Positions 1-37,244 of a stretch of 37,244 nucleotides of DNA are shown here, piece after piece (position 1 is the stretch's first letter; each line of letters opens with the position of its first letter). The position numbers and the translations under genes are program-made. Location of the stretch: assembly GCA_017620525.1 (NCBI GenBank), contig JAGAUY010000022.1, positions 1 through 37,244 of the forward strand, written 5' to 3'. The DNA is from Oscillospiraceae bacterium. Lineage in GTDB: Bacteria > Bacillota > Clostridia > Oscillospirales > Oscillospiraceae. The notes beneath the pieces are model-generated. The model was not told the origin of the DNA and did no database searches. It saw nothing but the letters and a program-made list of their open reading frames with translations.

Positions 1-87
1 AACCATCTCCATGGCTTTGGTGATCTGCTTGGTGCTTTCCATGCTGCGGATGCGGTTTTTGATTTCCTTGGTGGAAACGCCAGCCAT
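1..87 (-). CDS. atpG: ATP synthase F1 subunit gamma, N-terminal fragment
   Basis: This is the 5' end of the gamma subunit gene, the central rotor shaft of F1; the rest lies beyond the window edge. The 29 visible codons begin MAGVSTKEIKNRIRSM and continue with a QITKAMEMV-type stretch, the N-terminal helix that enters the alpha3beta3 barrel and is highly conserved in AtpG. The ATG at 87 is preceded by a strong GGGAGGAGG ribosome-binding site in the 15-base gap after atpA. The order alpha then gamma is the standard bacterial order, so beta and epsilon are expected beyond position 1. Confidence 0.93.
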   Translation of the reverse strand, partial: MAGVSTKEIKNRIRSMESTKQITKAMEMV

Positions 88-102
88 GGGTAACCTCCTC
101 CC

Positions 103-1620
<1,518 letters not shown>

Positions 1621-1639
1621 ACTGTCCCTGCTTTCTAAA

Positions 1640-2179
1640 TCAGAGTACGGTGTTCTTCAGCAAGCCGCGGATGGCATCCAGACGGTGGGAGACAGTATCA
1701 TCCAGACGCTTGCCGTCATAGTCCAGGCGAACACCGCCCAGGCATTCCGGATCCACCCGGCATTCCAGATCAATGGTCTTGCCGGTGATGGCGGTGAGTT
1801 TGGCTGCGAGCTTTTCACGAAGCGCGTCGGACAGGGGCACTGCAGTCACAGCGGTGACAGGCAGAATGCCGTTGTCAGCGTTATAGCGGTCCTTATAAAC
1901 TTTGCAGCACTCGGGGAAATGCCGAATATATCCCTTTTCGGTGAGAATCTTCATGAAATTCAGCACATAGGGGTGGAAATTGTTTCGGAAACTGTCCTCA
2001 ATAATCTGGCAGCGTTCCGCCTTGGCCACTGCGACGGAGGACAGGAGCCGCAGAAATGCGGGCTCCTGGGCGAAAGCCTGATCCAGGGTATTTAGCTGAT
2101 CGAGCAGCTCTTTGGCCAGATTTTCGTCCCGGGCGAGATCGTATAATGCCCCGCCGTAAACATTTGCTATCTCTGTCAT
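1640..2179 (-). CDS. atpH: ATP synthase subunit delta
   Basis: Delta joins the top of F1 to the peripheral stalk b subunits. The product of 179 residues starts [16 protein letters not shown], the typical N-terminal helix of OSCP/delta, and its C-terminal part carries the conserved [21 protein letters not shown] segment in mostly recognisable form. The ATG at 2179 lies two bases after the atpF stop. A TTG at 2185 in the same frame would overlap that stop and add two residues; the ATG is preferred. Translation is probably coupled to atpF, since no separate strong ribosome-binding site is seen. Confidence 0.93.
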
Positions 2180-2181
2180 AA

Positions 2182-2682
2182 TCAATCACCCAGCTGTTCG
2201 ATAAACTGGTTGATGAGCTTGTCGTGATCAGAGCTGTCAAGCTGACGTTCAACCACTTTTTCGGCGATGGCCATGGCAACGCCGGAGATTTCGTTTTTGG
2301 CGTCGTTCAGGGCCTTCTTCTTTTCCTGGGCAATGTCGGCAGCTGCCTTCTGCTTGATGTGGGCAGCTTCGTCGTTTGCCTGACGGATGATTTCTTCACC
2401 GCGGACAGTGGCAGTCTTTTGTGCACGGTCCAGAATCTCGTTTGCCTGAGCCTTTGCTTCCTGCATATTCTTTTCGTAGGTTGCCTTGATCTCCATGGCC
2501 TCGGCCTTTGCGGCCTGGGCATCGGTGATCTCCTGGTCAGCAGCCAGCCGGCGCTGATCCAGAATGGCCTTCACTTTATCCAGAAAGAATTTCTTGAAAA
2601 GGAAGAGCTGAATGAACAGGTTGCAAATCTGGGCAATCAGAGTTACAGGGTTAACCGCCACAAGGGACTGATAGAGCTCCAT
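2182..2682 (-). CDS. atpF: ATP synthase F0 subunit b
   Basis: Subunit b forms the peripheral stalk. The 166-residue protein has one N-terminal membrane helix (about residues 10-32, rich in Leu, Ile and Phe) followed by a long charged coiled coil full of Ala, Glu, Lys and Gln, including an ILDQRR sequence right after the membrane segment, the classical b-subunit pattern. The C-terminus (KVVERQLDSSDHDKLINQFI) resembles the delta-binding end. The ATG at 2682 is preceded by a GGAGG site. It lies between atpE and atpH in standard operon order. Confidence 0.95.
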   Translation of the reverse strand: MELYQSLVAVNPVTLIAQICNLFIQLFLFKKFFLDKVKAILDQRRLAADQEITDAQAAKAEAMEIKATYEKNMQEAKAQANEILDRAQKTATVRGEEIIRQANDEAAHIKQKAAADIAQEKKKALNDAKNEISGVAMAIAEKVVERQLDSSDHDKLINQFIEQLGD

Positions 2683-2733
2683 TGATTTGCCTCCTTCCGG
2701 TCGTTATAATTATAATTTTTTAGTAGCCGGAAG

Positions 2734-3024
<291 letters not shown>

Positions 3025-3068
3025 CTAAAAAATTAAATACGTTTGTAATATTCAAATGGCCTGTGGGA

Positions 3069-3947
3069 TCAGTCCCCGGCGGCCTGTTTGATGAAGAGAG
3101 TGGTCAGGGTGCAGAAGATGAATGCCTGGATGCAGCCTCCGAACCAGTCGAAATAGAGGCTGAAGACAGCGGGAACGCCGACGGTCAGCCAGGGGAACTC
3201 AGCACCAAGATTGGTAATGACGGCCAGAACGCCCAGAACAGCAACAATGATGCCCAGGATAAACCATGCCTTCTTGCCCATCTTCTTACCGAGCAGCAGT
3301 GCGGCAGCGCCGACAACGGTCACGATGATGGCGACGGTCAGGCTGGAGCCCAGTGCGCCGAAGAGAGCGGAGGTGGCTACGGTCATAGCGCCGTAGATCA
3401 GGGTGCTGATAACGGTACCGGACAGAATATTGCCGAAATGACGGCAGGCCATGGAGATGGGGGTGAAGCACTCAGCCATGACATTGATGGGAGCCAGGAC
3501 AAAGACGGGATCCAGGAAACCCTTCAGATAGCCGCCGATACCGGAAGATTTGATCTTGTGATAGGTAATCAGTACGAAGACCACCAGTGCCCATGCAAGC
3601 TCTGTCATCAGGTCTGCAGTGGGAGACCAGATGCCGAGCAGGCTGATCAGATTGGAGATGATGCTGGTGATGAAAATGGTGCCGATTAGGGGAATGTAGT
3701 GATCAAACTCAGAACCCATATTGCCGCGGACAAAATTGACCAGGGCATTATAGGCCATTTCGGCAACCGCCTGCTTGCGGGAGATGCCGGAGACCTTCAG
3801 TCCGGAACCCAGCCAGATGGAAAGGCCGGTGATGATGACCATGACCAGAAGGCTGACGGCCAGCGTCTGGGTGATCTGCACGGTTCCAAACAGAGGAACA
3901 TTTTCGAACGTTGCAAGTATTCTAGCACCACTAATTGAAATTTCCAT
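3069..3947 (-). CDS. atpB: ATP synthase F0 subunit a
   Basis: Subunit a is the stator channel that passes ions to the c ring. The 292-residue protein is very hydrophobic, with about six membrane helices. The essential stator arginine lies in the CRHFGNILSGTVIS helix, matching the conserved R-x-F/x-N pattern of AtpB. It is somewhat longer than many homologues (about 220-270) because of an extended C-terminal half of hydrophobic helices (residues about 210-290). The start ATG at 3947 has a GAGG ribosome-binding site. It follows the AtpI-like gene by 36 bases and precedes atpE. Confidence 0.94.
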   Translation of the reverse strand: MEISISGARILATFENVPLFGTVQITQTLAVSLLVMVIITGLSIWLGSGLKVSGISRKQAVAEMAYNALVNFVRGNMGSEFDHYIPLIGTIFITSIISNLISLLGIWSPTADLMTELAWALVVFVLITYHKIKSSGIGGYLKGFLDPVFVLAPINVMAECFTPISMACRHFGNILSGTVISTLIYGAMTVATSALFGALGSSLTVAIIVTVVGAAALLLGKKMGKKAWFILGIIVAVLGVLAVITNLGAEFPWLTVGVPAVFSLYFDWFGGCIQAFIFCTLTTLFIKQAAGD

Positions 3948-3983
3948 ACATAAACCTCACTTCGTTTGATTGATTGACGGATG

Positions 3984-4484
3984 TTAAGATTCTGTGGGAG
4001 TCTGGGGATCTGCGATATTGGAGTCGGGCTGACTTTCTTCCGGTTCGGATGCCGTTCTGGGGGATTCGACAGGAAAAAGCTTGCCCTTGAACTGAAGGTA
4101 GAGAAGAACAATCTTGGGGAAAAAGACCGGGGCGGCAGCTGCCACGAAATGGATTCTGCTTCGCAGCAGGAAAGCCACTACGATCCAAATCGCCTGAATC
4201 GCAAGGCGCGCATTGTAGCTGAACTGAAATCTTGCCTTCATCTTGCGCTGGCTTTCGATTTCCAGTGCGCTTTGAATGGTCAGGCACAGAATTGCGAAGT
4301 TGATGACCGCGATCACGGAACCGCAGAGGGCGCCGAGAAGGATTTTGATAAAATCAAAGGTACCGATCTCAAACTGGCTCAGCAGAAAGAGACCTGCGAT
4401 CATGATCGCATCGCACGCCAGCGTACCGATGGCGATGCGCGTTACTTCCTTCCTGGAAGCGGGTTGTAGTTTCATGGGGATCAT
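3984..4484 (-). CDS. AtpI-like (ATP synthase subunit I family) membrane protein
   Basis: This 166-residue protein has four predicted membrane segments (about residues 16-36, 46-68, 92-110 and 114-130) and a polar, Pro/Ser/Glu-rich C-terminal tail. The position directly upstream of atpB and the topology fit the ATP synthase subunit I family, which helps c-ring assembly or Mg2+ supply in some bacteria; the sequence itself is weakly conserved, so the name rests partly on context. Two starts are possible, ATG 4484 and ATG 4475; an AAAGGAA site lies just upstream and does not clearly decide. It follows the small AtpZ-like gene and is read on the same transcript. Confidence 0.75.
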   Translation of the reverse strand: MIPMKLQPASRKEVTRIAIGTLACDAIMIAGLFLLSQFEIGTFDFIKILLGALCGSVIAVINFAILCLTIQSALEIESQRKMKARFQFSYNARLAIQAIWIVVAFLLRSRIHFVAAAAPVFFPKIVLLYLQFKGKLFPVESPRTASEPEESQPDSNIADPQTPTES

Positions 4485-4507
4485 TTCCTTTGCTGGGTAA
4501 ATGTTGC

Positions 4508-4768
4508 TTAATGATGGTCATTAAAAGCAATGGGAGGTTCCTCTTTTTTGTCAGTGATCGCGTTTGCGGCCTTGATCAGGGATCTGACGCAGGAACGGGT
4601 CGTGCTGATCGATGTGAGCAGGCCGAAGATACCCAGAACCACCACAATCCATGCACCGAGACCGTACTTGGTCTGCAGCCAGTTTGCAAGCAGAAGGCAC
4701 GCACAGGTGGGGAACAAAATGGAAAAACCAAGCTGGGTAACCCAGGTGATCAGGGACAGGTATTTCAT
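4508..4768 (-). CDS. AtpZ/AtpI-like small membrane protein, first gene of the atp operon
   Basis: An 86-residue protein with two hydrophobic helices (about residues 5-28 and 38-55) linked by a short polar loop (NWLQTKYGLGAWI), followed by a basic then acidic C-terminus. This two-helix pattern with an LxxKYGLG-type loop is typical of the small F0F1 ATPase-associated family found at the head of Firmicutes atp operons. The ATG at 4768 has an AGGAGG-like site six bases upstream, and a promoter lies directly in front (4791-4819). Its role is inferred from family and position: assembly or ion supply for the ATP synthase. Confidence 0.78.
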   Translation of the reverse strand: MKYLSLITWVTQLGFSILFPTCACLLLANWLQTKYGLGAWIVVVLGIFGLLTSISTTRSCVRSLIKAANAITDKKEEPPIAFNDHH

Positions 4769-4790
4769 GGAACCTCCTGTAAATAATGTA

Positions 4791-4819
4791 CTATATCAAG
4801 TCTAACACAATGCGCCAAA
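4791..4819 (-). promoter_or_regulatory. Promoter of the atp operon
   Basis: On the minus strand a -35 TTGGCG and a -10 TATAGT are separated by exactly 17 bases, just upstream of the AtpZ-like gene. No other good promoter lies before the operon, so this probably drives all the ATP synthase genes. Confidence 0.65.
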
Positions 4820-4926
4820 TTATGCAAGATGTTTTTGCTGGGTAACTATTCTCAAAGTGATCGCACAGGGATGAAAGTTTCTGTTTTGATATTTGTGCAC
4901 AATCACAAAAGATGCAGTGCGGGACT

Positions 4927-4976
4927 GAAAAGAGTGTATTCCGGCTCTTTTCATTTTGCCTTTTTTGTTGTAGAAT
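4927..4976 (+). promoter_or_regulatory. Hairpin and weak promoter upstream of the small membrane protein and recD2
   Basis: The 228-base gap between the divergent atp operon and the gene at 5048 contains an inverted repeat GAAAAGAG/CTCTTTTC (4927-4952, loop 10). Overlapping it is a weak promoter, TTTTCA (4948-4953), 17 bases, TAGAAT (4971-4976). Nothing else recognisable is present in this gap. Confidence 0.35.
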
Positions 4977-5047
4977 AAGACAAAAGTCCGGAAAAAGAAA
5001 TTGTCCAAAATGTCCCTGAGCGCATAGAATATCCCGGAGGGATGCGG

Positions 5048-5371
5048 ATGGGATGGTATGTTCTTTCAGGAATGCTGGCAGCATTCGGATTATTTTGCTG
5101 CTTTTGGGTGATCCTTGGAAGTATTTTGCCGGGAAGCAGCGGGGGTGTGATGCTCTGCCCGGGTGGTCCCGGTTTTCCGGAGCGCTGCGCTGTGAGGCGG
5201 TATGTGTTTCTTGCGGAAGCGGGAATTCTGCGCTGTCCGCTTCTGGTGGTGGATATGGGATTGGAAACCCGTGACCGGCAGTGGCTGGAGCAATTTGCCG
5301 GGAGAATCGAAATTTGTACGCCGGAGGAAGTATTCCCAAGGCTGGAATTGGAGCGGAACGGATTTGGTTGA
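5048..5371 (+). CDS. Small membrane-anchored protein of unknown function
   Basis: A 107-residue protein with one N-terminal membrane helix (GMLAAFGLFCCFWVILGSIL) and a cytoplasmic or external domain with no family I recognise. The region after the anchor has four cysteines and a short alternating hydrophobic stretch (LRCPLLVVDMGLETRD), followed by an EEVFPRLELE end. The start at 5048 is chosen because GGAGG at 5036-5040 is seven bases before it; the ATG at 5042 would be too close. Its stop lies eight bases before recD2, so the two are likely co-transcribed. Position and codon use look normal for this genome. Confidence 0.7.
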   Translation: MGWYVLSGMLAAFGLFCCFWVILGSILPGSSGGVMLCPGGPGFPERCAVRRYVFLAEAGILRCPLLVVDMGLETRDRQWLEQFAGRIEICTPEEVFPRLELERNGFG

Positions 5372-5378
5372 ACAGGAA

Positions 5379-7574
5379 ATGGAAATCATCCAGGGCGTGA
5401 TCAGCGCCGTGGTATATCAGAATTATGACAATGGCTATGCGGTGCTGCGGCTGAATGTGGGCGGCGGTCAGGGCGTGACGGTGGTCGGCACCATCCCCCT
5501 GCCCGCTGTGGGCGAGCGGATGATGGTTACGGGCAAATGGAGTAATCATTCCAGTTATGGCCGCCAGTTTGAGGCAGAGTTTCTGGAGCGACTGATGCCC
5601 CAGACCAGCATGGAGATCATGAGTTATCTCAGCAGCCGCATCATCAAGGGAATCGGTCCCCGGATGGCTGCCCGGATCGTGGAGCATTTCGGTGATGAGA
5701 CCCTGGCGGTCATGGAGCGGGAGCCTCTGCGCCTGGCGGAGGTCTCCGGTATTTCCCGGGAAAAAGCAAAGACCATCGGCGAGGAATTCCGCCTGCGGGT
5801 GGGAATGCGTCAGCTGATGGAATTCTTTACGCTGCACCATCTTCCTGCGGAACTGGCTGTGCGTACATATAAATTGTATGGCGAGAGTACAGTGGAGCTT
5901 TTGTATGACGATCCTTATTTGCTGATGGATGACGGACTGGATGCGCCCTTCGGCGCTGTGGACCGGTTTGCCATCGAGCTTGGTGTTGCAGGTGATGATC
6001 CCCGGCGTGTGGAAGCCGGCATTCTTTTTGAACTGCGTTACAATCTGACAGCGGGCCACAGCTTTTTGCCGGAGGACAAGCTCATTGCTGCCACGGCCCA
6101 GCTGCTGAGCATTGAGCCGGAGGCTGCGAAACAGGGCGTGGAGCGGCTGATGGAAGGGGAACGTCTGGTCCGGGATACCCTTGCAAACATCACGGTGGAC
6201 TATCTGCCACAGCTGCATGAAGCGGAAGTCTACTGCACCGCACGGTTGTTGGAGTTTGCCGGTCAGCGGTTTCAGGAACCCCGGGGTCTGGAAAAAATGC
6301 TGCGCACCGCAGAAAAGGAAAGCGGCCTGGAGTACTCCGAACAGCAGCGGGAGGCCATCCGTCAGGCATCATCCAATGGTGTGCTGCTGGTCACGGGCGG
6401 TCCCGGTACCGGCAAAACAACAATATTAAACGGAATTTTGTCGCTTTTCGGCCAGATGCAGCTGCGCTGTGTTCTGGCGGCGCCCACCGGCAGAGCTGCC
6501 AAGCGGCTGACTGAAGTGACAGGGGAGGAGGCTTCCACCATCCATCGGCTGCTGGAGGCATCCATCGAGCCGGAAACGGGAAGAATGATCTTCTGCCGGG
6601 ATGAAAACGCGCCGCTGAAGGCGGACGCAGTGATCGTGGATGAGATGTCCATGGTGGATGTGCAGCTGCTGCACAGCCTGCTGCAGGCGATCCCGCAGGG
6701 AAGACGTGTTATTCTGGTGGGCGACCCGGACCAGCTTCCTCCTGTCGGCCCGGGATTTCCCTTCGGGGATATGCTGCGGGCAGGAACGCTGCCCACAGTC
6801 CGCCTGACGGAGATCTTCCGCCAGGCGCAGGAAAGCCTGATCGTTATGAATGCCCACCGGGTCAATCACGGAGAAATGCCGGAACTTCGCAAGGTGGATT
6901 CTGACTTTTTCTTCATGCGCCGGCAGTCTGAGGACGCGGTGCGCCAGACCATCCGGGATCTTTGCAGCACCCGCCTGCCGAAAAACATGGGTATCCCCTC
7001 GGATCAGATCCAGGTACTGACGCCCACCCGAAAAGGCGGTGTGGGAACCTGGAGCCTGAACGGACTGCTTCAGGAAGCGCTGAATCCCAAATCACCCGAG
7101 AAAAAAGAGCGCCAGTCGGGAGAATTTTCTTTCCGGGAAGGGGATCGGGTGATGCAAATCAGAAACAATTATGATATAATGTGGAAAAAGACAGACGGCA
7201 GTGCCGTGGGCACGGGCATCTTCAATGGCGACGTGGGTACCATTACCTGCATCGACCCCAATATGGAGACGGTGACGGTGGTCTTCGATGACCGGGAGGC
7301 GGACTATGATTTTACCCAGCTGGGTGAGCTGGAGCCTGCCTATGCCATGACGGTTCATAAGAGTCAGGGCAGTGAGTACCGGGCTGTGATCCTGGCAGCC
7401 TGGAACGGTTCACCTTATCTGCTGAGCCGCAGTGTGCTCTATACCGCCATCACCCGCGCCAGAGAATTGCTGATCATCGTCGGCCGGGAGGAGACAGTGG
7501 CTGCTATGACGGAAAATGCCAGGAAAAACCGCCGCTATTCGGGTCTCAAGCTGCGGCTTCAGGGGAAAGCATGA
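5379..7574 (+). CDS. recD2: RecD2-type ATP-dependent DNA helicase
   Basis: A superfamily 1B 5'-3' DNA helicase of the RecD2 type, which acts without RecBC in DNA repair and replication restart. The 731 residues show an N-terminal OB-like region, a helix-hairpin-helix region (KGIGPRMAARIVEHFG, about residue 90), Walker A GGPGTGKT at 340-347, Walker B with Asp421-Glu422 in VDEMSMVD, GDPDQLPPVG, and a UvrD-like C-terminal motif with HKSQG at 660-664 followed by YTAITRA. The reading frame is open further upstream, but the ATG at 5379, eight bases after the previous stop, gives the family N-terminus. Its end overlaps comF by four bases (ATGA). Confidence 0.95.
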   Translation: MEIIQGVISAVVYQNYDNGYAVLRLNVGGGQGVTVVGTIPLPAVGERMMVTGKWSNHSSYGRQFEAEFLERLMPQTSMEIMSYLSSRIIKGIGPRMAARIVEHFGDETLAVMEREPLRLAEVSGISREKAKTIGEEFRLRVGMRQLMEFFTLHHLPAELAVRTYKLYGESTVELLYDDPYLLMDDGLDAPFGAVDRFAIELGVAGDDPRRVEAGILFELRYNLTAGHSFLPEDKLIAATAQLLSIEPEAAKQGVERLMEGERLVRDTLANITVDYLPQLHEAEVYCTARLLEFAGQRFQEPRGLEKMLRTAEKESGLEYSEQQREAIRQASSNGVLLVTGGPGTGKTTILNGILSLFGQMQLRCVLAAPTGRAAKRLTEVTGEEASTIHRLLEASIEPETGRMIFCRDENAPLKADAVIVDEMSMVDVQLLHSLLQAIPQGRRVILVGDPDQLPPVGPGFPFGDMLRAGTLPTVRLTEIFRQAQESLIVMNAHRVNHGEMPELRKVDSDFFFMRRQSEDAVRQTIRDLCSTRLPKNMGIPSDQIQVLTPTRKGGVGTWSLNGLLQEALNPKSPEKKERQSGEFSFREGDRVMQIRNNYDIMWKKTDGSAVGTGIFNGDVGTITCIDPNMETVTVVFDDREADYDFTQLGELEPAYAMTVHKSQGSEYRAVILAAWNGSPYLLSRSVLYTAITRARELLIIVGREETVAAMTENARKNRRYSGLKLRLQGKA

Positions 7575-8224
7575 TGATCATTCAGGCAATTGCGGATTTG
7601 ATTTTTCCGCCCAAATGCGTCCTGTGCGGCGCGATTTTGGAAAAGCGGGAAACGGACCTGTGCCATAAGTGCCGGGTGGAGACACCGGAGTTCCCCCGGA
7701 GCCGGATCAGACTGACTTTTCTTGACAGTTGGACTTCCGTCTGGTACTATGAAGGGAACGTCCGCGGCAGTATGCACCGCTACAAATTCCGCGGTGCCCG
7801 GCGGTATGCGCCTGCCTATGGCCGTACGCTTGCCATGAAGCTGCTGCGGGAGCATCCGGAAGGATTCGATATTCTGACCTGGGTTCCGATCAGTCCGCTG
7901 CGGAAGCTGTCGCGCGGATATGACCAGGTGGAGCTGCTGGCGAAGGCCGTCGGCAGGGAACTGGGAATGGAGCCGGTGCGGACGATTCGCAAGATCCGCC
8001 ATAATCCGCCCCAGTCCGGAATCACCGGACAGGCCCGGCGAAAAGCCAATGTGCTGGGTGTTTACCGGGCGGTGGAGCCGGAGCGGTTCCGGGGAAAGCG
8101 TGTTTTGATGATCGATGATATCATCACCACCGGCGCGACCGCCGGGGAAGCGGCCCGGGTGCTGCTGACAGCCGGCGCAGATGAAGTACACTGCGGTACC
8201 ATTGCCGCAGCACGAAAGAAATAA
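7571..8224 (+). CDS. comF: ComF family protein (phosphoribosyltransferase-like)
   Basis: A ComFC-type protein, linked in Bacillus to DNA uptake and single-strand DNA handling. The 217-residue product has an N-terminal zinc ribbon (Cys16, Cys19, Cys31, Cys34) followed by a type I phosphoribosyltransferase fold with the PRPP-binding motif VLMIDDIITTGATAGEA near residue 180. The start overlaps the recD2 stop (ATGA), so translation is coupled. No comFA helicase lies nearby, as is common in Clostridia, where the role may be DNA repair rather than competence. The pairing with recD2 favours a DNA-processing role, which is inference. Confidence 0.93.
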   Translation: MMIIQAIADLIFPPKCVLCGAILEKRETDLCHKCRVETPEFPRSRIRLTFLDSWTSVWYYEGNVRGSMHRYKFRGARRYAPAYGRTLAMKLLREHPEGFDILTWVPISPLRKLSRGYDQVELLAKAVGRELGMEPVRTIRKIRHNPPQSGITGQARRKANVLGVYRAVEPERFRGKRVLMIDDIITTGATAGEAARVLLTAGADEVHCGTIAAARKK

Positions 8225-8231
8225 GTATTAT
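8202..8231 (+). promoter_or_regulatory. Possible promoter of the mreB-family gene
   Basis: TTGCCG (8202-8207), 18 bases, TATTAT (8226-8231) spans the end of comF and lies 21 bases before the mreB start. It would allow expression of the cell-shape gene independently of recD2-comF. Confidence 0.4.
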
Positions 8232-8252
8232 TGTATACAGTAGGTGAATTCT

Positions 8253-9293
8253 ATGTTTATGTTTTCCAATGACCTGGGTGTTGACCTGGGCACAGCCAAT
8301 GTGCTGATCTATGCCGACGGCAAGGGTCTGGTAGTCCGGGAGCCATCCGTTGTGGCTGTGGATAAGAATACAGGCAAGATCCTGCAGGTGGGAGCTGCTG
8401 CCCGGAATATGCTGGGCCGTACCCCCGGCAATGTGGTTGCCATGCATCCGCTGAAGGATGGCATCATCTCCGACCATGAAATGACGGTCCGGATGCTTCA
8501 GTCCATGTTTAAGAGCGCCACCAAGGCCTCTGTATTTACCCCCAAGCCCCGTGTGGTCATCAGCGTTCCCAGCGGTGTTACCGAGGTGGAGGAACGCAGT
8601 GTTATCAATGCGGCCATCGAAGCAGGTGCCCGCAGAGTGTTTCTGATCGAGGAGCCCCTGGCTGCAGCGCTGGGCGCCGGACTGGATATCAAGGGCGCGA
8701 AAGGCCACATGGTTGTGGATATCGGCGGCGGCACCACGGACATCGCAGTTCTGAGTATGAACGGTGTCGCGGTGTCCTCCTCTTTGAAGCTGGCAGGCGA
8801 TGCCATGGATGAGATGATTGCCCGGTATGTCCGCCGTCAGCATGGCATTGCCATCGGCAAGGTCACCGCTGAGAGCGTCAAGATCCAGATCGGCCGTGTC
8901 TATGCCCGTCCCGATGAACTGACCATGAATGTCAAGGGCCGCGACATCAAGACCGGCATGCCCAGAGTGGTGACGCTGATGTCCAGCGAGATCTATGAGG
9001 TCCTGCGCCGTCCCGCCAAGCAGATCGCCGATGAAGTCCTGGCGGTTCTGGAGCAGACTTCTCCCGAACTGGTCAGCGACATATCCGAAAACGGTATTAC
9101 CCTCACCGGCGGCGGCAGCCAGCTGTGGGGTATGGCGGAGCTGCTGATGGAGCGCACGGGCATTCCCTGCACCGTGGCGGACGACCCCGATGCCTGCACC
9201 GCCTACGGCTGCGGCAAGAGCCTTGCCTGGATCAACCATATGCAGGAAGGCCCTATCAACATCGCAAGAAAGCGCATGATGAAGAGCCTGTAA
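8253..9293 (+). CDS. mreB: MreB/Mbl-family bacterial actin, cell-shape protein
   Basis: A filament-forming actin homologue that organises lateral cell-wall synthesis at the membrane. The 346-residue protein has the phosphate 1 motif DLGVDLGTANVLIY, the connect/phosphate 2 region DIGGGTTDIAVLS near residue 160, the EEPLAAALGAG stretch and the adenosine motif LTGGGSQLWGM near residue 290. The GTG at 8244 is in frame, but the ATG at 8253 is chosen because AGGTG lies six bases before it. No mreC/mreD follows; a terminator does, so this is a solitary copy like Bacillus mbl. The C-terminus ends in a basic IARKRMMKSL tail. Confidence 0.94.
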   Translation: MFMFSNDLGVDLGTANVLIYADGKGLVVREPSVVAVDKNTGKILQVGAAARNMLGRTPGNVVAMHPLKDGIISDHEMTVRMLQSMFKSATKASVFTPKPRVVISVPSGVTEVEERSVINAAIEAGARRVFLIEEPLAAALGAGLDIKGAKGHMVVDIGGGTTDIAVLSMNGVAVSSSLKLAGDAMDEMIARYVRRQHGIAIGKVTAESVKIQIGRVYARPDELTMNVKGRDIKTGMPRVVTLMSSEIYEVLRRPAKQIADEVLAVLEQTSPELVSDISENGITLTGGGSQLWGMAELLMERTGIPCTVADDPDACTAYGCGKSLAWINHMQEGPINIARKRMMKSL

Positions 9294-9305
9294 CAGAAAG
9301 CAAGA

Positions 9306-9340
9306 GACCGCCGGAGCATCTGCTCCGGCGGTCCATTTTA
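9306..9340 (+). terminator. Terminator after the mreB-family gene
   Basis: A perfect 13-base inverted repeat (9306-9318 with 9321-9333) is followed by CATTTTATT. It lies between convergent genes and may also help end the opposite SPFH-Arc transcript, although the T run is weak on that side. Confidence 0.75.
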
Positions 9341-9550
9341 TTCGTCCTTCAAAAAATCCAGATCCAGAGGTTTGTCCAGTTCCGTGGAGACATAGCCGCC
9401 GTTCTTTTTCCGCTGCTTGACACATTCCGTCAGCAGATACTCGATCTGACCATTGACGGAGCGGAAATCGTCTTCTGCCCAGGCGGCAATGGCATTGTAC
9501 AGCTTGGCGGACAGGCGCAGGGGTACCTGTTTCTTCTGATTGTCTGCCAT
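9338..9550 (-). CDS. Arc-like ribbon-helix-helix protein
   Basis: A 70-residue protein with the pattern of an Arc/MetJ-type ribbon-helix-helix regulator: a short beta strand QVPLRLSAKLYNAIAAWA, then a second helix DDFRSVNGQIEYLLTECV, in which S-x-N-x-x-I-E-x-L-L matches the dimer helix. Basic residues follow, then an acidic tail (LDLDFLKDE). It starts three bases after the SPFH gene stop and has no clear ribosome-binding site, so it is probably translated by coupling. A DNA-binding regulator of its own operon is the simplest reading; a perfect palindrome sits in the operon promoter. It is not obviously half of a toxin-antitoxin pair. Confidence 0.8.
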   Translation of the reverse strand: MADNQKKQVPLRLSAKLYNAIAAWAEDDFRSVNGQIEYLLTECVKQRKKNGGYVSTELDKPLDLDFLKDE

Positions 9551-9553
9551 GGC

Positions 9554-10570
9554 TTAATACAGGGAGCCGGAGTTGACGATGGGCTGTGCGTCCCGGTTGC
9601 CGCAGAGAACGACCAGCAGATTGGAGACCATGGCGGCCTTGCGTTCTTCGTCCAGTTCCACGGTGCCCTTTTCGCTGAGGCGCTCCAGCGCCATCTCCAC
9701 CATGCCCACGGCACCGTCCACGATCAGCTTTCTGGCATCCACAACGGCGGAAGCCTGCTGACGCTGCAGCATCACAGCGGCGATTTCAGGCGCATAGGCA
9801 AGGTAAGTGATTCTTGCTTCCACGATCTCGAGACCGGCTTCATCCACCCGGCTCTGGATCTCATCCTTGATCCGGTTTGCCACCACATCGGAAGAGCCGC
9901 GCAGGCTGCCTTCGTCGGCGATGCCGTCGCCGGTGGTGTCCACGTTGGGAGCTGCGTCATAGGGATAGATGCGGACGATGTTGCGCAGGGCGCTGTCGCA
10001 TTGCAGGGAGAGGAACTCCTTGTAGTTGTCCACATTGAAAGCAGCCTTGGCGGTGTCGATGATTCGCCAGGTAACGGCAATGCCGATCTCTACAGGGTTG
10101 CCCAGGCAGTCATTAATCTTCTGACGGTTGTTGTTCAGCGTCATGATCTTCAGGCTCATGCGCTTGCCTTCTGTGTTCAGATTCACAGCGACTCCGTCGG
10201 CAGAGATCTGAGCGGCCTTGGTCTTGACATCGCCGCTCTGGTTCAGCTTGGTGTCGGAGGCAGGGTTGACCGCAGTGCAGAAAGGATTGACCCAGTAGAA
10301 GCCTTCGCCCTTCAGGGTGCCGATGTAGTCGCCGAAGAGGGTCAGCACCAGCGCCTCCTGGGGCTTCAGGACCTTCAGGCCGATCAGCGGGATCCAGCCG
10401 ACGCACAGCACTACGATGCTGACGATCATCAGGATCATACCAAATACAGAGCCACCGTCCATCATGATGCCGCCGACGATGATGCCTGCCACAGACAGCG
10501 CCAGCACCAGCAGGTTCACAAGCATCACAGCCATGCCGTTTTTCTTGTTTTGCAATACCTTTTCTTCCAT
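9554..10570 (-). CDS. SPFH/Band 7 domain membrane protein
   Basis: A 338-residue member of the SPFH (stomatin/prohibitin/flotillin/HflK) family. Two N-terminal membrane helices (about residues 13-35 and 42-62) precede the SPFH domain, which starts VLKPQEALVLTLFGDYIGTLK and includes the typical AVTWRI-x-D-x-x-KA and VEARITYLAYAPEIAAVMLQRQQA segments; the latter lies at the start of the coiled-coil region. Such proteins scaffold membrane microdomains or protease complexes. The ATG at 10570 is chosen because GAGGTG lies six bases upstream. It forms a two-gene unit with the Arc-like gene behind a strong promoter containing a palindrome. The C-terminus lacks the Gly/Cys-rich extension of some relatives. 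Confidence 0.9.
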   Translation of the reverse strand: MEEKVLQNKKNGMAVMLVNLLVLALSVAGIIVGGIMMDGGSVFGMILMIVSIVVLCVGWIPLIGLKVLKPQEALVLTLFGDYIGTLKGEGFYWVNPFCTAVNPASDTKLNQSGDVKTKAAQISADGVAVNLNTEGKRMSLKIMTLNNNRQKINDCLGNPVEIGIAVTWRIIDTAKAAFNVDNYKEFLSLQCDSALRNIVRIYPYDAAPNVDTTGDGIADEGSLRGSSDVVANRIKDEIQSRVDEAGLEIVEARITYLAYAPEIAAVMLQRQQASAVVDARKLIVDGAVGMVEMALERLSEKGTVELDEERKAAMVSNLLVVLCGNRDAQPIVNSGSLY

Positions 10571-10612
10571 AAGTAACACCTCATTTGACAGGTATGGTTG
10601 GTTTACATCTGT

Positions 10613-10641
10613 ATGATATCATAATGATATCAAAATGTCAA
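10613..10641 (-). promoter_or_regulatory. Promoter of the SPFH-Arc unit with internal palindrome
   Basis: Minus strand: -35 TTGACA (10636-10641), 17 bases, -10 TATCAT (10613-10618). A perfect 19-base palindrome, TGATATCATAATGATATCA on the plus strand (10614-10632), fills most of the spacer and the -10 box, the place where a repressor would exclude RNA polymerase. Confidence 0.8.
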
Positions 10642-10644
10642 GAT

Positions 10645-10709
10645 AAAAAATCCACCGGCGAAAGCCGCCGGTGGAAAACGTTTCTGCAGTCCGGTTTATT
10701 GGACTGCAG
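10645..10709 (-). terminator. Tandem hairpins, the second a terminator, after the cysteine-rich protein gene
   Basis: Reading the minus strand after the stop at 10739, a first hairpin (9-base stem, 10684-10709, loop 8) has no T run. A second, very stable one (10-base stem, 10651-10675) is followed by TTTTTTAT. The second is a good intrinsic terminator; the first may protect or modulate the transcript end. Confidence 0.8.
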
Positions 10710-10738
10710 ATCCATTATACTTACCCCGAAAGGAGATC

Positions 10739-11551
10739 TCACTGCTCGCAGATGCTGGGATCGTGATCGCAGCCCGTGGGGGTAAACTGCCGGGTTGGGA
10801 AGGGAATCCTGGAGAACATCTCGCAGGGATCTTCAGCGCTGCAGCCGACGCTGTCGCGGCATTCTTTGGTGGGAATGGAATAATCTAGCACCGGGACGAT
10901 CAGCTGCGCATCCCGCTCCAGACGGATGATGGAGAACTGCCCCAGTGTCACATACAGCCGTCTGCGGTCGGAGGAGAGTACCAGCTCATCTTCGAACATA
11001 CGCTGGATGGGCTCGGGAATCTGGACTGGACCGGCTTCTGCGCAGTCGCAGATTTCCCGGATCCTGGAACTGAGGACCATGGGGTCCAGCACCTCCACCA
11101 CCGCGGTGGGACGGTTGGAGCGGACACGGGTGATTCCGTCGGGGCCGCCGATGCGGGTATCGCTGCGGAAAATATGGGCCTGGCTGTCCTCGCCGCAGAG
11201 GACGGCCCGTTTAGTGAACACCGCCAGGCCGTACAGCGGCGCAGGATGAAGTCCGCCTACCATGGCATCGGCCAGAATCTGATAATAGAAGGTGACGTCG
11301 ATGCAGTAATGATTCCGGTCGAAAGCCACCGGCTCCACATCAATATAGGTGTACAGCAGCTCCGCGCACCGGACTCTGGCGCCGGCGGCGGTGTCCAGAA
11401 TACACTGGGATTCTCTGGTTAAGTAAACGCGCAGGTCTTCGATACAGTCCTTGTCGCGGCAGGAATCTGTGATCTTCCGGGTGTGGATGGACATGGCCTG
11501 CTGCAGATCGTTCGGATCGCAGCGCAGGGTGTCCTGACATTGTTCTGACAT
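10739..11551 (-). CDS. Conserved clostridial cysteine-rich protein, function unknown
   Basis: A 270-residue soluble protein with 15 cysteines, including pairs near both ends (for example DSCRDKDC near residue 30 and a C-terminal cluster between about 235 and 268). The block CRDKDCIEDLRVYLT and a later YIDVEPVAFDRNHYCIDVTFYY stretch resemble a family I know only as hypothetical proteins of Clostridia; the second block recalls the beta-strand pattern of SPOCS/DUF3794 spore-coat proteins, which is suggestive only. There is no signal peptide or membrane helix. The ATG has a perfect GGGAGG site. It is a single-gene unit with its own promoter and terminator. A role in spore surface or metal handling is inference. 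Confidence 0.8.
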   Translation of the reverse strand: MSEQCQDTLRCDPNDLQQAMSIHTRKITDSCRDKDCIEDLRVYLTRESQCILDTAAGARVRCAELLYTYIDVEPVAFDRNHYCIDVTFYYQILADAMVGGLHPAPLYGLAVFTKRAVLCGEDSQAHIFRSDTRIGGPDGITRVRSNRPTAVVEVLDPMVLSSRIREICDCAEAGPVQIPEPIQRMFEDELVLSSDRRRLYVTLGQFSIIRLERDAQLIVPVLDYSIPTKECRDSVGCSAEDPCEMFSRIPFPTRQFTPTGCDHDPSICEQ

Positions 11552-11601
11552 GGCAATACCTCCCGATTTTGGTTGGGATAAGCAAGACGCTTATAGGACA
11601 G

Positions 11602-11630
11602 TTTATGCGTTTTATTCCGGGAGGTGTCAA
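11602..11630 (-). promoter_or_regulatory. Possible promoter of the cysteine-rich protein gene
   Basis: Minus strand: a perfect -35 TTGACA (11625-11630), 17 bases, and a weaker -10 CATAAA (11602-11607). Just downstream, ATAAGC-5-GCTTAT (11578-11594) forms an inverted repeat near the likely transcript start. The CATA-type -10 could also be read by a sporulation sigma factor; the sequence does not decide. Confidence 0.5.
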
Positions 11631-11658
11631 AGGAAATGAAGCGTGTGCGTGATTCCGG

Positions 11659-11692
11659 GAAGAAAAATCCTTCCGCCCGGAGGCGGAAGGAT
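11659..11692 (-). terminator. Terminator of the galM-SDR unit
   Basis: A perfect 11-base stem (11667-11677 with 11682-11692, loop CGGA) is followed on the minus strand by TTTTCTT, six bases after the SDR stop codon. Confidence 0.88.
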
Positions 11693-11697
11693 CAGAA

Positions 11698-12387
11698 TCA
11701 ACCGATGTTGTCTTCAATAAAGGGACGCAGCACGATGTCGTGGACGCAGCCTTCTTCGTTTTCAATGCAGGCTTTGACCATAACCGCAACAGTTTCAGGC
11801 TTCAGATAGCTGTGATTCGGCACAACCCGGAAGTTGGTGTCCACACCGCCGGGATATACATTGCACACACCGATGTTTTCGCTCTTGACTTCTTTCAGGA
11901 GGATTCGGCTGATGCCCTCCATGGCTTTCTTGGAGGCGGTGTAGCTTCCGGCCATGGGGGAATGGAACAGACAGCAGCTGCTCAGAATATTGACGATCAG
12001 GCCGTATCCCTGCTCTTTCATCATCGGATAGAATTCCTGAATGGTGCCCAGATAGCTGACGCAGTTCAGCTCGAACATATACCGCAGATCATTCAGATCG
12101 ATGTCTGTGATCCGGTCCTTTTTTGTGTTGGCGCCGGCATTGTTGATCAGAATATCGATGTGGCCAAGCTTTGCCATTGCGGCTTTGCAGAATTCATGAC
12201 GCTTTCGGTCATCTGTGATGTCGAAGCATTCGTGGTAAACACAGCGGCCATTCAGCTCCTGCAGAAGACGCTGCATTTTTTCTTCACTCCGGCCGCACAG
12301 AACCAGATCATAGTCCTTCGCCAGGGAGATGGCAAGCGCTCTGCCGATTCCATCGGTGGCACCGGTGATGACGACGGCTTTTCTCAT
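11698..12387 (-). CDS. Short-chain dehydrogenase/reductase family protein
   Basis: A 229-residue classical SDR oxidoreductase. The N-terminal Rossmann motif is TGATDGIGRA (residues 8-17); an acidic residue after beta-2 is absent and CGRSEEK is found, which suggests NADP(H). NNAG lies near residue 87, the catalytic Ser in LSSCC near 138, and the Tyr/Lys pair in SYTASKKA near 150. PGGVDT follows, as in many SDRs. The substrate cannot be read from sequence. It begins 17 bases after galM with a GGAGG site, so it may act on a sugar or related compound in the same unit (inference). Length is typical. Confidence 0.92.
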   Translation of the reverse strand: MRKAVVITGATDGIGRALAISLAKDYDLVLCGRSEEKMQRLLQELNGRCVYHECFDITDDRKRHEFCKAAMAKLGHIDILINNAGANTKKDRITDIDLNDLRYMFELNCVSYLGTIQEFYPMMKEQGYGLIVNILSSCCLFHSPMAGSYTASKKAMEGISRILLKEVKSENIGVCNVYPGGVDTNFRVVPNHSYLKPETVAVMVKACIENEEGCVHDIVLRPFIEDNIG

Positions 12388-12404
12388 AATTCAGCCCTCC
12401 GCCA

Positions 12405-13421
12405 TCAGCCGAACCAGTAGACAGTTTCGCTGTGGTAAGGCTCGCCCTTTCTGACGATGGGCTGAGCCCATTCGGGATTATTGATGGAGTTGGGGAAAAA
12501 CTGGGTTTCCAGGCAGATTCCGGAACGTTTCCCGTAGTGGATGCCGTCTTTGCCTGCTTCGTCAACGATGAAGTTGCCGGCGTAGAACTGCATGCCGGGG
12601 CGGTCGGTGAAAACGCTCATGGTGCGGCCGGAAACGGGATCGGAGAGAATGGCGCAGGGATTGCTCCACACTTCCCAGTTATGGTCATAGCCGCCCTGCA
12701 GATGCAGCGGCTCGTAGTCGGCATTGATATCCTGGCCAATGGGTTTGCCGCGGCGGAAGTCCATGGGAGTGCCTTCCACGCTGCGCAGTTCGCCGGTGGG
12801 GATGCTTTGCGCATCAGCGGGGGTGAAGTACTCGCCGGGGATGGTCAGATGCTGATCCATGGCAGCGTCAACTTTGGTGTGACCTGCCAGATTGAAGTAG
12901 CTGTGGTTGGTCAGATTGAAAACGGTATCCTGGTCGCACTCGCCGTCATAGATGATGTGCAGACCGCCCATGGGATCCAGTTCGTAAGTGATCCGGATGA
13001 CAGCATTGCCGGGAAAACCCTGATCACCGTCGGGACTGGTCAGGCGCAGGACGATGACATTTTCGTTGAGGAATTCCACATCCCACAGCCGCAGGTGGTA
13101 ATAGTCGGGGCCGGAATGGAGATTGTTGCCGTTTTCATTGGCGGGGATCCGGTAGGTTCTGCCGTTTAGCTCGAAGGAGGCGCCGGCAATGCGGTTGGCG
13201 CTTCGGCCCACGGTGGCGCCGAAGAAACAGGTTCCGTTGCGGTAACCCTCGGCATCCTGATAGCCCAGAACCACGTCCTCCACGCGGCCTTCCTTGTCGG
13301 GAACCCACAGCCGTACCAGGGTGGCACCGTAATCGGAGATCTCAGCAGTAATCCGACCGCAGGATATGGTGTACAGACTTGCCTGCTCGCCGGAGGGCAG
13401 GCGGCCGAAAGATTTTTTCAT
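12405..13421 (-). CDS. galM: Aldose 1-epimerase (mutarotase)
   Basis: GalM interconverts the alpha and beta anomers of galactose, glucose and related aldoses, feeding the Leloir pathway. The 338-residue protein has the family motifs in order: YGATLVRLWVPD, ATVGRSANRIAG, the NLHSGP segment, the catalytic-His motif NLTNHSYFNLAG near residue 170, and the catalytic Glu in CLETQFFPNSIN near 307. Length is typical. The start ATG at 13421 is preceded by AAAGGAG. A strong promoter lies about 70 bases upstream. No galK/galT is in the window, so it serves as a stand-alone mutarotase here. Confidence 0.96.
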   Translation of the reverse strand: MKKSFGRLPSGEQASLYTISCGRITAEISDYGATLVRLWVPDKEGRVEDVVLGYQDAEGYRNGTCFFGATVGRSANRIAGASFELNGRTYRIPANENGNNLHSGPDYYHLRLWDVEFLNENVIVLRLTSPDGDQGFPGNAVIRITYELDPMGGLHIIYDGECDQDTVFNLTNHSYFNLAGHTKVDAAMDQHLTIPGEYFTPADAQSIPTGELRSVEGTPMDFRRGKPIGQDINADYEPLHLQGGYDHNWEVWSNPCAILSDPVSGRTMSVFTDRPGMQFYAGNFIVDEAGKDGIHYGKRSGICLETQFFPNSINNPEWAQPIVRKGEPYHSETVYWFG

Positions 13422-13487
13422 GTCAAAAAACTCCTTTCATTTTTCCGGAGAAAAAGGTTCACAGGTGTGCTTTTCCGCTTCGTGGAA

Positions 13488-13516
13488 ATTATACTACAAT
13501 CGTCTGAATATTTCAA
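13488..13516 (-). promoter_or_regulatory. Promoter of galM
   Basis: Minus strand: -35 TTGAAA (13511-13516), 17 bases, and a perfect -10 TATAAT (13488-13493), upstream of galM and the SDR gene. Confidence 0.82.
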
Positions 13517-13581
13517 ACCTTTCCTGCAAAAGGTTCGGAGGAAATGAAACATAAAACATGAAATTCCGTTTTCTGGAATGC

Positions 13582-13604
13582 GCCGGAAAACCGAACTTTC
13601 CGGC
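13582..13604. repeat. Perfect inverted repeat in the galM-nrdD gap
   Basis: GCCGGAAA and TTTCCGGC, eight bases each, are separated by seven bases. There is no T run on either side, so it is not an intrinsic terminator. It sits upstream of both divergent promoters and could bind a regulator. Confidence 0.5.
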
Positions 13605-13618
13605 ACACAGAATGTCAA

Positions 13619-13666
13619 GCACAATATTTTGCGATTCCCTCTTGCAAAAAACACAATATGTAGTAT
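13619..13666 (+). promoter_or_regulatory. Tandem NrdR boxes upstream of nrdD
   Basis: Two 16-base sites, GCACAATATTTTGCGA (13619-13634) and ACACAATATGTAGTAT (13651-13666), match the NrdR consensus (acaCwAtATaTwGtgT) at about 12 and 14 positions. Their starts are 32 bases apart, about three helical turns, the arrangement known for NrdR. The second overlaps the core promoter spacer and -10, so NrdR with bound nucleotide would repress nrdD. Confidence 0.85.
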
Positions 13667-13669
13667 AAT
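13642..13669 (+). promoter_or_regulatory. Promoter of nrdD
   Basis: TTGCAA (13642-13647), 16 bases, and a perfect TATAAT (13664-13669), about 50 bases before the nrdD start and overlapped by the downstream NrdR box. Confidence 0.78.
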
Positions 13670-13718
13670 ATGTCCTGCACGATTGTTTTTAAGATGGTAC
13701 CCAAAGGAGGTAGACCAA

Positions 13719-15896
13719 ATGAAGATTATCAAGAGAAACGGCGCTGAAGTCGTCTTTGACGCTGAGAAAATAGAGATGGCCGTGACCAAGGCCAACGAAG
13801 CGGTGGATGAGAAATACCGCATGACGCCGCTGCAGATCCAGCGGATCACCGGGAATGTTCAGATCGCCTGTGAGCAGATGGGCCGCAGCCCTTCCGTCGA
13901 GGAGATCCAGGACCTGGTGGAAAAGTCCATCATGGCTCACGGCGCTTTTGAAGTTGCCAAGGAATATATTACCTACCGCTATACCCGCAGCCTGCTGCGT
14001 CAGTCCAACACCACGGACGACCGGATCCTCAGCCTGATCGAGTGCAACAACGAGGAAGTCAAGCAGGAAAATGCCAACAAGAACCCCACCATCAACGCTG
14101 TTCAGCGTGACTATATGGCCGGCGAGGTCAGCAAGGACATCACCAACCGTATCCTGCTGCCCCAGGAGATCGTCCAGGCCCATGAGGCCGGCATCATCCA
14201 CTTCCATGATTCCGACTATTTCGCCCAGCATATGCACAACTGCGATCTGGTGAATCTGGAGGATATGCTGCAGAATGGCACCGTCATTTCCGGCACCCTC
14301 ATTGAAAAGCCCCATTCCTTCTCCACCGCCTGCAATATCGCCACCCAGATCATCGCACAGGTAGCTTCCAACCAGTATGGCGGCCAGTCCATCAGCCTTA
14401 CCCATCTGGCTCCCTTTGTTCAGATCAGCCGTGACAAGATCCGCAAGACCGTGGAAAACGAGGTCAGAACCTTCGGCGTGGATGCCAGCGAGGAGCAGAT
14501 CTCCAAGGTTGTGGAAGACCGCCTGCGTGAGGAAGTTCGCCGCGGCGTCCAGACCATTCAGTATCAGGTGGTTACGCTGATGACCACCAACGGTCAGGCT
14601 CCCTTCATCACCGTGTTCATGTACCTGAACGAGGCTAGAAGCGAGCAGGAGAAGAAGGATCTGGCCATGATCATCGAGGAGACCCTGCGCCAGCGCTACG
14701 AAGGTGTCAAGAATGAGAAGGGCGTTTGGATCACACCAGCGTTCCCCAAGCTGATCTATGTTCTGGAGGATGACAACATCACCGAGGACGCACCTTACTG
14801 GTATCTGACCCGTCTGGCGGCTGAGTGCACTGCCAAGCGGATGGTTCCCGACTACATCAGCGAGAAGAAGATGCTGGAGCTGAAGGTGGACAAGAATGGT
14901 GAGGGGCACTGCTATACCTGCATGGGCTGCCGCTCCTTCCTGACTCCCTATGTGGACCCTGTGACCAATGAGCCCAAGTACTACGGCCGCTTCAACCAGG
15001 GCGTCATCACCATCAATCTGGTGGACGTTGCCCTGTCCTCGGAGCGGGATATGGACAAGTTCTGGAAGATTTTTGATGAGCGGCTGGAACTGTGCCATCA
15101 GGGACTGCTGTGCCGTCACGAGCGTCTGAAGGGCACACTGTCCGATGCCGCGCCCATTTTGTGGCAGTACGGCGCGCTGGCAAGACTTCCCAAGGGCGAA
15201 CCCATCGATAAGCTGCTCTACGGCGGCTATTCCACCATTTCTCTGGGTTATGCGGGCCTGTATGAGTGCGTCAAGTACATGACCGGCAAGTCCCACACCG
15301 ACGAGGAGGCCAAACCCTTTGCGCTGAAGGTTATGCAGCACATGAACGATGCCTGCAAGGGTTGGAAGGCGCAGCACAACATCGACTTCTCCCTGTACGG
15401 CACGCCTCTGGAGTCCACCACCTATAAGTTTGCCAAGTGCCTGCAGAAGCGCTTTGGCCTGATCCCCGGCATCACCGACAAGAGCTACATCACCAATTCC
15501 TATCATGTCCATGTTTCTGAGGAAATCGACGCTTTCACGAAGCTGGCCTTTGAGTCAGAGTTCCAGCAGCTGTCCCCCGGCGGAGCCATCAGCTATGTGG
15601 AAGTGCCCAATATGCAGCAGAACATTGATGCGGTTCTGGAAGTCATGAAGTTCATTTATGAGAACATCATGTACGCCGAACTGAACACCAAGAGCGATTA
15701 CTGCCAGTGCTGCGGCTTTGACGGCGAGATCGAGATCAAAGAGGACGACGGCAAGCTGGTCTGGGTCTGCCCCAACTGCGGCAACACCGACCAGAACAAG
15801 ATGAACGTTGCCAGACGTACCTGCGGCTACATCGGAACCCAGTACTGGAACCAGGGCCGTACCCAGGAGATCAAGGACAGAGTCCTGCACCTGTAA
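13719..15896 (+). CDS. nrdD: Anaerobic (class III) ribonucleoside-triphosphate reductase
   Basis: NrdD makes deoxyribonucleotides from NTPs without oxygen, using a glycyl radical. The 725-residue protein has an N-terminal ATP-cone (IIKRNGAEVVFDAEKI onward), the long ten-stranded barrel with CYTCMGCRSF active-site cysteines, a C-terminal zinc site (CQCCGF and CPNCGN) and the glycyl-radical motif RTCGYIG with Gly703, 22 residues from the end. The frame is open upstream, but the ATG at 13719 has a perfect AAAGGAGG site and starts at the ATP-cone. The activase gene nrdG is not adjacent: a terminator and an MFS gene follow. It is controlled by a promoter with two NrdR boxes. Confidence 0.98.
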   Translation: MKIIKRNGAEVVFDAEKIEMAVTKANEAVDEKYRMTPLQIQRITGNVQIACEQMGRSPSVEEIQDLVEKSIMAHGAFEVAKEYITYRYTRSLLRQSNTTDDRILSLIECNNEEVKQENANKNPTINAVQRDYMAGEVSKDITNRILLPQEIVQAHEAGIIHFHDSDYFAQHMHNCDLVNLEDMLQNGTVISGTLIEKPHSFSTACNIATQIIAQVASNQYGGQSISLTHLAPFVQISRDKIRKTVENEVRTFGVDASEEQISKVVEDRLREEVRRGVQTIQYQVVTLMTTNGQAPFITVFMYLNEARSEQEKKDLAMIIEETLRQRYEGVKNEKGVWITPAFPKLIYVLEDDNITEDAPYWYLTRLAAECTAKRMVPDYISEKKMLELKVDKNGEGHCYTCMGCRSFLTPYVDPVTNEPKYYGRFNQGVITINLVDVALSSERDMDKFWKIFDERLELCHQGLLCRHERLKGTLSDAAPILWQYGALARLPKGEPIDKLLYGGYSTISLGYAGLYECVKYMTGKSHTDEEAKPFALKVMQHMNDACKGWKAQHNIDFSLYGTPLESTTYKFAKCLQKRFGLIPGITDKSYITNSYHVHVSEEIDAFTKLAFESEFQQLSPGGAISYVEVPNMQQNIDAVLEVMKFIYENIMYAELNTKSDYCQCCGFDGEIEIKEDDGKLVWVCPNCGNTDQNKMNVARRTCGYIGTQYWNQGRTQEIKDRVLHL

Positions 15897-15911
15897 ACGA
15901 AAATTCCGAAT

Positions 15912-15942
15912 AAAAGAGCGGCTCTGATGAGCCGCTCTTTTT
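15912..15942 (+). terminator. Terminator of nrdD
   Basis: A 13-base stem (15912-15924 with 15929-15941, loop TGAT) whose 3' arm ends in a run of five T, 15 bases after the nrdD stop. Confidence 0.92.
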
Positions 15943-15957
15943 GTTCAAAAAAACCTG

Positions 15958-15985
15958 TTGTTTTTTGGATGAAATGGAATATAAT
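15958..15985 (+). promoter_or_regulatory. Promoter of the MFS transporter gene
   Basis: TTGTTT (15958-15963), 16 bases, and a perfect TATAAT (15980-15985), 43 bases before the start codon. Confidence 0.6.
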
Positions 15986-16028
15986 AGCTGCTGTTGATAC
16001 TAAATTTGACAGAAGGAATGCGATTCTG

Positions 16029-17219
16029 ATGGAAAAGAAACGATTCGATAAATGGAATGCAACAGCGGCCTATATGCTGCTGCATTTTCCTACCTGGGGT
16101 TTTTATGCGGTCATTACGGGGTTTTCAACCAATGTCCTCTATGATTTCGGCTTCACAGACAGTCAGGTTAGTCTGCTGCTGGGTATTTCCACAGCGGTGG
16201 CCTTCGTGCTGCAGCTTGGACTGGCGGAGCTGGTCAACCGGTTCCGCATAATGCGGGTATGGTATGTGCTGGTGGGACTGGGGCTTGCCATGCTGATGTG
16301 CAATATCGTAGTGGGTCTGCCGGGCGCACCGGTGTGGGCGGCCATCGCTGCGTTCGGCATTGCCTGCATGATCGTGCAGATTGTGCCCTCTTTCAGCAAT
16401 GCCATCGGTATGGACGCGATCAAGCGCGGCTCTCCGACAGACTATTCCATGGCCCGGGGTGTAGGCTCCATGGGCTACTGCTCCATGTCCTTTGTGACGG
16501 GCAGAATGGTCAGCGCTCTGGGCAGCGCAATGGTACCCGTGCTGGGCGGACTGTGCGCTCTGATGCTGATTGCGGGCACGGTCTGGTATCATTTTGCCGG
16601 TGAACGGGATCTGAAGGAACTGGCGCCGGAAGTGGAGCAGCGCAAACGCAGCGGCAGCTTTCTGGGACAGTATCCCAGATTTGCAGTGTTCCTGGCTGCC
16701 TCCGTTGTTCTGTTGATTGGCCATAATCTGCCGAGCAACTTTATGTATCAGATCATGCTGGTGAAAAACGGCGGCGCGGCGGAACAGGGTCTGGCCAATT
16801 CCATTACCGCTCTGGCAGAGATTCCCGTGATGTTCCTCTTCCCGCTGCTGATGCGCAGGGTCCGCTGTGATAAGTGGCTGCGTTTTTCCTGCATCTTCTT
16901 TGCGGTCAAGGCGTTGGGACTTTTCCTGGCGGATGATCCCGGAGCGGTCTATGCGGCCCAGGCTACCCAGATGCTGGGCTACGGCCTGTATGCCATCAGT
17001 TCCGTCAACTATGCGGAGATGGTAGTCGGTGAGGGCGAGTCCATCCGGGCGCAGAGCTATCTGATGGCTACCAATACCGTTTCGACACTGATCGCGGTTT
17101 CTCTCGGCGGTGTGATCTGCCAGTATTTCGGTGCGCAGATCATGGTGCTGATCGCGCTTGCGGCGGTTTCCCTGGGCGGCATCACGATCATTTTAACGGC
17201 TCAGAAAACAAAGCAGTAA
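16029..17219 (+). CDS. Major facilitator superfamily transporter
   Basis: A 396-residue, very hydrophobic protein with about 12 membrane helices in two halves and a charged central loop (AGERDLKELAPEVEQRKRSGS, near residue 200), as expected for an MFS secondary transporter. The layout resembles the LacY/nucleoside-symporter-like group, but no substrate can be assigned. The frame is open for 34 codons upstream across the nrdD terminator and the promoter; the ATG at 16029 (MEKKRFDKWN) is chosen because it lies after the promoter and puts the first helix at the right distance. The AAGGA site is a little far away. It is a single-gene unit with its own terminator. Confidence 0.88.
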   Translation: MEKKRFDKWNATAAYMLLHFPTWGFYAVITGFSTNVLYDFGFTDSQVSLLLGISTAVAFVLQLGLAELVNRFRIMRVWYVLVGLGLAMLMCNIVVGLPGAPVWAAIAAFGIACMIVQIVPSFSNAIGMDAIKRGSPTDYSMARGVGSMGYCSMSFVTGRMVSALGSAMVPVLGGLCALMLIAGTVWYHFAGERDLKELAPEVEQRKRSGSFLGQYPRFAVFLAASVVLLIGHNLPSNFMYQIMLVKNGGAAEQGLANSITALAEIPVMFLFPLLMRRVRCDKWLRFSCIFFAVKALGLFLADDPGAVYAAQATQMLGYGLYAISSVNYAEMVVGEGESIRAQSYLMATNTVSTLIAVSLGGVICQYFGAQIMVLIALAAVSLGGITIILTAQKTKQ

Positions 17220-17232
17220 TATCAGGACACCT

Positions 17233-17264
17233 TCCGCGGATGCAAAGGCATCCGCGGATTTTTT
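17233..17264 (+). terminator. Terminator of the MFS gene
   Basis: A perfect 11-base stem (17233-17243 with 17248-17258, loop AAAG) followed by six T. Confidence 0.93.
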
Positions 17265-17277
17265 AGCAGAAAGAAAT

Positions 17278-17339
17278 GTAAAGTAGACTTGACATAAGCC
17301 AACGCATGTGCTAAGATACGGATGTAAAGTAAACTTTAC
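17278..17339 (+). promoter_or_regulatory. Promoter with two operator-like palindromes before the XRE gene
   Basis: The promoter is TTGACA (17289-17294), 17 bases, TAAGAT (17312-17317). Two copies of a palindrome flank it: GTAAAGTAGACTTGAC (17278-17293), overlapping the -35, and the perfect GTAAAGTAAACTTTAC (17324-17339), just after the -10. They start 46 bases apart. This fits autoregulation by the XRE protein. Confidence 0.82.
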
Positions 17340-17356
17340 AAGAAAGGCGTGATGAG

Positions 17357-17563
17357 ATGAAAAACAGAATCGAGGAGATCCGCAAAGCCAGGGGGATCCG
17401 CCAGGAGGATTTCGCGAAAGCCCTGGGGGTTTCCAGACAGACTATCAGTTCCCTCGAAAACGGCCGATACAATCCATCCATTTTCCTTGCACATAATATC
17501 GCACGGTATTTCGGGATGGCCATTGAAGAAGTGTTCCTCTTTGAGGACGAAGACGGGAGGTAA
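17357..17563 (+). CDS. XRE-family helix-turn-helix regulator (short type)
   Basis: A 68-residue DNA-binding protein made almost only of a Cro/C1-type helix-turn-helix: IRKARGIRQEDFAKALGVSRQTISSLENGRYNPSIFLAHNIARYFG, followed by the MAIEEVFLFED end typical of the short clostridial/bacillar family paired with small membrane proteins. The recognition helix is VSRQTISSLENG. It probably represses its own unit through the two palindromes around the promoter. The start ATG at 17357 follows an AAAGG site. The stop is three bases before the membrane protein gene, so the two are co-translated. Confidence 0.95.
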   Translation: MKNRIEEIRKARGIRQEDFAKALGVSRQTISSLENGRYNPSIFLAHNIARYFGMAIEEVFLFEDEDGR

Positions 17564-17566
17564 ATT

Positions 17567-17965
17567 ATGAAAAACAGAAGATTTGCGGCAAGTATCCTTT
17601 GGATCGTGGTTGGCATCGGACTGATGATCTGGTGCTGGCTGGGCTCGGCGGATGAGTACTGGAACGGCATGGGTACCGCGCTGGTTGTGGTGGGTATCCT
17701 TCAGCTGGTGCGGCATATCCGCTACAGAACCGATGAAGCTTACAGAGAGAATGTGGATGTGGAAGCAGGTGATGAACGCAACAAGTATATCGCCATGAAG
17801 GCCTGGTCCTGGGCGGGATACCTGTATGTTATGATCGCGGCTGTGGCATCTGTTGTGCTGAAGATCGCGGGTTTTGAGGAGCTGGTTCCTCTGACTGCCG
17901 GCAGCGTGTGTCTGATCATGGTAATATACTGGCTGTCCTATCTGTTCCTTCGCAAAAAGTATTGA
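17567..17965 (+). CDS. Small membrane protein paired with the XRE regulator
   Basis: A 132-residue protein with four predicted membrane helices in two pairs (about residues 8-26, 35-48, 82-102 and 108-127). Between the pairs is a charged loop rich in acidic and basic residues (YRTDEAYRENVDVEAGDERNKY). I recognise the arrangement of a short XRE regulator followed by such a membrane protein in many Firmicutes; the function is unknown. GGGAGG overlapping the XRE stop serves as its ribosome-binding site. A terminator follows. Confidence 0.85.
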   Translation: MKNRRFAASILWIVVGIGLMIWCWLGSADEYWNGMGTALVVVGILQLVRHIRYRTDEAYRENVDVEAGDERNKYIAMKAWSWAGYLYVMIAAVASVVLKIAGFEELVPLTAGSVCLIMVIYWLSYLFLRKKY

Positions 17966-17973
17966 CCGGAATA

Positions 17974-18017
17974 AAAAACGCAAGGCGCGGGGTTATCCGC
18001 GTCTTGCGTTATTTCTG
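17974..18017. terminator. Bidirectional terminator between convergent units
   Basis: A 14-base stem with one G-U pair around the loop GGTTAT (about 17978-18011). A six-A run on its left acts as a T run for the minus strand, and TATTTCTGTTT follows on the plus strand. The YitT-family stop codon lies inside the hairpin. Confidence 0.82.
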
Positions 18018-18610
18018 TTTGTGGGGATCTTCTGGATCCAGCCGATGATCTGCCCGGAAAGGATCACCGTCAGCAGGGAATAGGCGATCCGTTTCAGCGG
18101 AATATAGGTCAGCGACAGACCCAGCACCGTCAGATCGCTGATCATATAGATCCACTGTATCTCGATCCCGGTGACATGGGACAGGCTCATGGCCAGTGCA
18201 TCGTCGCCGCTGGTGGCGCCGCCGGCGCGGACGCACAGGCCCGCACCGATGCCGATGAACAGCGCACCGACGACGGAGGCAGTCAGAGGCATATTGGCGA
18301 TTTCCGGCCACAGAGGCGGGAAACATTCAAAGACAGCATAGCCAGCAGAATAGCCGCAGGCTGCCACCACGGAATAACCGATAAATTCTTTGCCCAGTAC
18401 TTTCCAGCCCAGAGCATAGCAGAGGATATTCAGGATAAAACTCGATATGGCAGGGGAGATGTGAAACCAGTGGCTGAGCAGCAGTGTCAGACCAAAGACA
18501 CCGCCCTCCGTGACGCTGGACAGGGCGTGGATGTTATATATGCCGAAAGCCTGGAACGCGGAGCTGAAGAAGGCGACCGCGCAGTTTGAGATTCTTAGCT
18601 TGGGTATCAT
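17993..18610 (-). CDS. YitT-family membrane protein (DUF161)
   Basis: A 205-residue protein with about five membrane helices and the family landmarks: an early GIYNIHALSSVTEGGVFGLTLLL segment, the GxGAGLCVRAGGATSGDDALAMSLSH motif near residue 130, and a final helix pair. It lacks the soluble C-terminal domain (DUF2179) found in longer YitT proteins. Function is unknown; transport is often proposed. The ATG at 18610 has an AAGGAG site. Its start overlaps the tmcAL stop by four bases (ATGA), so the two are coupled. The frame is open further upstream inside tmcAL, but those residues are not family-like. Confidence 0.9.
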   Translation of the reverse strand: MIPKLRISNCAVAFFSSAFQAFGIYNIHALSSVTEGGVFGLTLLLSHWFHISPAISSFILNILCYALGWKVLGKEFIGYSVVAACGYSAGYAVFECFPPLWPEIANMPLTASVVGALFIGIGAGLCVRAGGATSGDDALAMSLSHVTGIEIQWIYMISDLTVLGLSLTYIPLKRIAYSLLTVILSGQIIGWIQKIPTNRNNARRG

Positions 18611-19764
18611 GTGGACTCCTTGTGACAATATACTCTTCGTTTTGCTTCGCAGCCCGGGGCTTCGGCAGCGCCGACGGAAAAAAGACCGTAAAGATCGCCC
18701 ATACGGCATTCCTTTTCCCAACAGGGGCTGTCGGCAGGTTCGCCGGCATTGAGGAAGATGCCGTGATTGCGGGCTTCTTTCAGAACCAGACGTCCCCGGT
18801 CCGTGAAGGCCAGGACCCGGGTGTAGGGGATGGGGGAAGTCAGATCTTCGGCGGTCAGTCCGAGAAACGCGCACAGCATCATTCGGTCGAGACGGGTGAG
18901 GGTGTAACGCTTGGATTTGGTGGCTTCCAGGATTTCGTCCAGCGTGGAAAGGGAACGGCAGTTGTGCATGAATTTTCGCCAGAGACCTTCGGAGCCGTAG
19001 GGAAGCGCCTCGAATTCTTCATCTGTCATGGTCCGCAGACGGGCAAGGACCGCACGCTCTCCCGCAGCGAGGGTATGCAGCGGCGCGTGTTCGAAAATTT
19101 CAGCGGCAGCGCCTGGGACGTAGGATTTCCAGTATCTACCCTCCAGCATCAGCGCGCGCAGGGAAGTGGCGGAAGGGTTTTCCAGATCCGCCTTCAGATC
19201 GTGATAGCTGCCCCGGCGGAGGATCGGAATGGGTTCCATGGAAGAATTCCGGGAGAGGATGGCTTTGCAGTATTCCACAGCCAGGATGTTGTTGGGACTG
19301 GCAAGGATGCTTCCTTCCAGATGCATAGCCTCCAGCGCAGCCTGCCGGGCGGCGGGGAAGGATTTTCCGGAGTCCAGTTCCCGGCGAAGCAGGGGCGGAA
19401 AGGAGTCCGACAGCAGCGCCCGGGTGAGTTTCAGCAGTGTTTCCCTATCGTCAGTCTCAGCGCCGAAGCACAGTCCGTCGCAGAAACCCGACAGGATCTC
19501 CACGCCGCCGGAGGCAAAGCCTTCTGCGGAGGAAAGGGCGCAGGGGATCGGCAGCTCCAGCACCAGGTCCGCACCGCTTAAGACCGCAGCTTTTGCACGG
19601 AGGGATTTGTCCACAATGGCGGGAGCGCCCCGCTGAACGTAGTTGCCGCTCATCAGGCAAACGATGGCGGTATCGGGGCCGTAGAGCGCCCGGATGGTAT
19701 CCATCTGCTTCCGGTGTCCCAGGTGCAGGGGGTTGTATTCGCAGATAATGCCGATGGTTTTCAA
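18607..19764 (-). CDS. tmcAL: tRNA(Met) cytidine acetate ligase (YlbM family)
   Basis: TmcAL activates acetate with ATP and forms N4-acetylcytidine at the wobble base of elongator tRNA-Met. The 385-residue protein starts KTIGIICEYNPLHLGHRKQM, the nucleotidyltransferase HxGH-type motif, then MSGNYVQRGAPAIVDK, ADLVLELP, and later SPNNILAVEY and a helical C-terminal half, all in family order. No ATG gives this N-terminus; the start is a TTG at 19764 with AAAGGAGGG seven bases before it. The neighbour across the divergent gap is acetate kinase, which also handles acetate; the pairing may be coincidence. Confidence 0.92.
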   Translation of the reverse strand: MKTIGIICEYNPLHLGHRKQMDTIRALYGPDTAIVCLMSGNYVQRGAPAIVDKSLRAKAAVLSGADLVLELPIPCALSSAEGFASGGVEILSGFCDGLCFGAETDDRETLLKLTRALLSDSFPPLLRRELDSGKSFPAARQAALEAMHLEGSILASPNNILAVEYCKAILSRNSSMEPIPILRRGSYHDLKADLENPSATSLRALMLEGRYWKSYVPGAAAEIFEHAPLHTLAAGERAVLARLRTMTDEEFEALPYGSEGLWRKFMHNCRSLSTLDEILEATKSKRYTLTRLDRMMLCAFLGLTAEDLTSPIPYTRVLAFTDRGRLVLKEARNHGIFLNAGEPADSPCWEKECRMGDLYGLFSVGAAEAPGCEAKRRVYCHKEST

Positions 19765-19803
19765 AAATCTCCCTCCTTTTCGCAAAAAAATTCCTTTGAG
19801 GGG

Positions 19804-19832
19804 TTGAGAAATGGAAATTAATGAAATATAAT
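19804..19832 (+). promoter_or_regulatory. Promoter of ackA
   Basis: TTGAGA (19804-19809), 17 bases, perfect TATAAT (19827-19832), leaving an AT-rich untranslated leader of about 60 bases. Confidence 0.8.
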
Positions 19833-19901
19833 ATCATTAGCTATGGCTATCATAACATAAGAAGCTAAAAAATAAAATAATATTTTTAGGAGGCAATTCC
19901 A

Positions 19902-21089
19902 ATGAATGTTCTGGTTATCAACGCAGGCTCTTCCAGCCTTAAGTATCAGCTGATGAACCCCGAGACCGGCGACGTCAGCGCAAAGGGTCTGTGCGAGCGT
20001 ATCGGTATCGACGGCCGTCTGACTCACAAGGTCGGCGACAGCAAGGTCGTTAAGGAGATCCCCATGCCCACCCACGGCGAGGCGATTGCATCCGTTATGG
20101 ACGCTCTGGTTGACGCTGAAATCGGTGTCATCAAGTCCGTTTCCGAGATCGACGCTGTTGGTCATCGTGTTGTCCACGGCGGCAACAAGTTCGCTGATTC
20201 CTGCATCATTGATGATTCTGTCATCAAGGGCATTGAGGATTGCATCCCCCTGGGCCCCCTGCATAATCCTGCAAACCTGCTGGGTATCACCGCATGCCAG
20301 AAGCTGATGCCCACCACTCCTCAGGTTGCTGTGTTTGATACCGCATTCCACATGACCATGGCTCCCAAGGCCTACCGTTATGCCATCCCCACCGAGTATT
20401 ATGAGAAGGACGCCATCCGCCGTTACGGCTTCCACGGCACCTCCCATAAGTATGTCGCCCGCCGTGTTGCCGATCTGGTCGGCGAGAATGTCAAGATGGT
20501 CAACTGCCATCTGGGCAACGGCTCTTCCATGGCTGCCATCCTGAACGGCAAGTGCCAGGACACCACCATGGGCCTGACTCCTCTGGCTGGCGTTCCCATG
20601 GGCACCCGCTGCGGCGACATCGACGCAGGTGTTGTCCAGTTCATCTGCAACAACTACAACATGAGCGTCAATGACTGCCTGAACATGCTGAATAAGAAGT
20701 CCGGCATGCAGGGTATGTCCGGCGTTTCCTCCGACTTCCGCGATCTGGAAGAAGGCGCAAGGAACGGCAATGCCGACTGCGCTCTGGCCCGTGAGAAGTT
20801 CTGCTACGAAGTTGCCAAGTATGTCGGCGCTTACGCTGCTGCCATGAACGGCATCGACGTCATCACCTTCACCGCCGGTGTCGGCGAGAACGACGGCGGC
20901 GTCCGTGCAGCTGTCTGCGAGTACCTGGGCTACCTGGGCGTCAAGATCGATCCCGAGAAGAACAGCAAGCGCGGCCAGGAGATCAAGATCTCTACCGATG
21001 ATTCCAAGGTTCAGGTTTGGATCGTTCCCACCAACGAAGAGCTGATGATCGCTCAGGATACCGCTGAGCTGGTCAATGCTGCCAAGTAA
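19902..21089 (+). CDS. ackA: Acetate kinase
   Basis: AckA converts acetyl phosphate and ADP into acetate and ATP, the energy-yielding last step of acetate fermentation. The 395-residue protein has NVLVINAGSSSLKYQL at the start, DAVGHRVVHGG, the DTAFHMTM motif, the RRYGFHGTSHKYVA signature, HLGNGSSMAA, and near the end FTAGVGENDGGVR. Length is typical. The ATG follows AGGAGG with good spacing. The codon choice is notably uniform (favoured C-ending codons), as expected for a highly expressed gene. The usual partner pta is not adjacent. A hairpin separates it from pepT. Confidence 0.98.
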   Translation: MNVLVINAGSSSLKYQLMNPETGDVSAKGLCERIGIDGRLTHKVGDSKVVKEIPMPTHGEAIASVMDALVDAEIGVIKSVSEIDAVGHRVVHGGNKFADSCIIDDSVIKGIEDCIPLGPLHNPANLLGITACQKLMPTTPQVAVFDTAFHMTMAPKAYRYAIPTEYYEKDAIRRYGFHGTSHKYVARRVADLVGENVKMVNCHLGNGSSMAAILNGKCQDTTMGLTPLAGVPMGTRCGDIDAGVVQFICNNYNMSVNDCLNMLNKKSGMQGMSGVSSDFRDLEEGARNGNADCALAREKFCYEVAKYVGAYAAAMNGIDVITFTAGVGENDGGVRAAVCEYLGYLGVKIDPEKNSKRGQEIKISTDDSKVQVWIVPTNEELMIAQDTAELVNAAK

Positions 21090-21105
21090 TTTCTGATGTT
21101 GCGAG

Positions 21106-21136
21106 AGAGCCGCCGCGTTCAGCGGCGGCTCTTTTC
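21106..21136 (+). terminator. Terminator of ackA, possibly leaky toward pepT
   Basis: A perfect 11-base GC-rich stem (21106-21116 with 21122-21132) followed by three more T. The pepT ribosome-binding site begins a few bases later and no separate pepT promoter is seen, so read-through is likely. Confidence 0.8.
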
Positions 21137-21154
21137 TCGAGAAAGGAGTATTCG

Positions 21155-22360
21155 ATGTCTTCTGTATCTGAGCGTTTCCTGCGCTATGTCTCTTTTGACA
21201 CCCAGTCCGATGAAGCTTCCGAAACCTGTCCCTCCACCGCCAAGCAGAAGCTGCTGGGCGCAGCGCTGGTGGATGAGATGAAGGAAATGGGCATTAAAGA
21301 TGCGTATATGGACGGGCATGGCTATGTTTACGGTACAGTGCCCGGTGATCCGAGCCTTCCCACCATCGGCCTTATCGCCCATATGGACACTGCTCCCGGC
21401 TGCTCCGGCGCGGATATCAGGGCGAAGATCGTGTCCTATGACGGCGGCGACATCTGCCTGAACGAGGAGCAGAATATCTGGATGAAGGAATCCGATTATC
21501 CCAGCCTCGCCGCAAACCGGGGCAAGCACCTGATCGTTACCGACGGCACCACACTGCTGGGCGCCGACGATAAGGCCGGTATTGCGGAGATCCTGTCCGC
21601 TGCGGAGTATCTGCTGCAGCATGATGTGAAGCATGCCACGCTGAAGATCGGTATCACGCCCGATGAGGAGATCGGACGCGGCGCGGATCTGTTCGATATC
21701 AAGGGATTTGGTGCGGACTATGCCTATACCGCTGACGGCGGCACCATCGGTGAGATCGAATACGAGAATTTCAACGGCGCCGGCGCGCAGGTCGTTTTCC
21801 ATGGACGGAGCATTCATCCCGGTTCTGCCAAGGATAAGATGGTCAATTCTCAGTATATTGCCATGGAGTTCCAGAGTCTGCTGCCTGCCGCCCAGAAGCC
21901 GGAGTATACCGACGGCTATGAGGGTTTCATCCATCTGGTGGGGATGGAGGGCGACGTGGAGAATTCCACGCTGAATTATATCATCCGTGACCACGACATG
22001 GCCAAATTCCAGTGCAAGAAGGAAGTCATGACGGCAGCGGCGGAGTATCTGAACCGGAAGTATGGCGATGGCACCGTTGAGCTGAATATTCGCGACAGCT
22101 ATTTCAATATGCGCGAGAAGGTCGAGCCTGTGATGTATGTTGTGGAGCGGGCCAGGAAGGCTATGGCAGCTGTCGGCATGGAACCCAGAACTGTTCCCAT
22201 CCGGGGCGGCACCGATGGAGCAAGGCTTTCTTTCGAGGGACTGCCCTGTCCGAACCTGTGCACCGGCGGCGAGAATTATCACGGACGGTTTGAGTATATC
22301 CCTGTGGAAGATATGGAGCTGTGCGTGAAGATGCTGGTTGAGATCCTGACGAATGTGTAA
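21155..22360 (+). CDS. pepT: Peptidase T (tripeptidase)
   Basis: PepT is a di-zinc M20 metallopeptidase that removes the N-terminal residue from tripeptides in the cytoplasm. The 401-residue protein begins SERFLRYVSFDTQSDE, typical for PepT, and shows the metal and catalytic motifs IAHMDTAPG near residue 80, GADDKAGIAEIL near 140, PDEEIGRGAD near 173, YTADGG near 195 and the C-terminal ENYHGRFEYIP near 370 with the last His ligand. Length is typical. A GAAAGGAG site precedes the ATG. It probably shares the ackA transcript by read-through. A strong terminator follows. Confidence 0.96.
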   Translation: MSSVSERFLRYVSFDTQSDEASETCPSTAKQKLLGAALVDEMKEMGIKDAYMDGHGYVYGTVPGDPSLPTIGLIAHMDTAPGCSGADIRAKIVSYDGGDICLNEEQNIWMKESDYPSLAANRGKHLIVTDGTTLLGADDKAGIAEILSAAEYLLQHDVKHATLKIGITPDEEIGRGADLFDIKGFGADYAYTADGGTIGEIEYENFNGAGAQVVFHGRSIHPGSAKDKMVNSQYIAMEFQSLLPAAQKPEYTDGYEGFIHLVGMEGDVENSTLNYIIRDHDMAKFQCKKEVMTAAAEYLNRKYGDGTVELNIRDSYFNMREKVEPVMYVVERARKAMAAVGMEPRTVPIRGGTDGARLSFEGLPCPNLCTGGENYHGRFEYIPVEDMELCVKMLVEILTNV

Positions 22361-22363
22361 AAT

Positions 22364-22396
22364 AAAATCCGGGACTGAATGGCAGTCCCGGATTTT
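22364..22396 (+). terminator. Terminator of pepT
   Basis: A perfect 14-base stem (22364-22377 with 22383-22396, loop AATGG) with A-run and T-run ends; it may serve both strands, since the cysteine-cluster gene ends just beyond on the minus strand. Confidence 0.93.
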
Positions 22397-22409
22397 CTGT
22401 TTTCGGTAA

Positions 22410-22733
22410 TTAACCCTCGAAGTCTTCTTCGTCAGCGATGGGAGCGGATTCCTCGATGACAGGCTCCTCTGCGACAGCTTCCTCAGCGGCGGGCTCTTCA
22501 GCGGCTTCTTCAGCAGCAGGCTCCTCAGCGACGGCTTCCTCGGCAGGAGCTTCTTCGCAGGGGCATTCCATTTCGCATTCGCAGTCTGCACAGTCTTCTG
22601 CATCGCACTTGCAGGGGCATGCGTTCAGCAGGTTCTTGCACCAGGCAACGATCTTGTCGCCGTAAGTGGCGATCACATAGGCAACGCCGACAACGGCAGC
22701 CAGAGCAGTCAGAATTTTGACAACAGTTTTCAT
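22410..22733 (-). CDS. Membrane-anchored protein with a metallothionein-like cysteine cluster and acidic repeat tail
   Basis: A 107-residue protein in three parts. Residues 4-24 form a single hydrophobic helix (anchor or signal). Residues 32-59 hold nine cysteines in 28 residues (C32, 39, 41, 43, 48, 51, 53, 57, 59), with several C-x-C pairs, as in small metal-binding proteins. Residues 60-107 are an almost pure Glu/Ala/Pro/Val tail with repeats of the type PAEEAVAEE. I know no named family. Metal binding is inferred from the cysteine spacing. The ATG has GGGAGG in front. A promoter with a perfect palindrome over its -10 box lies 32 bases upstream. The low-complexity tail looks real, since the gene has normal signals. 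Confidence 0.85.
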   Translation of the reverse strand: MKTVVKILTALAAVVGVAYVIATYGDKIVAWCKNLLNACPCKCDAEDCADCECEMECPCEEAPAEEAVAEEPAAEEAAEEPAAEEAVAEEPVIEESAPIADEEDFEG

Positions 22734-22759
22734 GAATTGACCTCCCTAAAATTATGCTA

Positions 22760-22793
22760 CTTCCAGTATAACCAATACTGGAAGAAAAAGCAA
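22760..22793 (-). promoter_or_regulatory. Promoter with palindromic operator for the cysteine-cluster gene
   Basis: Minus strand: -35 TTGCTT (22788-22793), 17 bases, -10 TATACT (22765-22770). A perfect inverted repeat, CTTCCAGTAT-5-ATACTGGAAG (22760-22784), covers the -10 and part of the spacer. No T run follows in either useful direction, so an operator is more likely than a terminator for birA. Confidence 0.7.
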
Positions 22794-22819
22794 CTAAAAC
22801 TTTGTGAAATAACTCGAAA

Positions 22820-23620
22820 TTATGCATAACCATACATTCCGCGGACGCTGACCTCACCGGAATTGACTGCTTCCTCAGCGCCGTCGCCGAAGCGCACCAG
22901 CAGCGCGCCTTCGTCGTCGATGCCCACGGCAGTTCCGTAGCGGACTGAGCCGTCCGCTTTGACCAGGGAGATATCCCTGCCCAGCGTGACACAGTCTGCA
23001 CGGTAGCGGTCCATGAGTGCGGCCTTGGCCGTCAGCAATTCCCGGTCCATCCGGTACAGCGATTCAATCATGGCAGCAGCGATCCGGGGGCGCTCAACAG
23101 TCCGCCCCGCAGCCATGGACAGGGAACCGGCCATGGAGCGGATCTCTTCGGAGAAATCCTGCGGACGCTGACTGCAGTTGATGCCAACACCCACGATGGC
23201 ATAATCCACCAGTCCGGAGGCGCTAATGCTCAGTTCTGTCAGGATTCCTGCCAATTTCTTTCCGCCGTAGACCATGTCGTTGGTCCATTTGATGCCGGGG
23301 CGGAAGCCTGCGGAGGCTTCCACGGCGTCGCACATGGCCACGGCTGCAGCGCAGGTCAGATGCATCAGCTGTACCGGAGGACAATTTGGCCGCAGGATTA
23401 CGCTCATGTAAATGCCGCAGCCGGCAGGAGACAGGAAGCTCCGTCCCAGCCGTCCCCGGCCCCCGGTCTGGTGGTCGGCAATCAGCACGGTGCCATGGGG
23501 GGCGCCCCCGGCGGCCAGCATCTTGGCATGGGTATTGGTGGAATCGATGGAATCAAAATAAAGGACAGAATCCTGCCAGGGGCAGGATTCTGTTATGTAT
23601 GCTCGGATTTGTTCTTTCAT
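22820..23620 (-). CDS. birA: Biotin--[acetyl-CoA-carboxylase] ligase, HTH-less
   Basis: BirA attaches biotin to carrier proteins by way of biotinyl-AMP. The 266-residue protein begins at the catalytic domain: FDSIDSTNTHAK, ADHQTGGRGRLGRSFLSP (the biotinyl-AMP loop, about residues 49-66), the KWTNDMVYGGKKLAGIL segment with the catalytic Lys near residue 110, and VGVGINCS, followed by the SH3-like C-terminal domain. The N-terminal helix-turn-helix of the repressor form is absent, so it is a monofunctional ligase. The frame is open upstream inside the neighbouring gene, but the ATG at 23620 starts five bases after that gene's stop. No clear ribosome-binding site is seen, suggesting coupling. Confidence 0.94.
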   Translation of the reverse strand: MKEQIRAYITESCPWQDSVLYFDSIDSTNTHAKMLAAGGAPHGTVLIADHQTGGRGRLGRSFLSPAGCGIYMSVILRPNCPPVQLMHLTCAAAVAMCDAVEASAGFRPGIKWTNDMVYGGKKLAGILTELSISASGLVDYAIVGVGINCSQRPQDFSEEIRSMAGSLSMAAGRTVERPRIAAAMIESLYRMDRELLTAKAALMDRYRADCVTLGRDISLVKADGSVRYGTAVGIDDEGALLVRFGDGAEEAVNSGEVSVRGMYGYA

Positions 23621-23624
23621 AAGA

Positions 23625-25034
23625 TTACGGAATATCGGGATTGACCGTTTCGGGGGGATTGTCCAGAATCTCAGGATGGCGCAGCAGGTTGCGGTAGTAC
23701 TTGAAGAAGGTGGCATAGTAGTAACCGTCCACGATGCGTTCGTCCAGAACGAACTTAACATCGATATACTTCTTCTGAACCACGGTGCCGTCCTCCTGGA
23801 CTTCGTTGGCCCGGCGCTTGCAGCCGAAGGCACCGAAGCAAGGCAGATTGCCGAAGTCATACAGGTGATGGTAGATGGGCTGGATGCCCAGAGAACCCAT
23901 GGAGGTGAAGAACAGGCTGCCATGGAAGGGACTCAGCTCCAGCAGGAACTTGGGAAGCAGACCGAAATAATCCAGCAGCTTCAGCAGCCACACGGTAAAC
24001 TTCAGAATAACGCTGGGGATCATGTTCAGATACATGATCAGATTGTCCAGACTGGAATCCAGCTCCTGGGTTTTTTTGACGCTTTCGATGGCGGCATTCA
24101 GCTTCTTGTAGACATCCTGTGCCGTGTCATGGGGGGTCAGATGGACCTTGATGGAGGTGTCGGGGGAGTCAACGGTCATTTCTTTCTTGACCACCATGCA
24201 GTACTGGATGTCGCTGCCGCGGGAGAATACCTTCTGGCCGGAGATGAAGCGGTTCAGCTGGGGATACTTTGCCACACCCCGGACATAGGCCGCCAGCAGA
24301 ACGTGGGTGATGCCGAAATCGGTCATGCCCTCTCTGCGCTTCTGGCGGATGTAGCGGTCCACATGGGTGATCTCGAAAGATTCTTCGAAGAGATTGGAGC
24401 AGGTATTGCGCTCCACCTGGAAGTAGGCGGTGATCTGCGCCATGGGCGACAGGGTGCGCACGCGCCGTCCGTCGGGGCGGTCGCCCCAGGTGGGATGATA
24501 CTCACCGGCGGGGGAGATGCGGATGGCGAATACCAGTACCAATACACCGACCAGCATCAGAATATCAGGCAGACTGGACAGATCGCCGTTCATCAGAGCT
24601 TCCCGCTGATAATACAGGATCACAGCCAGAGGGGCTCCTGCCACGATCAGCAGCAGAAGGGAAGTGATCTTCCGGGCACCGGAGGTGATCTCTGTATACA
24701 TAAAGGCAAAGAAAAACAGCGCGATCCAGAACAGCCAGGTGATCAGACCGCTGTCGATGTTGCTGCGGACCCAGATTCCGGAATAGATGGCGACCATCCA
24801 GACAGGAATCGCGGTCTTATAGAACATCTCCCTGCCGTTTAAGAGAACGATGAGCACATACAGCACAGCTGCTGCGACTGGCAGAACGATTTGGCTCCAC
24901 ACGTACAGCGGATCTCCGGCCCCTTTCACACCGGAGAGCGCAATGCGGGCCACTGCCGAGCAGACCATGCAAAGTGCCATCAGCCAGGTCAGAACATTTC
25001 TGTTGCTGACGTAAAAATGAATTCTTCTTTCCAT
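23625..25034 (-). CDS. Six-helix membrane protein fused to a 2-oxoacid dehydrogenase E2-like acyltransferase domain
   Basis: A 469-residue protein. The first 175 residues contain about six membrane helices. From about residue 195 to the end it resembles the catalytic domain of 2-oxo acid dehydrogenase E2/chloramphenicol acetyltransferase, with no lipoyl domain; the C-terminal KKYIDVKFVLDERIVDGYYYATFFKYY matches the family's DHRxxDG motif but has Glu432 where the catalytic His is expected. A hydrophobic stretch near residues 345-372 may lie on the membrane. Its substrate is unknown. The ATG at 25034 has no ribosome-binding site and lies three or four bases from the predicted transcript start. 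birA follows five bases after its stop, so they share a transcript. Confidence 0.85.
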   Translation of the reverse strand: MERRIHFYVSNRNVLTWLMALCMVCSAVARIALSGVKGAGDPLYVWSQIVLPVAAAVLYVLIVLLNGREMFYKTAIPVWMVAIYSGIWVRSNIDSGLITWLFWIALFFFAFMYTEITSGARKITSLLLLIVAGAPLAVILYYQREALMNGDLSSLPDILMLVGVLVLVFAIRISPAGEYHPTWGDRPDGRRVRTLSPMAQITAYFQVERNTCSNLFEESFEITHVDRYIRQKRREGMTDFGITHVLLAAYVRGVAKYPQLNRFISGQKVFSRGSDIQYCMVVKKEMTVDSPDTSIKVHLTPHDTAQDVYKKLNAAIESVKKTQELDSSLDNLIMYLNMIPSVILKFTVWLLKLLDYFGLLPKFLLELSPFHGSLFFTSMGSLGIQPIYHHLYDFGNLPCFGAFGCKRRANEVQEDGTVVQKKYIDVKFVLDERIVDGYYYATFFKYYRNLLRHPEILDNPPETVNPDIP

Positions 25035-25043
25035 AACATTGTC

Positions 25044-25072
25044 AGTATATCAGAAATCCTGTCGAATGGCAA
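25044..25072 (-). promoter_or_regulatory. Promoter giving a leaderless or near-leaderless transcript
   Basis: Minus strand: -35 TTGCCA (25067-25072), 17 bases, -10 TATACT (25044-25049). Transcription should start about 25037-25038, only three or four bases before the ATG at 25034, and no Shine-Dalgarno sequence is present. Confidence 0.68.
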
Positions 25073-25105
25073 TGTTTGATTTGCTCAACATTCCTGTTTG
25101 CAGCA

Positions 25106-25131
25106 AAAAGGCAGCCTTTCGGCTGCCTTTT
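25106..25131. terminator. Terminator of the homocysteine methyltransferase gene
   Basis: A perfect 11-base stem (25106-25116 with 25121-25131, loop TTTC). On the minus strand it is followed by T's (TTTTTGCTG), four bases after the stop codon of the methyltransferase gene. Confidence 0.88.
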
Positions 25132-25134
25132 GTG

Positions 25135-26004
25135 CTACAGTGTTTTCTTTACCGCCGCGATGAATTCCGGCGCGGTGCCGCAGCAGCCGCCCAGGATGTT
25201 TGCACCGTTGCTGCGGCAGGCTGTGACGATCAACGCGAATTCCTCGGGGCTCTGGGGATAGGCGGGAATGCCGTCGGGACCAATGACGGGGACACCTGCG
25301 TTCGGTTTGCAGACCAGCGGCCCCTTCACATCCCGGCGCAGCTTGCTGACAAGATAGGGGGTCATCATGTCCGCGGCCACGCAATTGAAGCCAACGGCAG
25401 CGGCGCCGGCCTCTTCCAGCTCCCGCATCACGGGACCGGCGTCCCGGCCGGAGAAGAGCGAGCCGTCGGACTGCATGGTGAACGTATACATGACCGCACC
25501 GGCGCCTTCCAGCTCAGCAGCGGTGAGGATTGCCTCCGCTTCCTGGGGATAGAGCAGGGTCTCGGCGGCCAGCAGATCCGCGCCGCCTTCCAGAAGTCCT
25601 GCGATCTGACGGCGGTAGTTTTCCACCAGCAGATCGAAGCAGCCTTCGTCCCAGCTGTCGCAGAAAGTTGCCAGCGTGGTCAGATCGCCGGCGATCAGAC
25701 AATCGGGAGCGGCGCTGCGGGAGAGGGCAACCAGCTTTGCGTTGATCCGCTCGGTCTGATCCGCAAGTCCTACCTTTTCCAGCGCGATGGGCTGTGCCTG
25801 GAAAGTGGGGGCATAGACAATATCGGAGCCGGCAGCGGCATAGCTGCGCTGCAGCCGGATCAGAGCGTCGGGATTTGCCAGGATCCATTCTTCGGTGCAG
25901 CAGCCCTTTGGCATACCGGCTTTCTGCAGGTTGGAACCGGTGGCGCCGTCCAGCAGCAGGGGGCGGGCGGTGAGTCTTGCCTGAAATTCTTCTTTGGTGA
26001 GCAT
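25135..26004 (-). CDS. Homocysteine S-methyltransferase family protein
   Basis: A zinc-dependent methyltransferase of the MmuM/BHMT/MetH N-terminal type that transfers a methyl group to homocysteine. The 289-residue barrel starts LLLDGATGSNLQKAG, and the zinc ligands are the Cys in VGFNCVAA (near residue 209) and the Cys pair in ILGGCCGTAPE (near residue 274). Length matches stand-alone enzymes (about 290-320). The methyl donor cannot be read from the sequence; S-methylmethionine or a corrinoid/folate partner are options, and no partner gene is near. AGGAGTG precedes the ATG. It is a single-gene unit, transcribed divergently from the aminopeptidase gene. Confidence 0.93.
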   Translation of the reverse strand: MLTKEEFQARLTARPLLLDGATGSNLQKAGMPKGCCTEEWILANPDALIRLQRSYAAAGSDIVYAPTFQAQPIALEKVGLADQTERINAKLVALSRSAAPDCLIAGDLTTLATFCDSWDEGCFDLLVENYRRQIAGLLEGGADLLAAETLLYPQEAEAILTAAELEGAGAVMYTFTMQSDGSLFSGRDAGPVMRELEEAGAAAVGFNCVAADMMTPYLVSKLRRDVKGPLVCKPNAGVPVIGPDGIPAYPQSPEEFALIVTACRSNGANILGGCCGTAPEFIAAVKKTL

Positions 26005-26034
26005 ACAATCACTCCTGATTTCTTCATTTTATTG

Positions 26035-26063
26035 ATTATAGACCAAATTCTGAAATAATGCAA
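26035..26063 (-). promoter_or_regulatory. Promoter of the homocysteine methyltransferase gene
   Basis: Minus strand: TTGCAT (26058-26063), 17 bases, perfect TATAAT (26035-26040). Its -35 lies six bases from the -35 of the divergent aminopeptidase promoter. Confidence 0.68.
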
Positions 26064-26069
26064 CAAGGA

Positions 26070-26098
26070 TTGACGCATCCTAAAACATCTGCTAAAAT
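26070..26098 (+). promoter_or_regulatory. Promoter of the aminopeptidase gene
   Basis: TTGACG (26070-26075), 17 bases, TAAAAT (26093-26098), about 30 bases before the start codon. Confidence 0.75.
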
Positions 26099-26128
26099 GG
26101 TAAAAGTTTACGAAAAGGAGCAACTGTC

Positions 26129-27352
26129 ATGAAAAAGACTGTTTTAAGAGAATATGCCCGCCTGATCGTCCGCTGCGGCATCAATGTTCAGAAGGGCCAG
26201 GAGGTTCTGATTTATGCCGGTCTGGATCAGCCCGAGTTTGTCCAGATGGTGGTTGAGGAGGCCTACAAGGCCAAGGCCAGGAAGGTCGTTGTCAACTGGA
26301 GCTATCAGCCTCTGCAGAAAATCCAGGTCCGTTATCAGTCCGTCAAGACCATGGGCACCGTGGAGGAGTGGGAGAAGGCTCGCCAGCAGCACTACTGCGA
26401 TGTGCTGCCTGCGCGGCTGCACCTGATCTCTGATGATCCGGACGGTCTGAAGGGTGTGAATCTGAAGAAGATGGCACAGGCACGTCAGATGAGCTATCCC
26501 ATCCTGAAGGGTTATTCCGATCAGCGTGAGAACAAGCAGCAGTGGTGTATCGCCGCTGTCCCCGGTGTGGCATGGGCAAAGAAGGTTTTCCCCGGTCTGC
26601 CCAAGGGTAAGGCTGTGGAGAAGCTGTGGGAGGCCATTTTGTCCACTTCCAGAGTCTACGGCGACGGCGTGAAGAACTGGGAGGAGCACAACCGGGATTT
26701 GCATGACCGCTGCGCTTACCTGAACAGCTTGGGCATCGAGTCCCTGCATTATACCGCCGACAACGGCACCGACCTGACCGTTGGCATGATCCCTGAAGCA
26801 CAGTTCTGCGGCGGCGGTGAGAAGATTCTCTCCGGCGTGTTCTTCAATCCCAACATTCCTACCGAGGAGTGCTTCATCTCCCCCATGAAGGGCAAGGCAG
26901 AGGGCATTGTCTACTCTACCAAGCCTCTGAGCTATAATGGACAGCTGATCGACAAGTTCTCCATGCGCTTTGAAAACGGCAAGGTGGTGGAGGCCCATGC
27001 CGAGGTCGGTGAGGAACTGCTGAATACCATGCTCGCTATGGATGAAGGCGCCGCATACCTGGGCGAGTGCGCCCTGGTGCCCCAGGCCAGCCCCATTGCC
27101 GAGAGCGGTCTGCTGTTCTACAATACCCTGTTCGATGAGAACGCCGCCTGCCATCTGGCGGTGGGTATGGGTTTTGCAGACACCATCAGGGACTTCCAGA
27201 ACAAGACCCTCGACGAGTGCCGCGCTCTGGGCATCAACGACTCCATGATCCATGAGGATTTCATGATCGGTTGTGATTCCATGAACATTGATGCCCGCTG
27301 CGCTGACGGCAGGGTGGTTCCCATCTTCCGCAACGGCAACTGGGCATTCTGA
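26129..27352 (+). CDS. M29-family aminopeptidase (AmpS/PepS type)
   Basis: A cytoplasmic metallo-aminopeptidase of the thermophilic-aminopeptidase family. The 407-residue protein shows family blocks in order: GINVQKGQEVLIYAGLDQPEF near the start, NIPTEECFISPMKGKAEGIV with the first metal-binding Glu near residue 250, AYLGECALVPQASPIAESGLLFYNTLFDENAACHLAVG near 310-340, and MIHEDFMIGCDSMNIDA near 375 with His and Asp ligands. Length is typical (about 400-415). The ATG has an AAAGGAG site. Its stop overlaps the next start by one base (TGATG), so the acetyltransferase is co-translated. Confidence 0.95.
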   Translation: MKKTVLREYARLIVRCGINVQKGQEVLIYAGLDQPEFVQMVVEEAYKAKARKVVVNWSYQPLQKIQVRYQSVKTMGTVEEWEKARQQHYCDVLPARLHLISDDPDGLKGVNLKKMAQARQMSYPILKGYSDQRENKQQWCIAAVPGVAWAKKVFPGLPKGKAVEKLWEAILSTSRVYGDGVKNWEEHNRDLHDRCAYLNSLGIESLHYTADNGTDLTVGMIPEAQFCGGGEKILSGVFFNPNIPTEECFISPMKGKAEGIVYSTKPLSYNGQLIDKFSMRFENGKVVEAHAEVGEELLNTMLAMDEGAAYLGECALVPQASPIAESGLLFYNTLFDENAACHLAVGMGFADTIRDFQNKTLDECRALGINDSMIHEDFMIGCDSMNIDARCADGRVVPIFRNGNWAF

Positions 27353-27981
27353 TGGCGATGACGGAAAGAGAAAAGATCCACAGTGGTGAAATTTATCTGC
27401 CAACGGATCCCGAAATTATGAAAGAGCAGCTTGCATATCTGGATCTGATGGACGAATACAACCGCACATCCCGCAGACTGCAGGATGTGCGCGCCGCGAT
27501 GCTGCCGAAGCTCTTTGCCGAGGTGGGGGAGAACTGCTATGTTGAGTCCCCCTATTTTGCAAACTGGGGCGGACATCATGTTCATCTGGGCAGCAATGTC
27601 TATGCCAACGCAGGTCTAACGCTGGTGGATGACACCCATATTTATATCGGCGACTGTACGATGCTTGGTCCCAATGTGACTCTCGCCACGGCGGGACACC
27701 CCATCGACCCGGAGCTTAGGCAGAGGGGACTGCAGTACAATATGCCGGTACGCATCGGCAGGAACTGCTGGCTGGGTGCGGGCGTGATCGTGATGCCCGG
27801 CGTGAGCATCGGTGACAATACGGTCATCGGCGCAGGCAGCATTGTGACGAAGGATATTCCGTCAGGCGTCGTGGCGGTGGGCAATCCCTGCCGTGTACTC
27901 CGGGAAGTCGGAGCCCATGACCGGGAATACTACTACCGGGACCGGAGGATTGATCCTGCGCTGTTTGAAACCGAAGAATAA
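27352..27981 (+). CDS. Maltose/galactoside O-acetyltransferase-like protein (left-handed beta-helix)
   Basis: An acetyl-CoA-dependent sugar O-acetyltransferase of the LacA/Maa family. The 209-residue protein has the N-terminal helical domain (MTEREKIHSGEIYLPTDPEI), the NVYANAGLTLVDDTHIYIGD segment, then hexapeptide repeats building the beta helix (IGRNCWLGAGVIVMPGVSIG, IGAGSIVTKDIPSGVVAVGNP). The active-site His is in TAGHPIDPE. The natural acceptor is unknown. The first ATG overlaps the aminopeptidase stop; a second ATG two codons on is equally possible. There is no separate ribosome-binding site, consistent with coupling. Confidence 0.93.
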   Translation: MAMTEREKIHSGEIYLPTDPEIMKEQLAYLDLMDEYNRTSRRLQDVRAAMLPKLFAEVGENCYVESPYFANWGGHHVHLGSNVYANAGLTLVDDTHIYIGDCTMLGPNVTLATAGHPIDPELRQRGLQYNMPVRIGRNCWLGAGVIVMPGVSIGDNTVIGAGSIVTKDIPSGVVAVGNPCRVLREVGAHDREYYYRDRRIDPALFETEE

Positions 27982-28005
27982 TTTGAAAAAAACTGAAAAA
28001 AACAC

Positions 28006-28034
28006 TTGCATTCTGTGACAGAATGTGATAGTAT
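28006..28034 (+). promoter_or_regulatory. Promoter of rpmE with a palindrome in the spacer
   Basis: TTGCAT (28006-28011), 17 bases, TAGTAT (28029-28034). CATTCTG-TGA-CAGAATG (28009-28025) is a perfect palindrome overlapping the -35 and spacer; it is not a Zur, LexA or CIRCE consensus that I recognise. Confidence 0.6.
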
Positions 28035-28036
28035 AT

Positions 28037-28082
28037 TCGAGCGATTGAAGATTGCTCGGGGCAACTATGCCCTTTTACTTGA
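28037..28082 (+). ncRNA. Structured 5' leader of rpmE (candidate L31 autoregulatory element)
   Basis: Between promoter and gene the transcript can form a hairpin CGAGC...GCTCG (about 28038-28058) followed at once by GGGCA-ACTA-TGCCC with a TTTT tail (about 28061-28078). Structured L31 leaders are known in Firmicutes, but I cannot match this one to a covariance model. Confidence 0.45.
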
Positions 28083-28102
28083 TGAGAAAGAGGTGAACTA
28101 GA

Positions 28103-28303
28103 ATGAAGGAAGGTATCCATCCCAAGTACGAACAGACCACCATCCGCTGTGCCTGTGGCAACGTCTTTACGACCGGCTCCACCAAGAAGGACATCCGTGT
28201 TGAGATCTGCTCCAAGTGCCACCCTTTCTATACCGGCAAGCAGAAGCTGGTTGACACCGGTGGACGTGTTGATCGCTTCAACAAGCGTTTTGGCCTGAAG
28301 TAA
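28103..28303 (+). CDS. rpmE: 50S ribosomal protein L31
   Basis: L31 bridges the two ribosomal subunits. The 66-residue protein starts [20 protein letters not shown] and has the zinc-binding cysteines Cys16, Cys18, Cys36 and Cys39, so it is the zinc-containing (C+) form. An AGAGGTG site precedes the ATG. It is a single-gene unit with a structured leader and a strong terminator, as expected for an individually regulated ribosomal protein gene. Confidence 0.98.
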
Positions 28304-28311
28304 AAACGAAA

Positions 28312-28344
28312 TCCGCACTACGGCAACGTGGTGCGGACTTTTTG
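28312..28344 (+). terminator. Terminator of rpmE
   Basis: An 11-base stem with one G-U pair and a GCAA tetraloop (28312-28337), followed by CTTTTTG. Confidence 0.92.
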
Positions 28345-28363
28345 TATATTTTTGTCAGAATTC

Positions 28364-28393
28364 TTGTCTGCGCCTTGGGTTCTGTGGTATAAT
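28364..28393 (+). promoter_or_regulatory. Promoter of the hflX-yigZ-dgt unit
   Basis: TTGTCT (28364-28369), 18 bases, perfect TATAAT (28388-28393). The resulting leader of about 135 bases is filled by a palindromic repeat element. Confidence 0.7.
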
Positions 28394-28404
28394 ATAAGAA
28401 AAGC

Positions 28405-28517
28405 AAATTGTAGTTTATCGCACTGCTCCGCGCTAAGAGCCGGCTTCGCCGAGCCAGCTCCCTTTACATAAGGGAGCCTTTGGGTGCTGTGCTTTATTGG
28501 GCAATAAACTGCAATTT
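28405..28517. repeat. MITE-like palindromic element in the hflX leader
   Basis: A 113-base element bounded by 17-base inverted ends, AAATTGTAGTTTATCGC (28405-28421) and GCAATAAACTGCAATTT (28501-28517), differing at two positions. Inside are two further hairpins: CGGC-TTC-GCCG (28441-28451) and GCTCCCTT-5-AAGGGAGC (28457-28477). The internal part resembles short repeats common in Oscillospiraceae genomes. No clear target-site duplication is visible, and there is no other copy in this window. Confidence 0.7.
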
Positions 28518-28537
28518 CCCCAAAATATGGAGGAACT

Positions 28538-29803
28538 ATGGAATCTACTTTTGAAACAAAACAGGAACGCGCTGTGCTGGTCGGATTGAATGCCGACTGC
28601 TTTACCAAAGAGCAGACCGCCACAGAGGAGACTCTTGAGGAGCTTGAAGCGCTTCTGGAGACTGCCGGCGGCTTCTGCACCGGCAAGATCCTGCAAAACC
28701 GCCATACTCCCGATTCCCACAGCTTCATCGGCGACGGAAAGGCGCAGGAAGTGAGAATGCTGGTGGAATTCACAGAATCCACCATGGTCATCTTTGACAA
28801 TGAACTGTCTCCCGGCAATATCCGGGCGCTGGAGGAGATCATCGGCGTCACGGTTCTGGACCGCAGCGCGCTGATCCTGGATATTTTTGCCCAGCGGGCC
28901 AAGACGAAGGAGGGCCGCCTGCAGGTGGAGCTGGCGCAGTATAAGTATCTGCTGCCCCGGCTGTCCGGCATGGGCCACAGCCTGTCCCGTCAGGGCGGCG
29001 GTATCGGCACCCGCGGTCCCGGTGAGACAAAGCTGGAATCCGACCGCCGGCACATCCGGGAGCGGATCAACCGTCTGCAGGATGAGCTGGAGCAGGTGCG
29101 CCGGGTCCGCGGTGTTCAGCGGGAACACCGGATGAGAAATTCCGTACCTGTGGTGGCTATTGTGGGCTATACCAATGCCGGCAAGTCCACGCTCTTAAAT
29201 CAGCTGACCGGTGCGGGAATCCCCGCGAACAACCGGCTCTTTGATACCCTGGACACCACTTCCCGCCAGCTGACGGTTTCCGACAATCTGGATGTGGTCA
29301 TTTCCGACACCGTCGGCTTTATCGCGAAGCTCCCTCATCATCTGGTTGATGCCTTCCAGGCTACGCTGGAGGAGCTGGAATATGCGGATCTGCTGCTGCA
29401 TGTCATCGATGCTGCCGATGAGCATCGTCAGGAGCATATTGCCGTCGTGGAAAAACTCATCACCAAGCTGGCAAAACCCGGTACACCGGTGCTGAATCTT
29501 TACAACAAGGCTGATCTTGTCATGCCTGAGGATATTCCCGTGGGGGAGGATGTGGTGGCCATTTCTGCCAAAAGCGGCAGGGGTATGGACAAGCTCCTCA
29601 AGGCCATCGAAAAGGCCGTGGGCGCGAAGCTGCACCATGTGGTGGTGACGCTGCCCTATTCCATGGGTGGCATGGTGGAGACCCTGCACAACAATGCCCA
29701 GGTGCTGAATGTGGACTATACTGCCGAGGGGATTGCCATCGAGACGATCCTGGACGACATTCTGCTGGGCAGACTCAGAGATTATGTAACAAAGGAGTGC
29801 TGA
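28538..29803 (+). CDS. hflX: Ribosome-associated GTPase HflX
   Basis: HflX splits stalled or heat-damaged ribosomes. The 421-residue protein has the N-terminal HflX domain (FIGDGKAQEV near residue 62, LDRSALILDIFAQRAKTKEGRLQVELAQ), the glycine-rich linker GGGIGTRGPGETKLESDRR, the P-loop GYTNAGKSTL near residue 210, DTVGFIAKLPHHLV (G3), NKAD (G4) and a C-terminal domain. Length is typical. The ATG has GGAGG upstream. The leader holds a palindromic repeat that may affect translation. The next gene starts four bases after its stop. Confidence 0.97.
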   Translation: MESTFETKQERAVLVGLNADCFTKEQTATEETLEELEALLETAGGFCTGKILQNRHTPDSHSFIGDGKAQEVRMLVEFTESTMVIFDNELSPGNIRALEEIIGVTVLDRSALILDIFAQRAKTKEGRLQVELAQYKYLLPRLSGMGHSLSRQGGGIGTRGPGETKLESDRRHIRERINRLQDELEQVRRVRGVQREHRMRNSVPVVAIVGYTNAGKSTLLNQLTGAGIPANNRLFDTLDTTSRQLTVSDNLDVVISDTVGFIAKLPHHLVDAFQATLEELEYADLLLHVIDAADEHRQEHIAVVEKLITKLAKPGTPVLNLYNKADLVMPEDIPVGEDVVAISAKSGRGMDKLLKAIEKAVGAKLHHVVVTLPYSMGGMVETLHNNAQVLNVDYTAEGIAIETILDDILLGRLRDYVTKEC

Positions 29804-29806
29804 ATC

Positions 29807-30430
29807 TTGGACGAATATCTGGTGCCGACGCAGTTCGGCGAGGATGAGTTTATCGAGAAAAAGTCCCGCTTCATCGGACGGGTCTGGCCCGTGGAGACGG
29901 AAGAGGCGGCGCTGGAGAAGATCCAGGAGATGAAGAAGCAGCACTATGATGCCACCCATAACTGCTGGGCCTACATTATTAAAGACGGCGCTGTGCGGTT
30001 TTCTGACGACGGCGAGCCCGGTGGTACAGCCGGTATGCCCATGCTGCAGGTGCTGCAGCGGGAAGGCCTATATAATATTGTATGCGTGGTGACCCGGTAC
30101 TTCGGCGGTATCCTTCTGGGAGCCGGCGGTCTGGTCCGGGCCTATACCAAAGGCGCCAAGATTGCCGTGGATGCGGCGGGCAAATCCATGAAGCGGGTAT
30201 GGACAGTGCTGTATGTGCCGTGCCCCTATACATACTACGAGCGGGTGAAGCTGGAGGTTGCTTCCTTCGGCGGTATTATCCGCACCACAGACTTCGGCGC
30301 GGAAGTGGAGCTGGAGATTCTGCTCCCGGAAAATCAGGCGCAGCCGTTCCTGGACCGTCTGACGGACATGACTGCAGCCACGGTGGAAGGCATGGAGACC
30401 GGAAAGGAATACAGAGCATTTCCAATATAA
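29807..30430 (+). CDS. yigZ: YigZ/IMPACT family protein
   Basis: A 207-residue member of the UPF0029/IMPACT family, related to the eukaryotic Gcn2 inhibitor; its bacterial function is not settled. The signature lies in HNCWAYIIKDGAVRFSDDGEPGGTAGMPML, followed by VVTRYFGGILLGAGGLVRAY, and a C-terminal ferredoxin-like domain. The start is a TTG at 29807, as the family N-terminus (DEYLVPTQFGEDEFIEKKSRFIG) begins right after it and AAAGGAG lies nine bases before; no ATG fits. It lies between hflX and dgt on one transcript. Confidence 0.94.
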   Translation: MDEYLVPTQFGEDEFIEKKSRFIGRVWPVETEEAALEKIQEMKKQHYDATHNCWAYIIKDGAVRFSDDGEPGGTAGMPMLQVLQREGLYNIVCVVTRYFGGILLGAGGLVRAYTKGAKIAVDAAGKSMKRVWTVLYVPCPYTYYERVKLEVASFGGIIRTTDFGAEVELEILLPENQAQPFLDRLTDMTAATVEGMETGKEYRAFPI

Positions 30431-30445
30431 AAAGAGGTGGAAATA

Positions 30446-31459
30446 ATGACCATTCGGGAACAACTGGAACATCTGGAGCACCGCAGGCTGAATCCGAGAG
30501 CTGCATTTTCCGATCAGACCAGAGGCCGACCCAACGCGGAGGACCTGCAGGATGAGGATATGCGCACCTGCTATCAGCGGGACGCAGACCGGATTGTGCA
30601 TTCCAAGTCCTTTCGGCGGCTGATGCACAAGACGCAGGTTTTCCTGTGCCCGGAGGGCGACCACTACCGGACCCGAATGACACATACGGTTGAGGTTTCC
30701 CGGATCGCCCGGACCATCACCCGTACCCTGGGACTCAATGAGGATCTGGCAGAGGCTATCGCGCTGGGCCATGATTTGGGACATACGCCCTTCGGCCATG
30801 CCGGTGAAGCGGCGCTGTCGGATGTGATGGGAAAGCCTTTCCGCCACAATGAGCAGAGTCTGCGTGTTGTGGACATTCTGGAGCGGGATGGCAGCGGCCT
30901 GAACCTGACATATGAAGTAAGGGAAGGAATCCTGATGCACACCGGCGAAAGCTGGCCGCAGACGCTGGAGGGAAAAGTGGTCCGCCGGTCGGATCAGATT
31001 GCCTATGTGAATCACGACATCGATGATGCCATCCGTGCGGGGATCCTGACCGATGAGGACATTCCGAAGCAGATCACCCAGGTGCTGGGCAGCAATCATT
31101 CTGACCGCATCGATACGCTGGTCTGCGATGCCATCAATACGTCCCGGGAGGCCGGCGAAATCCTTTTGTCGCCGAAGGTGGACAAGGCGCTGAAAGACCT
31201 GCGGGCGTTTATGTTTGAAAATGTCTACCGCAACCCCATCGCCAAGGCGGAAGAGAATAAGGCTAAGGACATGCTCGGACGGCTCTATGAGTACTACTAT
31301 CGCAATCCGGAAATGCTGCCGGCGGACTTTCAGCCTCAGATGAGTTTTGAGGGACTGGAGCGGACCGTCTGCGACTACCTTGCCGGTATGACGGACAAAT
31401 ACGCTGTGGATAAGTTTACAGAAATTTTCATTCCTTCCGGTTGGCATGTCCGGGGATAA
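30446..31459 (+). CDS. dgt: Deoxyguanosinetriphosphate triphosphohydrolase-like protein
   Basis: An HD-domain dNTP triphosphohydrolase that releases triphosphate from dGTP or other dNTPs. The 337-residue protein shows DADRIVHSKSFRRLMHKTQVF and then the HD residues in HTVEVSRIARTI and HDLGHTPFGHAGE, DQIAYVNHDIDDA near residue 190, the layout of the short Dgt-like proteins found in Firmicutes. A GTG lies in frame inside the AGAGGTGG ribosome-binding site; the ATG at 30446 is the start. Its 3' end carries the promoter of the next gene. Confidence 0.95.
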   Translation: MTIREQLEHLEHRRLNPRAAFSDQTRGRPNAEDLQDEDMRTCYQRDADRIVHSKSFRRLMHKTQVFLCPEGDHYRTRMTHTVEVSRIARTITRTLGLNEDLAEAIALGHDLGHTPFGHAGEAALSDVMGKPFRHNEQSLRVVDILERDGSGLNLTYEVREGILMHTGESWPQTLEGKVVRRSDQIAYVNHDIDDAIRAGILTDEDIPKQITQVLGSNHSDRIDTLVCDAINTSREAGEILLSPKVDKALKDLRAFMFENVYRNPIAKAEENKAKDMLGRLYEYYYRNPEMLPADFQPQMSFEGLERTVCDYLAGMTDKYAVDKFTEIFIPSGWHVRG

Positions 31460-31470
31460 TGTGCTATAAT
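31441..31470 (+). promoter_or_regulatory. Promoter at the end of dgt
   Basis: TTGGCA (31441-31446), 18 bases, perfect TATAAT (31465-31470), overlapping the last codons of dgt. It can drive the small membrane protein and the downstream dnaG-sigma unit. Confidence 0.75.
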
Positions 31471-31500
31471 ACTAATTCAAATCAATCAGGAGGGGTCACA

Positions 31501-31899
31501 ATGAAGAATAGAAAACCATTCGGACTGATCGCGGTAATTCTGCCTCTGACGGCTGCCATCCTGATGGCAGCACCCAATGCGGTGCTGATGCGATTTTTTG
31601 ATGGGGAGAACACCATCTATAAATATGTATCCGGCTTCAGTATGCTGAGCGTTGGCTACGGCATCTGGGGTGCGATGGTATCCGGAATCGGTGCCGGGGG
31701 GCTGACGCTGCTCGGGATCATCGGCATAGTCAGGGAAAGCCTGCTGCTGCGCAAATGTATGCTCATCATCAGCGTGGCCGCTCTGGTGATGTGCCTGACG
31801 CTGCTGTGTTTTGGCAGTATGACGTTCATTACCGTTGGGGTGGCAGTGCTGCTGGCATCGGAAACGGTACTGCTGTATTATTGGAACCGAACAGGCTGA
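31501..31899 (+). CDS. Small four-helix membrane protein of unknown function
   Basis: A 132-residue protein starting MKNRKPFGLIAVILPL, with four predicted membrane helices (about residues 8-25, 43-76, 82-103 and 105-127) and hardly any soluble part. A Gly-rich segment (GYGIWGAMVSGIGAGGLTLLGIIG) lies in helix 2. I do not recognise a family. The frame is open upstream, but AGGAGGGG directly before the ATG at 31501 and a promoter behind it decide the start. A hairpin overlapping its stop separates it from dnaG. Confidence 0.78.
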   Translation: MKNRKPFGLIAVILPLTAAILMAAPNAVLMRFFDGENTIYKYVSGFSMLSVGYGIWGAMVSGIGAGGLTLLGIIGIVRESLLLRKCMLIISVAALVMCLTLLCFGSMTFITVGVAVLLASETVLLYYWNRTG

Positions 31900-31918
31900 C
31901 CATCAGCCTGTAGAATTT
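31891..31918 (+). terminator. Hairpin between the membrane protein gene and dnaG (possible attenuator)
   Basis: ACAGGCTGA-CCA-TCAGCCTGT (31891-31911) is a perfect 9-base inverted repeat. It begins in the last codons of the upstream gene and is followed by AGAATTTTAG. The short T run suggests weak or regulated termination rather than a full stop. Confidence 0.45.
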
Positions 31919-31935
31919 TAGAGAGGAGGAGCGAT

Positions 31936-33681
31936 ATGGCATTTCCGCCGTCATTTCTGGATGAACTGGTGGCCCGCAATCCCATTGAGGATGTGGTCGG
32001 CCAGTATGTGAGCCTGAAGCGTTCCGGCTCCAATCTGTTTGGTCTTTGCCCGTTCCACGGTGAAAAGACTGCTTCCTTCTCTGTCGCGCCCGATAAGGGC
32101 ATCTATTATTGCTTCGGCTGCCACAAGGGCGGCGGCTCCATCAATTTTATGATGGAGATCGAGGGCCTGAGCTATCCCGATGCGGTCCGCGCGCTAGCCA
32201 AGCGGGCGGGGATGACTGTCCCTGAGGATGAGCAGTACCAATCCCGGTACCGCCAGCAGGAGCGGTTGTGGGCACTTTCCAAGGAAGCGGCCAGGTTCTA
32301 TGTTGCCCAGCTGTATGCCCCCGCAGGTGCGGAGGGTCTTGCCTATGCCCGCCGCCGCGGTATGCCAAAATCCACCCTGACCCGGTTCGGAATCGGATTC
32401 GCGCCCAATGAATGGACCGCCATGACTGATGCCATGCGGGCCAAGGGATATACGGATGAAGAGCTGAAAGAGTCGGGGCTGGTGTCCGTTTCTCAGAAAA
32501 ACGGAAGGATCTACGATCGGTTCCGCAACCGCCTGATGTTTCCCATCATTGATGTCCGGGGCAATGTCATCGGCTTTGGCGGCCGCGTGATGGATAATTC
32601 CACCCCCAAATATCTGAATTCTCCCGAGACGATTATTTTTAACAAGCGCAAGAATCTCTTTGCGCTGAATCTTGCGAAAAAGACCAAGCTGCCGTATCTG
32701 ATCCTGGTGGAGGGATATATGGATGCGGTGGCGCTGCATCAGTATGGCTTTGACTGCGCCGTGGCATCTTTGGGCACTTCCCTGACGGAAGAGCACGCGG
32801 TGCTGCTGAGCCGCTATACGGAGAATGTGGTGCTGATCTATGACGGCGACGAGGCCGGTCAGCGGGCTACCCGCCGGGCCATCCCCATGCTGGAAAAGGC
32901 GGGACTGCAGGTCAAGGTGCTGCAGATGCGCGACGCCAAGGACCCGGATGAATACCTGAAGAAATTCGGAGCGGACAAGTTTAAGAATCTGCTGGAGGAA
33001 TCTTCCAACCGGGTAGAGTACCAGCTCAATGCCATCCGAAAGAAGTATGACCTGCGGGAAGATGAGCAGCGGGTCAAGTTCATCGGCGAGGCTGCGGAAT
33101 TTATCAGCAGTCTGGGCAATGCTGTTCAGCGGGAGGTCTACGGCCATCGGGTGGCGGATGCGGCGAAGATCAGTTATGATGCCATGAAGATCGAAGTGAA
33201 CAAGGCTTACAAACGCCGGATCGCCCGGGAGAAGAAGCGCCAGGAGAAGATCGACCTAGCTCCTGCCCAGGCGCTGCAGCCTAAGGCCCGTTCCATCCGG
33301 TATGACAATATCAAATCGGCCATGGCAGAGGAGACCATTATTGCCATGGCGCTGAAGGAGCCTGCCCTTCTGGATGAGGCGCAGGACCTGAAGGAGGAGG
33401 AATTTTCCTCAGGTCTGCTGGGAAGTGTGTATGTGCAGCTGCGCAGCCGCCATGACCAGGGACTGGACGTATCCCTGGGTGTGCTTTCTGATCTGACGGG
33501 CGAGGAGATGTCCCATATCACGGGCATCTATCAGCGTCAGCAGGGACCGGTCTCCGAGCAGGCATTCCGGGACTGCGTCCGTACCATCCATGCGGAGCAT
33601 CAGGCGTCGAAGGTGGATTCCGCCGATGATCTGATGGCCCTTCGGAACAGATACAAAGAAAGAAAAGGAATCAAAGGATGA
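31936..33681 (+). CDS. dnaG: DNA primase
   Basis: DnaG makes RNA primers at the replication fork. The 581-residue protein has the N-terminal zinc finger (LCPFHGEKTASFSVAPDKG then YYCFGCHKGG, residues about 37-66), the catalytic core with the basic motif FRNRLMFPIID, the TOPRIM motifs LVEGYMDAVALHQ (near 258) and YDGDEAGQRATRRAI (near 301), DAKDPDEYL, and a C-terminal helicase-interaction region. The ATG has a GGAGGAG site. The gene ends inside the start of the first sigma gene (ATGA overlap), the classical dnaG-rpoD arrangement. Confidence 0.98.
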   Translation: MAFPPSFLDELVARNPIEDVVGQYVSLKRSGSNLFGLCPFHGEKTASFSVAPDKGIYYCFGCHKGGGSINFMMEIEGLSYPDAVRALAKRAGMTVPEDEQYQSRYRQQERLWALSKEAARFYVAQLYAPAGAEGLAYARRRGMPKSTLTRFGIGFAPNEWTAMTDAMRAKGYTDEELKESGLVSVSQKNGRIYDRFRNRLMFPIIDVRGNVIGFGGRVMDNSTPKYLNSPETIIFNKRKNLFALNLAKKTKLPYLILVEGYMDAVALHQYGFDCAVASLGTSLTEEHAVLLSRYTENVVLIYDGDEAGQRATRRAIPMLEKAGLQVKVLQMRDAKDPDEYLKKFGADKFKNLLEESSNRVEYQLNAIRKKYDLREDEQRVKFIGEAAEFISSLGNAVQREVYGHRVADAAKISYDAMKIEVNKAYKRRIAREKKRQEKIDLAPAQALQPKARSIRYDNIKSAMAEETIIAMALKEPALLDEAQDLKEEEFSSGLLGSVYVQLRSRHDQGLDVSLGVLSDLTGEEMSHITGIYQRQQGPVSEQAFRDCVRTIHAEHQASKVDSADDLMALRNRYKERKGIKG

Positions 33682-34550
33682 CTTTAGACCTTTTGGAGCG
33701 GGAAGCGGAATCTCCGGTCAGCACCGGGGAAGACGATGTCCGCCAGTATTTAAGCGAAATCCGACGCTACCCCCGCCTTACCCCGGAGGAGGAGCGGACG
33801 CTCGCCAGACGGTGCGCAGAGGGAGATGAGGAGGCCATCCGTCAGATGGTCAATTCCAATCTCCGGCTTGTGGTCTCTGTGGCGAAGGAATATGCCGGCC
33901 GGGGTGTGCCGCTGCTGGATCTCATTCAGGAGGGCAGTATCGGTCTGCTGGCAGCGGCGAAAAAATTTGACTATACGCTGGATTTCAGGTTTTCTACATA
34001 TGCCACCAAGTGGATCCGTCAGGGTGTGACCCGGTTTCTGATGAATCAGGGACAGACGATCCGTGTGCCGCTGCACACGGCAGAACGGATCCGGAAGATT
34101 CAGCAGGTGCAGACTGCCCTGCGGCAGAAAAACGGTGTGGAGCCGACCGACGAGGAACTGGCGGCCCACTGCGAGCTTCCTGCGCCGAAGGTCCGGCAGC
34201 TGCTGCGGCTGAATCCGGAAGTGTGCAGTCTGGATGCCCCTGCCGGTGATGATGACGGTACGCTGGGAGTTCTGCTGGAAGATCTTCAGGCACCGCAGCC
34301 CCATGAGGAGCTGGTGCGCGAAGAGCTGAATCAGACCATTGACAATCTGCTTGCCATGCTCAATGACCGGCAGCAGCAGGTTCTGCGGCTCCATTTCGGT
34401 ATGGCTGACGGCACCTGCCACTCGCTGGAGGAGATCGGCGGAATTCTGGGCATCTCCAAGGAGCGGGTCCGTCAGATCGAAAAACAGGCCATGGACAAGC
34501 TCCAGAAGCTGGGAGCCAGCATGGGATTGGAGGATTTCCTGAATGAATGA
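33678..34550 (+). CDS. Compact sigma-70-family factor in the rpoD position
   Basis: A 290-residue sigma-70 factor with regions 1.2 (VRQYLSEIRRYPRLTPEEE, residues 21-39), 2 (NLRLVVSVAKEYAGRGVPLLDLIQEGSIGLLAAAKKFD), 2.4 (YATKWIRQGVTRFLMNQGQTIRVPLH, 108-133), 3 and 4, including the 4.2 helix-turn-helix LEEIGGILGISKERVRQIEKQAMDKL. It has no region 1.1. Lys111 replaces the first of the two tryptophans used in promoter melting (Trp433 in E. coli sigma-70). The dnaG overlap puts it in the rpoD slot, yet it is shorter than typical RpoD/SigA (about 360-380). It overlaps a second, degenerate sigma-like gene by eight bases. It may be the main factor or an alternative one; the sequence alone does not decide. 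Confidence 0.93.
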   Translation: MTLDLLEREAESPVSTGEDDVRQYLSEIRRYPRLTPEEERTLARRCAEGDEEAIRQMVNSNLRLVVSVAKEYAGRGVPLLDLIQEGSIGLLAAAKKFDYTLDFRFSTYATKWIRQGVTRFLMNQGQTIRVPLHTAERIRKIQQVQTALRQKNGVEPTDEELAAHCELPAPKVRQLLRLNPEVCSLDAPAGDDDGTLGVLLEDLQAPQPHEELVREELNQTIDNLLAMLNDRQQQVLRLHFGMADGTCHSLEEIGGILGISKERVRQIEKQAMDKLQKLGASMGLEDFLNE

Positions 34551-35580
34551 TATGTTTACATTTGAAGCAACCCCCTGGGAGCTGGCCCTGGAGGAGATTC
34601 CTGCCGGCGGCAGCATTTCCGCTGTCCGTTTTCTGACGCTGCTGGAAGGGGAAAATGAGGAATCTGTGGAGGATGCATTTGCGGATCTGCACGAGCGCGG
34701 CATTCGTCTGGATATCGCTGATCTTCCCAGACCCGCGGGTACCGGTGAGGCTGCGCTGCGGCTGCGCCGGGAGGAGCAGCTGATCGGCGAGCATAAGCTG
34801 CTGGAGAGCCTGGAGGATCATGACCCGCTGCGGCTGTATCTGGAAGAACTGGCCTCCATTCCCGTCTGCGGTGATGTCCGTCTGCTGGCACTGCAGAGCG
34901 CCGAGGGAAGCGAAACTGCCCGGGAAAGACTGCTGAATTTGTCCCTGAGCCGTGTTGTGGAGCTTGCGCAGGAATATGCCGGCCGGGGCGTGCTGCTGCT
35001 GGATCTGATCCAGGAAGGCAGCATGGGTCTCTGGCAGGGGATTTTGTGCTATGAATGCGGCAATTTTGAAAATCACCGGGATTGGTGGATCCGCCAGGCA
35101 CTGGCAAAGGCGGTTACCATGCAGGCCCGTACCGGCGGTTTGGGACAGAAGATCCGCCAGGCTCTGGAGGACTACCGGGCTGTGGATGAACGGCTGCTGG
35201 GTGATCTGGGACGCAATCCCACGCTGGAGGAACTGGCGGAGGAACTGCACATGAGCGTGGAAGAAACCGCGCTGGTTGCAAAAATGCTGGAAAATGTCCG
35301 GATGATGGACCGGGTGAAGCCCGCGGAAGAGCCGGAGGAAGAGGATGCGCCGGAAGAACAGCAGGCTGTGGAGGACACTGCCTATTTCCGGATGCGTCAG
35401 CGGATCGCGGAGTTGATGTCCGGCCTCAGTGAAACGGACGCGAAGCTGCTTTCTCTGCGGTTCGGTCTGGAGGGCGGCCTGCCCCTGAGTCCTGAGGATA
35501 CCGGCAGAAAGCTCGGACTGACACCGGAAGAGGTCGTCGCGCGGGAAGCGAAGGCCCTGGCTCAGCTGCGGCGGAGCTAA
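34543..35580 (+). CDS. Degenerate RpoD-like sigma factor paralogue with a region 1.1-like N-terminus
   Basis: A 345-residue protein. Residues 23-62 resemble sigma region 1.1 (VEDAFADLHERGIRLDIADL), 92-107 are region 1.2 (DPLRLYLEELASIP), and 130-197 follow region 2 (LDLIQEGSMGLWQG, DWWIRQALAKAV, QART) with the Trp-Trp dyad at 181-182. The IRIP stretch that follows in RpoD is replaced by GGLGQKIRQ. Region 3-like residues (NPTLEELAEELHMSVEE) remain, then an acidic insert (EEPEEEDAPEE) and a region 4 in which LTPEEVVAREAKALAQL lacks the R-V/I-R-Q-I-E contacts. It starts inside the first sigma gene with GGAGG nine bases before. The open frame, good signals and even codon use argue against a pseudogene. 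Confidence 0.88.
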   Translation: MNDMFTFEATPWELALEEIPAGGSISAVRFLTLLEGENEESVEDAFADLHERGIRLDIADLPRPAGTGEAALRLRREEQLIGEHKLLESLEDHDPLRLYLEELASIPVCGDVRLLALQSAEGSETARERLLNLSLSRVVELAQEYAGRGVLLLDLIQEGSMGLWQGILCYECGNFENHRDWWIRQALAKAVTMQARTGGLGQKIRQALEDYRAVDERLLGDLGRNPTLEELAEELHMSVEETALVAKMLENVRMMDRVKPAEEPEEEDAPEEQQAVEDTAYFRMRQRIAELMSGLSETDAKLLSLRFGLEGGLPLSPEDTGRKLGLTPEEVVAREAKALAQLRRS

Positions 35581-35604
35581 CTAAACAGAAAGAAGGAACT
35601 GATT

Positions 35605-36285
35605 ATGGCAAAATATTATTCCATCGCCATTGACGGCCCTGCGGGCGCGGGCAAGAGTACCATCGCCAAGCGTCTGGCCAGGGAACTGGGTTATTATTAT
35701 GTAGACACCGGTGCGATCTACCGTACTGTGGCATATTTTCTGGATCTGCTGGGCGTCAGCCCCAAGGATGTGGACGGTGTTGAGCGCTACATCGATGAGC
35801 TGACCATTGACATCTGGTACGATGAAGAGGGTCTTCAGCATATGATCATGAACGGAATGGATGTAACCGGTGAGATCCGTACCCAGGACATCTCCCAGAA
35901 GGCCAGCCTGGTATCTGCGCATGCCTGCGTGCGCGAGATGCTGTTGGATATGCAGCGGGACCTCGCAAAGGAAAACAACGTCATCATGGATGGACGCGAC
36001 ATCGGCAGTGTGGTGCTGCCCAAAGCTGATGTGAAGATCTTCCTGACGGCCTCTCCCGAGGTTCGTGCAAAGCGCCGCACCGACGAGCTTCTGGAAAAGG
36101 GCCAGAAGGCAAATTATGAGCAGACTCTGAAGGACATCAAGCAGCGTGATTATCAGGATACCCACCGTCCCATTGCGCCGCTGAAGATGTGCCGGGATTC
36201 CGTCAAGGTGGATACCTCCGAGATGGATATTGAGCAGGTGGTCGCCGAGATCAAAGCGATCGTCGGAAAGAAGATCTGTGTATGA
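35605..36285 (+). CDS. cmk: Cytidylate kinase
   Basis: Cmk phosphorylates CMP and dCMP with ATP. The 226-residue protein starts YYSIAIDGPAGAGKSTIAKRLA, with the P-loop at about residues 10-18, then YYVDTGAIYRTVAY, the CMP-specific insert, IMDGRDIGSVVLPKADVKIFLTASPEVRAKRR and the RDYQDTHRPIAPLK lid segment. Length is typical. An AGAAGGA site precedes the ATG. The stop overlaps the ispH start by four bases (ATGA); cmk next to ispH-S1 is a familiar clostridial order. Confidence 0.97.
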   Translation: MAKYYSIAIDGPAGAGKSTIAKRLARELGYYYVDTGAIYRTVAYFLDLLGVSPKDVDGVERYIDELTIDIWYDEEGLQHMIMNGMDVTGEIRTQDISQKASLVSAHACVREMLLDMQRDLAKENNVIMDGRDIGSVVLPKADVKIFLTASPEVRAKRRTDELLEKGQKANYEQTLKDIKQRDYQDTHRPIAPLKMCRDSVKVDTSEMDIEQVVAEIKAIVGKKICV

Positions 36286-37244
36286 GCGTCCGTATAGCCA
36301 AGAGCGCCGGCTTCTGTTTCGGCGTCAGCCGGGCGGTGGAGCTGGTGGAAAAGGCGGCATCCGAAGGGAAGAAGGTTGTTACCCTGGGACCGATCATCCA
36401 CAACCGTCATGTGGTCGGCAGATTCGAATCCATGGGTGTCGGCGTCATCGACACACCGGAGGAAGCGAATGCCGGAAATACGGTAATCATCCGCTCCCAC
36501 GGTGTTTCCGAGGATGTGTATCGCCGGCTGGAAAAGAGAAATTGTGAGATTATTGATGCAACTTGTCCGTTCGTCAAGCGGATCCACGGCATTGTCAGCC
36601 GTGCCTGCGAAGAAGGAAGGCTGCCCATTATCATCGGAACCCGGGCACATCCCGAAGTGGAAGGCATTGCCGGCTGGTGCGCCGAATGTCTGATTTTTGA
36701 GAGCCCTGAGGAACTGGAAAACTGGATCAAAATCGCCGATCCGGCCCCGGATAAGCCAATTTGTATGGTTTCACAAACAACCTCCACTGAATTTTTGTGG
36801 AAAATGTGCGGTAAAATCGCAAAAAAACAGTTTACTAACTTGAAAATTTTTGATACAATATGTAGAGCAACTGAGTATAGGCAAAGCGAAGCAGCAGAAC
36901 TGAGCAAGAGCGCCCAGGCAATGGTCGTTGTGGGAGACCCCAAGAGTTCCAACACAGGCCGTCTCGCTATGATTTGCCGAGAGCACTGCGGAAAGGTTGC
37001 ATTGGTGGACAATGCGGCGGATCTGGATCCGGAGTATTTCCGTGGTGTGGCTGATGTTGGTATCACGGCCGGTGCGTCTACACCGGCGTGGATTATAAAG
37101 GAGGTCAACAAGACTATGAGCGAAATTATTAATGTTGAGGCTGTACAGGAGGAGAACTTTGCCGAACTTCTCGAGCAGTCCATCAAGACTTTAAATACAG
37201 GAGATAAGGTCATGGGTACCGTCACCGGTATCGGCAACACCGAG
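36282..37244 (+). CDS. ispH: IspH (HMBPP reductase) fused to ribosomal protein S1, 3' part outside the window
   Basis: IspH, a 4Fe-4S enzyme, makes IPP and DMAPP in the last step of the MEP pathway. The first 278 residues are IspH with cluster ligands Cys12 (AGFCFGV), Cys95 (DATCPFVKRIH) and Cys194 (DTICRATEYRQ), plus RSHGV and the Q-T-T and S-S-N motifs. The frame continues without a stop into MSEIINVEA and an S1-type start (LNTGDKVMGTVTGIG), so this is the IspH-S1 fusion known in Clostridia. Inside it are an AAAGGAGG site before Met279 and a possible promoter, so S1 may also be made alone. The reading frame is open to the window end. Confidence 0.95.
   Translation, partial: MSVRIAKSAGFCFGVSRAVELVEKAASEGKKVVTLGPIIHNRHVVGRFESMGVGVIDTPEEANAGNTVIIRSHGVSEDVYRRLEKRNCEIIDATCPFVKRIHGIVSRACEEGRLPIIIGTRAHPEVEGIAGWCAECLIFESPEELENWIKIADPAPDKPICMVSQTTSTEFLWKMCGKIAKKQFTNLKIFDTICRATEYRQSEAAELSKSAQAMVVVGDPKSSNTGRLAMICREHCGKVALVDNAADLDPEYFRGVADVGITAGASTPAWIIKEVNKTMSEIINVEAVQEENFAELLEQSIKTLNTGDKVMGTVTGIGNTE
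36831..36859 (+). promoter_or_regulatory. Possible internal promoter inside ispH
   Basis: TTTACT (36831-36836), 17 bases, TACAAT (36854-36859), in a markedly AT-rich part of the gene, about 260 bases before the S1 start. It would give a transcript for S1 alone. Confidence 0.5.
37097..37118 (+). promoter_or_regulatory. Internal ribosome-binding site and start codon for S1
   Basis: AAAGGAGG (37097-37104) lies 11 bases before an in-frame ATG (37116-37118, Met279 of the fusion), exactly at the junction between IspH and the S1 part. This is a near-perfect Shine-Dalgarno sequence and could start a separate S1 polypeptide. Confidence 0.7.

Follow-up and report, generated by a model that had tools for sequence, protein, structure and literature searches.

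Phage T4 gp33 binds the flap of RNA polymerase and does not recognise promoters. Group 2 sigma factors (RpoS-like) are defined by the absence of region 1.1 and the presence of regions 1.2–4.2 (PMC4598750). In the two-part sigma factor SigO-RsoA of Bacillus subtilis, the sigma domains are divided between both proteins and both are required (PMC10028694); a table in another paper gives the domain assignment the other way round (PMC10141391).

The locus considered here lies in a window of 37,244 nucleotides (the whole stretch of DNA analysed) from an Oscillospiraceae bacterium. It contains two sigma-70 family genes, referred to as A and B. The positions of the genes and of the segments of B are listed in Table 1.

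Table 1. Features of the A-B locus (positions in the window)
Feature	Position	Strand	Basis or remark
dnaG (primase)	31936..33681	+	marker of the ancestral rpoD slot
A, 290-aa member of the sigma-70 family with regions 1.2–4.2, without region 1.1 (group-2-like)	33678..34550	+	
Shine-Dalgarno-like GGAGGA within A, 8 nt 5' of the ATG of B	34529..34534	+	read from sequence
A/B overlap, 8 bases, ATGAATGA	34543..34550	+	read from sequence
B, sigma-70 paralogue, probably promoter-blind, 345 aa	34543..35580	+	
B residues 1–90, acidic N-terminus, region-1.1-like	34543..34812	+	hhalign vs slot RpoD N-termini
B residues 147–164, GxGVLLLDLIQEGSxGLW, region 2.1–2.2, well kept	34981..35034	+	alignment
B residues 165–208, degenerate regions 2.3–3.0	35035..35166	+	RpoD-fixed positions lost
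B residues 208–257, region 3.1	35164..35313	+	Pfam, alignment
B residues 258–275, acidic linker replacing the sigma finger (region 3.2)	35314..35367	+	
B residues 291–343, region 4; 4.1 kept, most 4.2 recognition-helix contacts lost	35413..35571	+	
cmk (cytidylate kinase), gene after B	35605..36285	+	name from reading the protein

Arrangement and distribution of the gene pair

The pair of overlapping sigma-70 genes after dnaG, proposed from the window, was confirmed from the sequence and is kept in relatives. The 3' end of dnaG and the start of A overlap by 4 bases. Among 34 loci of congeners, dnaG lies immediately 5' of A in 33 (the contig of the 34th stops within A), and cmk is the next gene after B in 31. 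Of 35 loci, the window counted in, 31 have A and B overlapping by 8, 4 or 1 bases; in the two most divergent lineages there is no clear overlap, and the genes are separated by 24 and 35 nt.

B is present in 126 of 136 genomes of one genus of gut bacteria, and in 39 of the 40 genus genomes with at least 90% completeness and at most 5% contamination. It was found in none of the 390 other sampled genomes of the class; this class-wide search generally scored no more than the best five candidates of each genome, with E-value cut-offs for B fixed after the RpoD ceiling was known. Seven of the ten genus genomes without B (G018, G027, G508, G526, G540, G549, G589) are also without a dnaG match, and in G581 and G582 the contig stops inside dnaG or A. 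The remaining genome, G556 (83% complete), has an open A with cmk starting 30 nt further on and no B in the gap, and a B-level match is absent from the whole genome. This is a clean loss of B with A retained; therefore B is dispensable for A and for the cell.

B was held by 34 of 36 congeners, and no stop was seen inside the match in any of these 34, one match being cut by a contig end. A single stop occurs in B of four genomes: in G593 and G580 it is the gene's own end, in G507 it makes the C-terminus about six codons shorter, and in G597, where B lies in pieces on two contigs, it stands beside the contig edge. Judging from dN/dS values of 0.12–0.38 (eight pairs), B is under purifying selection.

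Canonical RpoD is encoded away from the slot in 31 of the 36 congeners, among them every one of the 13 with completeness of 90% or more, and it lies beside lepA in 29 of these 31 loci. In the sister genera, a full-length RpoD still occupies the dnaG slot. Canonical RpoD was not found in the window's own genome (68% complete). The possibility of an organism without any RpoD was rejected: lepA, the usual neighbour, is missing from this genome as well, and hence an assembly gap is the simplest explanation.

Promoter and core contacts of A and B

Pfam recognises regions 1.2, 2, 3 and 4 in the window's A and in the A proteins of all 34 congeners (E 0.01), and the alignment comparison shows that the columns of region 1.1 are absent. 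Most of the promoter-contacting residues in regions 2 and 4 are retained: A has 15 of the 18 DNA-contact positions that are fixed in RpoD, in agreement with the original prediction of a factor that lacks region 1.1 and retains the usual DNA contacts. In these respects A is group-2-like. The exceptions among the contacts include W433, replaced by Lys in 33 of 34 proteins, and R584K. The DNA columns are strongly conserved among A proteins (0.912 vs 0.735 for random columns; none of 5000 draws was as high). The score of A against the NCBIfam RpoD model is 291.9 (cut-off 572), and the charge of its region 4.2 is −1.8, below that of B (+0.2), the values for RpoD being +5.4 to +5.9. The loss of W433 and of the positive charge of region 4.2 sets A apart from an ordinary sigma factor of the RpoD type.

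B retains, by majority, one of the same 18 positions, and 51 of the other 124 RpoD-fixed positions, where A retains 72 (Fisher p for B 0.003). The predicted losses in B were borne out. The Arg of the IRIP stretch (R451) is retained in none of 34 proteins; in region 4.2, R584 and R588 are retained in none and Q589 in one, and E585 still stands in 15. The Trp-Trp dyad, proposed as a feature of B complementary to A, did not survive the comparison: W433 is present in 14 and W434 in 15 of the 34 B proteins, and A itself carries Lys at the former. Regions 2.3–3.0 serve −10 recognition and melting as well as recognition of the extended −10 element; here B retains seven of 35 RpoD-fixed positions vs 19 in A.

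The core-binding surface of region 2.2 is preserved in B. D403 and Q406, found in all 34 proteins, and E407, found in 32, are residues that we take to contact the β' clamp; N409 is kept in just two, with Ser in 28 (A also has Ser). The whole stretch of residues 147–164 is presumably the contact with the β' clamp helix. Conservation of core-contact columns among B proteins is 0.897, above that of random columns (P 0.006). For DNA-contact columns (19 of 21 were scorable) it is 0.542 vs 0.67 for random B columns (P 0.004).

These values bear on whether B might be an ordinary alternative sigma factor with drifted promoter specificity, binding DNA via altered regions 2.4 and 4.2, which we consider unlikely. 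Pfam still recognises regions 2, 3 and 4 in the window's B and in 34 of 34 B proteins (E 0.01); R436 and R599 are retained in 31 and 34 of them, respectively, and region 3.0 is basic (+2.0), all of which would suit such a factor. However, the DNA-facing columns vary more than others among B orthologues, and this counts against drift because a new fixed specificity should hold the columns constant. Moreover, the contact sites have become hydrophobic or acidic (V or L at R588 in 26 of 34 proteins, E at R586 in 30).

Outside these contacts, the Pfam model of region 1.2 matches just three of 34 B proteins, the C-terminal tail of RpoD is largely absent, and the score against the NCBIfam RpoD model is 146.8 (cut-off 572). 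The 34 B proteins match 14 Pfam families (E 0.01), none of which is an anti-sigma domain. In region 3.1 the B proteins resemble one another more closely (0.56) than the A proteins do (0.43). In total, 81 columns of B are nearly fixed, and 37 of them are unlike RpoD, several lying in regions 3.1 and 4.1; these 37 positions suggest a newly acquired function and speak against decay.

The N-terminus of B (residues 1–90) has an average net charge of −10.4 over 34 proteins. Its proposed likeness to region 1.1 stood in part. Comparison with the N-termini of the slot RpoDs by hhalign yielded 64% (score 30.7), and with a pooled RpoD profile, 46% (score 27.5); 30 column shuffles used as a control for the latter gave at most 1% and scores of at most 7.9, the score of one control being unparsed. 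On the other hand, the lepA-side RpoDs yielded only 0.7%, and the Pfam region 1.1 model matched none of the 34 B proteins. Homology of this segment to region 1.1 is assigned with moderate confidence. As far as the retained and lost residues allow one to judge, B is a selected, promoter-blind protein that probably binds core polymerase, and not a decaying copy. The original prediction had offered a core-binding modulator as one of two possible roles, and this fits best, since B retains the β'-clamp contacts and has lost the DNA contacts.

Origin of the pair and possible roles of B

Trees were built from subsets of 67 and 59 rows, with three loci left out: L207 and L222, whose reading frames were not recovered, and L231, which is cut. 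Constraining A and B to group with each other improved the tree by 3.94 log units over the unconstrained quick tree, in which A groups with RpoD-b with support of 73; the AU test gave p 0.563. The branches of B and A measure 3.24 and 1.5 changes per column, respectively, and the deep order is uncertain. A and B share six changes and differ in 21. These sequences neither demonstrate nor argue against a single duplication as the source of both genes.

Co-evolution was assessed by the mirror-tree approach on 24 loci with all six genes, the window excluded. It gave no support for co-evolution of A and B beyond the species tree in this set (partial r 0.22, a value reached in 69 of 1000 permutations). 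The distances of A followed those of dnaG (0.43) more closely than those of B, and the distances of B followed those of cmk (0.46), RpoD-b (0.37, reached in 3 of 1000 permutations) and ispH (0.28) more closely than those of A.

B most likely regulates either A or RNA polymerase, and we infer its mechanism as follows. The rpoD slot, once freed, would have come to hold A with its promoter-reading residues and the selected paralogue B. Produced in step with A through overlapping translation, B would bind core RNA polymerase, contacting the β' clamp helices via region 2.2 and the β flap via region 4.1; it may also bind A, as an addition or an alternative to the core. It would thereby limit or tune the amount of A-holoenzyme, and its acidic region-1.1-like head might substitute for the autoinhibitory head missing in A. 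When B is out-competed or removed, A would initiate at a subset of near-standard promoters. The presence of A without B in G556 fits, being expected if A is the sigma factor and B the regulator. To this explanation as a whole, with a freed rpoD locus as the source of the pair, A as a sigma factor and B as a pseudo-sigma limiting or tuning its holoenzyme, we assign about an even chance. A more tentative version is that the primary sigma gene was duplicated and its function split, so that promoter reading fell to A, whereas B has the region 1.1 head and the grip on the core and reads no promoter, resulting in autoinhibition in trans. B would then be a sigma-derived anti-sigma factor or a holoenzyme placeholder.

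B could instead act chiefly on canonical RpoD or on core polymerase generally, for example by restraining housekeeping transcription in stationary phase or during sporulation, its tie to A being only positional. The retained core-binding face would suit this role, and the distances of B follow RpoD-b better than they follow A. Yet the overlap with A, kept in 31 of 35 loci, argues for matched amounts, and we regard such a role as rather improbable.

The original prediction also put forward a two-part sigma factor, A and B both being required on one polymerase as SigO and RsoA are. The overlap of the genes and their opposite losses (region 1.1 in A, DNA contacts in B) speak in its favour, but it is not supported by the comparison and now seems very unlikely. 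A by itself has regions 1.2, 2, 3 and 4 in every one of the 34 congeners and keeps most of the DNA contacts, G556 has A without B, and the co-evolution signal is absent. Moreover, the same core-contact face is retained in A and B, so the two would be expected to be rivals for a single site and not complementary parts.

Finally, B as a functionless decaying duplicate of RpoD, for which the original prediction gave as signs a full-length RpoD elsewhere and a broken second gene in close relatives, was rejected as scarcely credible: the first sign is present in the genus, B evolves faster than any of the other five proteins measured (mean distance 0.862 vs 0.142 for canonical RpoD) and it has been cleanly lost in G556, but B is unbroken in congeners, occurs in 126 of 136 genomes, and has low dN/dS and 81 nearly fixed positions, 37 of them new.

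If B is indeed a regulating pseudo-sigma, a pseudo-sigma beside an active sigma factor would be the counterpart in promoter choice of pseudo-enzymes, which commonly regulate their active relatives. The genomes form a natural series: sister genera have full-length RpoD in the slot, this genus has the A-B pair there, one congener has only A, and canonical RpoD is encoded elsewhere. This series would allow the freeing and rebuilding of a primary sigma locus, as well as the action of region 1.1 in trans, to be tested.

Comparison with known systems

We know of no described case of a pseudo-sigma produced in step with its own sigma factor from overlapping genes. Pairs of the A-B type in Oscillospiraceae were not found in the openly licensed literature among the titles and beginnings of abstracts listed, which is weak evidence of absence. 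The sigma factor MzaA of the MZA anti-phage system was considered and rejected: its NCBIfam model NF041931 requires a score above 800, and A and B score 254.7 and 97.7, respectively.

The pair resembles SigO-RsoA in that two sigma-70-like proteins are encoded in one locus and joint action has been proposed. Unlike in SigO-RsoA, where the domains are split and neither protein is complete, A alone bears domains 2, 3 and 4, and B has degenerate versions of all three. A is similar to group 2 sigma factors in lacking region 1.1 and having regions 1.2–4.2, but it differs from them in occupying the rpoD slot, overlapping a putative pseudo-sigma gene and having Lys for W433. Likeness to RpoD/SigA (group 1) is seen in the usual rpoD place occupied by A and B and in the B profile, of which positions 5–344, nearly the full length, align with SigA of PDB entry 7ckq; the difference is that both proteins score below the RpoD cut-off and canonical RpoD is encoded separately. 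Like anti-sigma factors and phage T4 gp33, B is a candidate occupier of the sites of sigma on RNA polymerase that does not read promoters; unlike them, it is itself a sigma-70 paralogue.

Layout and conservation of the gene pair

The two overlapping sigma-70-family genes that occupy the usual rpoD position after dnaG are referred to here as A and B, and the coordinates of all loci are collected in the table. GGAGGA lies within the C-terminal codons of A, 8 nt upstream of the ATG of B in the window sequence. The top NCBIfam match of both proteins is RpoD, with scores (291.9 for A and 146.8 for B) far under the cut-off of 572.

Coordinates of the genes discussed, in the window and in loci (L) fetched from other genomes (G)
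Feature	Coordinates	Strand	Remark
dnaG, window	31936-33681	+	precedes A, 4-base overlap
A, window	33678-34550	+	290 aa
B, window	34543-35580	+	345 aa, 8-base overlap with A
A, G556 (L260)	frame at 653-1486	minus	cmk 30 nt past the A stop, B cleanly absent
Tandem canonical RpoDs, G013 (L086)	4420-5598, 5736-6935		91% identity by tblastn
Tandem slot RpoDs, G043 (L088)	4483-6724		full-length
Tandem slot RpoDs, G051 (L089)	4335-6687		full-length
Extra sigma, G028 (L209)	1997-2809		322-aa open frame, or about 270 aa counted from the nearest start
Similar sigma, G467 (L240)	2402-3214		another genus

Among 60 relatives, B was present in 34 of the 36 congeners (39–67% identity). A adjoins B in all 34 fetched congener loci; dnaG lies immediately 5' of A in 33 of them, the remaining contig stopping within A, and cmk follows B in 31. 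With the window counted, 31/35 loci have an A–B overlap of 8, 4 or 1 bases, and an alternative ATG would give a 4-base overlap in two more. By the best starts, gaps of 24 and 35 nt separate the genes in the two most divergent lineages (L083 and L084). At E ≤ 1e-66, a cut-off set after the RpoD-level ceiling was known, B was found in 126/136 genomes of the genus, including 39/40 of those with completeness of at least 90% and contamination of at most 5%, and in none of 390 other sampled genomes of the class, where as a rule the best five candidates per genome were scored. The best match outside the genus among 394 genomes of the order (as a rule, best five candidates each) was at RpoD level (3.0e-63).

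B was not found in ten genomes of the genus. Seven of them also lack a dnaG match, and in two the contig stops inside dnaG or A. In G556 (83% complete), dnaG is followed by an open A and then directly by cmk. This A is of the usual kind (59–61% identical to the five nearest A proteins), and the rest of this genome, at the same completeness, yielded matches at RpoD and A level only and none at B level. Hence at least one loss of B has occurred in which A was retained. B is not indispensable, which is compatible with its being a regulator.

Residues retained and rates of evolution

The alignment included 34 A, 34 B, 31 RpoDs of the genus (two from G013; that of G003 was left out), 11 second RpoDs of sister genera and 17 RpoDs from the dnaG slot. 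Residue numbers follow the E. coli protein. A retains N383, L386, Y430, E585 and R588 in 34/34 proteins and Q589 in 33/34, with lysine replacing W433 in 33/34 and R584 in 33/34. Replacement of the conserved W433 of the −10 wedge by lysine is unusual for a protein that retains most other −10 contacts. B retains D403 and Q406 in 34/34 and E407 in 32/34; N383, R451, R584 and R588 are kept in none, Y430, H455 and Q589 in one protein each, F427 in 21/34, and Q437, W433, W434 and E585 in 14–15. Region 4.2 of A has lost charge as well.

In 142 columns the same residue occurs in at least 57/59 RpoDs. Of these, 18 are on our list of DNA contacts, and A keeps 15 of them and B one; of the remaining 124, 72 are kept in A and 51 in B (Fisher's p = 0.003 for B; 0.042 for A, in the opposite direction). 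Within the B proteins, conservation falls below that of random columns at the DNA contacts (P = 0.004) and rises above it at the six core contacts (P = 0.006). Within the A proteins, the DNA columns exceed random ones in conservation (0.912 vs 0.735), and the core-contact columns do so only weakly (P = 0.07). The variable DNA columns and conserved core columns of B argue against a sigma factor with a new fixed specificity. Of 81 nearly fixed columns in B, 37 carry a residue differing from that of RpoD, and regions 3.1 and 4.1 contain several of these.

Both genes evolve fast yet are constrained: dN/dS (NG86, eight pairs, rough for the four with dS > 0.9) is 0.12–0.38 for B and 0.05–0.24 for A, and mean protein distances over 24 loci are 0.862 for B, 0.545 for A, 0.355 for DnaG and 0.142 for canonical RpoD. 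No signal of A–B co-evolution was seen in these 24 loci (partial r 0.22, 69/1000 permutations). B distances track cmk (0.46), the lepA-side RpoD (0.37) and ispH (0.28) more than A; A distances track dnaG (0.43).

Location of RpoD and descent of the pair

dnaG was found in 21/22 genomes of other families searched for it, in all 21 with an RpoD match on the same contig at most 730 bases away. For other genera of the same family 19 of 91 dnaG loci were fetched, mostly best DnaG matches; a full-length RpoD follows dnaG in 18, and the 19th is cut by the contig end. Eleven second RpoDs located elsewhere were also fetched from these genera. Several sister genera have two full-length RpoDs, one on the dnaG side and a second that clusters with the RpoD located beside lepA in this genus (L210–L220 with L221–L239).

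The original prediction tied decay of B as a duplicate to a full-length rpoD elsewhere together with a broken B in relatives. The first part holds for the genus: a canonical RpoD lies elsewhere in 31/36 congeners and in all 13 with completeness of at least 90%, next to lepA in 29/31 loci. Fragments of it occur in G014 and G025, and none was found in G008, G031, G032 or the searched genome of the window, where lepA was likewise not found. The second part does not, given the 126 genus genomes with B. Four B rows of the genus-wide search contain a single stop: for G593 and G580 this is simply where the gene ends, G507 lacks about six codons at the C-terminus, and G597 has B split in pieces over two contigs with the stop next to a contig edge. 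Since relatives carry RpoD in the slot and this genus has a canonical one elsewhere, the slot sigma was probably freed from its main duty before becoming A and B.

In profile comparison the B N-terminus reached a probability of 64% (score 30.7) against slot RpoD N-termini, 46% (27.5) against the pooled RpoD profile and 0.7% against lepA-side RpoDs; 30 column-shuffled controls for the pooled profile gave at most 1% and 7.9 (one control score was not parsed). Judged from these profiles, the better match to slot RpoDs is consistent with descent from the slot gene. The Pfam region 1.1 model matched 0/34 B proteins, though it matched 4/4 RpoDs tried.

Tandem RpoDs also occur elsewhere. In the congener G013 two canonical copies lie between lepA and a phosphofructokinase-like gene. 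In G043 and G051, from two other families of the order, two occupy the dnaG slot, which may illustrate how pairs of this sort arise. An additional RpoD-like sigma, shorter and with near-standard regions, is encoded away from the slot in the congener G028, and G467 has a similar one.

Possible role of B

In the most likely role, B would be a partner that binds core without reading promoters and sets the amount of A (or RpoD) holoenzyme; its main target may be core, A or RpoD. The B proteins are acidic, with a mean pI of 4.58 and a net charge of −25.9, near RpoD (pI 4.81), and A is less so (pI 5.45, net −7.8). Region 1.1 is described in PMC4598750 as keeping sigma compact when it is free and as a DNA mimic in the channel.

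A two-part sigma factor resembling SigO–RsoA, as originally suggested, is made less likely by G556, which keeps A without B, and differs from the present pair in domain content: Pfam matches regions 1.2, 2, 3 and 4 in A and regions 2, 3 and 4, with low yet passing scores, in B.
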